Positions 1 to 64,000 of a DNA stretch of 64,000 nucleotides are shown here, piece after piece. The notes beneath the pieces were generated by a model that saw nothing but the letters and a program-made list of their open reading frames with translations, made no database searches and was not told where the DNA came from. A program made the translations under genes and the position numbers. The stretch is from Cellulosimicrobium cellulans (GTDB lineage Bacteria; Actinomycetota; Actinomycetes; Actinomycetales; Cellulomonadaceae): the NCBI RefSeq assembly GCF_016921195.1, contig NZ_JAFGYF010000002.1, positions 496,001 through 560,000 on the forward strand. The letters run 5' to 3'. Position 1 is the first letter of the stretch. Every line of letters begins with the position of its first letter.

Positions 1-690
1 GATGCCCGCCGTGTTCTCCCGCACCTTGTCGAACACCACGACCGTGTCGTAGATCGAGTACGCGAGGATCGTCAGGAGCCCGATCACGGTCGCCGGGGTG
101 ATCTCCCACCCGATCAGGGCGTAGATGCCGACCGTGACGATCAGGTCGTGGAACAGCGCGATGACCGCGGCGAGCGCCATGCGCCAGTTCCGGAAGTAGA
201 TCGTCATGACCAGGCTGACGAGCAGCAGGAAGACGACGAGGCCGACGAGCGCCTTCTGGGAGACGTCCTTGCCCCATGTCGGGCCGATGTAGGAGCTGGT
301 CACCTCGCCCGCCGCCACGCCGTAGGCGTCGGCGAGCTCCGCGGCGACCTGCTCGACCTGCTCGTTGCTGAGCTCGGCGGTCTGGACCCGGACGGTGCTG
401 GAGCCCACCGAGGTGACGCGCGGCACCTCCTCGGGCGCCACCGCCGCGACGGCGTCGAGCGCCGGTTGCTGCGACGTGTCGGACACGCCGGAGACGGTGA
501 ACTCGGACCCGCCACGGAACTCGATCCCGAGGTTCAGGCCGTCACCTGCCATCCGGACGCCGATGACCCCGAGCGAGAGGACGACGAGGACGACCGCCAC
601 CAGGAAGTAGACCCGTCGCTTCGCGACGATGGCGTAGGACCGGCGGCCCGTGTACAGGTCGTTGCCCCACTGGGCGAAACCGCTGGCCAT
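1..690 (-). CDS. secF: Protein translocase subunit SecF (N-terminal part, runs off the window)
   Basis: Inner-membrane partner of SecD that uses the proton-motive force to help pull secreted proteins out through SecYEG. About 230 N-terminal residues are visible: start MASGFAQWGNDLYTG, a first membrane segment near residues 27-45, the extracytoplasmic P1-like domain with GGSEFTVSG, then the RND-type membrane core ending in the family motif SIYDTVVVFDKVREN. The carboxyl end lies beyond base 1. The ATG shares one base with the secD stop (TGATG), so the two are translationally coupled, as in other actinobacteria. Confidence 0.95.
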   Translation of the reverse strand, partial: MASGFAQWGNDLYTGRRSYAIVAKRRVYFLVAVVLVVLSLGVIGVRMAGDGLNLGIEFRGGSEFTVSGVSDTSQQPALDAVAAVAPEEVPRVTSVGSSTVRVQTAELSNEQVEQVAAELADAYGVAAGEVTSSYIGPTWGKDVSQKALVGLVVFLLLVSLVMTIYFRNWRMALAAVIALFHDLIVTVGIYALIGWEITPATVIGLLTILAYSIYDTVVVFDKVRENTAGI

Positions 691-2678
691 CAGTGCTTCT
701 CCTCGTTCTCGTCGCCCGCCGCGTCGGCGGCCGGGGACCCCTCGTCGCCGGACGCCGCGGCAGCGCGCCGCTCGGCCGCCCGGCGTTCGGCGATGGTCAT
801 GCGCGCCCCGTCGGGGCGGCCCACGCCGGCGCCGACCGTCTCCCGCACCGGCGCCGTACGCGTCGGCTCGGCGGCGGCCGACACGGGCGCGTCCTCGGGC
901 TCGGGCGGAGCCTCCTGCGCGGCCCCCGGTGTGGTCGCGCCGACGACGCGACCGCGGCCCGCGTAGCGTGCGGTCCGCACGCCCAGGCGCCGGGGGTCGA
1001 GCCCGGAGGCCGGGTGCCCGTTGGCGAAGAACTTGGTCCGGGCGAGCAGCTGCATCAGCGGGTGCGTGAAGAGGAACACCACGACGAGGTCGACGAGCGT
1101 CGTCAGACCGAGCGTGAAGGCGAAGCCGCGCACGCCACCGACCGCCAGGTAGTACAGGACGATCGCGGCGACGAAGTTCACGGCGTCCGAGGCGAGGATC
1201 GTGCGGCGCGCCCGCTGCCAGCCCTTCTCGACCGCCGAGTTCAGCGTCCTGCCGTCGCGCAGCTCGTCGCGGATGCGTTCGAAGTACACGATGAACGAGT
1301 CCGCGGTGATACCGATCGCCACGATGAGTCCCGCGACGCCGGCGAGCGACAGCCGGTAACCGATCGTCCAGGACAGGACCGAGATGACGCCGAACGTCAC
1401 GACGGCGGCGATGCCGAGCGACGCGACGGTCACGAGCCCCAGCACCCGGTACTGGAAGAGCGAGTAGATGACGACGAGGAGCATGCCGATCGCGCCCGCG
1501 AGGAGGCCCTTCTCGAGCTGCTCGGAGCCGAGCGTCGCGGAGATCTGCTCCTGGCTCTGCACCTCGAACGTGAGGGGCAGCGAACCGAAGTTGAGCTGGT
1601 TGGCGAGCGTCGCGGCGCTGTCGCGCGTGAAGTTGCCCGAGATCTCGGCCTTGCCGTCCGGGATGACGACCTGCGAGACGGGCGCGGAGATGACGAGCCC
1701 GTCGAGCACCATCGCGAACTGGTTCTGCGGGGACGGCAGCGACGTGAGACGCGTCGTCACCTCGCGGAACTGCTGCGTGCCCTGGGAGTCGAACTCGATG
1801 TTGACGACCCACTCGTTGGTGACGACGCCGTTCTGCCCGACGCGCAGACCCGAGTTCGCGTTGGAGATGTCCGTGCCCTCGACCTCGACGGGGCCCAGGA
1901 TGTACTTGGCCGAGCCGTCGTCGGCGCACGCGACGAACGCGCTGTCGGTCGGGCCGCTGTCGCCGCCGACGAGGTTCTCCGGGAGCGTGCAGTCGAGCGC
2001 GTCGAACTGCTCCTGCAGCTCGGGCGTGATCTGGGCGAGGTCGCTCGGGTCCTCCGGTCGCGTCGCCTCCTCGGCCGGGTCGGTCGTGGCGTCGTCCGCG
2101 GGCGCGTCCGTCGCCTCGTCGGCGGCCGGGTCGCCCGTCTCCTCGGAGGTCGCGTCGGACTCGGCGGCGTCCGCCGACTCCGTCGCGTCCGGTGCGTCCT
2201 CCGCCGCGGCGTCGTCGCCCGCGGCCTCGTCGGTCGCCTCGTCGGCCGGGGTCGCGGTCGGCATGCCCACGGTGAGCACCGGCCGGAAGCGCATCTGCGC
2301 GGAGGTGCTGACGAGGTCGATCGTCTCCTGGGACGGCTGCCCGGGGATACCGACGACGATGTTGTTCCGACCCTGGCTCGTGATCTCCGCCTCGGACACG
2401 CCCTGCGCGTCGATGCGCTGGCGGATGACGTTGATCGCCTGGTTGATGTCCTCGGCCGTCGGCTGCGAGCCGTCGGTGGTGACCGGCTGCAGGATGATCT
2501 GCGTGCCACCCTCGAGATCGAGCGCGAGGCCCGGGGTCAGGCTCGCCCCGCCCGGGTTGTCCTCGGTCTTCGGGTCGAGCTTCGTGCCCGCGAAGAGGGA
2601 CCCGAAGAGGACGACGATGAGGATTCCCAGGGTGACGAGGGTCCGTACGGGCCTCGCTCGTGTGCTGCTGGTGGCCAA
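690..2678 (-). CDS. secD: Protein translocase subunit SecD with acidic insert
   Basis: Membrane subunit of the SecDF export motor. An N-terminal membrane segment (TLVTLGILIVVLF) is followed by a periplasm-facing head with DLEGGTQIIL and a C-terminal RND core with SLAGVAGLIVAIGITADSFIVYFERIRDEL. At about residues 140-213 there is a low-complexity insert made almost only of Asp, Glu, Ala and Thr, which lengthens the protein to about 662 residues. I chose the TTG start at 2678 (reads M-ATSSTRARP). A GTG at 2723 would add 15 residues and cannot be excluded. Lies 3' of yajC and directly 5' of secF. Confidence 0.93.
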   Translation of the reverse strand: MATSSTRARPVRTLVTLGILIVVLFGSLFAGTKLDPKTEDNPGGASLTPGLALDLEGGTQIILQPVTTDGSQPTAEDINQAINVIRQRIDAQGVSEAEITSQGRNNIVVGIPGQPSQETIDLVSTSAQMRFRPVLTVGMPTATPADEATDEAAGDDAAAEDAPDATESADAAESDATSEETGDPAADEATDAPADDATTDPAEEATRPEDPSDLAQITPELQEQFDALDCTLPENLVGGDSGPTDSAFVACADDGSAKYILGPVEVEGTDISNANSGLRVGQNGVVTNEWVVNIEFDSQGTQQFREVTTRLTSLPSPQNQFAMVLDGLVISAPVSQVVIPDGKAEISGNFTRDSAATLANQLNFGSLPLTFEVQSQEQISATLGSEQLEKGLLAGAIGMLLVVIYSLFQYRVLGLVTVASLGIAAVVTFGVISVLSWTIGYRLSLAGVAGLIVAIGITADSFIVYFERIRDELRDGRTLNSAVEKGWQRARRTILASDAVNFVAAIVLYYLAVGGVRGFAFTLGLTTLVDLVVVFLFTHPLMQLLARTKFFANGHPASGLDPRRLGVRTARYAGRGRVVGATTPGAAQEAPPEPEDAPVSAAAEPTRTAPVRETVGAGVGRPDGARMTIAERRAAERRAAAASGDEGSPAADAAGDENEEKH

Positions 2679-2732
2679 CTGTCCGTCTCTTCTCGTGCGT
2701 GTGCGGTGGGCCTCGCGGCCCACCGCGTCAGA

Positions 2733-2752
2733 CCGGTCGCGGGAGCGACCGG
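2733..2752 (-). promoter_or_regulatory. Perfect hairpin between yajC and secD
   Basis: CCGGTCGC, a GGGA loop, then GCGACCGG form an 8-bp perfect stem in the short yajC-secD gap. There is no T-run after it, so it may be an attenuating or RNA-stabilising hairpin within the operon rather than a full terminator. If secD starts at the GTG at 2723 the hairpin lies just ahead of it. Confidence 0.4.
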
Positions 2753-2759
2753 CATAGGG

Positions 2760-3212
2760 TCACTTGGTGTCGGTGCCGTCGTCCCGGCGCCCGCGGTCCT
2801 TCTCCGACCCGTCGTCGGTCAGACCGGACAGGTCGTCGGGGACGACGAGGTCGTCGACGTCCCCCTTCGACGTGCTGGGGTCGGGGCTCGCGGTGCCGTA
2901 GACGGCTGCGGGCTCCGACGTCTCGTCGGTCTCCGGCTCCTCGGTCTCGACCGGGGGCTCGACGAGCTTCGCGATGGCCGCGCGCAGCCACCGCGTCTGG
3001 TTGCCCGGAGTGGACTCGATCGTGATGACGTCGGCCTCGTCGTCGACGTCGACGATCGTGCCGAACATGCCCGAGCCCGTCATCACCTCCTGCCCGGGGG
3101 CGAGGTTCGCCCGGAAGTTCTGGGCCTCGCGCTGCTGCTTGCGGGTGCGGCTGGTCATGAGGAACATCGCACCCGCCGCGAGGGCGAGGATGAGGATGAA
3201 GCTGATATCCAT
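2760..3212 (-). CDS. yajC: Preprotein translocase accessory subunit YajC
   Basis: Small bitopic membrane protein that associates with SecDF. The start at 3212 gives MDISFILILALAAGAMFLM, an N-terminal membrane helix, followed by the family region RKQQREAQNF, GQEVMTGSGMFG and TRWLRAAIAK. The tail (about residues 95-150) is acidic and Ser/Thr/Asp-rich, longer than in the E. coli protein (110 residues) but usual in actinobacteria. Longer in-frame extension to 3326 lacks family similarity. First gene of yajC-secD-secF; a TAGAAT box at 3325-3330 may be its -10. Confidence 0.92.
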   Translation of the reverse strand: MDISFILILALAAGAMFLMTSRTRKQQREAQNFRANLAPGQEVMTGSGMFGTIVDVDDEADVITIESTPGNQTRWLRAAIAKLVEPPVETEEPETDETSEPAAVYGTASPDPSTSKGDVDDLVVPDDLSGLTDDGSEKDRGRRDDGTDTK

Positions 3213-3395
3213 GACGGAGTCTCGTGTCCTGTTCTGTGCGGGATCTGCGCGCAGTCTAGGCGTGCGCGCACGGTTCACCAACGAGCCGTCTCGCCGCGGA
3301 GTTCCGCCCGCTCGGGTCCCGACCATTCTAGGACCACGTTCGGAGCGCCTGTGACCGTCGTCACGGGACGGCGTGGCGCACGGGCACCGGCCCCG

Positions 3396-4463
3396 TCAGG
3401 CGTCGAACAGGGTGCCGCCCTCGCGCGGCGGGGTGAGCCCCAGGTGGGCCCACGCGGCCGGGGTCGCGACGCGCCCGCGCGGCGTCCGTCCGATCAGGCC
3501 CTCGCGCACGAGGTACGGCTCGGCGACCGTCTCGACCGTCTCCGCCTCCTCGCCGACCGTCACGGCGAGCGTCGTGAGCCCGACCGGCCCGCCGTTGAAC
3601 CGCGTGCACAACGCCGTGAGGACCGCCCGGTCGAGGCGGTCGAGGCCGATGGGGTCCACCTCGTAGACCTCGAGCGCCGCCCGCGCGGCGGCAAGGTCCA
3701 TGCTCCCGTCGCCGCGGACCTGGGCCCAGTCGCGCACGCGCCGCAGCAGGCGGTTGGCGATGCGGGGCGTGCCGCGCGAGCGGCCGGCGATCTCGCGCGC
3801 GGCGTCCGGGTCGAGCGCGACGCCGAGCAGGCCCGCGGACCGGGAGAGCACGCGCTCGAGCTCGTCGCTCGAGTAGAAGTCCAGGTGCCCGGTGAAGCCG
3901 AAGCGGTCGCGCAGCGGCGCGGGCAGGAGTCCGGCGCGGGTCGTGGCGCCGACCGCCGTGAAGGGCGGCAGCGAGAGCGGGATGGCGCTCGCCCCCGCGC
4001 CCTTGCCCACGACGACGTCGACGCGGAAGTCCTCCATCGCCATGTAAAGGAGCTCCTCCGCCGGGCGGGCGAGGCGATGGATCTCGTCGATGAACAGCAC
4101 CTCGCCCTCCTCGAGCGAGGACAGGACGGCGGCGAGGTCCCCCGCGTGCTGGATCGCCGGTCCGGACGTGACCCGCAGCGACGTGCCGAGCTCGGCGGCG
4201 ATGATCATGGCGAGCGTCGTCTTGCCGAGCCCGGGCGGGCCCGACAGGAGCACGTGGTCGGGCGAGCTCCCGCGCGCGAGCGCCGCCTGGAGCACGAGCG
4301 AGAGCTGGTCCCGCACCACGGCCTGGCCCACGAACTCCTCGAGCCGGCGCGGTCGCAGCGCCGCCTCGGCGGCCCGCTCCAGGTCGTCGGCACCGGCCGC
4401 GACGATGCGCTCGGACGAGAACGCACCGTCCTCCCCCAGGCCCACCTGGTCGAAGGTCGCCAT
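3396..4463 (-). CDS. ruvB: Holliday junction branch migration helicase RuvB
   Basis: Hexameric AAA+ motor that drives branch migration of Holliday junctions together with RuvA. It has the expected 355 residues: [11 protein letters not shown] near the N-terminus, Walker [16 protein letters not shown] (about residues 70-84), Walker [10 protein letters not shown], sensor [10 protein letters not shown], arginine finger region [18 protein letters not shown], and the C-terminal winged helix with [13 protein letters not shown]. Located immediately downstream of ruvA with only 2 bases between. Confidence 0.97.
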
Positions 4464-4465
4464 CG

Positions 4466-5107
4466 TCAGCCCCTCGGTCCGCCGAGCACGCGGAGCGCCG
4501 CGCGCAGCGCTCCCGCCACGTCAGGCGCCTCGACGACGTCCACGCCGGCCTCGGCGAGCACGGTCGAGACGGCGTCGTCCGCGGCCTTGAGGTTCCAGCC
4601 GAGCCCGACGAGCGCCTCCACCACCTGGTCGCGCCGGTCGTCCGCCCGACGCGCGTCGGCGCCACCGGTCGCCGAGGACGTCGCTCCCGGCGCGTCGTCG
4701 CCCGTCGGCGGCCCGAGCTTGTCGCCCAGCTCGAGGGCGATGCGCTGCGCGCCCTTGTTCCCGATGCCCGGCACCCGGACGAGGGCCGCGATGTCCCCAC
4801 CGGCGACGGCACGGCGCAGGGCGTCGGGCGTGTGCACGGCGAGCATCGCGAGCGCGAGGCGCGGTCCGACGCCGCTCACGGTCTGCACGGTCTCGAACAC
4901 GCTGCGCTCGTCGTCGTCGGCGAACCCGTAGAGCGTGAAGGAGTCCTCGCGGACCACCAGGCTCGTCGCGAGTCGCGCGTCCTCGCCGACGCGCAGGCCG
5001 GCGAGCGTGGCCGGCGTGGCGTGCACGAGGTATCCCACTCCCCCGACCTCGAGCACGGCGCGGTCGAGCTGGACGCTCGCCACGACTCCGCTCAGCGACG
5101 CGATCAC
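4466..5107 (-). CDS. ruvA: Holliday junction branch migration protein RuvA
   Basis: Tetrameric junction-binding protein that loads RuvB. 213 residues from a GTG at 5107, chosen because GAGAGGAG stands 6 bases upstream and the protein then begins [16 protein letters not shown] as in the family. OB-fold N-terminal domain ([10 protein letters not shown]), two helix-hairpin-helix motifs ([27 protein letters not shown]) and the C-terminal RuvB-contacting domain ([19 protein letters not shown]) joined by a flexible Gly/Ala/Asp linker. An upstream GTG/ATG extension to 5185 looks like noncoding sequence. Confidence 0.96.
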
Positions 5108-5268
5108 GCAGGCTCCTCTCCTGGTCGGCGGCGGCCGACCTGGTCCGATGGTCCGCCGGGCCCGGTGACCGGCGTCGGGCGGCACGTCCGAGGACGGCGT
5201 CGAACACCCGTACGACCGCGGTCACTCTAGCAAGGTGCGCCCACGCCCCGACCGACCGACACGTGAGG

Positions 5269-5838
5269 TCAACGCGGCGCGCGACGGCTTCTCGCAGCGT
5301 GCTCCGCCGCTGCCCAGGCGCGCTGCGCCGGCGTCAGCTCGTGCCGCTCGCCCCCCTGGAGCGCACCGGCCGGGCGCCACAAGTGACAGATGGCGAGCGC
5401 GAGCGCGTCGGCCGCGTCCGCCGGCTTCGGCGGCTCCGCGAGGCCGAGGATCCCGGCGACCATGCGCTGCACCTGCTCCTTGCCGGCGCGACCGCTCCCG
5501 GTGACCGCGGCCTTGACCTCCGACGGCGTGTGCAGCGCCACGGGGACGCCCCGCCGCGCCGCGCCGACCATGGCGAGTCCCGCGGCCTGCGCGGTACCCA
5601 TCACGGTCCCGACGTTGTGCTGCGCGAACACCCGCTCGACCGCGACGACGTCCGGCACGTGCTCGTCGAACCACGCGTCGAGCCGCTCCGCGATCCGCAG
5701 CAACCGCAGGTCCACGCTGAGGTCCGGGTCCGTCCGGATCACCCCCACGGCGACCAGCTCGGCCCCCCGCCCCCGCGCGGAGTCCACCACCCCGACACCG
5801 CACCGGGTCAGGCCGGGATCCACTCCGAGAACGCGCAC
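5269..5838 (-). CDS. ruvC: Crossover junction endodeoxyribonuclease RuvC
   Basis: Resolvase that nicks Holliday junctions symmetrically. 189 residues beginning [19 protein letters not shown], which contains the first catalytic Asp (residue 7). The second acidic residue is in VVAVERVF and the C-terminal acidic pair in [12 protein letters not shown]. RNase H-like fold. It lies upstream of ruvA with a gap of about 160 bases, so ruvC-ruvA-ruvB read in the usual actinobacterial order on the minus strand. Confidence 0.96.
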
Positions 5839-5933
5839 CCCCCGACCCTTTCACGTGACCGACACGGACCGGCCGCGCCACGCGGGCCGGCACCGCACCG
5901 CGACCCGACCACCCGGACTCGAGCTGCGCCGGG

Positions 5934-6695
5934 TCAGTCGTCGTTCTCGAGCTCCGCCATGACCTCGTCCGACGCGTCGAAGTTCGCGTAGACGTTCTGC
6001 ACGTCGTCGCTGTCCTCGAGCGCGTCGATGAGGCGGAGGATCTTGCGCGCGCCCTCGGCGTCGACCTCGACCTCCATGGACGGGTGCCAGATCGAGTCGG
6101 CGGAGTCGTACTCGATCCCCGCCTCCTGGATCGCGCTGCGCACCGCGACGAGGTCGCTCGCCTCGGACAGCACCTCGATGACCTCGCCGGAGTCGGTGAC
6201 CTCCTCGGCCCCCGCCTCGAGCGCGGCGAGCATGACGTCGTCCTCGGTCACGCCGTCCGCCTTCGGGACGACGACGAGACCCTTGCGAGAGAACAGGTAC
6301 GACACCGAGCCGGGGTCGGCGAGGTTGCCGCCGTTGCGGCTGAACGCGAGGCGGACCTCGGAGGCCGCGCGGTTCTTGTTGTCCGTGAGGCACTCGACCA
6401 GGACGGCGATGCCGTTGGGGCCGTACCCCTCGTACATGATCGTCTGGTAGTCGACGGCGTCGGCGCCCGTGCCGGACCCGCGCTTGACCGCGCGGTCGAT
6501 GTTGTCGTTCGGGACCGACGACTTCTTCGCCTTCTGGATGGCGTCGAACAGCGTGGGGTTGCCGGCGGGGTCACCGCCGCCCGTGCGCGCCGCGACCTCG
6601 ATGTTCTTGATGAGCTTCGCGAAGAGCTTGCCGCGCTTGGCGTCGATGGCGGCCTTCTTGTGCTTGGTCGTGGCCCACTTGGAATGCCCTGACAT
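5934..6695 (-). CDS. YebC/PmpR-family (TACO1-like) regulatory protein
   Basis: 253 residues starting [23 protein letters not shown], the hallmark N-terminus of the family, with [21 protein letters not shown] and [14 protein letters not shown] in the middle. Family members are cytoplasmic DNA- or ribosome-associated factors, with roles reported in transcription control and in relieving ribosome stalling; which applies here cannot be told from sequence. A strong AAGGGG..AGGA ribosome site lies in the 6-base gap after pdxT. Gene order pdxT-yebC-ruvC is conserved in actinobacteria. Confidence 0.95.
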
Positions 6696-6701
6696 GCGTT
6701 C

Positions 6702-7352
6702 CTACCCCTTCGCGATTCTGACGAACAGCTCGTGCACGCGCGCGTCCCCGGAGATCTCCGGGTGGAACGAGGTGGCGAGCAGCGATCCCTGCTGGACTGC
6801 GACGATCCTACCGGCGGCGGCCGCGGGGATGCCGGGTGCCTCGTGGTCGGGGATGCGCGCGAGCACCTCGACCCCCGGGCCGACCTCCTCGACCCACGGC
6901 GCGCGGATGAACACCGCGTGGACCGCGTCGGTCCGGGCCCCGCCCCCCGGGCTGGCCTCCCGCGGGGACACGCCCGCGAACACGAGATCCGTCTCGAACG
7001 AGTCCACCTGTCGGCCGAACGCGTTGCGCCGCACGGTCACGTCGAGCCCGCCGAGGGTCCGCTGGTCGGTCGTGCCGCCGAGGATGCGGTCGGCGAGCAG
7101 GATCATGCCGGCGCACGAGCCGTAGACCGGCAGGCCGTCGGCGATGCGGGCGCGCAGCGGCTCGTCGAGCTCGAAGACGCGCAGGAGCTTGTCGATGGTC
7201 GTCGACTCGCCCCCGGGGAGCACCAGCCCGTCGACCGTGGCGAGCTCCTCGGGGCGCCGCACGCCGACCGTGCGGGCGCCCGCGGCCTCGAGCGCGGCGC
7301 GGTGCTCGCGCACGTCGCCCTGCAGGGCCAGGACTCCGATCGTGATCGTCAC
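6702..7352 (-). CDS. pdxT: Pyridoxal 5'-phosphate synthase glutaminase subunit PdxT
   Basis: Class I glutamine amidotransferase that feeds ammonia to PdxS for vitamin B6 synthesis. 216 residues; glycine loop [13 protein letters not shown], nucleophile elbow [12 protein letters not shown] (Cys about residue 80) and the His-Glu pair in [10 protein letters not shown] near the C-terminus. GTG start. A TATGAT box ends 8 bases ahead of the start, suggesting a leaderless mRNA. It is not adjacent to pdxS, which lies 1.4 kb away on the same strand. Confidence 0.96.
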
Positions 7353-7360
7353 GAACGGGA

Positions 7361-7366
7361 ATCATA
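7361..7366 (-). promoter_or_regulatory. -10 box (TATGAT) for leaderless pdxT
   Basis: TATGAT on the minus strand, 8 bases before the GTG of pdxT. No ribosome-binding sequence lies between them. Faces the plus-strand promoter at 7406. Confidence 0.5.
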
Positions 7367-7405
7367 CGTCGGCGGGCGCGCGCGCCCCGCCACGAGGGCT
7401 GTTGC

Positions 7406-7411
7406 TAGCCT
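7406..7411 (+). promoter_or_regulatory. -10 box (TAGCCT) for the 7419 gene
   Basis: TAGCCT followed by exactly 7 bases and then the GTG start, the spacing expected for a transcript that begins at the start codon. Confidence 0.5.
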
Positions 7412-7418
7412 CGCCGTC

Positions 7419-8105
7419 GTGACCACCCCGCCCGGCCCCGGACCGACGCCGCCGTACCCCGCCCAGCCGTCCGGACACCCCGGCCCGCCTGCCCCGTACC
7501 CCGGCCTCCCGCCGCGCCCGCCACGGAGCACGCGCGGCGCGACGGTCCTCGTCGTGGTCGGCACGGTCGTGCTCGTGGTCGCGCTCGTCGCGGGAGTCCT
7601 CGGCGTCACGACGTTCCTGCGTGCGCTGCCCACGGGCGTGGTGGATGGCACGGGCGCGCCCGGTCCCGCCGCCCTCGCCTCGGGCGACGTCCCCGGCGAG
7701 GCGGACGTCGCGCTGTCCGGCGGCCGGCCCTACAGCGTGTGGGCGGTCGTGCCGATCGGCGCCGAGCGTTTCGGCGCCGCGGACGTCACCGTCGCGTGCC
7801 CGGACGGCGACCTCGAGGTGCGCCACCCCTCCGTGGCGGGGCGCTCCGGCTTCGGGTCGCACGAGGCGACGACCGCCGCCGAGGTGACGTCGCCGTCGAC
7901 CCAGACCTGCACGGTGTCCGTCGCCCAGGGGCACTCCTCGCCCGGGGTGACGTTCGTCGTCACCGAGGGGTGGAGGTTCGGCGAGTTCTTCGCGACGGTC
8001 GGCGGCACCATCGCGCTGTGGTTCGTCGCGATCGGCGGGGTGATCCTCGGCCTCGGGCTCCTCGTCGGCGGGATCGTGTGGCGCGTCCTCGCCCGCCGGC
8101 CGTAG
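7419..8105 (+). CDS. Hypothetical proline-rich membrane protein
   Basis: 228 residues, no family recognised. The N-terminal 38 residues are a Pro/Gly/Tyr-rich cytoplasmic tail, followed by a hydrophobic segment (ATVLVVVGTVVLVVALVAGV), an extracytoplasmic domain of about 120 residues with two cysteines (VACPDGDL and TQTCTVSV) that could form a disulfide, and a second membrane segment (LWFVAIGGVILGLGLLVGGI) near the C-terminus. The GTG start is supported by the upstream -10 box. It is transcribed divergently from pdxT and converges on the NUDIX gene. Confidence 0.75.
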   Translation: MTTPPGPGPTPPYPAQPSGHPGPPAPYPGLPPRPPRSTRGATVLVVVGTVVLVVALVAGVLGVTTFLRALPTGVVDGTGAPGPAALASGDVPGEADVALSGGRPYSVWAVVPIGAERFGAADVTVACPDGDLEVRHPSVAGRSGFGSHEATTAAEVTSPSTQTCTVSVAQGHSSPGVTFVVTEGWRFGEFFATVGGTIALWFVAIGGVILGLGLLVGGIVWRVLARRP

Positions 8106-8143
8106 CAGCCGTCCGCCCCTGCACGCAGGGCACGTCGCGCGCC

Positions 8144-8707
8144 TCAGTCCTCGCGCGCGATCCCCAGGTGGCGCGTCACGCCGTCCCACCCGCCGAGCAG
8201 CGGCGCGACGAGGTCGGGCAGCCCCTCCGGGAAGACCTCGATCTCGACGCCGCGCAGGTCGTCGAGCGACCACCACCGCATCTCGTCCACGACGTCGAGC
8301 TCGACGTCCGTCCACCCGTCGCGACTGAGCTCCCCACCGACGTCGGCACCCTCCAGTCGAGCGAGGAAGAGCACCTCGTCCTGGCGGCAGTGCTGGCGGT
8401 AGAAGTCGAAGATCGCGCTGCGCGTGTAGACCGGTCCGACGAGCGCGCCCGCCTCGAGCAGGATGCCCGTCTCCTCGCGCACCTCGCGCAGCGCCGCGTC
8501 ACGGTCGGACTCGCCGGGGTCGACGCCCCCGCCGATGGTGAACCACCACGACCGACCCGGCTGGTCGACGTCGTGCCCGCGCGCGAGAAGGATCCGGTCG
8601 GCGTCGTCGAGCAGGAGGACGCGCGCGCCCCGGCGGAAGTAGAGCCCGTCGTCCCCGAGCACCCAGTCGGGGCCCAGGGACGACGGCGCTCCGGCGGCGT
8701 CGGTCAT
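8144..8707 (-). CDS. NUDIX hydrolase
   Basis: 187 residues with a complete NUDIX box (GGGVDPGESDRDAALREV followed by REETG), the metal-binding and catalytic motif of enzymes that hydrolyse nucleoside diphosphate derivatives. Upstream are RVLLLDDADRILLARG and WWFTIGGG, typical of the fold. Substrate cannot be deduced. It sits between pdxS and a convergent membrane protein gene. In Mycobacterium a NUDIX domain is fused to a membrane segment near pimA; here a NUDIX gene and a membrane gene (at 9886) are separate. Confidence 0.9.
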   Translation of the reverse strand: MTDAAGAPSSLGPDWVLGDDGLYFRRGARVLLLDDADRILLARGHDVDQPGRSWWFTIGGGVDPGESDRDAALREVREETGILLEAGALVGPVYTRSAIFDFYRQHCRQDEVLFLARLEGADVGGELSRDGWTDVELDVVDEMRWWSLDDLRGVEIEVFPEGLPDLVAPLLGGWDGVTRHLGIARED

Positions 8708-8766
8708 GCTCGCGCGTCAGCCGTCCGTCGCCGGCGCGACGGCGGACGGGTGCGAGGCCCGCTCCC

Positions 8767-9717
8767 TCACCAGCCGCGCTCGGCGAACTGGATCGACCGC
8801 GCCGGCTCGTCGACGTTGAGGCCGACCATCGCCTCGCCCAGGCCCCGCGAGACCTTCGCGATCACGTCGGGGTCGTCGTAGAACGTCGTCGCCTTGACGA
8901 TCGCGGACGCGCGCTGGGCAGGGTTGCCCGACTTGAAGATGCCCGAGCCCACGAACACGCCCTCGGCGCCGAGCTGCATCATCATCGCGGCGTCGGCGGG
9001 CGTCGCGATGCCGCCCGCCGTGAAGACGACGACGGGCAGCTTGCCCGTGGCCGCGACCTCCTTGACGAGCTCGTACGGCGCCTGGAGCTCCTTGGCCGCG
9101 ACGAACAGCTCGTCCTCGGGGAGCGACGTGAGGCGGCGGATCTCGGCGCGGATGGTACGCATGTGGGTCGTTGCGTTGGAGACGTCGCCCGTGCCCGCCT
9201 CGCCCTTGGAGCGGATCATCGCCGCGCCCTCGGTGATGCGGCGCAGAGCCTCGCCGAGGTTCGTCGCGCCGCACACGAACGGGACGGTGAACTGCCACTT
9301 GTCGATGTGGTGGGCGTAGTCCGCGGGCGTGAGCACCTCGGACTCGTCGACGTAGTCGACCCCGAGGGACTGGAGCACCTGCGCCTCGACGAAGTGGCCG
9401 ATGCGGGCCTTGGCCATGACCGGGATCGAGACGGCCTCGATGATGCCGTCGATCATGTCGGGGTCGGACATGCGCGAGACGCCGCCCTGCGCGCGGATGT
9501 CCGCGGGCACGCGCTCGAGGGCCATGACCGCGACCGCCCCGGCGTCCTCGGCGATCCTCGCCTGCTCGGGCGTGACGACGTCCATGATGACGCCGCCCTT
9601 GAGCATCTCCGCCATCCCGCGCTTGACCTTGGCGGTGCCGACGGCGCCGGCACCCTCCGTGGTCGCGGCGCCCGGGGCGCTCTCGGCAGGGACGTTCTGG
9701 TCGGCCACGTTGGTCAC
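8767..9717 (-). CDS. pdxS: Pyridoxal 5'-phosphate synthase lyase subunit PdxS
   Basis: Builds PLP from ribose 5-phosphate, glyceraldehyde 3-phosphate and ammonia from PdxT, as a double-hexameric TIM barrel. 316 residues with [33 protein letters not shown], the lysine-containing [11 protein letters not shown], the [12 protein letters not shown] phosphate loop and [23 protein letters not shown] start at 9717. The first 25 residues are a variable Ala/Glu-rich leader. Confidence 0.97.
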
Positions 9718-9885
9718 CGGTACCTCACACCTTCAGGTCAGGGGAACGTCGCGCGCTCGCGCGCGGACGCCGTCGAACAGGCTCGACGGCACATGCTCCC
9801 ACGCGCTCCCATCCTATCGCCGGGGCGTCCACCCGACTCCGCCCCGAGCCCGCCCGCGGAGCGTCGCGGGCGGCCCGCGAGGCGG

Positions 9886-10536
9886 TCAGTCCGGCGTGCC
9901 CGCCGACGCGGCGGGGCGCACGAGGACGTCCGGGGCGGCGTCGTCGAGCTCGACGGTCGCCGGCATCGGCGCGTGGCCCGCGAGGTGGAACAGGCGCACC
10001 CACCACTTGCGCCGCACGCGCTGCGCCTGCGCGACGGCCTCGTTGTGGAACCGGCGCGCGAGCTGCGCACGGTACCAGGCGGCGGAGAGCGAGCCGAGGA
10101 GGTCGTCGCCGTCGGGACCGGACCGAAGCTCGGCGACGTCGTCGGCGTCCTCGAGGGCCGAGCGCAAGGTGGCCGTGAGGTCGCTCTCGGCGAGGGCGCG
10201 CGACTCCGCCATGCCGCCCAGCAGTCGCCGGGGGCGCGGTCCCTCGGGCGCCGCCAGGCCGGGCACCTGGTCGGCGAGCCGGCGCGTGTCGTCGTCGTCG
10301 TCGAGGACGGCGTGGGCCGCCTCGGCGACGAGGACGGAGCTCGCCGGGTCGAGCTCCCCGGAGGCCGCGAGGTCGACGGCGGCCGACGCCCGGCGCACGA
10401 GCTGCGCGTCGAGCGCCAGCCGAGAGGCCATCACCTTGCGGTGCAGCCGGTCGAGCCGCGACGCGGCGACCCACAGGAGCCACGCGACCAGCGCGGCGGC
10501 CACGAGGACGAGGACGGTGATCTCGGACCAGGTCAC
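9886..10536 (-). CDS. LemA-like membrane-anchored protein downstream of pimA
   Basis: 216 residues: one N-terminal membrane helix (TVLVLVAAALVAWLLWVAAS) followed by a helical, heptad-like cytoplasmic region (RLDRLHRKVMASRLALDAQL, then ALARRF..VAQAQRVRRKWW) reminiscent of LemA-type proteins. The GTG start overlaps the pimA stop (GTGA), so it belongs to the PIM operon. The position matches the mycobacterial pimA-adjacent membrane/NUDIX protein, but no NUDIX box is present. Function unknown. Confidence 0.75.
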   Translation of the reverse strand: MTWSEITVLVLVAAALVAWLLWVAASRLDRLHRKVMASRLALDAQLVRRASAAVDLAASGELDPASSVLVAEAAHAVLDDDDDTRRLADQVPGLAAPEGPRPRRLLGGMAESRALAESDLTATLRSALEDADDVAELRSGPDGDDLLGSLSAAWYRAQLARRFHNEAVAQAQRVRRKWWVRLFHLAGHAPMPATVELDDAAPDVLVRPAASAGTPD

Positions 10537-11744
10537 GGGCGACCTCCCTCGGGGTCGCGCGCCCGGCCCAGGAGGCGTCCGCCCCGGCGCGAGCGCGGGT
10601 CCTCGTGGACCGGGATGACCGCCTCGGACGCCGCGAGCACGGTCTCGTAGACGGCGAGCACCTGGGCGGTCACGGCGGACCAGTCGAAGCGCCGGACGAA
10701 CTCGCTCGCCCGGGCACGGTAGGCGTCGCGCCGCGGCGGGTCGGCGAGCACGTCGAGGACCGCGGCGGCGAGCGCGTCCGGGTCACCCACCGCGAACAGC
10801 GCCCCGGCGGCGCCGTCGTCGAGCACGCGCCGGAACGCGCCGAGGTCGCTCGCGACCACGCACGCGCCCGCGCTCATCGCCTCGACGAGCACGATGCCGA
10901 AGCTCTCGCCCCCGGTCTGCGGCGCGATGTAGAGGTCGACGGACGCGAGCATGCTCGCCTTGTCCTCGTCGCTCACGCCGCCGAGGAACTCGACGGACGC
11001 GGCGTGCTCCCCCAGCGCCCCGATCGCGGCCTCGCGGCCGTCGTCGCCGCGGCCCGCGACGAGGAAGCGTGCGCCGGGGACCTTCTCGAGGATCGCCGGG
11101 ATCGCCGCGGCGAGGACGGGCAGGCCCTTGCGCGGCTCGTCCAGGCGGCCGAGGAACCCGATGGTCGGCGCGTCGGGCGCGCCCTGCCACGCGGGGTTCG
11201 CGGGCGCGGACGCGAACGTGTCGACGTACACCCCGTTGGGGATGACGACGGCGTCCCCGCCCAGGTGGTCGACGAGCGTGCGCCGCGCGTCCTCCGAGAC
11301 GGCGATGCGGGCGTCGATCTTCTCCAGGCTCTGCCGCACGAGCGGGTAGGCGACCTGGAGCGCGCGCGAGCGCACGATGGAGGTGTGGAACGTCCCGACG
11401 ATCGGGCCCTGGGCGATCCACAGCGCGACCATGCTCAGCGAGGGGTTCACGGGCTCGTGGATGTGGAGCACGTCGAACCGGCCGGCCTCGAGCCAGCGCC
11501 GGACGCGCCCGGCCGTGCGCGGGCCGAACGTCACGCGCGCGACCGACCCGTTGTACCGGACCGGTACCGCGCCGCCGGCGGGCGTCAGGTAGTCCGGCAC
11601 GGGCGTGTCGTCGTCGGCGGGGGCGAGGACGGAGACCTCGTGGCCCTGGGCCATGAGCGCCTCGGCGAGGTCGCGCACGTGGAACTGGACCCCGCCGGGC
11701 GCGTCGAACGAGTAGGGGCACACGATGCCCACGCGCAGGCTCAT
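10533..11744 (-). CDS. pimA: Phosphatidyl-myo-inositol alpha-mannosyltransferase (PimA-like GT4)
   Basis: GT-B glycosyltransferase that adds the first mannose to phosphatidylinositol on the cytoplasmic face of the membrane. 403 residues starting MSLRVGIVCPYSFDAPGGVQ, with HIHEPVNPSLSMVAL, GTFHTSIVRSRAL, FLGRLDEPRKGLPVL and the EX7E-type donor site ESFGIVLVEAMSAG. Start chosen where ATGA couples it to the upstream acyltransferase. Substrate assignment rests on sequence likeness plus the neighbouring PIP synthase and acyltransferase. Confidence 0.93.
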   Translation of the reverse strand: MSLRVGIVCPYSFDAPGGVQFHVRDLAEALMAQGHEVSVLAPADDDTPVPDYLTPAGGAVPVRYNGSVARVTFGPRTAGRVRRWLEAGRFDVLHIHEPVNPSLSMVALWIAQGPIVGTFHTSIVRSRALQVAYPLVRQSLEKIDARIAVSEDARRTLVDHLGGDAVVIPNGVYVDTFASAPANPAWQGAPDAPTIGFLGRLDEPRKGLPVLAAAIPAILEKVPGARFLVAGRGDDGREAAIGALGEHAASVEFLGGVSDEDKASMLASVDLYIAPQTGGESFGIVLVEAMSAGACVVASDLGAFRRVLDDGAAGALFAVGDPDALAAAVLDVLADPPRRDAYRARASEFVRRFDWSAVTAQVLAVYETVLAASEAVIPVHEDPRSRRGGRLLGRARDPEGGRP

Positions 11745-12715
11745 GCGGCACGCTCCGGGTCCTGCTCGCCCGCGGCGACCCGGGTCCTCGCGTACCGCTC
11801 GGGGTCGAGGTCGTCGACGAACACCTTCTGGAGCATGTGCCAGTCCTCGGGGTGCTCGCGGATCGCGACGCTCAGCGCGTCCACCCAGCCCTGGGTCGCG
11901 CGCGCGACCTGCTCTGAGCGGGGGACGTCCTGCGCGATCTCCACGCGGGGGAAGAAGCGGATGACGAGGCCCCACGGCGAGCCCGCGGCGCGACGTCGCG
12001 CGCCCCGCAGGCGCTCGTAGTAGATCCCGGCCGGGACGAGCGGCGTCCCGGTGCTCACCGCGAGCGCCGCCGGCCCCGCCGCGACGCGCGCCCGATGGCC
12101 GAACAGGTCGACCTCCACGCCACGGTGGGTGAGGTCGCGGTCGGCGAGCAGCGGGATGATCCTGCCGGGCCGGCTCGCGCCGCGCACGAGCTCGCGGAAC
12201 ACGTCGCCGTCGCCGAGCGCGAGGATCTCCAGCCCGATCGAGTTCCGGAACGCCAGGAACTCCTCGAACACCTCGTCCGGCTTCAGGCGCTCCGCGACCG
12301 TGAGCACGGGCGCGATGTTCGGCGTCGCGTACGCGCCGGCCAGGTCCCAGTTGCCCTGGTGCGACAGCGCGAGCACGGGGCTCCGGCCACCGTCGAGGTG
12401 CGGAGCGAGGTGGTGGAGGTCCACCACGCGCACGCGGGCCCGTACGCGCTCCGGGGACCAGGCGGGCAGGGCGAACGCCTCGCGGTAGTAGCGCATGTAC
12501 GAGCGCATCCCGGCGCGCGACAGGCGACGCAGCGCGCGCGGCGCGAGCTCGGGCCGCACGCGCGCGAGGTTGCGCTCGAGCTGGCGCACCCCCCCGCCGT
12601 GCAGGAGCCAGGTCACGTCGGCGATCGCGCTGAAGAGCCCGCGCAGGATCGGCTCGGGGACCTTGCGCGCGTTGCGCCAGGCGAAAGTGAACGCCTTGCC
12701 GGCGTCGAGGGCCAT
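11741..12715 (-). CDS. Phosphatidylinositol mannoside acyltransferase (HtrB/PatA-like)
   Basis: Transfers a fatty acyl chain to PIM mannose. 324 residues with the acyltransferase HX4D motif in ALSHQGNWDLAGAY (about residue 125), GRIIPLLADRDLTHRGVEVDLFG and the C-terminal REHPEDWHMLQKVF characteristic of this lysophospholipid acyltransferase family. Overlaps pgsA upstream and pimA downstream through TGATG and ATGA, giving a continuous PIM operon. Confidence 0.92.
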   Translation of the reverse strand: MALDAGKAFTFAWRNARKVPEPILRGLFSAIADVTWLLHGGGVRQLERNLARVRPELAPRALRRLSRAGMRSYMRYYREAFALPAWSPERVRARVRVVDLHHLAPHLDGGRSPVLALSHQGNWDLAGAYATPNIAPVLTVAERLKPDEVFEEFLAFRNSIGLEILALGDGDVFRELVRGASRPGRIIPLLADRDLTHRGVEVDLFGHRARVAAGPAALAVSTGTPLVPAGIYYERLRGARRRAAGSPWGLVIRFFPRVEIAQDVPRSEQVARATQGWVDALSVAIREHPEDWHMLQKVFVDDLDPERYARTRVAAGEQDPERAA

Positions 12716-13377
12716 CAGCGACCGTCCTCCTTCTCCTCGGTGCCCGTGGTCACGAGCGCGAGCGCCTGGCGGCGCACGGTCGTGACGCGCTGCACGACCG
12801 TGACCGCGCTCGCGAGCGCGAGCAGCCCCAGGACGACGACGAGCACGACGGGCGGCACGCCCAGACCCACGATCCCGGCGGCGACGAGCGCGGCGACGAG
12901 CCGGTCGGCGCGCTCGGCGATCCCGACCTGCGCGGTCATGCCGACGCTCTCGGCCCGGGCGCGCGCGTAGGGCACGACCGCGCCGAGGGCGAGGCACGCG
13001 AGCGCGACGCCGGTCCCCCAGGCGGCGAGGTCCGGCGTCAGGCGCGGGTCGTCGGCCCGCACGAACCAGAGCGTGAGGCCCACGAACACGGCGGCGTCGG
13101 CGAGCCGGTCGAGCGTCGAGTCGAGGAACGCGCCCCAGGGGCCGGACCGGCCGGCGCGGCGCGCCATGACGCCGTCGAGCACGTCGGCGAAGGCGCAGAC
13201 CATGACGACCATGACCCCCGCGAACAGGTGTCCCGTCGGGAAGAGCCACAGGGCGCCGACGACGACGCCGAGCGTCCCGGCGACCGTCACGGCGTCGGGG
13301 CTGACGCCGAGGCGGAGCAGCAGCGCGGCGAGCGGGGTGAACAGGCGCGTCGTCAGCGCGCGCAGACGGCCGAACAT
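12715..13377 (-). CDS. pgsA: Phosphatidylinositol phosphate synthase (CDP-alcohol phosphatidyltransferase)
   Basis: Integral membrane enzyme joining CDP-diacylglycerol and inositol phosphate. 220 residues with several membrane segments and the full CDP-alcohol motif D-X2-DG-X2-AR-X9-G-X3-D-X3-D, seen as DVLDGVMARR then GAFLDSTLD (about residues 66-88). Starts at an ATG sharing a base with the HIT gene stop. Followed directly by acyltransferase and pimA, which identifies the substrate as inositol phosphate rather than glycerol phosphate. Confidence 0.94.
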   Translation of the reverse strand: MFGRLRALTTRLFTPLAALLLRLGVSPDAVTVAGTLGVVVGALWLFPTGHLFAGVMVVMVCAFADVLDGVMARRAGRSGPWGAFLDSTLDRLADAAVFVGLTLWFVRADDPRLTPDLAAWGTGVALACLALGAVVPYARARAESVGMTAQVGIAERADRLVAALVAAGIVGLGVPPVVLVVVLGLLALASAVTVVQRVTTVRRQALALVTTGTEEKEDGR

Positions 13378-14024
13378 CAGGCGGTTCCCTCCGCGGGGAC
13401 GTCGGGTCGGGACGGCCACGCCGCGGCGAGCCGCGCGCGCGTGTCTGCGAGCAGCTCGGGCACGGCCTTGGTCTGCGCGACGATCGGCAGGAAGTTCGCA
13501 TCGCCCGACCAGCGCGGCACGACGTGCTGGTGCAGGTGCGCGGCGATGCCGGCCCCGGCCACGGCGCCCTGGTTCATGCCGAGGTTGAAGCCGTCGGGCG
13601 CCGACACCACGCGCACGACCCGCATCGCGGTCTGCGTGAGGTGCGCGACCTCGGTCGTCTCCGCCTCCGTGAGGTCCGTGTAGTCGGACACGTGACGGTA
13701 GGGCACGACCATGAGGTGGCCCGGGTTGTACGGGTAGAGGTTGAGCACGACGTACGCGGTCCCGCCGCGCGCGACGATCAGTCCGTCCTCGTCCGACCGG
13801 TCCGGGATGCGGCAGAACGGGCACTGCCCGCGCGAGTCGTCCGCAGGCTTGTCCTGCCCGCCGATGTAGACCATGCGGTGCGGCGTCCAGAGCCGGTCCA
13901 GGCCGTCGTCGAACCGTGGGTGGGTGTCCGGGAGCTCGACGGTCGCCCCGGCGTCGGGGTCGGGGGCGCCGCCCGGCGTGGCCTCGTCGGCCGCGCCGGG
14001 CGACCCCGTGCGCTCGTCGCTCAC
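13377..14024 (-). CDS. HIT-family nucleotide hydrolase/transferase
   Basis: 215 residues. Contains the histidine triad HLHQHVVPRW (about residue 170) and CPFC, a metal-binding pair seen in many actinobacterial HIT proteins, plus YVVLNLYPYNPGHLMVVPYRH. The first 40 residues are an acidic, probably disordered extension. Family members act on AMP-linked substrates such as AP4A (established for HIT proteins generally); the exact substrate here is unknown. Lies between thrS and pgsA as in mycobacteria. Confidence 0.92.
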   Translation of the reverse strand: MSDERTGSPGAADEATPGGAPDPDAGATVELPDTHPRFDDGLDRLWTPHRMVYIGGQDKPADDSRGQCPFCRIPDRSDEDGLIVARGGTAYVVLNLYPYNPGHLMVVPYRHVSDYTDLTEAETTEVAHLTQTAMRVVRVVSAPDGFNLGMNQGAVAGAGIAAHLHQHVVPRWSGDANFLPIVAQTKAVPELLADTRARLAAAWPSRPDVPAEGTA

Positions 14025-14030
14025 GCGCCG

Positions 14031-16058
14031 TCAGACCTGGACGCGGTCGCGGGCGGCGGCGACGATGCGCTCGACGGCCTCGGCGACGGGCACGCCGTTG
14101 TCCTGGCGGCCGTCGCGGTAGCGGAAGGACACGGCACCGGCCTCGGCGTCCTCACCGCCCGCGATGAGGACGAACGGCACCTTGCGCGTGCTGGCGTTGC
14201 GGATCTTCTTGCCGAACCGGTCGTCGGAGTAGTCGACCTCCGCGCGGATCCCCTGGGCCTTGAGCTGCGCGACGACGTCGGCCACGTAGTCGTTGAACGG
14301 CTCCGCGACCGGGACGGCGACGACCTGGACGGGCGCGAGCCACGCCGGGAAGGCTCCCGCGTAGTGCTCGACGAGGATCCCGAAGAACCGCTCGATCGAG
14401 CCGAACAGCGCGCGGTGGATCATGACCGGGCGCTGGCGCGTGCCGTCGGACGCCGTGTACTCGAGCTCGAACAGCTCCGGCTCGAAGAAGTCGAGCTGGA
14501 TCGTCGAGAGCTGCCACGTGCGGCCGATCGCGTCCTTCGCCTGGACCGAGATCTTCGGGCCGTAGAACGCTGCGCCGCCCGGGTCGGCGACGAGCTCGAG
14601 TCCCGACTCCGTGGCCACCTGGCGCAGGACCTCGGTCGCCTCCTCCCACGTCGCGTCGTCGCCGACCGACTTCTCCGGGTCGCGCGTCGACAGCTCCAGG
14701 TAGAAGTCGTCGAGCCCGTAGTCCCGCAGCAGGTCGAGCACGAACGAGAGCAGCGAGCTCAGCTCGTCGCGCATCTGCTCGCGCGTGGTGTAGATGTGCG
14801 CGTCGTCCTGCGTGAACCCGCGCGCGCGCGTGAGCCCGTGCACGACGCCCGACTTCTCGTACCGGTACACCGTGCCGAACTCGAACAGCCGCAGCGGCAG
14901 CTCGCGGTACGAGCGCCCGCGCGAGCGGTACACGAGGTTGTGCATCGGGCAGTTCATCGGCTTGAGGTAGTAGTCCTGACCGGCGCGCTTGACGTTGCCC
15001 TCGTCGTCGAGCTCCTCGTCCAGGTGCATGGGCGGGTACATCCCGTCCGCGTACCAGTCGAGGTGGCGCGACGTCTGGAAGAGGTTCGCCTTGGTGATGT
15101 GCGGCGTGCTGACGAACGAGTAGCCCGCCTCGACGTGCCGCTTGCGCGAGTACTCCTCCATCTCCATGCGGATGGTCGCCCCGTTGGGGTGGAAGACGGG
15201 CAGGCCCGAGCCGATCTCCTCCGGGAAGGAGAACAGGTCGAGCTCGTTGCCGAGGCGGCGGTGGTCGCGACGCTCGGCCTCCGCGAGACGGTCGAGGTAC
15301 GCCTTGAGCTCGTCCTTGGTCGGCCACGCCGTGCCGTAGATGCGCTGGAGCTGGGGGTTCTTCTCGCTGCCGCGCCAGTAGGCCGCGGCCGAGCGCATGA
15401 GCTGGTAGCCGTTGCCGATCAGGCGCGTGCTCGGCAGGTGCGGGCCGCGGCACAGGTCCTTCCAGACCACCGTCTCGCTCTCGCGACCCGCGCCGCGCAC
15501 GTTGTCGTAGATCGTCAGCTCGCCGCCGCCGACCTCGACGCTCGCCCCCTCGGCGTCGTCGGCCGCGCCGCCCTTGAGCCCGACGAGCTCGAGCTTGTAC
15601 GGCTCCTGGGCGAGCTCGGCCCGCGCCTCCTCCTCCGTCACGACCCGACGGCGGAAGGTCTGGCCCTCCCGGATGATCCGGGACATCGCCTTGTCGAGCG
15701 CCTTGAGGTCCTCGGGGGTGAACGGCGTCTCGACGTCGAAGTCGTAGTAGAAGCCGTCCGTGATCGGCGGGCCGATGCCCAGCTTCGCGTCCGGGTTGAC
15801 CTGCTGGACGGCCTGGGCGAGCACGTGCGCGGCCGAGTGCCGCAGCACCGCGAGCCCGTCGGGCGAGTCGATGGTCACGCCCTCCACCACGTCGCCGTCG
15901 GCGACGGGCGTGTCGAGGTCCTTGAGGACGCCGTTGACGCGGATCACGACGACGTCGCGACGGGCGGCGAACAGGTCCGTGCCCGTCGTGCCCGTCGTCA
16001 CCGTGGTCTCCTCGGCGTCGAGGGTGATGGTGAGGGGTGACGAGACGACGTCAGACAC
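14031..16058 (-). CDS. thrS: Threonine--tRNA ligase
   Basis: 675 residues. N-terminal TGS domain (about 1-65), editing domain with [11 protein letters not shown] and a second Cys/His site, class II catalytic core with the zinc ligand region [12 protein letters not shown], motif 2 [16 protein letters not shown] and [14 protein letters not shown], motif 3 [11 protein letters not shown], and a C-terminal anticodon-binding domain ending [15 protein letters not shown]. No T-box-like leader is evident upstream; only a hairpin that looks like the terminator of the preceding small gene. Confidence 0.97.
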
Positions 16059-16144
16059 GTCCGTGCTCCGATCTGCTGGCGGGAGGCGCGCGGCGCGCGC
16101 CCGGTCGGGTCCTGCGGCCGGCGGGCCCTGCCCGACAGCACGAA

Positions 16145-16167
16145 GGGCGCCGTCGTGGACGGCGCCC
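16145..16167 (-). terminator. Hairpin terminator between the 16190 gene and thrS
   Basis: GGGCGCCGTC, a 3-base loop, then GACGGCGCCC: a perfect 10-bp GC stem located 22 bases after the small gene on the minus strand, followed by TTCGT. Probably separates that gene from thrS. Confidence 0.65.
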
Positions 16168-16189
16168 CTCGATCGTACCGACCCGCAGG

Positions 16190-16369
16190 TCAGTCGTTGG
16201 CCTCCTTGGCCTTCTCGGCCAGGGTGTCGACGTGCTGGTCGACCGAGTCGGGCGCGACGGACTTGATCTTCTCCGCGACGTCGTCGATGCGGTCGTCGGT
16301 GAGGAACTCCTTCGCCTTGCCGAGAAGGTCGTCGAGGCCCCCCTGGCCCTTCGGTGTCTGCTCGCTCAT
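16190..16369 (-). CDS. Small MT0933/CsbD-like antitoxin-family protein
   Basis: 59-residue, charged, helical protein ([20 protein letters not shown]... ending [10 protein letters not shown]). It resembles the short actinobacterial proteins labelled Rv0909/MT0933 antitoxin-like or CsbD-like stress proteins, but at this length the match is weak. Strong ribosome site GAGGGAG upstream. No toxin-like partner is adjacent, so a toxin-antitoxin role is not supported by context. Divergent from the HTH gene at 16530. Confidence 0.7.
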
Positions 16370-16516
16370 GTCGGCTCCCTCGAGGATGGTGGTGCGCGCG
16401 TCCCGCGCGGGGCGTCGGGCCGTCCCGCGCCCGTCCGGAACGCTACCGGCGCGCGCTGCGCGCCGCGACGGGAACCGCGTCGCCGGCCAGGCGCACCACC
16501 GCCGCCCCGCGCCTGC

Positions 16517-16522
16517 CACAAT
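16517..16522 (+). promoter_or_regulatory. -10-like box (CACAAT) for the HTH regulator
   Basis: CACAAT followed by 7 bases and the ATG of the regulator, matching the leaderless spacing seen elsewhere in the window. Confidence 0.4.
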
Positions 16523-16529
16523 CGTCGGC

Positions 16530-16973
16530 ATGGACGACGACGTGGCACCCGGCGAGCGGACCGCGCGGGTCTTCCGCCGCCGGCTCAACGAGCTCTTCGC
16601 ACGCGGGCGGGGCGGGCGCCCCGTGACCAACCGCGAGGCCGCCCAGTGGATGACGGAGCGCGGGTACTCGATCAACGAGGCCTACCTCAGCGCGCTGCGC
16701 GGCGGGCACCGCTCCTCGCCGAGCCTGCGCGTCGTCGAGGGCATCGCCGCGTTCTTCCACGTGAGCACGGGCAGCCTCGTCGACCCGGAGGAGGACCCCG
16801 ACGACAGCCTGCGGGCCGCCCTCGCCGACGAGGGCGTCGAGCAGTTCGCGCTGCGCGCCCAGGGGCTCTCGCCCGAGAACGTCCGCGCGATCATCGAGAT
16901 CGTGGACCGGGTGCGGCGCCTGGAGCACCTCCCTCCCGTCACCCCGCCCGTGCCGGACGGCGACCGTGGATGA
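16530..16973 (+). CDS. XRE-like helix-turn-helix transcriptional regulator
   Basis: 147 residues. The N-terminal 80 residues form an extended HTH region (VTNREAAQWMTERGYSINEA, YLSALRGGHRSSPSLRVVEG, IAAFFHVSTGSLVD), similar to Cro/C1-type regulators with an elongated first helix such as EspR. The C-terminal part (RAQGLSPENVRAIIEIVDRV) looks like a dimerisation helix. It overlaps the next gene by 8 bases, and the protease-like partner may act on it, by analogy with ImmR/ImmA. First gene of a three-gene unit. Confidence 0.85.
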   Translation: MDDDVAPGERTARVFRRRLNELFARGRGGRPVTNREAAQWMTERGYSINEAYLSALRGGHRSSPSLRVVEGIAAFFHVSTGSLVDPEEDPDDSLRAALADEGVEQFALRAQGLSPENVRAIIEIVDRVRRLEHLPPVTPPVPDGDRG

Positions 16974-17370
16974 CCTGCTGCGCGCCGCAGGCCTGGACCG
17001 TGCCCGCAGCATCGAGGAGGCGTGCCGCCTGGTCGCGGCGGTCCGCGGCCGGCCGCTCGAGGTCGTCGAGGGCGACCTCGGCCCCGGTGTGACCGGGCTC
17101 TGGCTCGCCTTCCCGGAGCGCGACCTCGTCCTCGTCGACGCCCGGCAGACCCTGGCCGGCCAGCACCGCGACCACGTCGTCGCGCACGAGCTCGTCCACG
17201 TCCTCGACGCGGCGGCCACCGCGGGCGCCCCGCGCGTCGGCGCGTGCCGGGACGGGTACGACGACCCGGACGAGCTGCGCGTCGAACGACTCGCGAGCGA
17301 GCTCATGATCTCGATCGCCTCGCACGGGAGCTCGGCGAGCCGGCTCACGTCGCTGGAGCTGTACCGGTGA
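16966..17370 (+). CDS. ImmA/IrrE-like zinc metallopeptidase
   Basis: 134 residues starting at GTG (VDDLLRAAGLDRA). Zinc-protease motif HELVH at residues 74-78 preceded by DHVVA, and a downstream ERLASELM (about 107-114) that matches the third-ligand helix of the ImmA/IrrE family. Family members (ImmA of ICEBs1, IrrE/PprI of Deinococcus) cleave or derepress a partner HTH repressor; the partner encoded upstream fits this. Both ends overlap neighbours (8 bases upstream, GTGA downstream), implying coupled translation. Confidence 0.85.
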   Translation: MDDLLRAAGLDRARSIEEACRLVAAVRGRPLEVVEGDLGPGVTGLWLAFPERDLVLVDARQTLAGQHRDHVVAHELVHVLDAAATAGAPRVGACRDGYDDPDELRVERLASELMISIASHGSSASRLTSLELYR

Positions 17371-18455
17371 GCCACGCGCTCGAGCTCCTCGCCACGGCGC
17401 TCTTCACCACCGCGGCGGCGTGGACCGGGCTGCGCGCCCGCACGCGCGCCGACGCGGCCCTCCCCCTGGGCCTGGGCTTCGTCGCCGTCGCCTGCGCGCT
17501 GCGGGTGCCCCTGGTCGCCGACCTGCTCAAGGAGCACGCACCCGCCGGCACGCACGAGGTCGCCAAGCACGTCGCCCTCGTCACCGGCTGCCTCTTCGTC
17601 GGCGTGTGGGCGTACAGCGCCACCACCGGCCGGGCGCCGCGCACCCGGCACGTGGCGCTCGCGGCCGCGGGCGTCGGGACCGCCATGGTGGCGCTCGCCG
17701 CGGCGAGCGGACCCTGGACGACCCACGACCTCGACGCGCAGGTCCACGACCGACCCCTCATGTGGGGCTACTGGGCGCTCTACTACGGGACGTTCCTCAC
17801 GGCGACCGCGACCTTCGCCCTCTCCTGCCTGCGCACGCGCTCACGACGACCGCTGCGCCTGCGCTGGGGCATGGACGTGGCCGGGGCGGGCGCCGTCGTC
17901 GCCGTCGTGTGGGCCGTCGTGAGCTTCGTGGCGATGGTGCAGCACGAGCCGGGCAGCACGGAGCCCTACCTCGTCCTGGGCCTGCGCACGCGGTACCTCG
18001 TGCTCGCGGCGAGCGTCCTGCTGACCGCGGGAATCGTGGGCCAGCTCGCGTCGTCCGCCGCGTTCGCGCGCGAGCGGCGACGCGACCTCGGCCACCTCCA
18101 CACGTTCCTCACGGCGGTCGTGGGCGACGGCGGGCTGCGCGGGTCGAGCGCCGCGGTGGACGAGTACCACCGCACCATCGAGATCCTCGACGGGCTCACC
18201 ACGCTCGCCCTGCACTCGCGCCGCGACGACGTGGACCACGTGCGCATCGCCGTGCCGGGGAGCTCGCGCGAGGTGATCCTCGCCTACCAGCTCCAGGTCG
18301 CCGCCATCCGCAGGGCGCGCGGCGACGCGCCGAGCGTCGACCCCGACGACTGGTCCGGGCTCCTCGCCGACGACGACGCGCTGCGACGGCTGGGGCGCGC
18401 GCTGCGCGACCGCACGAGCCGGGAAGGGACGACCCGCGTCCTCGTGGGTGTCTGA
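17367..18455 (+). CDS. Seven-TM membrane protein, MAB_1171c/DUF6545-like
   Basis: 362 residues from a GTG overlapping the protease stop. Seven hydrophobic segments (approximate residues 4-20, 31-50, 65-85, 92-112, 131-153, 168-190, 208-230) are followed by a soluble C-terminal domain of about 125 residues containing DEYHRTIEILDGLTTL, which I read as the conserved motif of the DUF6545 / MAB_1171c family found beside HTH and ImmA/IrrE genes in actinobacteria. Annotators call some members putative transporters; no transport motif is visible, and a sensor role is equally possible. Confidence 0.75.
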   Translation: MSHALELLATALFTTAAAWTGLRARTRADAALPLGLGFVAVACALRVPLVADLLKEHAPAGTHEVAKHVALVTGCLFVGVWAYSATTGRAPRTRHVALAAAGVGTAMVALAAASGPWTTHDLDAQVHDRPLMWGYWALYYGTFLTATATFALSCLRTRSRRPLRLRWGMDVAGAGAVVAVVWAVVSFVAMVQHEPGSTEPYLVLGLRTRYLVLAASVLLTAGIVGQLASSAAFARERRRDLGHLHTFLTAVVGDGGLRGSSAAVDEYHRTIEILDGLTTLALHSRRDDVDHVRIAVPGSSREVILAYQLQVAAIRRARGDAPSVDPDDWSGLLADDDALRRLGRALRDRTSREGTTRVLVGV

Positions 18456-18548
18456 GACGGGCCGCCGTGGCTCGACGCCAAGCTCCCCCTGCGCGCTTGG
18501 CCCCGCGCCGAGCCTCGGCCGGCGGCCCTCAACCTACAGACAGACGAC

Positions 18549-19211
18549 CTACGGCGCAACATGCCTCTCAGTTGAAATCTCAACGTTTGCGACACCCTGC
18601 GCGCCCTCGGCGACGGCGCCCGGGAGCGGACCGGTGAGGCAGCCCTGGATCGTCGGGCCGACCGCCCCGACCACGGTCTCCGCGGGGGCACCCGCGAGCG
18701 GCTCCACCCCCAGCACGTACCGCGCGACGACCACCCCGGCGAGCTGGCTCGCCAGGAGGGCGCCCCGCCACGCGGCCCGGTGGGGATCGGTCTCGACCTG
18801 CGCGACGGTCGGCCGGACGACCCGGGCGAGCGCGAACTCGCGCAGCATCCGCGCCGCCCGCTCGGAGCTCGTGGCGGAGCGCAGGAGCGCGAGAGCGACC
18901 CTGCCGCGCGGCGAGTCCCACGCGCGCAGCAGGGTGCGGACGACGTGCTCCCCGAGGTGCGCCACGTCGTCGGGCGCGCCGTCGAGCAAGAGCTCCTGGG
19001 GGTCGAAGGGCACGTCCACGGCCGCCTGGAAGAGACGCTCCTTGGACCCGTACCAGTGGTGCACCATCGCTGCGTCGACTCCCGCCCGGCCCGCGATGTC
19101 GCGGACGGTGGCACGGTCGTAGCCGTGCTCGGCGAACGCGTCCCGCGCGGCGGACAGGATGTCGGAGCGGGTGTCCGAGCGGCCCGGGCGGCGCCCTCGC
19201 CGCCCGCTCAC
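18549..19211 (-). CDS. TetR-family transcriptional regulator
   Basis: 220 residues. N-terminal TetR HTH: RSDILSAARDAFAEHGYDRA, TVRDIAGRAGVDAAMVHHWY, GSKERLF (about residues 12-60). The C-terminal ligand-binding domain has the AcrR/TetR_C feel (SERAARMLREFALARVVRP). GTG start overlaps the stop of the ABC ATPase gene (GTGA), so it is the last gene of the exporter operon and probably its local repressor, the layout seen for ybhFSR with CecR in E. coli. Confidence 0.92.
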   Translation of the reverse strand: MSGRRGRRPGRSDTRSDILSAARDAFAEHGYDRATVRDIAGRAGVDAAMVHHWYGSKERLFQAAVDVPFDPQELLLDGAPDDVAHLGEHVVRTLLRAWDSPRGRVALALLRSATSSERAARMLREFALARVVRPTVAQVETDPHRAAWRGALLASQLAGVVVARYVLGVEPLAGAPAETVVGAVGPTIQGCLTGPLPGAVAEGAQGVANVEISTERHVAP

Positions 19212-21025
19212 GCCGGACCCGCCGGGGTCGCGGACGCCCGGTCCACGAGCACCATGGTCTCCTCGAGCGTCGCGGGCACGAGGTCGCACGTGGCGGCGAC
19301 GCCCGCCGCGGCGAGCGCGTCCCGGACCGTCGCGGGCGGCGTCCCCGCGACGCGCGCCGCACGCCCGTCGAGCATCACGGGCAGGCCTGCGGCGTCGAGC
19401 GCCGCGAACGCCGCCTGCCAGTCGCGGGACCGCACGACGACCGCCTCGCGGTCGCCCACGACGTCGGCGACCGTGCCCGCGGCCACGACGCGACCCCGGG
19501 ACAGGACGTGCAGGCGGTCGCACTGCTCGGCCTCCTGGAGGTAGTGCGTCGTCACGAGCACGCCGACGCCCGCGTCGGCCTGCTCGTGGATCGCGTCCCA
19601 CGCGCGGGCCCGCGCGAGCGGGTCGACGCCGGACGTCGGCTCGTCCAGGACGAGGAGTCGTGGCGCGTGCAGCAGGGCGCAGTGGAACGCGAGCTGGCGC
19701 CGACGCCCCAGCCCGATCTCGACGACCGGGCGGCGGCGGACGGCTGCGAGCGCCCGCGGAAGCGCGGGCAGGTCCCGCACCCCGTACACCGCCGCCACGA
19801 ACTCGACGTTCTCCTCGACGCTCAGGTCGCCGGAGAGCCCGAGGCCCTGCGGGACGTAGCCGACCGACCGGCGGCCCGCACGGTCCGGCGGTGTGCCCAG
19901 GACCTCGATCCGGCCGCCGTCGAGCCGGTCGAGGCCCAGGACCATGCGCAACAGCGTCGTCTTGCCCGCGCCGTTCGCGCCGAGCAGGCCCACCACCTCG
20001 CCGGCGTGCACGACGAGCGAGACGTCGTCGACGGCCACGACGTCCCCGAACCTCCGCTCGGCGCCGTCGACCCGTACGAGGGAAGCGTCCGTCCCGGCCG
20101 CGGCAGCCGCCGGCCCGCCCGTGCGAGGCGGCGCCGGGCGCGGCGCGTCGGCCGTGCCGGCCGTGCCGTGCGCGTCGTACGCGCCGTACGCGCCGTGCGC
20201 GCCGCGACCGAGCGTCAGGGCCACGACGGCGTCCTCCAGGTCGGGGTCCACGGCGTCCCCGGACGGCGAGGACGAGCCGTCGGGCCACCACGTGCGGGCG
20301 GCCCGGCCGCGGCGCCACGAGCGGTCGGCCGCGTCTGCGGGCGGGACGGACGCGACCGTGATCCGGCCCGGGGCGGCGGCGCGCACGTCGTCGGGCGTCC
20401 CCGCGGCGAGGACCCTGCCCGCGTCGAGGACGACGACGTCGGCCGCCCGCTCGGCCTCGTCGAGGTACGTCGTCGTGACGAGGACGGCCGCGCCCGACGC
20501 CGCCGACTCGGCGACGAGCCGCCACAGCTCGACGCGACTCACGGGGTCCACCCCGGTGCTCGGCTCGTCGAGGAGCAGGACGTCGGGCTCGTGCAGCATC
20601 GCGAGGCACGCACCCAGCTTCTGCCGCATCCCCCCGGAGAGCTGCGACCCGAGGCGGGCGCGCGCCTCGGCGAGCCCCGCCCGCTCGAGCAGCTCGTCCG
20701 CGCGCCGCTCCCGGCGTGCGGTCGGCATGCGGTACGCGTCGCCGACGAGCTCGACGTTCTCCGCGACGCTCAGCGCCGGCCAGACACCGCTCGACGACGG
20801 CTGGTAGCCGATCCGGTCGCGGGGCGGGACGTCCACGGTGCCGTCCGCGACCGGTACCTGCCCGAGCAGTGCGCGCACGAGCGTGGTCTTGCCCGCCCCG
20901 TCGCCGCCCACGACCGAGGTGACCTGCCCGCGCGGGAGGTCGAGGTCCACGCCCGCGAGGGCGCGGACCACGCGCCCGTGGCCGACGCGGAAGGTGACGT
21001 CGAGACCGCGCGCGCCCCAGATCAC
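19208..21025 (-). CDS. Tandem ABC transporter ATPase (YbhF-like, two NBDs)
   Basis: 605 residues holding two nucleotide-binding domains. NBD1: Walker A GGDGAGKTTLVRAL, signature LSGGMRQKL, Walker B DVLLLDEPSTGVDP, but switch-His position is Thr (VTTTYLDEAE). NBD2 (from about residue 310): Walker A GANGAGKTTLLRM, Walker B LLVLDEPTSGVDP and intact switch VTTHYLQEAE, but the signature is degenerate (GLGRRRQLAF). The linker is Ala/Gly/Tyr-rich repeat-like sequence. Works with the ABC-2 permease encoded upstream. GTG start overlaps the permease stop. Confidence 0.92.
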   Translation of the reverse strand: MIWGARGLDVTFRVGHGRVVRALAGVDLDLPRGQVTSVVGGDGAGKTTLVRALLGQVPVADGTVDVPPRDRIGYQPSSSGVWPALSVAENVELVGDAYRMPTARRERRADELLERAGLAEARARLGSQLSGGMRQKLGACLAMLHEPDVLLLDEPSTGVDPVSRVELWRLVAESAASGAAVLVTTTYLDEAERAADVVVLDAGRVLAAGTPDDVRAAAPGRITVASVPPADAADRSWRRGRAARTWWPDGSSSPSGDAVDPDLEDAVVALTLGRGAHGAYGAYDAHGTAGTADAPRPAPPRTGGPAAAAAGTDASLVRVDGAERRFGDVVAVDDVSLVVHAGEVVGLLGANGAGKTTLLRMVLGLDRLDGGRIEVLGTPPDRAGRRSVGYVPQGLGLSGDLSVEENVEFVAAVYGVRDLPALPRALAAVRRRPVVEIGLGRRRQLAFHCALLHAPRLLVLDEPTSGVDPLARARAWDAIHEQADAGVGVLVTTHYLQEAEQCDRLHVLSRGRVVAAGTVADVVGDREAVVVRSRDWQAAFAALDAAGLPVMLDGRAARVAGTPPATVRDALAAAGVAATCDLVPATLEETMVLVDRASATPAGPA

Positions 21026-22125
21026 CGGACTTCTCCGCTCGCCGCAGGCGCCGCGCCCGCGGGTTCGGCGGTACGCCGTCGGCGGTGCTCCCGCGCGGGC
21101 GAGAGCTCGCGCGAGAGTCGCAGGACCGCCAGCCCGAACACCACGACGGCCGTCGCCGCGAGCACGACGAGCGGCAGCCACAGCGCGGACCACGACGCCC
21201 CGCGGACCATCACGCCCTGCGAGACCTCGGTGAACCACGTCAGGGGCAGGAGGTACCCGATCCAGCGCACCCCGGCCGCCATGGCGTCGAGCGGGAAGAT
21301 CATGCCCGAGAGCAGCACCTGCGGGAGCATCGTCATGAGCGCGACCTGCACCGCCTGCCCGGTGGTCTGCGACACGGTCGAGATGAGCGCACCGATGCCG
21401 AGGACGACGAAGAGAAAGAGGGCGGCCCCCACGACGAAGGGTCCGACGGGCCCGGCGAACGGGACGTCGAAGATCCCCATGCCGAGCAGCGTCACGGCGA
21501 CCATGTCCAGGCACGCGAGCAGGAAGTAGGGCGTGATCTTCCCGAGGATCACCGCGGCAGGGCCGAGCGGCATCACCGCGAGCTGCTCGAACGTCCCCGC
21601 CTCGCGCTCCTTGACGAGCCCGATGGACGTGATGATCGTGCCGATGAACGTGAGGATGAGGCCGATCAGCGCCGGCACCATCACCCACGAGGTGTCGAGG
21701 TCCGGGTTGAAGAGGACCTCCGAGCCCACCGCGTCCCCGAGGGAGGCGACGAGCACCTTCGCCGCCTGCGCGGCGAAGAGGTTCGACCCGTCGACGTAGA
21801 CGGTCGGCCGGCCCTCCCCCGGCGCCGGCGCGACGACCGCGACGTCGCTGCGGTCGTCGCGCAGCGACGCGCGGGCGTCCGCGTCCGTGCCCGCGAGGTC
21901 CACGCCCACGACGTCGAGCGTGTCCGCGGCGGCAGGGTTCGCCTCGATCGCGTCCACCGCCTGCTCGGCACCCGGCCCGACGGCCGTGACGGTCAGCGTC
22001 GCGACCGTGAAGTTCGCCGCGAACCCGAACACGACGAGCAGCAGCACCGGCATCCCGACGAGCATGGCGACGGTCCGCCGGTCGCGGCGCAGCTCGCGGA
22101 ACTCCTTGACGACCATCGCGCGCAC
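21022..22125 (-). CDS. ABC-2 type transporter permease
   Basis: 367 residues. Membrane segment after a short cytoplasmic lead (VKEFRELRRDRRTVAMLVGM then PVLLLVVFGFAANF), a large extracytoplasmic loop of about 150 residues, then five membrane segments with VKEREAGTFEQLAVMPLGPA and MIFPLDAMAAGVRWIGYLLP, both typical of ABC-2/YbhR-like exporters. The GTG at 22125 is preferred over earlier codons because GGGGGAGG lies 6 bases upstream. First gene of the exporter operon; palindromes upstream may bind the TetR protein. Confidence 0.9.
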   Translation of the reverse strand: MRAMVVKEFRELRRDRRTVAMLVGMPVLLLVVFGFAANFTVATLTVTAVGPGAEQAVDAIEANPAAADTLDVVGVDLAGTDADARASLRDDRSDVAVVAPAPGEGRPTVYVDGSNLFAAQAAKVLVASLGDAVGSEVLFNPDLDTSWVMVPALIGLILTFIGTIITSIGLVKEREAGTFEQLAVMPLGPAAVILGKITPYFLLACLDMVAVTLLGMGIFDVPFAGPVGPFVVGAALFLFVVLGIGALISTVSQTTGQAVQVALMTMLPQVLLSGMIFPLDAMAAGVRWIGYLLPLTWFTEVSQGVMVRGASWSALWLPLVVLAATAVVVFGLAVLRLSRELSPAREHRRRRTAEPAGAAPAASGEVR

Positions 22126-22150
22126 GATGCCTCCCCCGACTCTCACGACA

Positions 22151-22187
22151 CGACCCGTGGTCGAATTCGTCGTCCGTTGAAAAACGG
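22151..22187 (-). promoter_or_regulatory. Palindromes upstream of the ABC exporter operon
   Basis: Three inverted repeats occur in 37 bases: CGACC-CGT-GGTCG (22151-22163), CGAATTCG (22162-22169) and CCGTT-GAAA-AACGG (22174-22187). They lie 26 bases or more before the permease start and are candidate operators for the TetR regulator ending the operon. Binding is inferred only from position. Confidence 0.45.
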
Positions 22188-22236
22188 TAGGACGCGGCGG
22201 CCGAGGGATCAAGGGGCGGACCGCGCCGGGCCCCGG

Positions 22237-22788
22237 TCAGCCGAGAAACACCTGCGCGCAGACGAGGCCGCCGGCGCCCTCGGTGGCGTCCGCCACGCAC
22301 GCGACCCCGACGGACGTCAGCGTCGGGTCCAGGATGTTCGCCCGGTGTCCTTGGGATCCCATCCACGCCTCGACGACCGCGGGCGGCTCGGCGGAGGCAC
22401 GGCTGAGGTTCTCCGCCGCGGTGCCGCTCGCGGGAGCGCAGGTCGTCACGACCTCGTCGAGGGGGGCGTGCTCGAGCGGGGCGCCGACGAGCGCCGTGGC
22501 ACGAGACAGCGCCTCCTCGGTCGCACAGCCGCTCTCCTCCAACCGGGGAACCCCCGCCTTGTCGCGTTCCTCCTGCGTCTCCGCGAGCAGAAGGGCGGCG
22601 TACTCCGTCGGTTCCCAGGGCTGCGTCGCCGAGGGCTCGTCGGTGCTCGGGGCCCCGTGCCCGACGTGGTGGCCCGGCTGCACGCAGCCCACGAGTGACA
22701 GGCTCACGAGCGTCGTCACCAGCACGGCGAGCCTGCGCACTCCGGCACGGGGCTTGGAGCCGACCCGCGCCGCCGGGGCGCCGTTCAC
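22237..22788 (-). CDS. CAP (SCP-like) domain lipoprotein
   Basis: 183 residues. N-terminal signal with lipobox VSLSLVGC (Cys about residue 31) followed by a His/Gly/Pro-rich spacer. The remaining 125 residues form a CAP domain: EYAALLLAETQEERDKAG, TAAENLSRASA, GSQGHRANILDPTLTSVGVA and a final CAQVF. Bacterial CAP proteins are extracellular with mostly unknown roles. GTG start overlaps the stop of the UDP-glucose dehydrogenase gene, suggesting co-expression with the polysaccharide locus. Confidence 0.88.
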   Translation of the reverse strand: MNGAPAARVGSKPRAGVRRLAVLVTTLVSLSLVGCVQPGHHVGHGAPSTDEPSATQPWEPTEYAALLLAETQEERDKAGVPRLEESGCATEEALSRATALVGAPLEHAPLDEVVTTCAPASGTAAENLSRASAEPPAVVEAWMGSQGHRANILDPTLTSVGVACVADATEGAGGLVCAQVFLG

Positions 22789-24101
22789 CGCCGGCCGAGC
22801 GCGCGGTAGGTCCACCCCGCCTCGCGCCACACGGTGGCGTCGAGCGCGTTGCGGCCGTCGACGACCCGGGGGGCCGCCACGAGGCCGTACAGCTTGCCCG
22901 GGTCCAGCTCCCGGTACTCCTGCCACTCGGTGAGGACCAGCACGGCGTCCACGCCGTCCACCGCCTCCTCGACGGTCTCGGCGAAACCGAGCGAGGGGGC
23001 CTTGGCGCGCGCGTTGGCCAGCGCGCGCGGGTCGGTCACCACCACACGCGCGCTCCTGCGGTGCAGCCGCTCCGCGACGTCGAGCGCCGGCGAGTCGCGG
23101 ACGTCGTCGCTGTCGGGCTTGAACGCCGCGCCCAGGACGGCGACGCGCGCGCCGGCCAGCGGGCGTCCGTCGAGCACGCCGACCGTGAGATCGACCATGC
23201 GCTCGCGCCGACGCAGGTTGATCGAGTCGACCTCACGCAGGAAGCTGACGGCGGGGTCGGCGTGCAGCTCCTCGGCCCGCGCCATGAACGCACGGATGTC
23301 CTTCGGCAGGCAGCCGCCGCCGAATCCGAGCCCGGCGTTGAGGAAGCGCCGCCCGATCCGCTCGTCGAGCCCGATCGCGTCAGCGAGGAGCGTCACGTCT
23401 CCCCCGGCGACCTCGCACAGCTCCGCCATCGCATTGATGAAGGAGATCTTCGTGGCGAGGAAGGAGTTCGCCGCGACCTTGACGAGCTCGGCCGTCGCCC
23501 GGTCGACCACGAGCCGCGGCGTGCCGTCGCCGAGGGCGACGGCGTAGACGGCGTCGAGCGCCGTGACGGCACGAGCGCCCGCCGCGTCGTCAGTGACGCC
23601 GTAGACGAGCCGATCAGGTCGCAGCGTGTCCTGAACCGCGAACCCCTCGCGCAGGAACTCGGGGTTCCAGACGAGCGTCGCGGTGGGGTGGACGGCGGCG
23701 AGCTCGTCCGCGAGCCGCGCGGCTGTCCCGACGGGGACGGTCGACTTGCCCACGACGACCGCGTCCGCGGCGAGGTGCGGCACGAGCGACCGGAAAGCCG
23801 CGTCGACGGCCGACAGGTCGGCGGCGTACGAGTCGGCGCGCTGGGGCGTCCCTACGCACACGAAGTGGACCTCGGCGTCGGCCGCCGCGGCGGGCTCGGT
23901 CGTGAAGGTGAGCCGCCCGGAGGACCTCGCCTCGGCGAGGAGCCCGTCGAGTCCCGGCTCGTAGAACGGCGCCCGCCCCTCACGCAGCGAACGCACCTTC
24001 CGTGCGTCGACGTCCACCCCGACCACGTCGTGCCCGAGCGTCGCCATGCACGCGGCGTGCACCGCACCCAGGTAGCCGCAGCCGATCACCGAGATCCTCA
24101 T
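22785..24101 (-). CDS. UDP-glucose 6-dehydrogenase
   Basis: Oxidises UDP-glucose to UDP-glucuronate with two NAD+. 438 residues. N-terminal Rossmann motif GCGYLGAVHA, substrate-binding KSTVPVGTA and EFLREGFA, central VKVAANSFLATKISF, catalytic cysteine in GFGGGCLPKDIRAF (Cys about residue 270) and C-terminal LGAAFKPDSDDVRDSPALDV. An AAGGGGGA ribosome site precedes the ATG. Supplies glucuronic acid to the polymer made by the surrounding locus. Confidence 0.95.
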   Translation of the reverse strand: MRISVIGCGYLGAVHAACMATLGHDVVGVDVDARKVRSLREGRAPFYEPGLDGLLAEARSSGRLTFTTEPAAAADAEVHFVCVGTPQRADSYAADLSAVDAAFRSLVPHLAADAVVVGKSTVPVGTAARLADELAAVHPTATLVWNPEFLREGFAVQDTLRPDRLVYGVTDDAAGARAVTALDAVYAVALGDGTPRLVVDRATAELVKVAANSFLATKISFINAMAELCEVAGGDVTLLADAIGLDERIGRRFLNAGLGFGGGCLPKDIRAFMARAEELHADPAVSFLREVDSINLRRRERMVDLTVGVLDGRPLAGARVAVLGAAFKPDSDDVRDSPALDVAERLHRRSARVVVTDPRALANARAKAPSLGFAETVEEAVDGVDAVLVLTEWQEYRELDPGKLYGLVAAPRVVDGRNALDATVWREAGWTYRALGRR

Positions 24102-24189
24102 GCCGTCCCCCTTGCTCGTCGCCGCCGGCCACCCGGCCACCCGTCCCCGGCAGCGCGCGCAACCGGCGGCACCGGCAACGCCGCTGTCC

Positions 24190-25848
24190 TCACTGCCGCT
24201 CGCTCGGCAGCACCTCGTCGAAGGTTCCCGCACGAACGGGACGGCCGGCCGAGACCGCCTCGTCTGCGGCGACCCCCTCCCCCCGTTCAGTGTCCGAGGC
24301 CGTACCGCCTGCCGCACCGTCGGGCGGGCCGGCCCGTCCCGGCTCGTCGGCGCCGACCCGCGCCCACACGCCCGAGCCCGGCGGCGAGGTGGTGCCCTGC
24401 GGCGTCGGCCGACGCGCGTGCCGCCGCCGGGCCCCGCCCACCCGATCCCGGGTCCCGCGGCGCGTCGTGCCCGGCGACGCGCCGGGCTCGTCCGCGGTGT
24501 ACTCCTGATAGGCGTACTCGTACGCGCCCGCGCCGGGTCCCCGCACCGGGACGCGGTTGACGACGATCCCCAGCGGGCGGACGCTGACGGTACCCAGGGC
24601 GGAGAGCGCGGTCTCCAGCTGGTTCCGGTGCACGGTGCCGGCACCGACCACGACGATCGCGCCGCCGACCCCCTTCGCGAGGATCGCCGCGTCGGTGACC
24701 GGGAGGAGCGGGGGCGTGTCGATCACGATCACGTCGTAGTCGGCCCGCAGCCTGTCCAGGAGCTGCGCCATCGGCGCCGCACCGAGCAGCTCGCTCGGGT
24801 TCGGCGGGATCTGCCCGGAGGCGATGACGTCGAGGTTCGCGTTGCCCCAGGACTGCACCGCGTCCTGGACGCCCACCTTCCCGATGAGGATCGTCGTCAG
24901 CCCGACCGAGCCCTCGACCCCCAGGTACCGGGCGATCGACGGCCGCCGGAGGTCCGCGTCGACGAGGACGACGCGCTGGCCCGCGTCCGCGAGCGTGATG
25001 GCGAGGTTGATGCTGGTGGTGGTCTTGCCCTCGCCGGGGAGCGCCGACGTCATGAGGTACGTGCGCGCGGCCGGGCCGAGCTCGAGGAACTGCAGGTTGG
25101 TGCGCAGCCTGCGGAAGGCCTCCGCCCGGACCGCCTTGGGCGACTCCTGGACGATGAGCGGGTGCTCCGGCGCACCCTCGTCGAACCCGACGACGCCCAG
25201 AACCGGGGCGTCCGTCACGTCCTCGACGTCCGCCGTGGACCGGACGCGCGTGTCCACGAGCTCGCGCACGACCGCCACCGAGACGCCGAGCACGAGGCCG
25301 ACGACCAGACCCAGCGCCAGGTTCAGCCGGACGTTCGGCGACGCGGCGGACGCCGGCACCGACGCCGCGCGGACCGTGCTGATCTGCACGGGAGAGTCCC
25401 CGCCCCCGACCGGGGTCTCGAGCTCGCCCACGACCGCCGCGAGCGACCGGGCTGTCGCGTTCGCGATCTCGGCGGCGAGCTGTGGCGACTCGTCGGTCGC
25501 CGTGACGTTGATGAGCGCCGTGTCGAGCGGCGAGTCGGCGCGGACCCGCTGCGCGAGCGACCCGGCGTCGTCCGCGAGGCCGAGCTCCTCGATCACGGGG
25601 TCCAGCACGCGCGGGCTCGTCACGAGCTCGACGTACGACTTGACCTGGCGCACCGTGAAGTTCGACCCCTGCAGCAGGTCCGTCGTGGAGTCGGAGCCCT
25701 GCACCGACACGTACACCTGGGACCGCGCTGAGTACGTCGGCGTCGTCAGGAGCGAGTACGCGCCCGCGAGCGCCAGCCCGAGCGTCCCGGCGACCACGAT
25801 CGTGACCCACCTCTTACGCAGCAGGACGAGGTAGTCCTTGAGCTCCAT
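24190..25848 (-). CDS. Wzz-fused polysaccharide tyrosine autokinase (BY-kinase)
   Basis: 552 residues. N-terminal Wzz chain-length domain between two membrane helices (about 17-35 and 170-195), then a cytoplasmic BY-kinase domain: Walker A SALPGEGKTTTSINLA, Walker A' VVLVDADLRRPS, Walker B VIVIDTPPLLPVTDA. A tyrosine cluster AYEYAYQEYTADE (about 440-450) is the expected autophosphorylation site, followed by a long Arg/Pro/Gly-rich tail of 100 residues. Controls length and export of the exopolysaccharide; the phosphatase at 41858 would reverse it. GAGGGGGA precedes the ATG. Confidence 0.93.
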   Translation of the reverse strand: MELKDYLVLLRKRWVTIVVAGTLGLALAGAYSLLTTPTYSARSQVYVSVQGSDSTTDLLQGSNFTVRQVKSYVELVTSPRVLDPVIEELGLADDAGSLAQRVRADSPLDTALINVTATDESPQLAAEIANATARSLAAVVGELETPVGGGDSPVQISTVRAASVPASAASPNVRLNLALGLVVGLVLGVSVAVVRELVDTRVRSTADVEDVTDAPVLGVVGFDEGAPEHPLIVQESPKAVRAEAFRRLRTNLQFLELGPAARTYLMTSALPGEGKTTTSINLAITLADAGQRVVLVDADLRRPSIARYLGVEGSVGLTTILIGKVGVQDAVQSWGNANLDVIASGQIPPNPSELLGAAPMAQLLDRLRADYDVIVIDTPPLLPVTDAAILAKGVGGAIVVVGAGTVHRNQLETALSALGTVSVRPLGIVVNRVPVRGPGAGAYEYAYQEYTADEPGASPGTTRRGTRDRVGGARRRHARRPTPQGTTSPPGSGVWARVGADEPGRAGPPDGAAGGTASDTERGEGVAADEAVSAGRPVRAGTFDEVLPSERQ

Positions 25849-25957
25849 CGTCGTCCCCCTCACCGGACCGCTCCCCCTGAGCGTCCACCCACGACCGCCT
25901 CAATCTCGCACACGGCACCGCACGTCGCGAGCCTGGGAGCCCCGGCCGACGCCGGAG

Positions 25958-26947
25958 TCACGTGCGGACGCTCCCGGCCTGCTCGCGGTACCACGCCACG
26001 GTCCGTTCGATCCCCTCGCGCAGCCCGATCCTTGCCTCCCAGCCGCTCGCGCGCAGCCTGGACACGTCGAGCAGCTTCTGCGGCGTGCCGTCCGGCCTCG
26101 ACGTGTCCCAGCGCGTCGCGCCGTCGTACCCGACGACGTCGGCGATCGTCTCGGCGAGCTCGCGGACGGTGATGTCCTGCCCCGTACCCACGTTCACCTG
26201 GACAGGGCCGTCGTAGTGCTCGAGGAGGTGCAGGCACGCGTCGGCCATGTCGTCGCTGTGGAGGAACTCCCGCCGCGGCCTCCCCGTCCCCCAGTTCGTC
26301 ACCTCCCTCGCGCCGTTCCGCACGGCCTCGTCGTAGCGCCGGATCAGCGCGGGCAGCACGTGCGACCCGGTCGGCGAAAAGTTGTCGCCGGGTCCGTAGA
26401 GGTTCGTCGGCATGGCCGAGATCCACGGCAACCCGTGCTGGCGGCGGACCGCCTGGACGTGCAGGATGCCGGTGATCTTCGCGATGGCGTAGGCGTCGTT
26501 GGTCGGTTCGAGGGGCCCCGTCAGCAGCGCATCCTCGACGATGGGCTGCGGCGCGAGCCGCGGGTAGATGCACGACGAGCCCAGGAACAGCAGCCGCTCG
26601 ACCTCGGACGTCCGCGCCGCGTCGAGGACGTTCACCTGGATGCGGACGTTCTGGCTGAGGAAGTCGACGGGGTACGCCGCGTTCGCCATGATCCCGCCGA
26701 CCTTCGCCGCCGCGAGGACGACGTAGCGCGGACGGTACGCGCGGAAGAAGTCGTGCACCGCGTCGCGGTCGGTGAGGTCGAGCTCGGCGGAGGTCCGTCC
26801 CACGAGCCGGGAGAACCCCGCCCGTTCCAGACGGCGCCAGATCGCCGAGCCGACCAGGCCCCGGTGGCCGGCGACGTAGAAGACGGCGTCCCGGTCGAGC
26901 GGTGCCGGTTCATGGCGGACGAGGTCGCGCTCGTCGGGCGACGTCAT
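25958..26947 (-). CDS. fcl: GDP-L-fucose synthase
   Basis: Epimerase-reductase converting GDP-4-keto-6-deoxymannose to GDP-L-fucose. 329 residues: nucleotide motif [31 protein letters not shown], catalytic SSCIYPR and YAIAKITG (Tyr-X3-Lys), [12 protein letters not shown] and the C-terminal [16 protein letters not shown] 25-residue variable leader precedes the domain. The ATGA overlap with gmd upstream shows that the two GDP-fucose genes are coupled. Confidence 0.95.
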
Positions 26948-27972
26948 GCCGCGTCCCACGTCGCGAGCGCGACCCGGTCGATCCACGGCGACCCGGCGTG
27001 GCCCAGGGCCTCGACGTCCGCGTCGACCATGATGCGCGCGAGCTCGCGCCCGTCGACGGTCGGCTTCCACCCGAGGTCGGCGTGGGCCCTGCTGGGGTCG
27101 CCGATGAGGGCGTCGACCTCCGTCGGACGCAGGTAGCGCTCGTCGAACCGCACGTGGCGCTCCCAGTCGAGCCCTGCGTGGGCGAACGCCTCCTGGAGGA
27201 AGTCGCGCACCGACAGCCCGATCCCCGTGGCGAGGACGTAGTCGTCCGGCTGCTCGGCCTGCAGCATGCGCCACATGCCCTCGACGTACTCGGCCGCGTA
27301 CCCCCAGTCGCGCACCGCGTCGAGGTTGCCCAGGTAGAGGTGCTCCTGGCGACCGGCCTGGATGGCCGCCACGGCGCGCGTGATCTTGCGGGTCACGAAC
27401 GTCTCGCCCCGACGCGGGCTCTCGTGGTTGAAGAGGATCCCGTTGACCGCGAACATGTCGTAGGCCTCGCGGTAGTTCTTCGTGATCCAGAATGCGTAGA
27501 GCTTGGCGGCCGCGTAGGGCGACCGTGGGTGGAATGGCGTCGTCTCGTTCTGCGGCGGCGGCGTGGCGCCGTAGAGCTCGGACGAGGACGCCTGGTAGTA
27601 GCGTGTCTCCACCCCCGCCAGGCGCACCGCCTCGAGCAGGCGGATCGCTCCCGTCCCGGTGGTGTCCGCCGTGTGCTCCGGCTCGTCGAACGAGACGCGC
27701 ACGTGGGACTGCGCCGCGAGGTTGTAGACCTCGTCCGGGCAGATCTGCGCGATGAGCGACACAAGACGCGCGCCGTCGGACAGGTCCGCGTAGTGCAGGA
27801 AGAGCCGCGCGTCTTCGTCGTGCGGGTCCTGGTAGAGGTGGTCGATCCGCGCCGTGTTGAAGGTCGAGGCGCGGCGGATCAGCCCGTGCACCTCGTACCC
27901 CTTGCGGAGCAGGAGCTCCGCGAGGTACGAGCCGTCCTGCCCGGTGATCCCGGAGATCAGTGCCTTCTTCAT
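26944..27972 (-). CDS. gmd: GDP-mannose 4,6-dehydratase
   Basis: First step from GDP-mannose to GDP-L-fucose. 342 residues beginning [20 protein letters not shown], containing [35 protein letters not shown], the catalytic SSSELYG and [19 protein letters not shown], and [21 protein letters not shown]. Ribosome site CAGGGGGA is 5 bases upstream, the same G-run leader found before other genes of this locus. Confidence 0.97.
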
Positions 27973-28011
27973 GCTTCCCCCTGAGTCGTGCAGCGGCGCT
28001 GCGGTCGGTGG

Positions 28012-29397
28012 TTACGTGCGCACGGCGTCCGGGACGCGCGGCGCGCCGTCAGGCGTCGGCGGCACGGCGCCTGCGGTCGTGCTCGTTCCCGCTGTCGTAA
28101 CGGTGCCGGCGGTGGTGGTCCTGGCCCGGGTGCCCCACGGACGACGTGCGTGATGCTCGAGGACCACCGCGAACGCGTCCACCGCAGCGCCCTCCGTGAG
28201 CGTCTCGTCGCGGTAGCGGCGACCCGCCGATCCCAGACGGTCGCGTCGCCCCGGGTCGGCCGCGAGCGCCCGCGCTGCGTCGAGGAGCGCCTGCGGGTCC
28301 TGCGGGTCGACGCGGACGCCGCCACCGGACGCGCGCAGCTCGGCCGCCGTCGTCGAACGCTCGGACGACGCCGCGAGCACGGGTCGGGCCGCGTCGAAGT
28401 AGGACGTGAGCTTGCTCGGCACGGACATCTCGGCGAGCCCCGCGAGCTCGTTGACGAGCAGCACGTCGGAGGCCACGAGCGCGGCGCGGAACTCCTCGTC
28501 GGGCAGGGAGTCGACGAACTGCAGCCGGCGTACCCCGCTCCCGGCCGCCTCGAGCGCGGCTCGACGGCTCCCGTCGCCCAGGAGCACGAACCGCACCCGC
28601 GCGTCCTGCGCGTCGGCCAGGCGCGCCGCCTCGACGACGTTCTCGAGCCCCTGCTTCACCCCCTGGTTGCCCGCGTGGAGCACGACCGTCTCGTCGTCGC
28701 GCCACCCGTGGGCGGCGCGTACCGCCGCGCGGTCCGGGAGCACCGCGTCGTGCGCGAGGTGCGTCCAGTTGCGCACGACGTGCAACGCGGCGGCGTCGAC
28801 CCCGAGGGACTCGCCCAGATGCCGCGCGAAGCGCTCGTGGATCGCCACCACCGCGTCGGCACCGCGCGCGACGAAGCGCTCGACGGCGCCCACGGCGCGA
28901 GCAGCGCGGCCCGAGGCGGCCCCGGTCTCCTCGACACCGAGCGAGTAGAGGTCCTGGGTCCAGAGCACGACGCCCGGCGCGGCGGGGCGCGACCTCCCGC
29001 GCGCACGTCCGGCGCGGAGCCGGAGCATCGCGACGGCCGCCGCGAAGAGCGACGGCGAGACGAGCAGCACGACGTCGGCGTCGGGCCAGGGCGTCGTCGC
29101 GGACCGCACCCCGAAGCTCAGCTCGGCGAGGAGACGGCGCACGGAGCTGGGCGACCGGGGCACGTAGTGGCGCAGACGGAGCACGTCGACGCCGTCGAGC
29201 CGCTCCCGGCGCGACCACCCGCGGTAGCCCTCGCGGACTCGCCACTCCGGGTAGTGCGGAAAGGTCGTGAGAACGTTCACCCGCGCACCGCGCGCGGCCA
29301 GGGCGCGGCTCAGCGCCGACGTGTACGGCGCATTTCCGGTAGGTTCAGGGGCGTAGTTGGCGCCGATCACCAGGACGCGCATTCCCGAGGTGCTCAC
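28012..29397 (-). CDS. WcaI-like GT4 glycosyltransferase
   Basis: 461 residues. The N-terminus (VLVIGANYAPEPTGNAPYTS, FPHYPEWRVREGYRGW, LRHYVPRSPSSVRRLLAELS) closely follows colanic-acid WcaI/WbuB-type transferases. GT-B donor half with VLHAGNQGVKQGLENVVEAA and SVPSKLTSYFDAARPVLA. The C-terminal 40 residues contain a Thr-Ala-Gly repeat run (TTTAGTVTTAGTSTTAG), not part of the catalytic fold. Sugar specificity is unknown. Divergent from the acetyltransferase at 29441. Confidence 0.88.
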   Translation of the reverse strand: MSTSGMRVLVIGANYAPEPTGNAPYTSALSRALAARGARVNVLTTFPHYPEWRVREGYRGWSRRERLDGVDVLRLRHYVPRSPSSVRRLLAELSFGVRSATTPWPDADVVLLVSPSLFAAAVAMLRLRAGRARGRSRPAAPGVVLWTQDLYSLGVEETGAASGRAARAVGAVERFVARGADAVVAIHERFARHLGESLGVDAAALHVVRNWTHLAHDAVLPDRAAVRAAHGWRDDETVVLHAGNQGVKQGLENVVEAARLADAQDARVRFVLLGDGSRRAALEAAGSGVRRLQFVDSLPDEEFRAALVASDVLLVNELAGLAEMSVPSKLTSYFDAARPVLAASSERSTTAAELRASGGGVRVDPQDPQALLDAARALAADPGRRDRLGSAGRRYRDETLTEGAAVDAFAVVLEHHARRPWGTRARTTTAGTVTTAGTSTTAGAVPPTPDGAPRVPDAVRT

Positions 29398-29440
29398 GCA
29401 CGTACGATAACGACTTTCGAGCCGATTCGCTGGGGGGCAG

Positions 29441-30007
29441 ATGACATCGCACGAAATGCGCCGGGAAAGCCGCGTGATACCGCTCGTCGACGCCCCCGGA
29501 GAAAAGACGGCCTGGGGACGGCCGAGCGCGCTCGTCTACCTGTGGGGAGTCGCCGAGCTGCTGTTCGTCTCGAACCCCTGGCAGGTCAGCTCGCGCCTGC
29601 GCGTCGCGGTGCTGCGCGCCTTCGGGGCCGACATCGGCGACGGGGTCGTCTTCCGCCCGCGCACGCGCGTCCGCTTTCCATGGAAGCTTCACGTCGAGGC
29701 AAACTGCTGGGTGGGCGAAGGAGTGTGGATCCACAACCAGGACCACGTCTGGATCGGGCACGACGCCGTGCTCTCGCAGGACACGTTCCTCACCACGGGG
29801 AGCCACCGGCACCGCACCGACATGGGGCTCGTGACGGCCCCCGTGCACGTCGGCCCCGGGGCGTGGGTCACCGCACGGTGCGTCGTCCTCGGCGGGACGC
29901 GGATCGGGCGCTCGGCACTCGTCACACCCGGGTCGGTCGTCCGCGGCGACGTGCCCGACGGCCGTGTCTGGGACGGCCGGTCGCTCTCTGACCGGACGCG
30001 GTTCTGA
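29441..30007 (+). CDS. WcaF-like exopolysaccharide O-acetyltransferase
   Basis: 188 residues of left-handed beta-helix type. Strong likeness to colanic acid acetyltransferase WcaF: LRVAVLRAFGADIGDGVVFR, RFPWKLHVEANCWVGEGVWI, the catalytic-His region TTGSHRHRTDMG, and hexapeptide repeats VHVGPGAWVTARCVVLGG, TRIGRSALVTPGSVV. Probably transfers acetyl from acetyl-CoA to a sugar of the repeat unit. GGGGGG lies 4 bases before the ATG. Followed after a single base by a glycosyltransferase on the same strand. Confidence 0.92.
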   Translation: MTSHEMRRESRVIPLVDAPGEKTAWGRPSALVYLWGVAELLFVSNPWQVSSRLRVAVLRAFGADIGDGVVFRPRTRVRFPWKLHVEANCWVGEGVWIHNQDHVWIGHDAVLSQDTFLTTGSHRHRTDMGLVTAPVHVGPGAWVTARCVVLGGTRIGRSALVTPGSVVRGDVPDGRVWDGRSLSDRTRF

Positions 30008-30008
30008 G

Positions 30009-31139
30009 ATGGTCGGCCGACGCCTGCGGGTCCTGCACGTGGCCACCCTCCTCACCCCCGACGGTGCGTACGGAGGCCCCGTCCGCGTCGCGACCAACCA
30101 GATCCGGGCGCTGCGCGCACGAGGTCACGACGCGCTCCTCGTCGCCGCGGCGGCAGGTTTCGACGAGCTCCCGACGACGTGGGACGGCGTGCCGGTCGTG
30201 ACGTTTCCTGCCGTGCGGGTCGCTCCGGGCGCGGGGTTCGCGGGGCTCGCCGCACCCTCGATGGTGCGGTGGATCCGGACCCGCGGAGCTCGTGCCGACA
30301 TCGCGCACGTCCATCTGGCCCGCGACCTCGTCACCCTGCCCGCAGCGATCGCCTGGGGCCGGTCCGGCAAGCCCTTCGTCACGCAGACGCACGGCATGGT
30401 GATGCCGTCCTCGCACCCGCTCGCGGCGCCCCTCGACGCGGTCCTCACGCGACGCGTCGTGACGCGCGCGTCGACGAGCTTCGCCCTCACGCCCGTCGAG
30501 GAGGCCGGCCTCCGCACGCTGTTCGGCCGGGGAGTCAGAGTCCAGCGGCTCGTCAACGGCGTGCCGGCAGGCGGGACCAGCGAGCCGCCGCACGCCCAGC
30601 GCCCCGAGGTGCTGTTCCTCGCCCGTCTGCACCCGCGCAAGCGGCCTCTCACCTTCGTCGACGCCGCCGCCCGTCTCGCGCCGCGGTTCCCCGAGGCCCG
30701 GTTCCGGATCGTCGGTCCGGACGAGGGCGAGGGCGCCGCGGTGCGCGACCGGATCGCGGCACTCCCGGCGGACGTCCGCGGGCGGGTCGTCTGGGAGGGG
30801 GCGCTGCCTCCCGAGCGCACGACAGCCCGGCTCGCGCGCGCCTCGCTCTACGTCCTGCCGTCCGTCGAGGAACCGTTCCCCATGAGCGTCCTCGAGGCGA
30901 TGTCGTGCGGGGTCCCGGTCGTCGTGACGCGCACGTGCGGGCTCGCGGCACCGGTCGAGCGCGCCGCCGCGGGCGAGGTCGTGGGCGAGGACGTCGACGA
31001 CCTCGCCGCCGCGGTGGCACGGTTCCTCGACGACCCGCGTCTCGCCCAGGACGCGGGCCGCCGCGCGCGCGACCTCGTCCGGAGGGACTACTCGATGGAC
31101 GCGGTCGCGGACACGCTGGAGCGCGCCTACGCCCGTTGA
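30009..31139 (+). CDS. GT4 glycosyltransferase
   Basis: 376 residues with GT-B features: LLTPDGAYGGPVRVATNQI, RADIAHVHLARDLVTLP, VTQTHGMVMPS, LFLARLHPRKRPLTFVDAA and the donor motif EEPFPMSVLEAMSCGVPVVV. Specificity unknown. It starts next to the acetyltransferase stop (TGAGATG), forming a two-gene plus-strand operon. Its 3' end overlaps the polymerase gene on the other strand by 13 bases, so the two genes converge with no room for a terminator. Confidence 0.9.
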   Translation: MVGRRLRVLHVATLLTPDGAYGGPVRVATNQIRALRARGHDALLVAAAAGFDELPTTWDGVPVVTFPAVRVAPGAGFAGLAAPSMVRWIRTRGARADIAHVHLARDLVTLPAAIAWGRSGKPFVTQTHGMVMPSSHPLAAPLDAVLTRRVVTRASTSFALTPVEEAGLRTLFGRGVRVQRLVNGVPAGGTSEPPHAQRPEVLFLARLHPRKRPLTFVDAAARLAPRFPEARFRIVGPDEGEGAAVRDRIAALPADVRGRVVWEGALPPERTTARLARASLYVLPSVEEPFPMSVLEAMSCGVPVVVTRTCGLAAPVERAAAGEVVGEDVDDLAAAVARFLDDPRLAQDAGRRARDLVRRDYSMDAVADTLERAYAR

Positions 31140-32515
31140 GCCCCGGCGCCCCGGACGTCTCGGGCTGCACCGACGCCCGGCCGCAGAGCGACCGCGGCGG
31201 CGACGAGAGCGACCGGCACCCAGAGGTAGCGGTTGTACATGCTCGGCGCGGTCGCGCTGAAGGCGAGCGCCGTGATGCCGACCGCGTACACGCGGGCCCG
31301 GAGCGCCGTCCGGGGCACGGCCCGCGCGGCGCGCAACACCGCGACCACGAGGCAGCCGAGCAGACCCGCCGCGAACACGACGCCTCCTTGGAAGAGCGCC
31401 GCGACCGGCAGGCTGTGCACGCCCAGCGTGTCCACGACGAGGGAGGACCGGGCGTCGAGACCGGCCCCGCTGATCGGGTCCTGCAGGAAGCCCCGCCACC
31501 CGAGGACGATGGTGTCCCACCGGGACGCCGAGGTGTTGAGCGACGCGTCGCCCCCCGAGAGCCCGAGCACCTGCATGACCCGTTCCGCCGGCCGCAGCGC
31601 ACCCTGCGTCTCGCCGAGCACGCCGCCCGCGAACCAGAGCGCCCCACCGGCGACGACGGCCGCGACGGCGACCCGCCCGACGGGGATGCCTCGCAGGAGC
31701 AGGAGCGCGGCGCTGCCGAGGACGGCCGCCAGCATGCCGCTCACGCTGCCGCTGAGCACGAGACCCACGATGCCCGAGAGGGCCACGCCCACGAGCAGGA
31801 GCCGCTGGAGCCCTCCCAGTCCCCGCGTCAGCCCGGACAGGCCGATGACGACCGCGAGCGACGCGATGGCACCGGTGTCGCTGACGTGGCCGGTGAACCC
31901 CGTGTAACGGCCCGCCGTCGTGACGACCCCTCCGGGGATGGCGTCCGGCCCGAGCGCGAACTGCACGAGCGTCCCCAGGGAGCACAGGGCCGCGCCGACG
32001 CCGAACGCGACGAGGCCGCGCCGCAGCCGTCGCTCGTCGTCGAGGAGGACCGCGAGCTGCCACGGGAGCGCGAGCGCGACGTACAGCACCCGGACGAGGC
32101 TGACGAGGCTCTCTGTCGGTGCGGGCGAACCCGCCGTCGCGAGGCAGCCCCCGACGACCAGCAGCACCGCGGCGGGCAGCGCCCAGGCGCCGTACGGGTG
32201 CGGCGTGGGAGGTCGGCCCACGGCTGCGAGGCACAGCGCGAGGCTGGCCAGGAGGGAGACGTCTCCCGCCGTGATGCCGCCGCCCACCCGCAGCACCATG
32301 AGGGACACGAGAACGAGACCGCCGTACAGGAGCGCCCGCGCGAGCGCCAGCACGGGGTCGCGCGACCCGTCGTGCCCCTCGTGGACGACCTCGACGTCGC
32401 GGGGAGGCCGCGGCGACCCTCCGGCGCGCCGGCCCGCAGGGCGACCGGCGACCCGCCCCGCTCGTGCGGGGACGATCCGCGTCGGTTCCTCCGTCACCGC
32501 AGCGTGGTCATGCAC
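31127..32515 (-). CDS. O-antigen polymerase/ligase family membrane protein (Wzy-like)
   Basis: 462 residues with about eleven hydrophobic segments after a 55-residue polar N-terminus. The large loop near residues 320-370 holds SASRWDTIVLGWRGFLQDPI, GAGLDARSSL and GVHSLPVAALFQGG, the Wzy/WaaL-type pattern in which Arg and His residues face outside. Likely polymerises lipid-linked repeat units. The start could also be further inside because the N-terminus is of low complexity. No gene lies in the 234 bases between it and the flippase. Confidence 0.82.
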   Translation of the reverse strand: MHDHAAVTEEPTRIVPARAGRVAGRPAGRRAGGSPRPPRDVEVVHEGHDGSRDPVLALARALLYGGLVLVSLMVLRVGGGITAGDVSLLASLALCLAAVGRPPTPHPYGAWALPAAVLLVVGGCLATAGSPAPTESLVSLVRVLYVALALPWQLAVLLDDERRLRRGLVAFGVGAALCSLGTLVQFALGPDAIPGGVVTTAGRYTGFTGHVSDTGAIASLAVVIGLSGLTRGLGGLQRLLLVGVALSGIVGLVLSGSVSGMLAAVLGSAALLLLRGIPVGRVAVAAVVAGGALWFAGGVLGETQGALRPAERVMQVLGLSGGDASLNTSASRWDTIVLGWRGFLQDPISGAGLDARSSLVVDTLGVHSLPVAALFQGGVVFAAGLLGCLVVAVLRAARAVPRTALRARVYAVGITALAFSATAPSMYNRYLWVPVALVAAAVALRPGVGAARDVRGAGAQRA

Positions 32516-32749
32516 TCGTCATCATCCGATCACATCTCCTTCGCCGTCCCGGCCACCTGCAGGTCCGCCGACTCTGCCCCCTGCTATGCCGCGGCGGGCG
32601 TCGGAGGTGCGCGACGGACCGCTCGCTCCGAGCTCGGACCACACGGGGGTGCGCGCGCCGACACCGGGGAGAAGACACGCTCGGCGCCCACTCGGTCCCG
32701 GAAGAGAAAAGGGCTTCGCAATGGCCAGGGGCTGTTCCGCATTCTCGGG

Positions 32750-33976
32750 TCACGGGACCGCCGCTTGATAGGTCCGCCCCGCCGCAGGGAGGAAGAAGAC
32801 GACATAGCCGATCCCCCCGAGGAAGAATCCTAGAACGAGGCTCGCAAATGGCCCTCCGGCCAGATATCCGATCACGAACCCGCACCAGGTCACCGCGACC
32901 ATGCCGACCCGCGCGCGCGTCACGACGGACTGCGCCTTGAAGATCCGCATGACGACGAGGTGCGGTCCCACGAGCCCGCCGCAGGCCGCGAAGCAGCCGA
33001 CCGCCGCGAGCGCGACGACGAGCTCCCCGCGCTCGATGCCGGACGGGTGGACCGCCCCCGCCGCGGCGACGACAACGAGCACCGCACCGAGCGCGGTCGC
33101 CCCGCCTGCGGACAGCAGGCCGAGGCGCCGTGCGCGCCGGACAAGCGCGGCGTCGTCGGGCCGGTCGGACTCGCCCACCGCGTCCGAGAGCAGGTTCAGC
33201 GCGACGGCCGCGAAGAGCACGTTCACCGGACCGTAGAGCGTCTGGCTGAGCCGGAACGCCCCGACGCTCGCGCTCACGGAGAGCGCGCCGAGCACGAGGA
33301 GCGGCACCGTCGTGGCGAGCTGGGCGACGAGGAACTCCCCCGCCTGGGAGCGAGCCCGCGCCCCGTACACCGAGTACCGCGAGAAGCGGGGCACGCGGCG
33401 TGCCGCCAGCGCGAGCGGGACAGCCGCCACGGCGTAGCCCGCGCACCACACCGCATAGAAGGCGACGAGCGGCTGCGCCGTGCCGGCGACGGGGAGAACG
33501 GCGGGGACGAGCAGGAGACGGATCCCGTCCGAGAGCGCGACGGTCCCGTTCCGTCCCTGGCCAATGCAACGGAACCGCAGCCAGTCCTGGACGACCGGCG
33601 CGACGCTGAGGACCCCCAGCAGCGTCGCTCCGCCCGCGCCGAGGACGGTCACGGCGAGGTCCGCCGCGGCGACGAGCACGGTGACCGTCCCCGCGGCGAC
33701 GGCGACGTAGCGGACCGGGACGACGGCGTGAGGATCCGTCCGCCGCTCGATGAGCGCGGGCTGGAAGAGCCCGCTCCGTACCAGGCCGGTGCCGACGTTC
33801 AGCACGAGGAGGGCCAGGCTGAAGCTCGCGAAATCGACCGGCTCCATGTGCCAGGCACCCAGCAGGACGACGGCCGCACCCGCCGCGCTGGCCGCGGCCT
33901 GCGAGAGGACGAGCGGCCGGGTCAGCGCAGCCGCCGGGACCGCGAGGGACCTCCGCAGCACGTCGGGAGGCGTCAT
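32750..33976 (-). CDS. Polysaccharide flippase-like membrane protein (Wzx candidate)
   Basis: 408 residues, nearly all hydrophobic, with around twelve membrane segments, e.g. LVLSQAAASAAGAAVVLLGA, LGVLSVAPVVQDWLRFRCIG and FASLVLGFFLGGIGYVVFFL. The mid-protein FRLSQTLYGPVNVLFAAV matches the pattern of MOP/Wzx-type exporters. Probably moves the lipid-linked repeat unit across the membrane. ATGA-coupled to the preceding small gene. Confidence 0.78.
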   Translation of the reverse strand: MTPPDVLRRSLAVPAAALTRPLVLSQAAASAAGAAVVLLGAWHMEPVDFASFSLALLVLNVGTGLVRSGLFQPALIERRTDPHAVVPVRYVAVAAGTVTVLVAAADLAVTVLGAGGATLLGVLSVAPVVQDWLRFRCIGQGRNGTVALSDGIRLLLVPAVLPVAGTAQPLVAFYAVWCAGYAVAAVPLALAARRVPRFSRYSVYGARARSQAGEFLVAQLATTVPLLVLGALSVSASVGAFRLSQTLYGPVNVLFAAVALNLLSDAVGESDRPDDAALVRRARRLGLLSAGGATALGAVLVVVAAAGAVHPSGIERGELVVALAAVGCFAACGGLVGPHLVVMRIFKAQSVVTRARVGMVAVTWCGFVIGYLAGGPFASLVLGFFLGGIGYVVFFLPAAGRTYQAAVP

Positions 33977-34317
33977 GCGTCGAACCTCACGACCCGGCTC
34001 CCGGCGAGCAGCGCGCCCACCCGGGGCGCCAGCGGGGCACCCCGCCTCCAGTAAACGACCCCGATGCCCGAGTTGAGGATGGTCCGGCGCCAGCGCCAGG
34101 GCATGACGAGCCGCCCGAGCCGGGCGGCGGCGTCGGAACGGCGGTCCGTGACGCTGAACCGCAGGTGCGTGGCCACGGGGTCCAAGCCCGCCCGGGCCGC
34201 CTCGTGCCACGCGTGCTCGTCGGTGACGAGCACGAAGTCGGCCGCGCGGTCCGCGTCCGCGACGGCCTGCCCCGGCCCGGCGAGCACGGCCGTCGCCTCC
34301 GGTCGTCCGCGCGTCAT
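33973..34317 (-). CDS. Conserved-looking hypothetical protein in EPS operon
   Basis: 114 residues, family not recognised. Visible features: AAADFVLVTDEHAW-like alpha/beta start (residues 24-40 read RAADFVLVTDEHAWHEAARA), a basic MPWRWRRTILNSGIGVVYWR stretch (about 72-91) and no signal peptide or membrane helix. It overlaps both neighbours by 4 bases (ATGA at each end), which argues strongly that it is a translated gene and coupled to the pyruvyltransferase-like and flippase genes. Confidence 0.75.
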   Translation of the reverse strand: MTRGRPEATAVLAGPGQAVADADRAADFVLVTDEHAWHEAARAGLDPVATHLRFSVTDRRSDAAARLGRLVMPWRWRRTILNSGIGVVYWRRGAPLAPRVGALLAGSRVVRFDA

Positions 34318-35255
34318 CGTTCGATCCCCCATCGGCGGCGCCAGGAGTCGACGGCGTCTCGCGGGACGTCGATGCGGATCACCTCTCCCGAGCGCAGGTC
34401 GTCCTGGTAGCGCCGTGCCGCGTGGCGCGAGGGCGCCCGCAGGCCGACCGACCGCGCGATCTCCCGCGCGCGGTTGTCGATCGACAGCACGAGGGTGGGC
34501 ACGCCCCGCTGCATCGCCCGGATGCCGCCGTGGAGCCGGAGCCCCACGTACGCCGTCCCCGGTGCGTCGAGCGCCGCGTCGAAGTCCTCGAGGCGCGGGC
34601 CGAGCATCGTGCCCGTGCCGGCCCGGAGACCGTCGACGTACTCGCGGTCGCCGGGGCCCTGGGGCCAGAAGAGCACCTCGTCGAAGCGTTCGGCGAGCGC
34701 CCGCACGAGCCTCCGGTCGGCCAGCGGGTCCTGGCTGTAGTCGGTGAACGTCACGACGACGCGCCGTTCGTCGGACGGGAGCGTCTGCTTCTCCACGCCC
34801 CACAGCGTCGGGCAGCTCGTGTGCAGCGCGGGCACGCGCGCGCGCCGCAGCTTCGCGAGCGAGTACTCGTCGCGCACGGCCCACGGCACGTCGCCGGCCA
34901 GCGACCGCAGCCACGCCGCCGAGACCGGATCGATGCCCGCACGCTGGTACTGCCACCAGCCGACGCCGAGGAACGTCAGCCGCCCCCGGCACAGGTCGAC
35001 GTCGTCGACGGGCCAGTGCCACGCGCGACGGAAGCGCATGTGGTCGGAGAGCAGGTTCGTGCCGCACACGACCACCGACCGGGCGTCGCGCAGGGCCGCG
35101 CGATGGGTCGCGTCGAGCCGACCGTGCATCGGCACGAGCTCGACCTCGGTGCCCCGCCCGCGCAGGGGCGCGACGAGCTCCGCGTCGACGGCCTCCGAGA
35201 TGATCCGGTCGCCGACGTTCGTCGACGCCGCCCCGGGGTCCACCACCACGATCAT
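34314..35255 (-). CDS. Polysaccharide pyruvyl transferase family protein
   Basis: 313 residues starting MIVVVDPGAASTNVGDRIIS. Contains the family's GDRI turn, CGTNLLSDH, FLGVGWWQYQ, AVRDEYSLAKLRRAR, the CPTLWG segment and the conserved GLRLHGGIRAMQRGVPTLVL with the catalytic-site Arg/His. Members such as WcaK and CsaB attach pyruvate ketals from PEP to sugars. Cytoplasmic. Couples by ATGA to the glycosyltransferase upstream. Confidence 0.88.
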   Translation of the reverse strand: MIVVVDPGAASTNVGDRIISEAVDAELVAPLRGRGTEVELVPMHGRLDATHRAALRDARSVVVCGTNLLSDHMRFRRAWHWPVDDVDLCRGRLTFLGVGWWQYQRAGIDPVSAAWLRSLAGDVPWAVRDEYSLAKLRRARVPALHTSCPTLWGVEKQTLPSDERRVVVTFTDYSQDPLADRRLVRALAERFDEVLFWPQGPGDREYVDGLRAGTGTMLGPRLEDFDAALDAPGTAYVGLRLHGGIRAMQRGVPTLVLSIDNRAREIARSVGLRAPSRHAARRYQDDLRSGEVIRIDVPRDAVDSWRRRWGIER

Positions 35256-36355
35256 CGGACCGCTCCTTCCTCGAGGCTGCTCAGCCAGCCGCGGTACTCC
35301 GCGCCCACCCGCTCCCACGTGGCGGAGCCCTCCGTCCACTCCCGGGCGCGGCGGCCGAGGTCGCGGTTCCCGTCGACCTCCTCGAGCGGCCCCAGCAGAC
35401 CGGTGGGGCGGGCGAAGTCGGCGACGACGGCCGCGCCCGCGGACCGCAGCGGGTCCGCCGCGTGGATCGTCGACGAGACGACGGTCGGGACCCCCGCGGC
35501 GAGCATCTCGAGCAGCGTGATGCTGCACGACTCCCAGCGCGAGGGGTGCAGGTAGGCGCGGCAGCCCGTGATGAGCAGCCACTTCTCCTCCCCGCGCGCG
35601 TTGCCGCGCAGCTCGACCGTCCCGTCGAGGCCGAGCTCGCGGACCAGACGGGCGGTCCGCTCGCGACCACCCCGAAAGTCGGGTCCCGCGAGCGCGAGGC
35701 GCGGACACGGCACCGGGAGCTCGGCCCAGCGGCGCAGCAGGTTGTCGATCCCCTTGTGGTCGGGGTCGTAGCGGCCCATCCAGAGGAAGTAGTCGCCCGC
35801 TCCGACCCAGCGAGGGACCTCGTCGGGCGCCGGTGCGCCGTTGGGCAGCACGAGCGCCGGCGCGGTCCGGCCGCGCGCGACGTCGTCCGCGAGGCGACGC
35901 TCGGACGGGTAGAACACGTGCAGCCAGTCGACGCGGCGCACGACGGATGCCTCGGCGGCCCGCCGGGCACCGGCCACGTCCCGCAGGCGCGACGTGATGC
36001 CCGGCTCGTACACGCCGTGAGGCATGAGCACCACGACCGCGCCGCGCGCCCGGGCGCTCCGCGCCGCGACGACGTTGCTCACGACCCAGCCCTCGTGCAG
36101 GTAGACGACGTCCCCCGGCCGCACCTCGCTCGCCAGGCCCGTCGGTACCCAGCTCGTGCGTCCCCGCCCGAGGTGCGTGACGGTGCGCACGCTCCCCCGC
36201 AGGTCCTCCGGCACATCTCGCGGTGCCGGCACGCTCGCGCACAGCACCACCGCCTCGTATCCCGCGCGGCGCGCCTGGCGCACCCAGTTCTCGACGGAGT
36301 CGGTCACACCGGACGGGTGGGCCAGGAAACGCGCGTAGTAGTGGACGACCCTCAT
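35252..36355 (-). CDS. GT4 glycosyltransferase
   Basis: 367 residues, MRVVHYYARFLAHPSGVTDS start, GDVVYLHEGWVVSNVVAARS, LMPHGVYEPGITSR (acceptor/catalytic His), YFLWMGRYDPDHKGIDNLLR and SRWESCSITLLEMLAAGVP, the EX7E donor motif. Transfers an unknown sugar during repeat-unit assembly on the cytoplasmic face. ATGA overlaps at both ends keep it within one translational unit with the pyruvyltransferase-like gene. Confidence 0.9.
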   Translation of the reverse strand: MRVVHYYARFLAHPSGVTDSVENWVRQARRAGYEAVVLCASVPAPRDVPEDLRGSVRTVTHLGRGRTSWVPTGLASEVRPGDVVYLHEGWVVSNVVAARSARARGAVVVLMPHGVYEPGITSRLRDVAGARRAAEASVVRRVDWLHVFYPSERRLADDVARGRTAPALVLPNGAPAPDEVPRWVGAGDYFLWMGRYDPDHKGIDNLLRRWAELPVPCPRLALAGPDFRGGRERTARLVRELGLDGTVELRGNARGEEKWLLITGCRAYLHPSRWESCSITLLEMLAAGVPTVVSSTIHAADPLRSAGAAVVADFARPTGLLGPLEEVDGNRDLGRRAREWTEGSATWERVGAEYRGWLSSLEEGAVR

Positions 36356-37482
36356 GCCGCCTCCTTCACGACCTTGTGCACCGACCGCACGATCCGCTCG
36401 GCGGCCGCCTCCGTCGACGGCACCTCGCCCGCGGCCCCCGCCGGACGGTCCGTCGCGGCAAGGCGCAGCCACGCGGCGGCGAGGTCGGACGGTGTCCCGG
36501 ACACGGTGAAGAGGTCGGACCCCTCGGTGAGGTACTCGACCTCCGGGGCGTGGCGACCGACGTCGCTGGTGAGGACGGGCAGCCCGAGCGCGAGGGCGTC
36601 GACCGCGACGAGCCCCACCCGACCCGGGTTCAGCAGTAGCCGCGACACCGCGGCGGCACGCGCGGTCCCCCGTGCGTCGACCTGCCCCAGCACCACGACG
36701 CGGCCCGTCTCGGCGGCCAGGTCCTCGAAGACCCGCCGAGCGGGTCCGTCGCCCGCCACGAGGAGCCAGACGTCGGGGTCCCGACGCAGGACCTCGCGCA
36801 CGGTCCCGACGACGAGGTCCGGCAGCTTGTGCTCGTTGAGCGCCCCCAGCAGGAGCGCGGCGCGGGCGTCCCCTGGCAGCCCGACCGCGTCACGGTAGGC
36901 GGCCAGGTCCCGATCGTCGAGGGCGACCAGCTCGCGCCGCAGCGTGCGCGTGTCGGTGCTGTTGCCGAACGACGTGACACGGTCCGCCGGGACCCGTGCC
37001 GTCTCCAGGACGTGACGACGTCCTGCCTCGGTGTACGTCAGGACGTGCCGCGCGCGGCGGTTCAGCCAGGCCTCCCAACGCCCTGCGAGCGTCACCTCGT
37101 CGGCGGTGTAGGAGGCGCCGTGGCCCCACGTCACGTACGGCCTCCCCCGCAGCGCGGCCGCCAGTGCGTCGAGGTTGCCCGCCTGCATCTCCGTGACGAG
37201 CACCGCGTCGCGCCACCCCGTCGGGATCGCGCGACGGACCAGGTGCCGCCCGCCGGGACCCACACGCACCACGCGCACGGGCACCTCGGTGGCCCAAGGC
37301 GCCTCGACCATGTCGCCGCGTCCGCGGCGGCGACGCATCTGCTCGGGGTCGCCCCCGTAGAAGACGTGCACGTCGACTCCGCGCTCGTCGAGCCCCTCCA
37401 CGACCAGACCGAACAGGTGCTCCCGGTAGGCCGGGACGTAGGGCTGGGTGATCGCGACCCTCGGCCTAGTACGCGCCGTCAC
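36352..37482 (-). CDS. Glycosyltransferase (GT4-like)
   Basis: 376 residues from a GTG. AITQPYVPAYREHLFGLVVE at the N-terminus, VTWGHGASYTADEV, LTYTEAGRRHVLETARVPAD, LLLGALNEHKLPDLVVGTVR and LLNPGRVGLVAVDALALGLP. The last has an Asp where most GT4 proteins have the second Glu of the EX7E motif, so the donor site is slightly unusual. Its 5' end overlaps the sugar transferase gene by 17 bases. Confidence 0.87.
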   Translation of the reverse strand: MTARTRPRVAITQPYVPAYREHLFGLVVEGLDERGVDVHVFYGGDPEQMRRRRGRGDMVEAPWATEVPVRVVRVGPGGRHLVRRAIPTGWRDAVLVTEMQAGNLDALAAALRGRPYVTWGHGASYTADEVTLAGRWEAWLNRRARHVLTYTEAGRRHVLETARVPADRVTSFGNSTDTRTLRRELVALDDRDLAAYRDAVGLPGDARAALLLGALNEHKLPDLVVGTVREVLRRDPDVWLLVAGDGPARRVFEDLAAETGRVVVLGQVDARGTARAAAVSRLLLNPGRVGLVAVDALALGLPVLTSDVGRHAPEVEYLTEGSDLFTVSGTPSDLAAAWLRLAATDRPAGAAGEVPSTEAAAERIVRSVHKVVKEAA

Positions 37483-38989
37483 GCCCCACCACCGCTCGCA
37501 GCGTCCGCAACAGGATGAGGAGATCCCCGGTCACGGTCCAGTTCTCGACGTAGTACAGGTCCAGCCGCACGCTCTCCTCGAGCGTGAGGTTGTTGCGGCC
37601 CGAGACCTGCCACAGCCCCGTGAGCCCCGGCTTGACGAGCAGCCGCCGGCCGATCTCGTCGTCGTACTGGTCGACCTCGAGCGAGACCTGCGGACGGGGT
37701 CCGACGAGGCTCATGGAACCCCCGAGCACGTTGAAGAGCTGGGGGAGCTCGTCGATCGAGTAGCGGCGGATGAACGCACCCACCCGGGTGACCCGGGGAT
37801 CCTGCTTGGGCTTGTAGAACACGCCCACGTTGCCCGCGCCGAGGACGTCCTCGAGCCGGGACTCCGCGTCGACGACCATCGAGCGGAACTTGAGGACGGT
37901 GAACGGCTCGCCGCGCAGCCCGACGCGCTCCTGGGCGAACAGGACCGGACCGCGGCTCGTGAGCCGCACCGCGAGCGCCGTCACGAGGAGCGGGACGGAG
38001 AAGAGCACGAGGAGGCAGAGCGCGCCGACCACGTCGAACGCTCGCTTGAGCACGTGCTGCGGGCCCGAGTACCCGGGCGCCTCGACGTGCAGGAGCGGCA
38101 GCCCCGCCACGGGCCGGGTCCGGATGCGAGGTCCCGCGACGTCGGTCAGCGCGGGCGCGAGGACGAGGTCCGCGCCCCACGGCTCGAGGTCCCACGCGAG
38201 CCGCTTGACGGTCCGGGGGGTCACGAGGTCCGAGCCGGTGACCATCACCGTGTCGGCCCGCAGCGGCTCGACGAGGCGCGCGGTGTCGCAGACCTCGCCG
38301 ACCACCGGCACGCCCGCCACGGTCTCGTGCGGCTCGACCGCGCCTCCAGGGACGCACACACCGACGACCTGATAACCGCTGTCCGCCGCCTCGCGCAGCC
38401 TCTCCACGAGGTGGGCGGCTCCGTCGCGGCCACCGACGACGAGCGTCCGCGACCGGCAACGGCCGCGCCTGCGCAGGCGGACCAGTCGGCGCCGCACCGC
38501 CCACCGCCCGAGCAGGAGGAGGACGAGCCCGACGGGCAGCGCGATGGCGACGTACCCCCGGGCCAGGTCGTACCGGACGAGGTACGCCGCGATCGCCACC
38601 ACGCCGAACACCGCGACGGTCGTGTTGACGACGCGCGCGTACTCGGGCGCGCCGGAGCCCAGGCTCCGGCTGTCGCGCGAGAACGCCGTCCGAAGCGCGC
38701 ACCACCAGGTCACGAGCAGGCCGACCGAGATGGCGACGTACTGGGCGTCCAGTGCGGTCCCGCCGATCCCGTCGAACCGGACGAGGTACGCCGTCGCGAC
38801 GGCGGCGCCCACCGCCAGCGCGTCGACGACGGCGACACGGCGCGCGAGCCGCGGCTTCCAGCCCGGGCGCCGGTAGGCGCCGAGGGCGATCCGGACGAGC
38901 TGTCCGGTGTCGAAGGACGGCGTGGTGACCTGCCGTCCTGTCCCTTCGAGATCGACGGCGTCGACCTCGTGATCCTTCTCCAGCGTCAT
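37466..38989 (-). CDS. Exopolysaccharide polyprenyl glycosylphosphotransferase (WcaJ-like initiating enzyme)
   Basis: Begins repeat-unit synthesis by moving a sugar-phosphate (commonly glucose-1-P or galactose-1-P) to undecaprenyl phosphate. 507 residues: four or five membrane helices (about 50-165), a CoA-binding-like Rossmann domain (TLVVGGRDGAAHLVERL), a re-entrant helix before KRAFDVVGA, and the catalytic domain with LKFRSMVVDA, DELPQLFNVLGGSMSLVGPR and KPGLTGLWQVSGRNN. First gene of the glycosyltransferase operon; CAGGGGGC lies 5 bases upstream of the ATG. Confidence 0.94.
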   Translation of the reverse strand: MTLEKDHEVDAVDLEGTGRQVTTPSFDTGQLVRIALGAYRRPGWKPRLARRVAVVDALAVGAAVATAYLVRFDGIGGTALDAQYVAISVGLLVTWWCALRTAFSRDSRSLGSGAPEYARVVNTTVAVFGVVAIAAYLVRYDLARGYVAIALPVGLVLLLLGRWAVRRRLVRLRRRGRCRSRTLVVGGRDGAAHLVERLREAADSGYQVVGVCVPGGAVEPHETVAGVPVVGEVCDTARLVEPLRADTVMVTGSDLVTPRTVKRLAWDLEPWGADLVLAPALTDVAGPRIRTRPVAGLPLLHVEAPGYSGPQHVLKRAFDVVGALCLLVLFSVPLLVTALAVRLTSRGPVLFAQERVGLRGEPFTVLKFRSMVVDAESRLEDVLGAGNVGVFYKPKQDPRVTRVGAFIRRYSIDELPQLFNVLGGSMSLVGPRPQVSLEVDQYDDEIGRRLLVKPGLTGLWQVSGRNNLTLEESVRLDLYYVENWTVTGDLLILLRTLRAVVGRDGAY

Positions 38990-39190
38990 GCTGCCCCCTG
39001 TGACGTCCGTGGACGCAGCCCCGACGGCTCGCCGACGCGCGACCGCCCTCAGTGGGTGCCGGACGCCGCCGTCACCGACGGTCTGCCGAGCTCTCCGCCG
39101 CAGGTCCGGACGTCGTCGTCACGGCGGCGGCCGGTCGTCGGGCGACCGGTGTGCCTGCGATGCACCCGTCGTCGAGGACGGGTGCCCGGC

Positions 39191-39757
39191 TCAGGCCTTG
39201 GCCCCCGACGAGCGGCGTCGGCTGCGAGAGACCAGCACCGCCGTCGCACCGCCCGCGACGAGCAGGACGGCCCCGCCGAGCAGCAGCACGTCGTCGGACC
39301 CGGTCTCGGCGAGCCCGCCCGAGGCCCCGTCGCCCGCACCGTCGGCCGAGTCGCCGCCCGAGCCCGTGCCCCCGGCTCCGTCCGAGGCCGGGACGGCGAC
39401 GATCTGCTGGCTCGAAAGCACGGTCCCGTTCGCGTCGGTCGCCACCAGGGAGAACGTCCCGGGCTGGGAGAGCGTCACGGCGAACGAAGCGAAGCCGTCG
39501 GCGGTGTCCTTGGTCAGCGACTTCGTCCCTGCGATCGAGATCGCACCGTCCGGGACGTCGGGCGACGAGATCGTCAGCGTGATCGTCGGGTTCCCGGCCG
39601 GTCCGCCCACCGTGACGGTGAACGTCTCGCCGACCTCGGGCGTCGCGGTGGAGACACCCACCTCGTACTCGTCCGCCTCGTAGGCGGACGCGACGGCCGG
39701 TGCCGCGGCGAGCGCCGCGGCGAGGAGCAGCGTGGTCGCTGCGCGTCGAAGCTTCAT
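39191..39757 (-). CDS. Secreted LAETG sortase-anchored surface protein
   Basis: 188 residues. Signal peptide (MKLRRAATTLLLAAALAAAP, cleavage near ASA-YEA), an Ig-like beta domain of about 95 residues (VGETFTVTVGGPAGNPTITL, GFASFAVTLSQPGTFSLVAT), a Gly/Ser/Asp linker, then the sorting signal LAETGSDD, a hydrophobic helix and an RSRRRSSG tail. LAETG suggests a class E-type sortase, common in actinobacteria. Sits inside the exopolysaccharide locus, so it may anchor or organise the polymer at the wall. Confidence 0.87.
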   Translation of the reverse strand: MKLRRAATTLLLAAALAAAPAVASAYEADEYEVGVSTATPEVGETFTVTVGGPAGNPTITLTISSPDVPDGAISIAGTKSLTKDTADGFASFAVTLSQPGTFSLVATDANGTVLSSQQIVAVPASDGAGGTGSGGDSADGAGDGASGGLAETGSDDVLLLGGAVLLVAGGATAVLVSRSRRRSSGAKA

Positions 39758-39853
39758 GTCAAAGGCCCCCTGCCTTCGTCGTCGGGTGCGGGGGCCCCTG
39801 GCCGAACCGACGTCATCGACGCCGGTCGTCGCACGTGCCCCCGCCGTGCCTCC

Positions 39854-41761
39854 TCAGGAGAACACACCCGTGCCGCACCCGACAGTCGGAAGTGCCGTCG
39901 TGCCGTTCCTGACACCAGGAGTTTTCCTGACGGAAACAGGGCCGCGCTGATTCTTGCCGCTGACGACCTCGTACTCGTACGTCGCCGACTCCCCCGGCGC
40001 GAGCGCGACCGACCGCGCCCCGACGACGAGCCCGTCGTGCACCTGAGCGAAGAGCCCCGGCTCACCGTCGCCCGTCGACGGCCCACGGATGCCCCCGCCG
40101 TGCGGCGCGTAGACGAGCAGGTTGGTCCGTATCGTGCCGTCCCCGCCTGCTCCGAGAACGTACTCGGGCAGCTCTACCGCCTCGGCGCGAGTGAGCGTGG
40201 AGGCGAGCGTCACGTGCACCGTGAAGGCCTGCGAGCCGTCGGGACGGCAGGTCACGTCGCCGACCGCCACGGTGGAGTCGAGGTAGTAGCCGGTCTTGGA
40301 CGCGGTCGTCGCGTTGAGGTAGACCCCGACGACGGGAGACGTCGGACCACCCGCCGGGTCGGTGCGACGCCCCTCGAGCTCGCCGGAGAGGACCGTCCCC
40401 GTCAGGAGGTCCTGCTCCGCGGCCCTGGCGGACCACACGAGCAGACGACCGTCCCGGGCCGACCGGGCGAGCGCGTCGACGAGTGCCGCGGCGTCCCCCT
40501 CCCCCGTGGTCAGCGAGCCGAGCACCTCGCGCGCGACCAGGGCGAGCACGGCGTCCTGCTCCGCCGGGTCCGCGTGGTCGACGTAGACGCCGTTGAGCAG
40601 GTAGGCGGCCGCGTCCTGCGTCGTGAGCCGGAGCGCCCCGCCGCCCGGCGTCGAGACCTCGACCGGCCCGACCCCGCCGAGCACCCCCGCGAGAGCCACC
40701 GGATCGACGGCCACCACGCCGTCGACCTCCTCACCGGTCTGCCGCAGCCAGGCCTCGCGCGCCACGCGTGCGGCGCGCGGGAAGTCGGGGGTTGACGTGA
40801 CGTTGAGCATGTACCTGCCGAGGTCGTCACCGAACAGCGCCGCCTCGGGGCCGCTCAGGTCGACCACGCTCTCCGGGTAGCCGCCGATCGCGCTGCCCGG
40901 ACGGACCTCGACGAGCTCGACGGCGCCCGACTCCGCCCGGAGGTGGAGCACCGAACCAGCGATCCCACCGGTCGCGCGCGGCTCGGCGTTGTTCTGGACG
41001 AGCACGAGGTAGTTCCGCGCGCCGTCGGCGCCGAGCATCGGGGGGACGAGCTGTACCGCGCGCGCGGCAGTCGCCGTCTGGGAGGCGACATCGCCGAGCT
41101 GCGCGCGCAGGTCGCCCACGGCGGCGGCCAGCGGGCTCACCAGGGTCGACGTGTCGATGCCCGAGACGGTCTCGTACGACGCCCCGAGCGCGCGGTCGGC
41201 GGCGACGACGTCGTCGCGCGCAGCGCTGAGGGGCCCCAGGTCGACGGCCCCGGCGGTCGGCGTGAGGGTCGACGGGGACGCGACGGCGACGGCGTCGGCG
41301 AGGCGTGGCAGGGCGTCCTGCGCGACCCGGTCGACGGCTCCGGTCATCTCCCCGAGGGCTCGCGCGTCGTCGCCGACGAACGGCAGCGCGCGGGCGACCG
41401 TCCAGTGCGGGCCGTGCGTCGCGGACGCCGCGACGCGTGCGGAACGTCGGACGTCATCGATCGCCGTCCCGGCGTCCCGGCCCGCCCGCACCTGCTCCTG
41501 CAGTGCGGGCAGGGTCGAGGCCACGTCCTCGAGTGCGGCACGCGCGCGCAAGACGTCCGTGACCAGCCAGGCGAGCCACGCCAACGCCACGACGAGGGCG
41601 AGCCCGCCGGCTACGGCGACGCGCCTGCGCAGCCGCCAAGAACGTGCTCGGCGGGACGTTCGCCGTGCCGCGGGACGGCCCCGTTCCGACTCCGGTCGTG
41701 CGGAGGACGCGACCAGCGTCGCGGCACCTGACCATCGTGGACCCCACCCGTCGTGCACCAT
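39854..41761 (-). CDS. DUF4012-domain membrane-anchored protein
   Basis: 635 residues. One N-terminal membrane helix (VAVAGGLALVVALAWLAWLV, about 50-70) and a large extracytoplasmic region carrying the DUF4012 signature YLVLVQNNAEPRATGGI followed by IGGYPESVVDLSGPE and RYMLNVTSTPDFPRAA. The C-terminus is a beta-rich domain with one disulfide candidate pair. DUF4012 proteins are frequent next to actinobacterial exopolysaccharide genes but their activity is not known. The N-terminal 45 residues are polar and Arg-rich; the true start might be internal. Confidence 0.85.
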   Translation of the reverse strand: MVHDGWGPRWSGAATLVASSARPESERGRPAARRTSRRARSWRLRRRVAVAGGLALVVALAWLAWLVTDVLRARAALEDVASTLPALQEQVRAGRDAGTAIDDVRRSARVAASATHGPHWTVARALPFVGDDARALGEMTGAVDRVAQDALPRLADAVAVASPSTLTPTAGAVDLGPLSAARDDVVAADRALGASYETVSGIDTSTLVSPLAAAVGDLRAQLGDVASQTATAARAVQLVPPMLGADGARNYLVLVQNNAEPRATGGIAGSVLHLRAESGAVELVEVRPGSAIGGYPESVVDLSGPEAALFGDDLGRYMLNVTSTPDFPRAARVAREAWLRQTGEEVDGVVAVDPVALAGVLGGVGPVEVSTPGGGALRLTTQDAAAYLLNGVYVDHADPAEQDAVLALVAREVLGSLTTGEGDAAALVDALARSARDGRLLVWSARAAEQDLLTGTVLSGELEGRRTDPAGGPTSPVVGVYLNATTASKTGYYLDSTVAVGDVTCRPDGSQAFTVHVTLASTLTRAEAVELPEYVLGAGGDGTIRTNLLVYAPHGGGIRGPSTGDGEPGLFAQVHDGLVVGARSVALAPGESATYEYEVVSGKNQRGPVSVRKTPGVRNGTTALPTVGCGTGVFS

Positions 41762-41819
41762 GCCGCCCCCCGCGACTCGCCCCCGGTGCGACGGCTCCGG
41801 TGCGGGCCGCCGCTCGCGC

Positions 41820-41825
41820 TACATT
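41820..41825 (+). promoter_or_regulatory. -10 box (TACATT) for the phosphatase gene
   Basis: TACATT lies 32 bases before the GTG, leaving a short leader containing AAGGAGG (41844-41850), an unusually complete ribosome site 7 bases from the start. Confidence 0.4.
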
Positions 41826-41857
41826 ACCCAGACCCCCGGTCGCAAGGAGGTTGGAGC

Positions 41858-42403
41858 GTGCTGTCGGTCCTCGTCGTGTGCACCGGGAACATCTGTCGCT
41901 CACCCGCGGCACAGCTCGTGCTCGGCTCCGCGCTGGACGACTCCGTGGTCGTGACGAGCGCCGGGACCGGCGCCGTGGTCGGCGCACCCGTCGCGCCGAG
42001 CATGGCCCGTCTCCTGTCGGATCGCGGTCTCGACCCGTCCGGCTTCGTCGCCCGCTCGCTCACCGAGGACCTGGTGCGGTCCGGGGACCTCGTCCTCACG
42101 ATGACGCGCCAGCACCGGGCCGCGGTGCTCGAGCTCGCGCCGTCGGCGCTGCGGCGATCCCTCCTCTTCACGGAGCTCGCGGCGATCGCGGAACGGACGG
42201 GTCCCGGCGCTCCTGGGGCGGATGACGCCGCACGGCTCGCCGACGTCGTCGCCGCCGCGCCTCGAGCGCGCGCGAGCCTCGATCTGGAGCGCGACGCACC
42301 GGACGTCGAGGACCCCTACGGGCGGTCGGACGACGTCTACCGCCGCGTGCTCGACCGCATCGGGGCCGACGCACAGCGGCTCGTCGCCGCCCTGCGAGGG
42401 TGA
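41858..42403 (+). CDS. Low-molecular-weight protein-tyrosine phosphatase (Wzb-like)
   Basis: 181 residues. The P-loop CTGNICRSP (Cys about residue 8, CX5R) opens the protein and the catalytic Asp is in EDPYGRSDD near the C-terminus. The GTG start is fixed by AAGGAGG 7 bases upstream. Such enzymes dephosphorylate BY-kinases; the only visible partner is the Wzz-kinase at 24190, about 16 kb away in the same locus. Divergent from the DUF4012 gene. Confidence 0.93.
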   Translation: MLSVLVVCTGNICRSPAAQLVLGSALDDSVVVTSAGTGAVVGAPVAPSMARLLSDRGLDPSGFVARSLTEDLVRSGDLVLTMTRQHRAAVLELAPSALRRSLLFTELAAIAERTGPGAPGADDAARLADVVAAAPRARASLDLERDAPDVEDPYGRSDDVYRRVLDRIGADAQRLVAALRG

Positions 42404-42444
42404 CCGGTCCACCTCCCTGCCCCCTGCACAAGGAGGGGGACCGG
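42404..42444 (+). terminator. Terminator hairpin after the phosphatase gene
   Basis: CCGGTCC-A-CCTCCCT pairs with AGGAGGG-GGACCGG: 14 base pairs with a single bulged A and a 12-base loop, starting directly after the stop codon. No T-run follows. Confidence 0.65.
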
Positions 42445-42797
42445 CTGCCGTCAGGGCCCCTGGAGCACCGTGACGGCCACCACCACGACCGTCTCCACAG
42501 AGCCAGGCCTCCGCCGCGCCCGGTGGCGATGCCCTCGGCACCCGTCGCGCCGACGGGTACCTCGCCCGGGGAGGATCGCGGTCGCTGCATCGAGGACGAC
42601 CAGTACCAGCGGACCGTCACCCGGAGCATGCGGGCAGCCTGCACGCCACCCCGACAGCTCGCAGGCTGGACATCTGTCCAGAGCTCGCCGCTTCGTCCGG
42701 TATCGGCGCTATCTCCGGGCTACGCGAGCTGTTTGTCCCGAACATTCACCCGCTCCCACCGAGGGCACCGCTCAGATGGCGAGACGACCACTGCGCC
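42445..42797. other. Intergenic stretch with no recognised gene
   Basis: About 350 bases between the phosphatase terminator and the orphan HTH gene. Open frames here read as Arg/Pro/Thr-rich sequence without domain likeness or ribosome sites. I see no RNA gene, repeat or clear promoter. Confidence 0.5.
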
Positions 42798-43085
42798 TCA
42801 AGCGTCCGTCGAGCATCCCGGACGCTGCGCAGGAGCCTCGGCCGAACCCGGCCCCGGGTCCACGAGGGCCCGCACAGCGGGCCCGATCCGGTACCGGCGG
42901 TCCGTGCCCTGGACGAGCCACCGGTGCGCGACGAGGGTCTGCGCGATGCGGAACGCCCCCGGCCGGCTCACGCCGAGACACGACGCCAGCTCGGCCAGGC
43001 GTATCGCCTCCGACTCGGCGACCAGCTCGATGGTGCGCACCGTGCGTGACACGGACGCCAGGACGTACGACCCCCTGCTCGACAT
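42798..43085 (-). CDS. Orphan IclR-type HTH protein (no effector domain)
   Basis: 95 residues. SVSRTVRTIELVAESEAIRL, AELASCLGVSRPGAFRIAQT, LVAHRWLVQGTDRRYRIGPA forms a complete winged-helix domain of the IclR type. The roughly 170-residue ligand-binding domain of IclR proteins is absent and the protein ends soon after the wing. It could be a stand-alone DNA-binding protein or a gene remnant. A longer in-frame start at 43166 adds unstructured residues and is less likely. Confidence 0.65.
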   Translation of the reverse strand: MSSRGSYVLASVSRTVRTIELVAESEAIRLAELASCLGVSRPGAFRIAQTLVAHRWLVQGTDRRYRIGPAVRALVDPGPGSAEAPAQRPGCSTDA

Positions 43086-43356
43086 GCCAGGAACCCTAGG
43101 AGCCTTCCCTGCCGTTCGCACCGCACGCCCCCAGCTCTCACGCCAGCCCTGCGAGGCGGCGACCATGCCAGGGACGGCCGACGGGCGCGGCGCGGCTCGC
43201 AGGGCGTGGACGTGGCGCCACTCATCGGCGCGCGGTACGGGAGCCCCCAGGTGAGATCCTTCGTCGTGAGGCGCCCTTCAACGGCGGTGCCCGGCCATCG
43301 TCGGACGTCGACAGCGCTTCGTGCGGCTCGCGGACGTTGCGAAACGGACGCGACGG
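43086..43356. other. Intergenic stretch with no recognised gene
   Basis: Roughly 270 bases between the HTH gene and the tRNA-Val terminator. No convincing open frame, RNA or repeat seen. The region should contain the promoter of the HTH gene. Confidence 0.4.
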
Positions 43357-43384
43357 AGGCCCGGAACCATGCGGTTCCGGGCCT
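43357..43384 (-). terminator. Terminator of tRNA-Val(CAC)
   Basis: AGGCCCGGAACC, loop ATGC, GGTTCCGGGCCT: a perfect 12-bp stem 9 bases beyond the tRNA 3' end on the minus strand. No clear T-run. Confidence 0.75.
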
Positions 43385-43393
43385 CAATCTCGG

Positions 43394-43465
43394 TGGGCGA
43401 TACTGGGTTCGAACCAGTGACCTCTTCGGTGTGAACGAAGCGCGCTACCACTGCGCCAATCGCCC
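43394..43465 (-). tRNA. tRNA-Val (anticodon CAC)
   Basis: 72 bases on the minus strand with 7-bp acceptor GGGCGAT/ATCGCCC and discriminator A. Anticodon stem CTTCG/CGAAG encloses loop TTCACAC, anticodon CAC; T-arm ACTGG-TTCGAAC-CCAGT. No CCA is encoded. The body outside the anticodon arm is nearly identical to the two tRNA-Val(GAC) copies at 45930 and 46379. Confidence 0.95.
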
Positions 43466-43519
43466 GAGTGCGAGGTCGATACTAGCCTGAAACGGACCGG
43501 ATCGAAAAACCGGCCCCGA

Positions 43520-44440
43520 TCACGGGTCCAGGCGCTCGCGACGGCGCCGCTCGAAGAGCTCGCGCGCGGCGAGCGACAGCCTCCCGGCCGCGACGTCGAC
43601 GCCGTCGAGCCAGGTGACCGGCTGGACGTTGCGGACCGAACCGGTGAGGAGCAGTGCCGCCTCCCCCGCGCTCACCTCGTCGAGCACGGCGAACGGCAGC
43701 TCGCCCGGCCGCGCCTCGCGCACGGGAAGGCCGTCCTCCGCGGCCCACTCGAGCAGGAGCTCGCGCGTGATGCCGGCGAGGCAGCCCGATGCCAGGAACG
43801 GCGTGACGAGCTCGCCCCCGCGCTCGACGAAGACGTTCGCGCCCGTGCCCTCGCACAGGTCGCCCGCGGTGTTCGCCAGGAGCGCCTCGTCGCCGCCCTT
43901 CGCGACGGCGTCGGCGAGCGCGACCACGTTCTCGGCGTACGACGTCGTCTTGAGCCCGGCCACCGCCGACCGCTCGTTGCGCGTCCACGGCGAACGCACG
44001 GCGCGGCCGGTGGGGCTGATGGTCGCGGGCCCCGCGGCGACGACGACGGTCTGCGCGCCGGGCGTCCGTCCGGACCCGAGCGGGCCGACACCGGCGGTCA
44101 CGGTGATGCGCAGACGCCCGACGTCGCCCGCCCCCGCCCGTGTCCGGGCGCCGGCCTCCGCGAGCACGGCCGTGACGCCGTCGAGCACGCGCTGCTCGTC
44201 CGGCGCGTCGAGCCCGAGGCCCGCGGCCGACCGCGCGAGCCGGCGCAGGTGCCGGGTGAGCGCGAACGCCTGCCCGTCGAACACGGCGCACGTCTCGAAC
44301 ACGCCGTCCCCGACCGTGAGGCCGTGGTCCACGGCGCTCAGCGCCTCCTCGCCCGGTCGCACGAGGCGCCCGTCGGCCCAGATCACGAGGTTCTCGGACG
44401 GTCGGTCGGACGACGGCGTCGTGGCGGCAGCGGAGCTCAT
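43520..44440 (-). CDS. pabC: Aminodeoxychorismate lyase / class IV aminotransferase
   Basis: PLP enzyme of fold type IV, probably releasing p-aminobenzoate and pyruvate from aminodeoxychorismate in folate synthesis. 306 residues: SAVDHGLTVGDGVFETCAVF, RHLRRLARSA, PLP-lysine region LKTTSYAENVVAL (about residue 165), CEGTGANVFVERGGELVTPF and CLAGITRELLLEWA. ATGA overlap with pabB upstream supports the folate role over a branched-chain amino-acid role. Confidence 0.9.
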   Translation of the reverse strand: MSSAAATTPSSDRPSENLVIWADGRLVRPGEEALSAVDHGLTVGDGVFETCAVFDGQAFALTRHLRRLARSAAGLGLDAPDEQRVLDGVTAVLAEAGARTRAGAGDVGRLRITVTAGVGPLGSGRTPGAQTVVVAAGPATISPTGRAVRSPWTRNERSAVAGLKTTSYAENVVALADAVAKGGDEALLANTAGDLCEGTGANVFVERGGELVTPFLASGCLAGITRELLLEWAAEDGLPVREARPGELPFAVLDEVSAGEAALLLTGSVRNVQPVTWLDGVDVAAGRLSLAARELFERRRRERLDP

Positions 44441-45540
44441 GGCTCCAGTGTGCCGGAGGCGAGGCCGACGAGCCGCCGGGCCTTGAGCTCGGTCTCGTCC
44501 CACTCGCGCGCGGGGTCGCTCCCCCACGTGATGCCGGCCCCGGTCCCGAAGCGCAGCACGCCGTCGGTCCACCAGAACGTCCGGATCCCGACGGCGAGCA
44601 CCGCCTCGTCCCCGTCGACCCATCCGATCGCGCCGCAGTACGGGCCGCGCGGCACCGGCTCGAGCGCCTCGATGATGCGCAGCGCGGACGACTTCGGGGC
44701 GCCGGACACGGACGCGGGCGGGAAGGTCGCGCCGAGCAGCGCGGGCCAGAGCGAGGCCGGGTCGTCCAGGCCGGGACGGAGCCGCCCCGCGACGGTGCTC
44801 ACGAGGTGCACGAGGCCGGGGTGGGGCTCGACCGCGAGCAGGTCGGTGACCTCGACCGTCCCCGGGTCGCACACGCGCTGGAGGTCGTTGCGCACGAGGT
44901 CGGTGATCATGACGTTCTCCGCGCGGTCCTTGGCCGTGAGCCCGTCCGGCGTCGGCGCGGTGCCCTTGATGGGGCCGGACGTCACCGTCCTGCCCGCGAC
45001 GCGGAGGTAGAGCTCGGGGGACGCGCTCACGACCCAGGCGGGGTCGACGCCGGAGCTCGCCGGGACGTGCAGGACGCCCGCGTAGGGCGCCGGGTTCCCC
45101 CGGGCCAGACGGCGCCCGAGGGCCGCGGCGCCCGGCTCGCCGCCGTCCGGGGCGACGAGCGGTGCCGACAGGACGCGGCAGACGTTGGCCTGGTAGACCT
45201 CGCCCTCGCGGACCGCGTCGCGCACGCGCGCGACTGCGGCCTCGTAGGCCGCCCGGTCCATCGAGCTCGACCAGTCCGACGACGCCGGCCCTCGCCATGC
45301 GCTCCCTTCGCCCGGTTCCCGCGCGAGCGCCGCCGGGTCGGCGCGCTCCGCGAACCGCCAGGCGCGCGCCCGGCCGCCGCGAGCGGGGGCGTCGAAATCC
45401 GCCACGACGAACCACGGACCGTCGTCGGCGAGCCGCTCCGGCTCCCGCCACAGGTCGACGACCTCCACCACGCCGGTGGCGGCGCGGCCGGCGAAGCGCG
45501 CGATCCCCGGCCTCGACGGCGTTCTCCCAGGTCCTGGCAC
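44437..45540 (-). CDS. pabB: Aminodeoxychorismate synthase component I (chorismate-binding)
   Basis: 367 residues of the chorismate-utilising enzyme family: YEAAVARVRDAVREGEVYQA, SASPELYLRVAGRTVTSGPI, KGTAPTPDGLTAKDRAENVM, VRNDLQRVCDPGTVEV, GATFPPASVSGAPKSSALRI and YCGAIGWVDGDEAVLAVGIR. Shorter than full PabB/TrpE (450-500) because the N-terminal subdomain is reduced. No glutaminase pabA lies here, so the partner must be encoded elsewhere. GTG start with a leaderless TAGCGT box 6 bases away. Confidence 0.9.
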   Translation of the reverse strand: MPGPGRTPSRPGIARFAGRAATGVVEVVDLWREPERLADDGPWFVVADFDAPARGGRARAWRFAERADPAALAREPGEGSAWRGPASSDWSSSMDRAAYEAAVARVRDAVREGEVYQANVCRVLSAPLVAPDGGEPGAAALGRRLARGNPAPYAGVLHVPASSGVDPAWVVSASPELYLRVAGRTVTSGPIKGTAPTPDGLTAKDRAENVMITDLVRNDLQRVCDPGTVEVTDLLAVEPHPGLVHLVSTVAGRLRPGLDDPASLWPALLGATFPPASVSGAPKSSALRIIEALEPVPRGPYCGAIGWVDGDEAVLAVGIRTFWWTDGVLRFGTGAGITWGSDPAREWDETELKARRLVGLASGTLEP

Positions 45541-45546
45541 AGGACC

Positions 45547-45552
45547 ACGCTA
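45547..45552 (-). promoter_or_regulatory. -10 box (TAGCGT) for pabB-pabC
   Basis: Minus-strand TAGCGT with 6 bases to the GTG start of pabB; no ribosome site between, so transcript probably leaderless. Confidence 0.45.
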
Positions 45553-45643
45553 CCGACCACGTGCGCACCGCCCGGCGGGGGTCCGGGACGCGCACGGCGC
45601 GTACGGGGACGGTGCCGGTTGGACGTCGGGCGCGAACGTGGAC

Positions 45644-45649
45644 TAATGT
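45644..45649 (+). promoter_or_regulatory. Promoter of first tRNA cluster
   Basis: TAATGT at 45644-45649, with TTGGAC at 45619-45624 as a -35 (19-base spacer, slightly long). It stands 68 bases before tRNA-Gly. Confidence 0.5.
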
Positions 45650-45717
45650 CTGGGACGCGCCGGAACGCCGGGGGCAAACAGGAAGCGATTCCTCGACACC
45701 TCGCAGGGTCCGGCCGC

Positions 45718-45790
45718 GCGGATGTGGCTCAGTTGGTAGAGCATCACCTTGCCAAGGTGAGGGTCGCGGGTTCGAGTCCCGTCATCCGCT
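45718..45790 (+). tRNA. tRNA-Gly (anticodon GCC), copy 1
   Basis: 73 bases; acceptor GCGGATG/CATCCGC with discriminator T; anticodon stem TCACC/GGTGA enclosing TTGCCAA (anticodon GCC); T-arm GCGGG-TTCGAGT-CCCGT. CCA is not encoded. Confidence 0.97.
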
Positions 45791-45838
45791 CGGAGGCCCA
45801 CTCTCCGCCCGCTCTCGCGGCGGCGGAGGGCAGGTCGC

Positions 45839-45909
45839 GGTGGAGTGGCCGAGAGGCGAGGCAGCGGCCTGCAAAGCCGTATACGTGGGTTCGAATCCCA
45901 TCTCCACCT
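45839..45909 (+). tRNA. tRNA-Cys (anticodon GCA), copy 1
   Basis: 71 bases; acceptor GGTGGAG/CTCCACC with discriminator T; anticodon loop CTGCAAA between GCGGC and GCCGT; T-loop TTCGAAT. CCA not encoded. Confidence 0.95.
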
Positions 45910-45929
45910 CGCAGACAGCACCACCCTGG

Positions 45930-46001
45930 GGGCGATTGGCGCAGCGGTAGCGCGCTTCCCTGACACGGAAGAGGTCACTGGTTCGATCCCAGTATCGCCC
46001 A
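45930..46001 (+). tRNA. tRNA-Val (anticodon GAC), copy 1
   Basis: 72 bases; acceptor GGGCGAT/ATCGCCC with discriminator A; anticodon stem CTTCC/GGAAG around CTGACAC; T-arm ACTGG-TTCGATC-CCAGT. Confidence 0.96.
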
Positions 46002-46010
46002 CGAGCACGA

Positions 46011-46052
46011 CGCGAGAGGCCGCCCGGGCACCGTCCGGAGCGGCCTCTCGCG
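46011..46052 (+). terminator. Terminator after first tRNA cluster
   Basis: CGCGAGAGGCCG pairs perfectly with CGGCCTCTCGCG (12 bp) around an 18-base loop, 9 bases after tRNA-Val. Confidence 0.75.
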
Positions 46053-46100
46053 TGCCGACCATCGCCCGGACCGGATGCACGATCCGGCCGGGAAGTCGGC

Positions 46101-46106
46101 TAGTAT
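46101..46106 (+). promoter_or_regulatory. Promoter of second tRNA cluster
   Basis: TAGTAT within GGCTAGTATGTGC, 52 bases before the second tRNA-Gly. No good -35 match; the bases around GCGCCGGA just downstream are shared with the first cluster's leader. Confidence 0.45.
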
Positions 46107-46157
46107 GTGCTTCGCGCCGGATCACGAAGGCTCTCAGGAGCCGGACGGACCGGCCGC

Positions 46158-46230
46158 GCGGATGTGGCTCAGTTGGTAGAGCATCACCTTGCCAAGGTGA
46201 GGGTCGCGGGTTCGAGTCCCGTCATCCGCT
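46158..46230 (+). tRNA. tRNA-Gly (anticodon GCC), copy 2
   Basis: Same 73-base sequence as the copy at 45718, including acceptor GCGGATG/CATCCGC and loop TTGCCAA. Confidence 0.97.
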
Positions 46231-46284
46231 CGGAGGCCCACTCTCTGGCCTGCTCTCTCGGGAGCGAGAGGGAGCACGTCTCAT

Positions 46285-46355
46285 GGTGGAGTGGCCGAGA
46301 GGCGAGGCAGCGGCCTGCAAAGCCGTATACGTGGGTTCGAATCCCATCTCCACCT
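46285..46355 (+). tRNA. tRNA-Cys (anticodon GCA), copy 2
   Basis: Same 71-base sequence as the copy at 45839, anticodon loop CTGCAAA. Confidence 0.95.
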
Positions 46356-46378
46356 CGCATGCAGTGCAGCAACACCCC

Positions 46379-46450
46379 GGGCGATTGGCGCAGCGGTAGC
46401 GCGCTTCCCTGACACGGAAGAGGTCACTGGTTCGATCCCAGTATCGCCCA
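46379..46450 (+). tRNA. tRNA-Val (anticodon GAC), copy 2
   Basis: Same 72-base sequence as the copy at 45930, anticodon loop CTGACAC. Confidence 0.96.
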
Positions 46451-46455
46451 CCAGC

Positions 46456-46490
46456 ACGAAGGCCGTCCCGGTTCCCGGGGCGGCCTTCGT
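46456..46490 (+). terminator. Terminator after second tRNA cluster
   Basis: ACGAAGGCCG pairs with CGGCCTTCGT (10 bp), with an inner CCCGG/CCGGG helix in the loop, 5 bases past tRNA-Val. Confidence 0.75.
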
Positions 46491-46497
46491 CGTCGAT

Positions 46498-46503
46498 TAC
46501 CCT
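46498..46503 (+). promoter_or_regulatory. -10 box (TACCCT) for the 46510 gene
   Basis: TACCCT then 6 bases then ATG; no ribosome site, so probably leaderless. Confidence 0.4.
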
Positions 46504-46509
46504 CGGCCC

Positions 46510-47388
46510 ATGCCCGACCTGCGCCCTGCCCACGACGTCCTTGCGCTCGGCGCCGCCCCGCGGCCCGCGTCCGCCCCCGACCTCGTCGCCCGTCTGCGCC
46601 CCGTCCTGCTCGACCTGCTCGGGCCGACCGTCCAGCACGCCGAGCGGGCCCGTATCGACGCCGGCCTCGACGGCGCCGACGTCGCGCGACTCGACGTGGA
46701 CCTGACCGGGGTGCACGTGCGCCTCGGCGGTACGACGTCGGGCGCCACCGCGTCCGGCCCGGCGACCTCGGACGTCGAGGACGTGCGCTCGCGCGAGGAC
46801 GCGGTCCTGCGCCGGCTGCGCGTCGACGCGCACCCGCTCGTGGTCGAGGACGTGCCGGTCGACGTCGTCGCCGAGGCCGAGGGCCTGCGGTTCCGCTGGG
46901 TCGAGGACGCCGGCGGCGCCCTCGGGGTCGAGGGCGTCGAGCCCGACGACGCCGCACCCCTGACCGGTCACGTCCGGGTCGCCGCGCCGCGCGACGCGAT
47001 CGTCGCGACCGCCCGGCGGCTCGTGGCCACGGAGCTCCAGAAACTCGGCCTCACGCTCGCGTCGCTCGACGTCGAGCTCGAGTCGGCGGGACCTCGCAGC
47101 GTCACGCTCCGCGCGTTCGCCCGGGTCCGCAAGGGCATCCTCTCCGCGAGCGTCCGCGCGACGGCGACCGCCGAGGTCGACGCGCGGATGGTGCTCGCCG
47201 TCCGGGACCTCGAGCTGTCGAGCCGCAACCCCGTGGTCGCGGCGCTGCTCGTCGCGGCACGCGGCGAGCTCGCGAAGGTCGAGGGTCGCCAGGTCGACCT
47301 CGTGTCCGACCTTCCCCCCGGCGTCCGCCTCGCGGAGGTCCGCGTCGACGTCGGTGAGACGCTCGCCGTCTCGGCACGCTTCGCCTGA
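46510..47388 (+). CDS. Hypothetical protein, possibly DUF2993/LmeA-like
   Basis: 292 residues, acidic, no signal peptide or membrane helix. Repeating beta-strand-like phrases (VARLDVDLTGVHVRLGG, VEDVPVDVVAEAEGLRFRWV, LTGHVRVAAPRDAIVATARR, VEGRQVDLVSDLPPGVRLAE) give the look of a lipid-binding beta-sandwich of the LmeA/DUF2993 type, but the match is weak and known members are secreted. Follows the second tRNA terminator closely. I would treat the function as unknown. Confidence 0.7.
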   Translation: MPDLRPAHDVLALGAAPRPASAPDLVARLRPVLLDLLGPTVQHAERARIDAGLDGADVARLDVDLTGVHVRLGGTTSGATASGPATSDVEDVRSREDAVLRRLRVDAHPLVVEDVPVDVVAEAEGLRFRWVEDAGGALGVEGVEPDDAAPLTGHVRVAAPRDAIVATARRLVATELQKLGLTLASLDVELESAGPRSVTLRAFARVRKGILSASVRATATAEVDARMVLAVRDLELSSRNPVVAALLVAARGELAKVEGRQVDLVSDLPPGVRLAEVRVDVGETLAVSARFA

Positions 47389-47426
47389 CCTGGCCGGCCA
47401 CCCTTGTCGTGCTCCTCCCTCGCACG

Positions 47427-47432
47427 TAGCGT
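47427..47432 (+). promoter_or_regulatory. -10 box (TAGCGT) for the DUF2277 gene
   Basis: TAGCGT then 7 bases to the ATG. The 7 bases contain GAGGG, so a short leader cannot be excluded. Confidence 0.45.
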
Positions 47433-47439
47433 CGAGGGC

Positions 47440-47763
47440 ATGTGCCGGAACATCACGACCCTGCGCGGCCTCGAGCCCCCCGCCACGGACGAGGAGATCG
47501 AGGCGGCCGCACGCCAGTTCGTCCGGAAGGTGACCGGGATCCAGCGCACGAGCGCCGCGACGCAGGAACCGTTCGAGCGGGCGGTCGACGAGGTCGCGGC
47601 GATCGTCGCGCGGCTGCTCGGCGAGCTGCCCGAGCGCCGCAACCCGCCGACGACCGTTCCCCCGCTCCGGCGCGAGGAGGTCCGGGCGCGCATCGCCGCG
47701 CGCGAGGCCGCCGAGCGCGAGCACGAGCGGACGCACGCCCTGGGGATCGCCCACTCCCACTGA
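47440..47763 (+). CDS. DUF2277 family protein
   Basis: 107 residues. MCRNITTLRGLEPPATDEEI, then AAARQFVRKVTGIQR and FERAVDEVAAIVARLLGELP match the conserved start and core of DUF2277, a short helical family with no known activity whose members begin with an invariant MCRNI. The C-terminal 35 residues are a charged helix rich in Glu and Arg. Confidence 0.9.
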   Translation: MCRNITTLRGLEPPATDEEIEAAARQFVRKVTGIQRTSAATQEPFERAVDEVAAIVARLLGELPERRNPPTTVPPLRREEVRARIAAREAAEREHERTHALGIAHSH

Positions 47764-47819
47764 CGCGCCCGAGGCGCCGAGACGTGACGCGGCGTGCGCG
47801 CCGCCGCGGCGACGGCGTC

Positions 47820-47825
47820 TAGGCT
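47820..47825 (+). promoter_or_regulatory. -10 box (TAGGCT) for the 47834 gene
   Basis: TAGGCT followed by 8 bases and a GTG start. Confidence 0.4.
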
Positions 47826-47833
47826 CGTGACCT

Positions 47834-48151
47834 GTGAGTGCCGCACCCGCCCCGACCCCGCCGCGGGAGAACCCGCGCCCCGAGCCCGTCAGCGCGAGCA
47901 TGCGCCGCGCGAAGGCGGACGCACGCTCCGCGCACGTGACGATCGGGCAGGTCCGCGAGGACACGGCGGGGCGGGTGACGATCGACTGCTCGTGCGGCAT
48001 GTCGCTGACGAACGGCCCGGACTGGACCGTCGACGAGCACATCCGCCTCCACCGCGCCGAGGCGCGCTACCTCGCGCTGAGCGCCGTCGCCCCCGCCGGG
48101 ATGCCGCGGCTCATCCCGGTCGACGCCCAACGGTTGCCCCGCATGGACTGA
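47834..48151 (+). CDS. Small hypothetical protein with Cys/His cluster
   Basis: 105 residues, family not recognised. The first 35 residues are Pro/Ala/Arg-rich. The core VTIDCSCGMSLTNGPDWTVD then EHIRLHRAEARYLAL holds two Cys (CXC) and two His (HX3H) spaced like a small zinc-binding site. The IS110 remnant begins at or immediately after this gene's stop codon, so the coding sequence seems undamaged. Confidence 0.65.
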   Translation: MSAAPAPTPPRENPRPEPVSASMRRAKADARSAHVTIGQVREDTAGRVTIDCSCGMSLTNGPDWTVDEHIRLHRAEARYLALSAVAPAGMPRLIPVDAQRLPRMD

Positions 48152-48156
48152 CAGCC

Positions 48157-49021
48157 CTATGTCAAGCGGCCTCCTTGGTGAGGTTGTTGAGGCGGCCGTA
48201 GGTCGGGATTGTAGGGCGTGTGGTCGTGCCGGCGGCGCCACAGGATTCTGGTCCAACCCTGCCTGGGCGTCGGGGAACCGTGCGCGGCAGTCGCCGATCT
48301 CGGCCAGGAGGGTGGCAGCGCGGACGGTGCCGGCGCGGGGTAGCGACCGGAAGATCGGCCCGTCGGGATGGGCCAGGAGCGCTTCCTTGATCCGGGCCTC
48401 GAGGTTGTCCTGCTGGGCGCGCAGCGTGGTGAGCAGGTCGACCAGGGCGGTGACGATCACCTCGCCGGCCTCGGCGGCGGGACCGTGCACATGTCCCATC
48501 ACGGCTTGGCGCAGGTGAGCGACGAGCTCGTCGGGAGTCTGCCGGCTGCAACAGCCGTTGGCCCGCAGCCAGTGCGCCATCCTGACCGGGGACAGCCAGG
48601 CGGCCTTCGCTTCGGAGGGGAACCTGCGCAGGAACGCCAGGCTGATCGAGATGTCGAGCTGGCTGATCGGGATGTCGAGCTGGCTGATCGGGATGTCGAG
48701 CTGGCTAAACAGCCCGTCGAACCGGTCGTCCTTGTTGCCCGCTGCCCCATAGCGGGCTCGCAGCGACCGGACCTGACGCGAGGAGATCACCACGACCTCG
48801 AACCCCGACCGGATCAGGTGCTCGACCACGGGACCATCCCCACGTTCGATCCCGACCCGGTCAACGCCGTGATCCCTGAGCACGGTGGCGACCTTGACCA
48901 ACCCGGCCTTCGGGTGCGTCACCGGGACTTCTTCGACGCGGTCACCTGCCCCGTTGACGATACAGACCCCATGGTGCTGCCAGGACCAGTCGATCCCGGC
49001 GAACGCGCGCGTCGCCTCCAT
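48157..49021 (-). pseudogene. IS110-family transposase, internally deleted and frameshifted
   Basis: The N-terminal RuvC-like DEDD domain is readable: FAGIDWSWQHHGVCIVNG (Asp), RVGIERGDGPVVEHL (Glu), GAAGNKDDRFD (Asp-Asp). It then jumps directly to GLFSQLDIPIS, where functional relatives have about 90 more residues, so an internal deletion is inferred. A 7-residue unit SQLDIPI is repeated three times. The second (serine-containing) domain begins SLPRAGTVRAATLLAEIGDC but breaks off at FPDAQA; the family C-terminus TRILWRRRHDHTPYNPDLRP follows in another frame to the stop at 48157. Not expected to be active. Confidence 0.85.
48641..48703 (-). repeat. Three tandem 21-bp repeats inside the IS110 transposase
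   Basis: Three adjacent copies of a 21-base unit (48641-48661, 48662-48682, 48683-48703) differing at one base, encoding the heptapeptide SQLDIPI/SQLDISI. In frame, so likely slippage expansion after the deletion. Confidence 0.9.
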
Positions 49022-49064
49022 GGAGTGTGCTCCTTCCGTCCAGCCCACGCAGAAGCACTCCGGC

Positions 49065-49139
49065 CCCGGGACGTCACGGCCGGTGGGTCACTGCGGCACT
49101 CGCGGCGCACAGCCCTATGCCCGGTCTGCACGTCCCGGG
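49065..49139 (-). ncRNA. Candidate bridge-RNA guide loop of the IS110 element
   Basis: CCCGGGACGT (49065-49074) and ACGTCCCGGG (49130-49139) form a perfect 10-bp stem enclosing 55 bases. An inner CCGG/CCGG helix (49080-49083 with 49121-49124) leaves a symmetric 5x5 internal loop. The large loop contains ACAGCCCTATG, identical to the element's end at 48151-48161. The arrangement, a stem-closed loop upstream of an IS110 recombinase with sequence matching the element junction, is what bridge RNAs show. Transcription is not shown. Confidence 0.4.
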
Positions 49140-49273
49140 CCACCGAGCCCTGCAACTGTCAGCCAGGTCCTCACCAAGGGCGGGACTCCCTCAGCCCGGC
49201 AGTGACCCGGCAGCACCGGGGTGCAGACAAGACGTTTCCACGCCTGTCTAGACCGACGGTCCACCAGTGACGC

Positions 49274-49489
49274 TCAGAGCTCGTCGGGGTCGTCCCAGGA
49301 CGTGCCCGACGACGCGCCGTCGATCGGTCGACGCTCGTTCTCCGACAGCGACTGCGGGGCCTTGGTCGCGTCCCCACCGGTCAGCACGTCACCGACGGCC
49401 TCCCCCTCCTCCTCGCGGCGCGGGGACAGTCGTGCGGAGGCGACGTCGGACTCGTTGAGGTCGTCGCGGTGGTCTGCGTGGGTGCTCAT
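49274..49489 (-). CDS. Small acidic hypothetical protein
   Basis: 71 residues starting MSTHADHRDDLNESDVASAR, Asp/Glu/Ser-rich throughout and ending WDDPDEL; predicted disordered. No family recognised. The start is the first ATG that excludes a low-quality Arg/Gly-rich extension. Divergent from glgX. Confidence 0.55.
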   Translation of the reverse strand: MSTHADHRDDLNESDVASARLSPRREEEGEAVGDVLTGGDATKAPQSLSENERRPIDGASSGTSWDDPDEL

Positions 49490-49696
49490 AGGCACGGGTC
49501 TACCAGGTCCGACGCCGCCGTGCACGACCGTCCGCGGCGTGCCGCGGTCAAGGCTCGACGTGGTGAGACGACCGCGTCGGACACCAGACGGACGACGTGC
49601 GCTTGGCACACTTTTTCTGCCGAGTGTCGGCTGTCACGCGGCGCCGGGTGCCTCCTGCGACGACAGCGACCCGGGGTGCGTGGAATCCTCGAGGGC

Positions 49697-51889
49697 ATGC
49701 AGACCTGGCCAGGCCATCCCTACCCCTTGGGCGCCACCTACGACGGGACGGGGACGAACTTCGCCCTGTTCTCCGAGGTGGCCGAGCGCGTCGAGCTCTG
49801 CCTCCTCGGCGACGACGGCACCGAGACCCGCGTCGACCTCGAGGAGGTGGACGCGCACGTCTGGCACGTCTACCTGCCCGGGAAGGGGCCCGGCACGCGC
49901 TACGGCTACCGCGTGCACGGCCCGTACGACCCGGCGAACGGCCACCGCTGCAACCCGGCGAAGCTGCTGCTGGACCCGTACGCGAAGGCGATCGAAGGGC
50001 AGGTCGACGGCGACGAGTCGCTGTTCTCCTACCGCTTCGCCGATGCGGACGACGCCGCGCGCGCCGACGATCCCGCCGAGAGCGGCCAGGGCGACCAGCC
50101 CCCGGCCGCTCCCCCGCTCAACGACGACGACTCGGCCGGGCACACGATGGTCTCGGTCGTCATCAACCCGTACTTCGACTGGGGCCACGACCGCCCGCCG
50201 AACCGGGACTACCACGACAGCGTCATCTACGAGGCGCACGTCAAGGGCATGACGATGCTCCACCCGGACGTGCCCGAGGAGCTGCGCGGCACCTACGCCG
50301 GCATGGCCCACCCTGCCGTGGTCGAGCACCTCGTGACGCTCGGCGTCACGGCGGTCGAGCTCATGCCCGTGCACCAGTTCGTCAACGACCCGACGCTCGT
50401 CGACAAGGGGCTGTCCAACTACTGGGGCTACAACACCATCGGGTTCTTCGCCCCCCACAACGGCTACGCGGCGTACGGGACGCGCGGGCAGCAGGTCATG
50501 GAGTTCAAGACCATGGTCAAGGCGCTGCACGAGGCCGGCATCGAGGTCATCCTCGACGTCGTCTACAACCACACCGCCGAGGGCAACCACCTCGGCCCGA
50601 CGCTGAGCTTCCGCGGCATCGACAACAAGGCGTACTACCGGTTGGTCGACGGCGACGAGGCGCACTACTTCGACACGACGGGCACGGGCAACTCGCTCCT
50701 CATGCGCTCGCCGCACGTGCTCCAGCTCATCATGGACTCGCTGCGGTACTGGGTGACCGAGATGCACGTCGACGGGTTCCGCTTCGACCTCGCGGCGACC
50801 CTGGCCCGGCAGTTCCACGAGGTCGACCGCCTCTCGGCGTTCTTCGACATCGTGCAGCAGGACCCGGTGATCTCCCAGGTCAAGCTCATCGCCGAGCCGT
50901 GGGACCTCGGCGACGGCGGCTACCAGGTCGGCGGCTTCCCGCCGCTGTGGACCGAGTGGAACGGGCAGTACCGGGACACCGTGCGCGACTTCTGGCGCGG
51001 CGAGCCCTCGACGCTGCCCGAGCTCGCGAGCCGGCTCACGGGCTCGTCCGACCTCTACGAGCACAGCGGTCGCAAGCCCATCGCGTCGATCAACTTCGTC
51101 ACGGCGCACGACGGCTTCACGCTGAACGACCTCGTCTCCTACGACGAGAAGCACAACGAGGCCAACGGCGAGGACAACAACGACGGCGAGAGCCACAACC
51201 GGTCGTGGAACTGCGGCGTCGAGGGGCCGACGGACGACCCCGAGGTCCGGGCGCTGCGCGCGCGCCAGCGCCGCAACTTCCTCGCCACGCTGCTCCTCTC
51301 CCAGGGCGTGCCCATGCTCGCGCACGGCGACGAGGTCGCGCGCACGCAGGGCGGCAACAACAACGGCTACTGCCAGGACAACGAGATCACGTGGATGGAC
51401 TGGGGCGGCGAGGAGGGCCTCGACGACGAGCGGGCCGCGCTGCTCGACTTCGCCCGCCGCGTCGTGTGGCTGCGCCGCGACCACCCCGTGCTGCACCGGC
51501 GGCGCTTCTTCGTGGGTCGCGACGGGTCCGGGACGGCCGACGACGAGCTGCCCGACATCGAGTGGCTCGACATCACCGGGTCGCGCATGGACCAGCAGGA
51601 CTGGGACCACGCGTACGCGCGCACCGTCATGGTGTTCCTCAACGGCGACGCGATCCCGGAGCACGACCGGCGCGGCGAGCCGATCGTCGACGACTCGTTC
51701 CTCCTGCTGCTCAACGCCCACTCGGACGCGCTCGAGTTCACGGTGCCGCCTGCGGCGTACGGGCAGGAGTGGGACGTCGTGCTCGACACGGACGGCACGG
51801 TGGACGTCGGCGACTCCCTGCACCCGGGCGACACGGTCTCCGTGACGGGCCGCAGCGTCATCGTCCTGACCCGCCCGCCGCTGCGATGA
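49697..51889 (+). CDS. glgX: Glycogen debranching enzyme GlgX
   Basis: Hydrolyses alpha-1,6 branches of glycogen limit dextrin to release linear maltooligosaccharides. 730 residues. N-terminal CBM48 (MQTWPGHPYPLGATYDGTGT), GH13 barrel with SVIYEAHVKGMTM, VILDVVYNHTAEGN, nucleophile Asp in HVDGFRFDLAATLA, acid Glu in LIAEPWDLGDGGYQVG, transition-state pair FVTAHDGFTLNDLVSY and HNEANGEDNNDGESHNRSWN. A linker of about 35 acidic residues near 120-150 is extra. Overlaps treY by ATGA. Confidence 0.95.
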   Translation: MQTWPGHPYPLGATYDGTGTNFALFSEVAERVELCLLGDDGTETRVDLEEVDAHVWHVYLPGKGPGTRYGYRVHGPYDPANGHRCNPAKLLLDPYAKAIEGQVDGDESLFSYRFADADDAARADDPAESGQGDQPPAAPPLNDDDSAGHTMVSVVINPYFDWGHDRPPNRDYHDSVIYEAHVKGMTMLHPDVPEELRGTYAGMAHPAVVEHLVTLGVTAVELMPVHQFVNDPTLVDKGLSNYWGYNTIGFFAPHNGYAAYGTRGQQVMEFKTMVKALHEAGIEVILDVVYNHTAEGNHLGPTLSFRGIDNKAYYRLVDGDEAHYFDTTGTGNSLLMRSPHVLQLIMDSLRYWVTEMHVDGFRFDLAATLARQFHEVDRLSAFFDIVQQDPVISQVKLIAEPWDLGDGGYQVGGFPPLWTEWNGQYRDTVRDFWRGEPSTLPELASRLTGSSDLYEHSGRKPIASINFVTAHDGFTLNDLVSYDEKHNEANGEDNNDGESHNRSWNCGVEGPTDDPEVRALRARQRRNFLATLLLSQGVPMLAHGDEVARTQGGNNNGYCQDNEITWMDWGGEEGLDDERAALLDFARRVVWLRRDHPVLHRRRFFVGRDGSGTADDELPDIEWLDITGSRMDQQDWDHAYARTVMVFLNGDAIPEHDRRGEPIVDDSFLLLLNAHSDALEFTVPPAAYGQEWDVVLDTDGTVDVGDSLHPGDTVSVTGRSVIVLTRPPLR

Positions 51890-54522
51890 CGGCCGCCCCC
51901 GACGTCCGCGCGGGCGCCGCGCCGCGCGGCGTCCCGGTCTCGACGTACCGGCTCCAGCTCGGCCCCGACCTGACGTTCGACGACGCCGCGCGCCAGGTGC
52001 CCTACCTCGCGTCGCTCGGGGTCACGCACCTCTACCTCTCCCCCGTGCTGCAGGCCGCGCCCGGCTCGACGCACGGGTACGACGTCGTCGACCACTCGCG
52101 CGTCAGCGACGAGCTCGGCGGGCGCGAGGGGCTCGAGCGCCTCGCCGCGAGCGCCCGGGCCGCGGGCCTCGGCATGGTGCTCGACGTCGTGCCGAACCAC
52201 ATGGCGGTCCCGACCCCCGCGTGGCACAACCGCGCGCTGTGGTCCGTGCTCGAGGAGGGCCCCGACTCGCCCTACGCGCGGTGGTTCGACGTCGACTGGT
52301 CCGCGGGCGAGGGCGCGGTGCTCATGCCGGTGCTCGGCGCGCGCCTGGGCGACGTGCTCGCGGCGGGCGAGCTGGTGCTCGACGAGGTGTCGGTGCCGGG
52401 CGAACGCTCCCCCCGCCGCGTCCTGCGGTACTACGACCACGTCTTCCCGGTGCGCCCGGGGACGGAGGACCTGCCGCTCGCCGAGCTGGTCGAGCGCCAG
52501 CACTACCGGCTGGCGTTCTGGCGCGTCGGCGACGAGGAGCTCAACTACCGGCGGTTCTTCGACGTCGGGTCGCTCGTGGCGGTGCGGGTCGAGGACGAGG
52601 AGGTCTTCGACGCGACGCACGGGCTCCTCCTCGACCTGGTCGCCGACGGCACGGTCGACGGTCTGCGCATCGACCACCCCGACGGCCTCGCGGACCCGGC
52701 GCAGTACCTCCAGCGCCTCGCCGACCGCACGGACGGCGCGTGGGTCGTCGTGGAGAAGATCCTCGCGGGCGAGGAGCAGGTGCCGCCGGACTGGGCGACG
52801 GTCGGGACCACGGGGTACGACGTCGCGTGGCGGCTCCAGCAGCTCTTCGTCGACCCGGGCGGGCGGTCGGGCCTCGACGCAGTGATGACCCGACTGACGG
52901 GCGCGGCGCCGGGCGGCTTGGGCGGGCTCGTCGAGGAGGCCAAGCGCGAGGTCGTCGCAGGTCCGCTGTACGCGGAGGTGCACCGGCTCACGGACCTGGC
53001 TGCCGCCGTCTGCCACGACGACCCGCGGCTGCGCGACCACACGTGGCGCGGTCTGCACCAGTGCCTGCGCGAGCTGCTCGTCGCGTTCGACCGGTACCGG
53101 GCGTACGTCGTCCCGGGCACGCCCCCGCGGCACGAGGCGGTCCGTGCGGTCGAGGAGGCGGCCGAGCATGCTCGGGCGCGGCTCGACCCGCAGCGTGCGG
53201 AGACTCTCGACGTCGTGGTGGACCTCGTGCTGGGCCGGGAGGTCGGCAGCGCCGGCCGACGACGCGAGGCTCGTCGCGACGAGCTCGTCGTGCGATTCCA
53301 GCAGGTGTGCGGCGCGGTGACGGCGAAGGGCGTGGAGGACACGGCGTTCTACCGCTGGACCGAGCTCGTGAGCCTGTGCGAGGTCGGGGGCGAGCCGGAC
53401 CGGTTCAGCCTCGGCGTGCACGACTGGCACGCGTTCGCGCAGCGGTTCGCCGCGCTCACCCCGCACGCGCTCACGGCCGGGTCGACGCACGACACCAAGC
53501 GCGGCGAGGACACGCGCGCGGCGCTCGGGGTGCTGTCCGAGGACGCGGCGGGGTGGTCGCGCCTCGTCGACGAGGTCCGTGGCGCGACCGCGCCGTACCG
53601 CGGCGTGCTCGTGGACGGCCTCGCCGAGAACCTCCTGTGGCAGACCGTCGCGGGCACGTGGCTGCCCGACGTCGACGCCGCCACCGACCCGGCCGACGGC
53701 GCATCGGACGCGGCGATCGGGCCCGACCGCCTCGTCGACTACCTCCGCAAGGCGCTGCGCGAGGCGAAGGTCGCGACGTCCTGGACGAGCCCCGACGAGG
53801 CCTACGAGGAGGCCGTGACGGACCTCGCGCGGCGCGCGCTCGCCGACCCCGCCGTGACCGGCGCCTTCGCCCGGTGGTCGCGCGAGCACCGCCAGGAGCT
53901 GCGCGCGGCGAGCCTCGGGATCACCCTGGTGCGACTCACCGCGCCGGGCGTCGCCGACGTCTACCAGGGGGCCGAGACCTACGGGCCCACCCTCGTGGAC
54001 CCCGACAACCGCCGCCCGGTCGACGTCGAGGCGCTGACCGAGCGCCTCGCGCGGCTCGACGGCGGGGCGCCCGCACGCACGCTCGCCGACGAGAAGCTGC
54101 TCGTCACCGCACGCGCGCTGCGGTTGCGCCGCGCACTCGCCGACGCGTTCGTGGGCGACGGCGCGGGCTACGCGCCCGTCGCGGCGTCGACGCCGTGCGC
54201 GCTCGCGTTCGCGCGCACGACGCCGGGCGGCGCGGGCGTGGGACCGGACGCCGCGCCGGTGGCGCGCGTCGTGACGGTCGCGACGCGGCTCGCGGGCACG
54301 GTCGACCGCCTCGGCGGGTGGCGCGACCACGTCGTCGCGCTCCCGGAGGGCACGGGGGTCTGGGTCGACGTGCTCACCGGGCGGGAGCACCCGTCCGGCA
54401 CGGTGCGCGTCGCCGACCTGCTCGCCGACCTCCCGGTCGCGCTGCTCGTCGACCGGGACGACGCGGCGGGCGCCGCCGTCGCGAGCACACGCGAGACCCA
54501 GCCCGCGGGGGACGCGCCATGA
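51886..54522 (+). CDS. treY: Malto-oligosyltrehalose synthase TreY
   Basis: Isomerises the reducing-end alpha-1,4 bond of maltodextrins to an alpha-1,1 (trehalose) bond. 878 residues of GH13: STYRLQLGPDLTFDDAARQV, YLSPVLQAAPGSTHGYDVVD, GMVLDVVPNHMAV, nucleophile in GLRIDHPDGLADP, acid in WVVVEKILAGEE, GTTGYDVAW, and GSTHDTKRGEDTRAALGVLS, YQGAETYGPTLVDPDNRRPV near the end. Coupled to glgX and treZ by 4-base overlaps. Confidence 0.96.
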   Translation: MTAAPDVRAGAAPRGVPVSTYRLQLGPDLTFDDAARQVPYLASLGVTHLYLSPVLQAAPGSTHGYDVVDHSRVSDELGGREGLERLAASARAAGLGMVLDVVPNHMAVPTPAWHNRALWSVLEEGPDSPYARWFDVDWSAGEGAVLMPVLGARLGDVLAAGELVLDEVSVPGERSPRRVLRYYDHVFPVRPGTEDLPLAELVERQHYRLAFWRVGDEELNYRRFFDVGSLVAVRVEDEEVFDATHGLLLDLVADGTVDGLRIDHPDGLADPAQYLQRLADRTDGAWVVVEKILAGEEQVPPDWATVGTTGYDVAWRLQQLFVDPGGRSGLDAVMTRLTGAAPGGLGGLVEEAKREVVAGPLYAEVHRLTDLAAAVCHDDPRLRDHTWRGLHQCLRELLVAFDRYRAYVVPGTPPRHEAVRAVEEAAEHARARLDPQRAETLDVVVDLVLGREVGSAGRRREARRDELVVRFQQVCGAVTAKGVEDTAFYRWTELVSLCEVGGEPDRFSLGVHDWHAFAQRFAALTPHALTAGSTHDTKRGEDTRAALGVLSEDAAGWSRLVDEVRGATAPYRGVLVDGLAENLLWQTVAGTWLPDVDAATDPADGASDAAIGPDRLVDYLRKALREAKVATSWTSPDEAYEEAVTDLARRALADPAVTGAFARWSREHRQELRAASLGITLVRLTAPGVADVYQGAETYGPTLVDPDNRRPVDVEALTERLARLDGGAPARTLADEKLLVTARALRLRRALADAFVGDGAGYAPVAASTPCALAFARTTPGGAGVGPDAAPVARVVTVATRLAGTVDRLGGWRDHVVALPEGTGVWVDVLTGREHPSGTVRVADLLADLPVALLVDRDDAAGAAVASTRETQPAGDAP

Positions 54523-56429
54523 CGGCCGGCCCGACGCCGTCGACCCCCGGTGCCCCCGCCTCCCGCGTCCCCCCGCCCCGGTCGACCCCCATGCTCGCCG
54601 TGCCGGGCCCGCGTCCACTCGTCTGGGCACCGACGGCGCGCGGCGTGGAGCTGCTCCTGCCCGAGCCGGGCTCGGGCACGTTCGACGGCGCCGAACGGCG
54701 ACCGCTGCGCCTCGTGGGCGCGCACGTGCCCGGCTGGTGGGGCTACGACCACGAGCTGCCGTGGGGCACGGACTACGGCTTCGCGGTCGACGGCGGACCG
54801 GGCCGGCCCGACCCGCGCAGCCCGTGGCAGCCGTACGGGGTGCACGGCCCGAGCCGCACGTTCGACGCGGCGTTCGCGTGGACCGACGACGCGTGGGCGG
54901 GCCGGGACGTGCGGGGCGAGGTGCTCTACGAGCTCCACGTCGGCACGTTCACGCCGCAGGGCACGCTCGACGCGGCGATCGACCGGCTCGACCACCTCGT
55001 CGACCTGGGCGTCGGCGCGGTCGAGCTGCTGCCGGTCGCCGCGTTCGGCGGCGAGCGCGGCTGGGGCTACGACGGCGTGCACCTGTACGCGGTGCACGAG
55101 CCGTACGGCGGGCCACGCGCCCTGCAGCGGTTCGTGGACGCCGCGCACGCGCGCGACCTCGCGGTCGTGCTCGACGTCGTCTACAACCACCTCGGACCGT
55201 CGGGGAACTACCTGCCGGAGTTCGGCCCCTACTTCACCGACGCGCACACGACCCCCTGGGGCGCGGCGGTGAACCTCGACCGCCCGGGCAGCCGCGAGGT
55301 GCGCGAGTGGGTCATCGACAACGCCGAGCGGTGGTTCGTCGAGTTCCACGTCGACGCGCTGCGCCTCGACGCCGTGCACGCGCTCGTCGACGACTCCCCC
55401 ACGCACCTGCTGGCCGAGCTCGCGCGGCGGGTCGACCGGGTCGAGCAGGCGCTGGGGCGGCCGCTCACCCTCGTCGCCGAGTCGGACGAGAACGACCCGG
55501 CCACGGTCACGGGCGTCGAGCAGGGCGGACGCGGCATGCGGGCCCAGTGGGCCGACGACGTCCACCACGCGGTGCACGCGCTCCTCACGGGCGAGCGGCA
55601 GGGCTACTACGTCGACTTCGGGTCGGTCGCCGTGCTGCGCAAGGCCCTCACGGGCGTGTTCGTCCACGACGGCACGTTCTCCACCTTCCGCGGCCGCGAG
55701 TGGGGCCACCCGGTGCCCGAGGGGGCCGACGGCCACGCGTTCGTCGTGAGCACGCAGAACCACGACCAGGTCGGCAACCGCGCGTTCGGCGACCGGACCT
55801 CGGCGACGCTCGACGGCGGCGGACTCGCCGCCGCCGCCGCGCTCGTGCTGGTCTCCCCGTTCACGCCGCTGCTCTTCATGGGCGAGGAGTGGGGCGCGTC
55901 CACGCCGTGGCAGTTCTTCACCGACCACGCCGAGCCCGAGCTCGCCGAGGCGGTGCGGCGCGGCCGCGCCGCCGAGTTCGCCGACCACGGGTGGTCCGAC
56001 GGCTCGCCCGTCCCCGACCCGCAGGCCCCGCAGACCCGGGACGCGAGCGTCCTCGACTGGTCCGAGCGCGACCGCGGCGAGCACGCGCGCCTGCTCGCGT
56101 GGTACCGCGCGCTCGTGGCGCTGCGGTCGCGCCCGGACGTCCGCTCGGGCGACCTCTCGGTCGTGCGGCTGCACGGCCCCGGAGGCGTGGACGACGACGG
56201 CTCGGGCGAGGAGCCGGCGACGGCGTCGGCCCCGCAGGGTGGGCCGGCGTTCGTCGTGGATCGCGGGACGGTCGCGGTCGCGGTGAACCTCGGCGACGCG
56301 CCCCGGCGGCTCCGGCTCGCGCTCGGCGGGACGCCGCACGTGCTCGCGGCGTGGGACCCGGCGACGAGCGTGCACCGGCGCGGCGTCGACCTCCCCGCGC
56401 GCTCGGTCGCCGTCCTGGCCCGGGTGTGA
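54519..56429 (+). CDS. treZ: Malto-oligosyltrehalose trehalohydrolase TreZ
   Basis: Releases trehalose from the product of TreY. 636 residues: N-terminal CBM-like domain (LVWAPTARGVELLL, VPGWWGYDHELPWGTDYGF), GH13 barrel with VLYELHVGTFTPQGTLDAAI, VVLDVVYNHLGPSGNYLPEF, nucleophile in FHVDALRLDAVHALVD, acid in LVAESDENDP and STQNHDQVGNRAFGD. With glgX and treY gives the complete glycogen-to-trehalose route. Confidence 0.96.
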   Translation: MTAGPTPSTPGAPASRVPPPRSTPMLAVPGPRPLVWAPTARGVELLLPEPGSGTFDGAERRPLRLVGAHVPGWWGYDHELPWGTDYGFAVDGGPGRPDPRSPWQPYGVHGPSRTFDAAFAWTDDAWAGRDVRGEVLYELHVGTFTPQGTLDAAIDRLDHLVDLGVGAVELLPVAAFGGERGWGYDGVHLYAVHEPYGGPRALQRFVDAAHARDLAVVLDVVYNHLGPSGNYLPEFGPYFTDAHTTPWGAAVNLDRPGSREVREWVIDNAERWFVEFHVDALRLDAVHALVDDSPTHLLAELARRVDRVEQALGRPLTLVAESDENDPATVTGVEQGGRGMRAQWADDVHHAVHALLTGERQGYYVDFGSVAVLRKALTGVFVHDGTFSTFRGREWGHPVPEGADGHAFVVSTQNHDQVGNRAFGDRTSATLDGGGLAAAAALVLVSPFTPLLFMGEEWGASTPWQFFTDHAEPELAEAVRRGRAAEFADHGWSDGSPVPDPQAPQTRDASVLDWSERDRGEHARLLAWYRALVALRSRPDVRSGDLSVVRLHGPGGVDDDGSGEEPATASAPQGGPAFVVDRGTVAVAVNLGDAPRRLRLALGGTPHVLAAWDPATSVHRRGVDLPARSVAVLARV

Positions 56430-56430
56430 C

Positions 56431-56436
56431 TACGCT
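56431..56436 (+). promoter_or_regulatory. -10 box (TACGCT) for the PPK2 gene
   Basis: TACGCT starts one base after the treZ stop, with 7 bases to the ATG. Indicates that PPK2 has its own leaderless promoter besides any read-through from treZ. Confidence 0.45.
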
Positions 56437-56443
56437 CACGCCC

Positions 56444-57373
56444 ATGTCGACGAAGAAGAAGTCGAGGAAGAAGCACGGCAAGGGCTCGGCCTCCGGGTCA
56501 GGGTCCGGCTCGGCGCCGGCGGCGCTCCACGCCGACTGGGAGGTCGCGCCCACCGAGTCGCTGCGCGTGCGCGCCGGGTTCGACCTCGCGGCGTTCGACC
56601 GTGGCTCGACCCCGGGCTTCACGGGCGGCAAGGCGGACGGGAAGGCGCTCGTCGCGCGGCACGCGGACGAGCTCTCCGAGCTCCAGGAGCGCCTGTTCGC
56701 CGAGGGACGGTCCGGCGGCTCGCGCTCCGTGCTGCTCGTGCTCCAGGGCATGGACACCGCGGGCAAGGGCGGCATCGTGCGGCACGTCGTCGGGCTCGTC
56801 GACCCGCAGGGCGTCGCGCACCGCTCGTTCGGCGTCCCGACGCCCGAGGAGCGCAAGCACCACTACCTGTGGCGCATCCGCCGCGCTCTGCCGGAGCCCG
56901 GGTACATCGGGGTCTTCGACCGTTCGCACTACGAGGACGTCCTGGTCGCGCGCGTCGACGGTCTCGTGCCGCCCGAGGTCTGGGAGGCACGGTACGACGA
57001 GATCAACCGCTTCGAGGAGAAGGTCGTCGCGTCGGGTACCACGATCGTCAAGGTCGCGCTGCTGGTGTCCTACGAGGAGCAGCGGGCCCGGCTCATGGAG
57101 CGCCTGGAGCGCCCGGACAAGTTCTGGAAGTACAACCCGAACGACGTCGACTCGCGCCAGAAGTGGCCGGCGTACCAGGAGGCGTACCAGGCCGTCCTCG
57201 ACCGCACGAGCACCGAGGCCGCGCCCTGGCACGTGGTCCCGGCCGACCACAAGTGGTTCGCACGCCTCGCGGTGAGCGAGCTGCTCCTCGACGCGCTGCG
57301 CGGCCTCGACCTCGGCTGGCCCCCGGCCGACTTCGACATCGAGGTCGAGAAGAAGCGCCTCGCCGCCACGTGA
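56444..57373 (+). CDS. ppk2: Polyphosphate kinase 2 family protein
   Basis: 309 residues. A Lys/Ser/Gly-rich N-terminal tail (about 25 residues) precedes the PPK2 core: VLLVLQGMDTAGKGGIVRHV (Walker A), HRSFGVPTPEERKHHYLWRI, IGVFDRSHYEDVLVARVDGL (Walker B), EEQRARLMERLERPDKFWKY (lid arginines) and YQEAYQAVLDRTSTEAAPWH. PPK2 enzymes phosphorylate nucleotides using polyphosphate; class (AMP- or ADP-using) is not decidable here. Confidence 0.93.
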   Translation: MSTKKKSRKKHGKGSASGSGSGSAPAALHADWEVAPTESLRVRAGFDLAAFDRGSTPGFTGGKADGKALVARHADELSELQERLFAEGRSGGSRSVLLVLQGMDTAGKGGIVRHVVGLVDPQGVAHRSFGVPTPEERKHHYLWRIRRALPEPGYIGVFDRSHYEDVLVARVDGLVPPEVWEARYDEINRFEEKVVASGTTIVKVALLVSYEEQRARLMERLERPDKFWKYNPNDVDSRQKWPAYQEAYQAVLDRTSTEAAPWHVVPADHKWFARLAVSELLLDALRGLDLGWPPADFDIEVEKKRLAAT

Positions 57374-57416
57374 GCCGCGACGTGAGCCGCGGCGCCGCGC
57401 CCCCTCGGGCCCGCCG

Positions 57417-58544
57417 TCAGGCCGACGCGCGCGCGACCGCGCGACCGTCCTCGGCGAGCGCGCCGAGGCGGGAGAGCGCGCGGTAGTACTTCTTGCGGTA
57501 CCCGCCGCGCAGCATCTCCTCCGTGAACAGGCTCCGCTCGCCCGCGTAGTCGCCGGACCCGGCGAGCAGCACGGGGACGTCGCGGTCGTAGAGGCGGTCG
57601 ACGAGGACCACGAGGCGCAGCGCGGCGGACTGCTCGGTGACGGTGTGCACGCCGGTGAGCGCGACGACCTCGACGCCGTCGAGCAGCGCGCGGTAGCGGC
57701 TCGGGTGCACCTGGGAGAGATGCGCGAGCAGGTCGTCGAACGTGTCCAGCGTGGCGCCCGGCCGGCCGACGACGGCGGCCCGGACGTCGGCCTCGGGCAG
57801 CGGGGCGGAGTCGGTGACGACCGCGCGGTGGCGGTAGTCCTCGCCGTCGACGCGCAGCACCTCGAACCGGGCCGCGAGCGCCTGGATCTCGCGCAGGAAG
57901 TCCTCGGCCGCGAAGCGACCCTCGCCGAGCGCCTCGGGCAGCGTGTTCGACGTCGCCGCGAGAGCGACGCCGCGGTCGGCGAGCTCGCGCAGGAGCCGGG
58001 ACATGAGCACGGTGTCGCCCGGGTCGTCGAGCTCGAACTCGTCGATGCACACGAGCTTCTTCGTGGCGAGCGCGTCCACGGTCGCCTGGAAGCCGAGCGC
58101 GCCCACGAGGTTGGTGTACTCGACGAACGTGCCGTAGGCGCTCACGTCGAGGCCCACGGCGTGCGCGAGGGACGTGAGGAGGTGGGTCTTGCCGACGCCG
58201 AACCCGCCGTCCATGTACACCGCGGGCGCGGTCTGCTTGCGCCCGCCGAAGAGTCCCTTGCGCGCGGGCTTCACGACGGCGGCCGCGACCTCCTCGAGCC
58301 GCGCGACGGTGCGTGCCTGGCTCGGGAAGGCGGGGTTGGCGCGGTACGTGGAGAAGCGGGCGTCGGTGAAGTGGCGCGGGGGCACGAGGTCGGCCAGCAG
58401 GCGCGCGGGCGGCACGGCCGGACGGACGTCGGAGAGGGCGCGTGGGCTTCCGTGCGCACCGGGAGCCGCGTCGGAGGCCGACGCGCGGGAGGTGCCGGGG
58501 AGGGCTGCCGGGGCCGAGGCGCCACCGGCGACGGGCGAAGTCAC
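57417..58544 (-). CDS. zapE: Cell division protein ZapE (AFG1-like ATPase)
   Basis: 375 residues. P-loop ATPase with Walker A MDGGFGVGKTHLLTSLAHAV, Walker B KKLVCIDEFELDDPGDTVLM, sensor-like ATSNTLPEALGEGRFAAEDF and FTEEMLRGGYRKKYYRALSR at the end; RHFTDARFSTYRANPAFPSQ marks the family N-terminus. A 60-residue Ala/Pro/Ser-rich leader precedes it. Regulates the division ring in E. coli (established there only). The GTG start lies 37 bases from the divergent reductase gene. Confidence 0.92.
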   Translation of the reverse strand: MTSPVAGGASAPAALPGTSRASASDAAPGAHGSPRALSDVRPAVPPARLLADLVPPRHFTDARFSTYRANPAFPSQARTVARLEEVAAAVVKPARKGLFGGRKQTAPAVYMDGGFGVGKTHLLTSLAHAVGLDVSAYGTFVEYTNLVGALGFQATVDALATKKLVCIDEFELDDPGDTVLMSRLLRELADRGVALAATSNTLPEALGEGRFAAEDFLREIQALAARFEVLRVDGEDYRHRAVVTDSAPLPEADVRAAVVGRPGATLDTFDDLLAHLSQVHPSRYRALLDGVEVVALTGVHTVTEQSAALRLVVLVDRLYDRDVPVLLAGSGDYAGERSLFTEEMLRGGYRKKYYRALSRLGALAEDGRAVARASA

Positions 58545-58552
58545 GAGGATCC

Positions 58553-58558
58553 AGCCTA
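58553..58558 (-). promoter_or_regulatory. -10 box (TAGGCT) for zapE
   Basis: Minus-strand TAGGCT with 8 bases to the GTG start of zapE; back to back with the plus-strand box at 58569. Confidence 0.45.
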
Positions 58559-58568
58559 CGCCTGCGGC

Positions 58569-58574
58569 TAGCCT
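58569..58574 (+). promoter_or_regulatory. -10 box (TAGCCT) for the RibD-like gene
   Basis: TAGCCT then 7 bases then GTG. Its -35 would lie inside the zapE coding sequence. Confidence 0.45.
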
Positions 58575-58581
58575 GGCCGCT

Positions 58582-59472
58582 GTGACCTCCACCACGGCAC
58601 CCTCCGGCGAACCCGCCGCGGCGTCCGCCGGGCCGCCCGTCGGCCGCACGGACCTCCCCCCGCTCGACGTCCTCCTGCCGGCCGCCGAGCACGTGCCTCC
58701 GGACGCGCGGGAGGAGCGCCTCGCGGCCCTCTACGCGTACGGGCCGCCGACGCGCGGGCGGCACGTCGTGCGCGCCAACATGGTCGCGAGCGTCGACGGC
58801 GCGGCCTGGGGCCCGGACCACCGGTCCGGGTCGATCAACGACGACGCGGACTGGCGTGTGTTCCGGGTCCTGCGCGCGCTCGCCGACGTCGTGCTCGTCG
58901 GCGCCGGCACGGCGCGCGCCGAGGGGTACACCGCGCTCGACCGGCCGCGCGGACTGCGGCACCTGCACGGCGCGCCGCTCGAGCTGGCGATCGTGACGCG
59001 CAGCGGTCGCGTGCCCGAGGCGCTCGCGCGGGGCGAGCGCCCGCCCTACGTGCTCACCGCGCCGGCCGGGGCCGCCACCGCCCGGGCGGACGTACCCCCG
59101 GACCGGGTGCTCGTCGTCGGGCAGGACACCGCGGGTACGCAGGACCAGGACGAGCCGGGCGCCGCCGTCGACCTGGCCGCGGGGCTCGCCGCGCTGGCCG
59201 ACCGCGGCCTGGCCCGCGTGCTCACCGAGGGCGGGCCGACCCTCCTGGGCGACCTGCTCGCAGCGGACCTCGTCGACGAGCTGTGCGTCACCACGACGCC
59301 GACCGTCGTCGGCCGCGGTCCCGGCCGGATCGTGGCCGGGACGACGCCGTCGGGCACGACGGCGCTCCCGCCCCGAGGTGCACGTCTCGCCCACCTGCTG
59401 CACAGCCCCGACGACCGGCCCGGGTCGCCCGCCGGTACGACCGCCGCGCGCTGGCTGCTCCCGCTAGGCTGA
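58582..59472 (+). CDS. Pyrimidine reductase family (RibD C-terminal / DHFR-like) protein
   Basis: 296 residues with the RibD reductase fold: VRANMVASVDGAAWGPDHRS, DDADWRVFRVLRALADVVLV, GAGTARAEGYTAL (nucleotide loop) and VLTEGGPTLLGDLLAADLVD. No deaminase domain is present, so it is the stand-alone reductase type common in actinobacteria. Substrate unproven; a flavin-pathway or other NADPH reduction is possible. Confidence 0.9.
   Translation: MTSTTAPSGEPAAASAGPPVGRTDLPPLDVLLPAAEHVPPDAREERLAALYAYGPPTRGRHVVRANMVASVDGAAWGPDHRSGSINDDADWRVFRVLRALADVVLVGAGTARAEGYTALDRPRGLRHLHGAPLELAIVTRSGRVPEALARGERPPYVLTAPAGAATARADVPPDRVLVVGQDTAGTQDQDEPGAAVDLAAGLAALADRGLARVLTEGGPTLLGDLLAADLVDELCVTTTPTVVGRGPGRIVAGTTPSGTTALPPRGARLAHLLHSPDDRPGSPAGTTAARWLLPLG
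59465..59470 (+). promoter_or_regulatory. -10 box (TAGGCT) for the 59478 gene
   Basis: TAGGCT overlaps the stop region of the reductase gene and leaves 7 bases to the GTG. Confidence 0.4.
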
Positions 59473-59477
59473 CGCGC

Positions 59478-59963
59478 GTGACCGACACGATCCTCGTCCT
59501 GACCGAAGACACGCTGAACCCGGCCGACGTGCAGCACATCCTGTCGCTGCACCAGGACGAGCAGCTCGCCTACCGGGTCCTCGTGCCCGCGGACACCGAG
59601 CGCAACGTGATCTCCGGGATCATCGACCACCTGAGCGTGGGCGAGCTCAAGGAGGCGTGGGACGAGGTCCTCGGTCGCGAGCCCTCGCCCGCCACGGCCA
59701 AGGCGGAGGCGAGCGAGCAGCTCGAGCGCAGCGTGGCCGAGCTCCGTGCGGCGGGCCGCGAGGCCGACGGCGCGGTCGTCGACGACGACCCGCTGCCCGC
59801 GCTGCACAAGGCGGTCGCGGCGGACGGCGTGCGCGAGATCGTCGTCGTGACCTACCCGCACGCCGTCGAGGACACGTTCCACACCGACTGGGCGTCCCGC
59901 GCTCGCGAGGAGCTCCACGTCCCGGTGCTGCACCTCTACTCGGGCACGAGCGAGCTCGGCTGA
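59478..59963 (+). CDS. Hypothetical USP-like alpha/beta protein
   Basis: 161 residues; begins M-TDTILVLTEDTLNPADVQH and has YRVLVPADTERNVISGIIDH, then a long helix (AKAEASEQLERSVAELRAAG) and REIVVVTYPHAVEDTFHTDW plus VPVLHLYSGTS at the end. The strand-helix order suggests a Rossmann-like fold near the universal stress protein family, but the ATP-binding GXXG pattern is missing. Function unknown. Confidence 0.75.
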   Translation: MTDTILVLTEDTLNPADVQHILSLHQDEQLAYRVLVPADTERNVISGIIDHLSVGELKEAWDEVLGREPSPATAKAEASEQLERSVAELRAAGREADGAVVDDDPLPALHKAVAADGVREIVVVTYPHAVEDTFHTDWASRAREELHVPVLHLYSGTSELG

Positions 59964-59977
59964 CGCGTCCGCGCGCC

Positions 59978-59995
59978 GCGCTGCCGGGGCAGCGC
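59978..59995. terminator. Shared terminator between convergent genes
   Basis: GCGCTGC and GCAGCGC form a 7-bp stem around CGGG in the 37 bases separating the plus-strand gene from the convergent racemase gene. Confidence 0.5.
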
Positions 59996-60000
59996 CCGGG

Positions 60001-60741
60001 TCACTCCCCGCGGACGCGGTGCCCCGCCCGGCGGATGGTCGCGCGGACGAGCTGGTCGGTCGAGTCGAGGTACAGCGGGTCGGCGAGCAGGTCGTGGTCG
60101 ACCGCGACGACCGACAGCTCCGTGCAGCCGAGCACGATCACCTGGGCGCCCCGCTCGACGAGCCGGCCGGTGACGGCGCGGAACGTCTCGATGTCGACGG
60201 GCCTGCCCGCCTTGACCTGCTCGTAGATGATCTGCGAGACGAGCCCCTGGTCCGCCTCGTCCGGGACGAGAGCGTCGACGCCGTGGCGTGCGAACGCGTC
60301 CTGGTACACGCCCGACGACGCGGTGCCCGCCGTCGCGAGCAGCCCCACCGCGCGCAGGTCGCCGACCCGGGCCCGGGCCGCGTCGACCGTCGTGTCGATG
60401 ATGGACACGAACGGCACGCTGATCGCGTCGAGCACCTGCTGCGTGAAGTAGTGCGCGGTGTTGCACGGCATGACGAGGAAGTCCGCCCCGAACCCCTCGA
60501 GCCGCTGTGCGTCGCGCGCGAGCACCGGGCCCGGGTCCGCGTCCGAGCGCCCGAGGATGAACTCGGTGCGGTCGGGGATCGTCGCGTGGTTGAGCACGAC
60601 GGCGTCGACGTGGTCCTGGTCGCGCTCGGCCTCCGTGAGCTCGACGAGGAGCTGGAGAAAGTACGCCGTGGCGAGCGGCCCGACACCTCCGAGCACGCCG
60701 ACGAGAGGCTGGGCGAGGTCCTGGTCCGGTCGCGACGTCAC
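60001..60741 (-). CDS. Aspartate/glutamate racemase family protein
   Basis: 246 residues with the PLP-independent two-cysteine arrangement: GVLGGVGPLATAYFLQLLVE, the first catalytic Cys in VMPCNTAHYF (about residue 95) and the second in VLGCTELSVVAVDHD (about 205). Interconverts L and D forms of aspartate or glutamate; DADPGPVLARDAQRLEGFGA is of the aspartate-racemase type. The ATP-grasp ligase 800 bases away makes D-aspartate for wall synthesis a reasonable inference. GTG start. Confidence 0.9.
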   Translation of the reverse strand: MTSRPDQDLAQPLVGVLGGVGPLATAYFLQLLVELTEAERDQDHVDAVVLNHATIPDRTEFILGRSDADPGPVLARDAQRLEGFGADFLVMPCNTAHYFTQQVLDAISVPFVSIIDTTVDAARARVGDLRAVGLLATAGTASSGVYQDAFARHGVDALVPDEADQGLVSQIIYEQVKAGRPVDIETFRAVTGRLVERGAQVIVLGCTELSVVAVDHDLLADPLYLDSTDQLVRATIRRAGHRVRGE

Positions 60742-60747
60742 CCGTGG

Positions 60748-60753
60748 ATCCTA
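60748..60753 (-). promoter_or_regulatory. -10 box (TAGGAT) for the racemase gene
   Basis: Minus-strand TAGGAT with 6 bases to the GTG start. Confidence 0.45.
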
Positions 60754-60809
60754 CGGCGGCCGGCCCCGCCCGCCGCCACGGCCACAGGTCCCGTGCCGGA
60801 GAGCGCCGC

Positions 60810-60815
60810 TAGGGT
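60810..60815 (+). promoter_or_regulatory. -10 box (TAGGGT) for the HAD gene
   Basis: TAGGGT then 7 bases then ATG; no ribosome site. Confidence 0.45.
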
Positions 60816-60822
60816 GGCGGCC

Positions 60823-61506
60823 ATGACCGTGCGCCACGTCCTGTTCGACGCCGACGGCGTGCTCCAGCACCTCCCCGACGGCTGGTACGCGGCGGTCGAG
60901 CGCTTCCTCGGCGACCGGACCCGGGAGTTCCTGCTCGAGACCTGGAGCGAGGAGCTGCCCATGCTCGTGGGCGACGGCGACTACCTTCCGGTGCTCGCCG
61001 CCGGCCTGGAGCGTTACGGCGTGGCGGAGCCGGCGGAGGACGTGTACCGCGCGATCTGGTTCGACGCGCTCGAGGTCGTGGACGTGTCGTTCGACCTCGT
61101 GCGGGCGCTCCGCGCGAGCGGCTACGGCGTGCACCTCGGCACCAACCAGGAGAGCCGGCGCGTGCCGTTCATGCGCCGGACGCTCGGCTACGACGCCGAG
61201 TTCGACACGAGCTGGTACTCGTGCGAGCTCGGGCTCGCCAAGCCGGACCCGCGGTTCTTCCTCGAGGCGGCGCGCCGGATCGGCGCGGACCCGGGCGAGG
61301 TGCTCTTCGTCGACGACACCGCGCGCAACGTCGAGGGCGCGCGCGCCGCGGGCATGGTCGGGGTGCACTGGGACGTCTCGCGCGGCCACGACGAGCTCGT
61401 GCGCGTGCTGGCGGGGCACGGCGTCGTCGTCCGCGCCGGTCAGGGCTCCGCGGGTGAGGGCGTCACGAGCGACGGCAGCCCGGGCGCGGCCGTACCCGGC
61501 CCGTAG
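60823..61506 (+). CDS. HAD-family hydrolase
   Basis: 227 residues with all HAD motifs: I LFDADGVLQHL (nucleophile Asp about residue 9), II LGTNQESRRV, III AKPDPRFFLEAARRIG and IV VLFVDDTARNVEGARAAG. Helical cap between I and II (type C1). Substrate unknown. Stands between the divergent racemase and the ATP-grasp ligase. The last 20 residues are a Gly/Ser tail. Confidence 0.92.
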   Translation: MTVRHVLFDADGVLQHLPDGWYAAVERFLGDRTREFLLETWSEELPMLVGDGDYLPVLAAGLERYGVAEPAEDVYRAIWFDALEVVDVSFDLVRALRASGYGVHLGTNQESRRVPFMRRTLGYDAEFDTSWYSCELGLAKPDPRFFLEAARRIGADPGEVLFVDDTARNVEGARAAGMVGVHWDVSRGHDELVRVLAGHGVVVRAGQGSAGEGVTSDGSPGAAVPGP

Positions 61507-61509
61507 GAT
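61504..61509 (+). promoter_or_regulatory. Possible -10 box (TAGGAT) for the ATP-grasp gene
   Basis: TAGGAT overlaps the HAD stop codon and lies 45 bases before the ligase ATG, so unlike its neighbours this transcript would have a leader of nearly 40 bases. Confidence 0.35.
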
Positions 61510-61554
61510 GGCGGACGCCCGCCGACCACACAGAGAAACGGACGACCCTCCGCG

Positions 61555-62787
61555 ATGACGTACGGCAACGCCGAGTTCCTCCCCATCGTCCTGGGGACCA
61601 ACCTCAACACCTACAACATCGCGAGGTCGTTGCACGAGGCGTACGGCGTCCGCACGCTGGCCCTGGGCCGCTTCCCCCTGCGGGAGACGGCGGACTCCCG
61701 CATCGTCGACGTCCGCACCTACCGCGACTTCGACGACCCGGAGCGCATCGTCGCGGTCCTGCGCGAGCTGGCCCAGGAGTTCCCGGGCCGCAAGCGCCTG
61801 CTCATCGCGAACATCGAGTTCTACACGAACGTCGTGATCGCGCACCGCGCCGAGCTCGAGGACCTCTACGTCATCCCGCTCGTCGGCCAGGAGCTGGCCG
61901 CGCGCCTCATGAACAAGACCGACTTCTACCGCACGTGCGCGGAGCTGGGCGTGCCGCACCCGGAGACGGTGATCGCGACGGCGGCGGACGTCGACGCGCC
62001 GGGATTCGGCGAGGACCTGCCGTTCCCGTACCCCCTCATCCTCAAGCCGTCGGACACCGACACCTACCCGCGCCTGCAGTTCGAGGGCAAGAAGAAGGTC
62101 TACCTCGTCCAGGACGCGGCCGAGCTGCGCGACGTCGCGCGCCGCATCTACGCCGCGGGCTACACCGACGACCTCATCGTGCAGGAGTACCTCGCGGGCG
62201 ACGAGTCGGTCATGCGCGTGGTCAACACGTACTCCGACCGGCACGGCCGGCTGCGGTTCCTGTCCGCCGCGCAGATCGTGCTCGGCGAGTACGACCCGAA
62301 GCTCGTGGGCAACTACAACGCCGTCGTGACGATGAAGGACGACAGGCTCACCGAATCGATCCGGCACCTGCTCGACAGCCTCGGCTACGTGGGCGCCGCG
62401 AACCTCGACGTCATGTACGACCGCCGCACCGGCACGAGCAAGATCCTCGAGGTCAACCTGCGCCAGGGCGCGGCGAGCTTCTACACGATGGCCGCCGGCG
62501 GGAACCTCGCGCGCTGCTACGTCGAGGACCTGGTGCACGGGCGCGAGCTGCCCGAGCAGGTCACGTCCGAGGCGCGCCTGTGGGTCAACGTGCCCTACCC
62601 GGTCGTCCGCGCGCTCGTGCCGGTCTCGCTGCGCCACCGCGTGAAGAAGGCCCGCAAGCACGGTGTGTGGCACACGTTGCGCTACGCGCCCGACATGAGC
62701 CTGCGCCGCCGGGTCGACGTGTGGCGCGTCGACCTGCGCCACACGCTCGACTACGTGAAGTTCGCGCGCTCGCGCCCGTCGGCGTGA
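61555..62787 (+). CDS. ATP-grasp carboxylate--amine ligase (D-aspartate ligase candidate)
   Basis: 410 residues: FLPIVLGTNLNTYNIARSLH at the N-terminus, LIANIEFYTNVVIAHRAELE, NKTDFYRTCAELGVPHPETV, ATP-grasp core PYPLILKPSDTDTYPRLQFE, DDLIVQEYLAGDESVMRVVN, and metal-binding ILEVNLRQGAASFY. The length and organisation resemble ligases that add D-Asp to the peptidoglycan stem (Enterococcus Aslfm), whose gene sits beside an aspartate racemase gene as here. Substrate is inferred, not proven. Confidence 0.82.
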   Translation: MTYGNAEFLPIVLGTNLNTYNIARSLHEAYGVRTLALGRFPLRETADSRIVDVRTYRDFDDPERIVAVLRELAQEFPGRKRLLIANIEFYTNVVIAHRAELEDLYVIPLVGQELAARLMNKTDFYRTCAELGVPHPETVIATAADVDAPGFGEDLPFPYPLILKPSDTDTYPRLQFEGKKKVYLVQDAAELRDVARRIYAAGYTDDLIVQEYLAGDESVMRVVNTYSDRHGRLRFLSAAQIVLGEYDPKLVGNYNAVVTMKDDRLTESIRHLLDSLGYVGAANLDVMYDRRTGTSKILEVNLRQGAASFYTMAAGGNLARCYVEDLVHGRELPEQVTSEARLWVNVPYPVVRALVPVSLRHRVKKARKHGVWHTLRYAPDMSLRRRVDVWRVDLRHTLDYVKFARSRPSA

Positions 62788-62795
62788 GCGCTCGT

Positions 62796-62827
62796 CGGTC
62801 CGGGCGGCTCTTCGCCCGCCCGGACCG
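62796..62827. terminator. Bidirectional terminator
   Basis: CGGTCCGGGCGG and CCGCCCGGACCG form a perfect 12-bp stem with an 8-base loop in the gap between convergent genes. The stem ends 6 bases before the stop of the minus-strand gene. Confidence 0.75.
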
Positions 62828-62833
62828 GCTCAC

Positions 62834-64000
62834 TCAACCGGCGAGCCGTGACCGTACCGCCTCGACGATCCGGCGCGCCGTCGCGACCCCGACCGTGGTC
62901 GGCAGGTTGACGACGCGCGCCACGAGGTCCTCGGTCGTCGCGAGCGCCGGGTCTCCGGGCGTGTACCCGTACACGGCCGGGTCGTCCGGGCCGGGGAACA
63001 GCGCGGGGCGGTACCACTTGCCGACGTAGAAACCGGCGGCGGTGAGCTCCCGCACGAGCCGGTCGGCGGTCGGCGCGTCGGGCGCGAAGAAGGGGAACCG
63101 GACCAGCGGCGCGCGCTCGCCGATACCCGCCGGCACCTCGACGACGTCGGACAGCCCGCGCACGTACTCCGCGACGGTGTCGGCGCGGCGCGCCTCGACG
63201 TCGCCGCTCGACCGCAGCGCGTCGACCATCCGGCCGGTGACCCACGACGACGGCCGCTGCGGCGGGTGCGCCAGGCCGCCGCGGTTCTCCACGGGGGCGA
63301 TCGCCGGCTCGTACGCACCGACGGCGGTGAGCGCCCCCCGGACCTTCCCCGCCGCGCCGCCCGGGAGCCGGTTGAGCACGCGCACCTGCGTCCGGAAGCT
63401 GCGCGCGGCGAGGTCGAGCCGTGCGCCCACGACCGGCAGCGCGTCGAGGGCGGAGACGACCCGGGTCCGCAGCGCCGGGTCGAGCGCCGGGTTCACCCAG
63501 ACCGCGCCCCCGAACCGCGTGGGGAGCATCTTCTCGACGCCGAACGAGTGGAACGACACGTCCGCGACGGGCGACCCGTCGGCATCGCGCGCGAGGCGCG
63601 TGACGCAGTGCGCGCTGTCCTCGACGAGCAGGGCCCCGACGGAGCGCGCCGCAGCGCGCAGCCGGAGCGCGGTCGAGTCGTCGACGATGCCGAACGTGTT
63701 CTGGAGCACGACGGCGCACGTGGCCGGCCCGACGGCGAGCCGGTCGGGGTCGATCGCGACGGTCGCCGGGGACACCTCGGCGTAGACGGGCCGCAGCCCG
63801 GCGACGAGCACCGGGTCGACCGCCGTCGAGCACGTGAACGCCTGGGTGACCACGTCGCCCGCCCCGCGCGCCTCGGCGAGCGCGCGGAACACGACCTCCA
63901 TGCCGTAGCGGGCCTTGAACACGAGGAACCAGTCGGCGGGGTCGGTGCCCGTCCGGTCGGCGAGCATCCTCGTCGCGGTCGCGTCCTGGGGGTGGCGGCT
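62834..64000 (-). CDS. DegT/DnrJ/EryC1-family PLP enzyme (N-terminus beyond window)
   Basis: About 388 residues are visible and the frame stays open at base 64000, so the start is outside; an internal ATG at 63967 is possible but the family N-terminus normally extends further. WFLVFKARYGMEVVFRALAE, VVTQAFTCSTAVDPVLVAGL, VLQNTFGIVDDS, the Asp in LVEDSAHCVT that contacts the pyridine nitrogen, and the PLP-lysine region SFHSFGVEKMLPTRFGGAVW. Such enzymes aminate keto sugars; whether this one serves a surface glycan is not shown. Confidence 0.85.
   Translation of the reverse strand, partial: SRHPQDATATRMLADRTGTDPADWFLVFKARYGMEVVFRALAEARGAGDVVTQAFTCSTAVDPVLVAGLRPVYAEVSPATVAIDPDRLAVGPATCAVVLQNTFGIVDDSTALRLRAAARSVGALLVEDSAHCVTRLARDADGSPVADVSFHSFGVEKMLPTRFGGAVWVNPALDPALRTRVVSALDALPVVGARLDLAARSFRTQVRVLNRLPGGAAGKVRGALTAVGAYEPAIAPVENRGGLAHPPQRPSSWVTGRMVDALRSSGDVEARRADTVAEYVRGLSDVVEVPAGIGERAPLVRFPFFAPDAPTADRLVRELTAAGFYVGKWYRPALFPGPDDPAVYGYTPGDPALATTEDLVARVVNLPTTVGVATARRIVEAVRSRLAG

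What the first reader, a model, noticed from the sequence alone, without database searches (positions are those of the whole stretch)
16530..18455. Compact HTH regulator + ImmA/IrrE protease + 7-TM membrane protein unit, possible uncharacterised signalling or defence switch
Three plus-strand genes overlap by 8 and 4 bases, so they are translated as one unit. The first encodes a Cro/EspR-like HTH protein, the second a metallopeptidase with HELVH and ERLASELM, the third a 7-TM protein with a 125-residue cytoplasmic tail containing the RTIEILDG-type motif of DUF6545/MAB_1171c. In ImmR/ImmA and DdrO/IrrE pairs the peptidase inactivates the repressor. Here a membrane protein is added, giving a plausible membrane input, peptidase relay and repressor output. 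The position, inserted between conserved thrS and an ABC operon and on the opposite strand, looks accessory. I know of no described function for the complete trio.
Basis: partly seen in the sequence, partly recalled or inferred. Interest (0 to 1): 0.75.

Follow-up and report, generated by a model that had tools for sequence, protein, structure and literature searches.

The report
Membrane-linked peptidase switch for EspR-like regulator
Three overlapping genes encode a DNA-binding regulator related to the mycobacterial protein EspR, a small zinc peptidase that probably cuts it, and a seven-helix membrane protein that probably tells the peptidase when; related peptidase and membrane genes sit beside espR in about half of the examined genomes of a mycobacterial genus, which offers a testable idea of how such regulators are switched off.

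Summary
The trio is real: overlaps of 8 and 4 bases, purifying selection on all three genes, and the same site in 11 of 11 trio-bearing genus genomes (17 examined). The HTH protein is EspR-like over nearly its full length (E=1.7e-11). The peptidase has HExxH and a conserved third glutamate. The membrane protein is a remote MAB_1171c relative. Relatives co-occur widely: of the 40 best membrane-protein matches in 396 actinobacterial genomes, 34 have the peptidase within 3 kb, 17 of them also an EspR-like gene. In a genus identified as mycobacterial by its EspR, 62 of 118 genomes carry the pair, convergent with espR in 61. There EspR's C-terminal segment is frozen (AARTVGLS in 57 of 60); without the pair the motif is in 0 of 54 and the segment varies, while the DNA-binding part is about equally conserved. 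The segment resembles where IrrE cuts DdrO; published work shows EspR's C-terminal end is needed to dimerise, though not to bind DNA. Most likely a membrane-gated IrrE/DdrO-like switch on EspR-family regulators. Cleavage and the membrane protein's role are inferred. A defence role is not supported. No paper linking EspR to such a peptidase was found.

The parts
16530..16973 (+). EspR-family HTH regulator (147 aa)
   Evidence: PDB EspR E=1.7e-11; profile A7 of 13 sequences hits EspR 3.9e-48 and, over the HTH only, DdrO 1.3e-5
16848..16871 (+). ALRAQGLS (residues 107-114, R109): candidate peptidase recognition/cut segment in the HTH protein's C-terminal domain
   Evidence: Residues 100-136 are the most constrained stretch of those tested in the operon, pN/pS 0.034; aligned to the mycobacterial AARTVGLS segment. 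Cleavage itself inferred
16966..17370 (+). ImmA/IrrE-like (M78-like) zinc peptidase (134 aa)
   Evidence: HExxH and E103 invariant in 18 of 18, E107 in 17 of 18; of those 18, 11 match Pfam Peptidase_M78 at E<=0.1 and 10 PADLOC capP at E<=0.01; the window protein itself matches neither
17185..17199 (+). HELVH (residues 74-78), zinc-binding and catalytic motif
17272..17274 (+). E103, probable third zinc ligand
   Evidence: invariant in 18 of 18
17367..18455 (+). Seven-helix membrane protein, remote relative of MAB_1171c family, with cytoplasmic tail
   Evidence: NCBIfam NF042915 E=3.4e-19 below cut-off; seven long helices in model
18072..18452 (+). Presumed cytoplasmic tail (about residue 236 onward) with RTIEILDG, DUF6545-like
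   Evidence: Pfam DUF6545 E=4e-4, below cut-off; side of the membrane inferred

Best explanation
The trio is a membrane-gated proteolytic switch of the IrrE/DdrO kind built on an EspR-family regulator. The HTH protein dimerises through its C-terminal domain and acts at target promoters. The seven-helix membrane protein senses an envelope-side or membrane signal and, through its cytoplasmic tail, activates or releases the peptidase. The peptidase then cuts the HTH protein in its C-terminal segment (around L108-R109 of FALRAQGLS; around A104-R105 of AARTVGLS in EspR), removing the part needed for dimerisation, so that the regulator's cooperative action at promoters is lost and its targets change expression. 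Shown: gene anatomy, family relations, conserved active-site residues, co-occurrence, and selection on the EspR segment that differs with presence of the peptidase/membrane pair. Inferred: cutting, the exact bond, the membrane protein as input rather than output, and the signal (unknown).
For: In the 62 of 118 genomes of genus g47 that have both genes, the peptidase overlaps or abuts the membrane gene on the same strand in 63 of 63 copies and espR is convergent downstream in 62 of 63 copies. EspR segment: AARTVGLS in 57 of 60 pair-bearing, 0 of 54 pair-lacking; pN/pS of residues 100-112 is 0.064 against 0.423, while residues 2-86 give 0.066 against 0.082; the difference persists at matched synonymous distance and in non-overlapping nearest-neighbour pairs, p=1.5e-6. 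In the window's genus the corresponding region is the most constrained of those tested. IrrE cuts DdrO (129 aa) between L106 and R107 (PMC7907104, passage); that loop lies in the C-terminal domain needed for dimerisation (PMC10904395, passages); removing 10 C-terminal residues of EspR prevents dimerisation and ablates activation of espACD (PMC3315491, passage). With the window proteins alone as queries, 24 HTH and 34 peptidase matches were found in the 48 stretches around membrane genes. Phylum sample: of the 40 best membrane-protein matches, 34 have the peptidase within 3 kb, 17 of them also an EspR-like gene. Relatives match capH (12 of 13) and capP (10 of 18) models.
Against: No cleavage was or could be shown. 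The truncated EspR lacking 10 residues is reported still to bind DNA, so a cut need not abolish binding, and EspR is described there as an activator as well. The window peptidase matches no family model above chance, its model is modest (pLDDT 71) and matched no IrrE structure in the fold searches; a profile search gave IrrE only at E=0.46. 50 of 72 EspR-like matches in the phylum sample, mostly weak ones, have neither partner within 3 kb; of 49 peptidases, 14 have the membrane gene but no EspR-like gene and 13 have neither; 6 of the 40 membrane genes lack the peptidase. The phylum profiles A7 and A8 were built from genes beside such membrane genes, so those counts are partly by construction. 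Divergence in pair-lacking species might reflect a new use of EspR rather than release from a peptidase; the two groups are few lineages (5 changes on a weak tree). N-terminal pN also differs slightly (p=0.04). The limits 100-112 were chosen after seeing the first 40 sequences, although the motif held in 37 of 40 and 0 of 34 of those fetched later.
Confidence: 0.6

Rival explanations
1. The peptidase and HTH protein form the switch, but the membrane protein is its output (a transporter or other effector whose expression changes when the regulator is cut) rather than its sensor.
For: It is the last gene of the operon; NCBIfam names the family 'putative transporter'; a MAB_1171c mutant had about half the biofilm mass and cefoxitin MIC 4 against 16 (PMC8707978, passages). 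Weak: in the same table cefoxitin is 4 in 6 of 12 and clarithromycin 0.5 in 9 of 12 mutants of that class.
Against: In genus g47 the membrane gene is coupled to the peptidase, not to espR, which is convergent; in the phylum sample 17 of 40 membrane genes have the peptidase but no EspR-like gene; seven helices plus a tail is not a typical transporter anatomy (inference).
Confidence: 0.2
2. The peptidase binds the HTH protein's C-terminal segment without cutting it (anti-repressor or membrane tether), so that the regulator is sequestered at the membrane.
For: Same genetic and selection evidence; binding alone would also freeze the segment.
Against: HExxH and E103 are kept in 18 of 18 aligned relatives, as expected of an active enzyme.
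Confidence: 0.12
3. An Xre/COG2856-type toxin-antitoxin or phage-defence unit.
For: HTH+ImmA/IrrE-type pairs are filed as toxin-antitoxin in some titles listed; capH/capP model matches of relatives.
Against: Neighbours are ordinary by Pfam, with PADLOC matches only to the HIT protein and the ABC ATPase; fixed chromosomal site in the genus; espR locus in g47; no relative found in viral contigs.
Confidence: 0.06

Closest known systems
IrrE(PprI)/DdrO of Deinococcus
   Same: HTH regulator with C-terminal dimer domain plus M78-like zinc peptidase; in the window protein an LR pair lies in a comparable C-terminal segment
   Different: IrrE has HTH and GAF-like domains and is reported to respond to ssDNA or to redox/zinc (title and abstract beginning of PMC7907104); here the peptidase is a bare 134-residue domain coupled to a membrane protein
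CapH/CapP (CBASS and other immune operons)
   Same: HTH and peptidase genes together; relatives match capH and capP models
   Different: No immune operon recognised beside it; no membrane component mentioned in the passages seen
EspR (mycobacterial nucleoid-associated regulator)
   Same: Same family over nearly full length; an EspR orthologue lies beside a peptidase/membrane pair in 61 of 118 g47 genomes
   Different: Window protein is about 36% identical to the g47 EspR and is in an operon with the peptidase; espR is transcribed convergently
MAB_1171c family (NF042915) / DUF6545
   Same: Homologous membrane protein with a similar tail
   Different: Below both curated cut-offs; the one paper found assigns no tested molecular function in the passages seen

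Membership tests
EspR family | Match including both HTH and C-terminal dimer domain | tested here: met
   E=1.7e-11 over residues 13-133; profile 3.9e-48
EspR family | DNA binding as dimer of dimers | not testable with these tools
   needs experiment
ImmA/IrrE (M78) peptidase | HExxH plus third acidic ligand downstream | tested here: met
   18 of 18 for HExxH and E103; that E103 is the ligand is inferred from the family
ImmA/IrrE (M78) peptidase | Match to the Pfam model PF06114 | tested here: inconclusive
   window protein no match; 11 of 18 aligned proteins match at E<=0.1, best 1.4e-5; the one whose bits were shown, 17.9, is below the cut-off of 22
ImmA/IrrE (M78) peptidase | Fold | tested here: inconclusive
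   model pLDDT 71, three strands then two helices with the motifs; no IrrE match listed
ImmA/IrrE (M78) peptidase | Cuts its partner regulator | not testable with these tools
   needs experiment
MAB_1171c family NF042915 | Score over curated cut-off 100 bits | tested here: not met
   69.1 bits, E=3.4e-19: a relative, not filed as member
DUF6545 (PF20182) | Score over gathering 24.4 bits | tested here: not met
   21.3 bits
CapH/CapP | Regulates an adjacent immune operon | tested here: not met
   six neighbours scanned: HIT, thrS, small ORF, TetR, ABC ATPase, ABC permease; PADLOC matches only for the HIT protein (ThsC 4.2e-9) and the ABC ATPase (mad3 1.2e-42 and others), read as generic
CapH/CapP | Match to capH and capP models | tested here: inconclusive
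   window HTH capH E=4.5e-4, window peptidase none; 12 of 13 and 10 of 18 aligned proteins at E<=0.01

The most novel reading that the evidence does not exclude
EspR, treated as a free-standing nucleoid protein, is by origin the regulator half of a membrane-gated peptidase switch. About half of the species examined in its genus keep the switch and a frozen cut site (AARTVGLS) in EspR; the others lost the peptidase and membrane protein, and EspR's C-terminal domain was then free to diverge into an unswitched form. The Cellulosimicrobium trio is the same switch in compact operon form.
Probability: 0.5. Interest if true: 0.85.

Novelty: new variant of a known kind. Interest (0 to 1): 0.72.

Why it matters
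The IrrE and CapP switches in the papers seen respond to signals inside the cell, such as ssDNA or oxidative treatment. A version gated by a membrane protein would add a route from the cell surface to a regulator by proteolysis. The link to espR gives a concrete, testable proposal for how an EspR-family regulator is switched off, a named candidate bond, and a natural comparison set of species with and without the machinery. It also gives the uncharacterised MAB_1171c/DUF6545 family a role to test.

Tried and rejected

A conserved operator upstream of the HTH gene was sought in 11 genus sequences: only CACAAT (CAGAAT in two) just before the start codon, perhaps the -10 of a leaderless transcript (inference), and a block that may belong to the divergent small ORF; no conserved inverted repeat stood out by eye. 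No Rfam match in 13000-23000. No relatives in viral contigs.

Defence: rejected as the leading reading. Toxin-antitoxin: no evidence either way, kept as a minor rival. I considered that pair-bearing species were merely a shallow clade; their synonymous divergence is higher in all three stretches, so rejected. I considered that the espR neighbourhood was chance; 62 of 63 copies convergent with espR makes that untenable.

Limits and rows dropped: the genome search scored only 4 or 10 first-look candidates per genome for most genomes, so those counts are lower bounds. In one search the 11 weakest of 51 membrane-protein matches were left out of the 40. In one search, 114 EspR genes were used from the 117 genomes with one (not fetched: G453, G466, G510, incomplete; one of the two identical-scoring copies in G461). 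Eight of the 65 membrane-gene rows are flagged with one internal stop; not examined. Alignment A7 left out divergent HTH hits (L046, L048, L050, L053-L056, L068, L072) and near-identical copies.

Full report
What is there. Three plus-strand genes at 16530-16973, 16966-17370 and 17367-18455 overlap by 8 and 4 bases. The window belongs to a Cellulosimicrobium genome: the nearest named matches of the membrane protein are Cellulosimicrobium records at 93-95% identity. In 11 genus genomes the three frames are kept, with pN/pS 0.105 (HTH), 0.205 (peptidase) and 0.239 (membrane protein).

The HTH protein. It matches EspR structures over residues 13-133 (E=1.7e-11). A profile of 13 sequences finds EspR at 3.9e-48 and, over the HTH only, DdrO at 1.3e-5.

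The peptidase. It matches no family model on its own. Aligned with 17 relatives found near related membrane genes, HExxH and E103 are invariant in 18 of 18 and E107 in 17 of 18. Of the 18, 11 match Pfam Peptidase_M78 at E up to 0.1, best 1.4e-5, and 10 match the capP model at E up to 0.01. The model (pLDDT 71) has three strands followed by two helices bearing HELVH and E103/E107, but fold searches were uninformative.

The membrane protein. NCBIfam MAB_1171c, E=3.4e-19, below cut-off; DUF6545, E=4e-4, below cut-off. The model shows seven long helices and a poorly predicted tail. The one paper found that names the family (passages read, PMC8707978) reports a MAB_1171c mutant with about half the biofilm and a cefoxitin MIC of 4 against 16, and calls it an integral membrane transporter protein; several other mutants in the same table show similar MIC falls.

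Site in the genus. The membrane gene is in 11 of 17 genus genomes including the window's, the peptidase in the same 11. In 11 of 11 the order is thrS, a 59-codon ORF without Pfam match, HTH, peptidase, membrane gene. The six genomes without the trio keep thrS; in five, about 6 kb upstream of it holds no trio, in four with the small ORF recognised; in the sixth the contig ends. So the unit is lineage-specific at a fixed site, not a mobile island.

Beyond the genus. With the window proteins alone as queries, 24 HTH and 34 peptidase matches appeared in 48 stretches around membrane genes, 10 of the 48 from this genus. NCBIfam MAB_1171c was found in 34 of 396 actinobacterial genomes, over its cut-off in 12. 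Of its 40 best matches, 34 have a peptidase of this family within 3 kb, 17 of them with an EspR-like gene as well; six have no peptidase. Of 49 peptidases, 32 have the membrane gene and 22 an EspR-like gene within 3 kb, 13 neither. Of 26 strong EspR-like genes (100 bits or more), 19 have the peptidase and 15 all three, 7 neither; of all 72, including weak ones, 22 have the peptidase and 50 have neither. The profiles used were built from genes beside such membrane genes, so these counts are partly by construction, and only a few candidates per genome were scored. In two genomes of another genus (G107, G289) the peptidase is followed by an ORF in the place of the membrane gene and then a convergent EspR-like gene; the membrane-profile match there is weak (0.0013 and 0.66). 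In the large-genome genus g46 (Streptomyces-like, inferred) many copies lack a detected EspR-like gene. Of eight genes scanned downstream of membrane genes (seven from g46, one from g45), five are FAD oxidoreductase-like (one of them, L057, only below cut-offs), the others an amidohydrolase, an amidase and, in g45, an MPAB_Lcp-type oxygenase.

The espR link. In genus g47 the neighbouring HTH gene is an EspR orthologue (E=4.2e-69). EspR was found in 117 of 118 genomes. Matches at E 1.9e-84 or better to its neighbouring peptidase, and matches to the membrane protein, occur in the same 62 of 118 genomes; weaker peptidase matches bring the total to 76 of 118 and are probably other copies. In 63 of 63 copies the peptidase overlaps or abuts the membrane gene on the same strand; in 62 of 63 espR follows on the opposite strand, 60 of these within 126 bases, one at 385 and one at 1634; in the last (G551) the contig breaks.

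Selection on EspR. I compared 60 pair-bearing with 54 pair-lacking EspR genes. Residues 2-86: pN/pS 0.066 and 0.082. Residues 87-132: 0.170 and 0.426. Residues 100-112: 0.064 and 0.423. Synonymous divergence is 0.511 against 0.418 in the N-terminal part, so the pair-bearing set is not shallower. At matched synonymous distance (bins from 0.2 to 0.8) pN of the segment is 0.005-0.045 against 0.214-0.250. AARTVGLS is in 57 of 60 and 0 of 54. The segment was picked on the first 20+20 sequences, where the motif held in 20 of 20; in the 40+34 fetched later it held in 37 of 40 and 0 of 34 (less). Non-overlapping nearest-neighbour pairs (30 and 26) give p=1.5e-6 for the segment, 2.2e-5 for the C-terminal part, 0.04 for the N-terminal part and 0.14 for pS; these pairs are only roughly independent, and a weak tree needs 5 changes of state. 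One pair-bearing gene (L220) that groups with pair-lacking ones still has AARTVGLS. The solved EspR has RIAQRAHGLP here, which is of the pair-lacking type; whether its species has the pair was not tested.

Reading. IrrE cuts DdrO, 129 residues long, between L106 and R107 (PMC7907104, passage). In another DdrO the cut loop lies in the C-terminal domain needed for dimerisation, and alanine changes at E116, R118 and G119, not at L117, reduced cleavage (PMC10904395, passages). EspR needs its C-terminal end: removing 10 residues prevents dimerisation and ablates activation of espACD, although DNA binding is reported unaffected (PMC3315491, passage). So a cut would be expected to end dimer-dependent action rather than all DNA contact. 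The frozen segment of EspR (A104-R105) and its counterpart in the window protein (L108-R109, within the most constrained region tested, pN/pS 0.034) lie at a comparable place. The arginine is kept in 12 of 13 aligned family members (histidine in L071). I therefore propose cutting here, by a peptidase that answers to the membrane protein. The cut, the bond and the direction of signalling are inferences.

Known or not. The parts are known kinds; the combination with a membrane protein and the tie to EspR were not found in print: no paper of the library holds both EspR and IrrE, one holds MAB_1171c or DUF6545, and the titles and abstract beginnings listed showed none linking EspR with a peptidase (25 of 102 shown, 25 of 116, 15 of 20). 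Only an open-licence library was searched, so absence there is not proof.

Noticed in passing
L090 11-1048 (same stretch as L079): In Oerskovia flava the C-terminal half of the peptidase is fused in frame to a serine-recombinase-like N-terminal part at the start of the contig; either an insertion or an assembly join (recombinase label by eye).
   Followed up: no
window 45718-46453: A tRNA Gly-Cys-Val cluster is present twice in tandem.
   Followed up: no
L088 (QAPD01000001.1): A record titled Sphaerisporangium cinnabarinum ATCC 31213 carries the Cellulosimicrobium thrS-trio locus (thrS 97.6% identical); the title is probably wrong. Two records titled C. funkei (L086, L089) differ markedly in the membrane protein (94 and 84%).
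   Followed up: partly
L051, L058, L059: Two MAB_1171c-type membrane genes in tandem behind one peptidase.
   Followed up: no
L051, L054, L057, L060, L063: FAD oxidoreductase-like gene follows the membrane gene in genus g46, perhaps the regulated output there.
   Followed up: partly
L007, upstream of the HTH gene: Tandem GCCACGTGCC-type repeats in one of the 11 genus sequences aligned.
   Followed up: no
L109 (G014) 48-2050: thrS matches in two pieces in different frames in this genome; frameshift or sequencing error.
   Followed up: no
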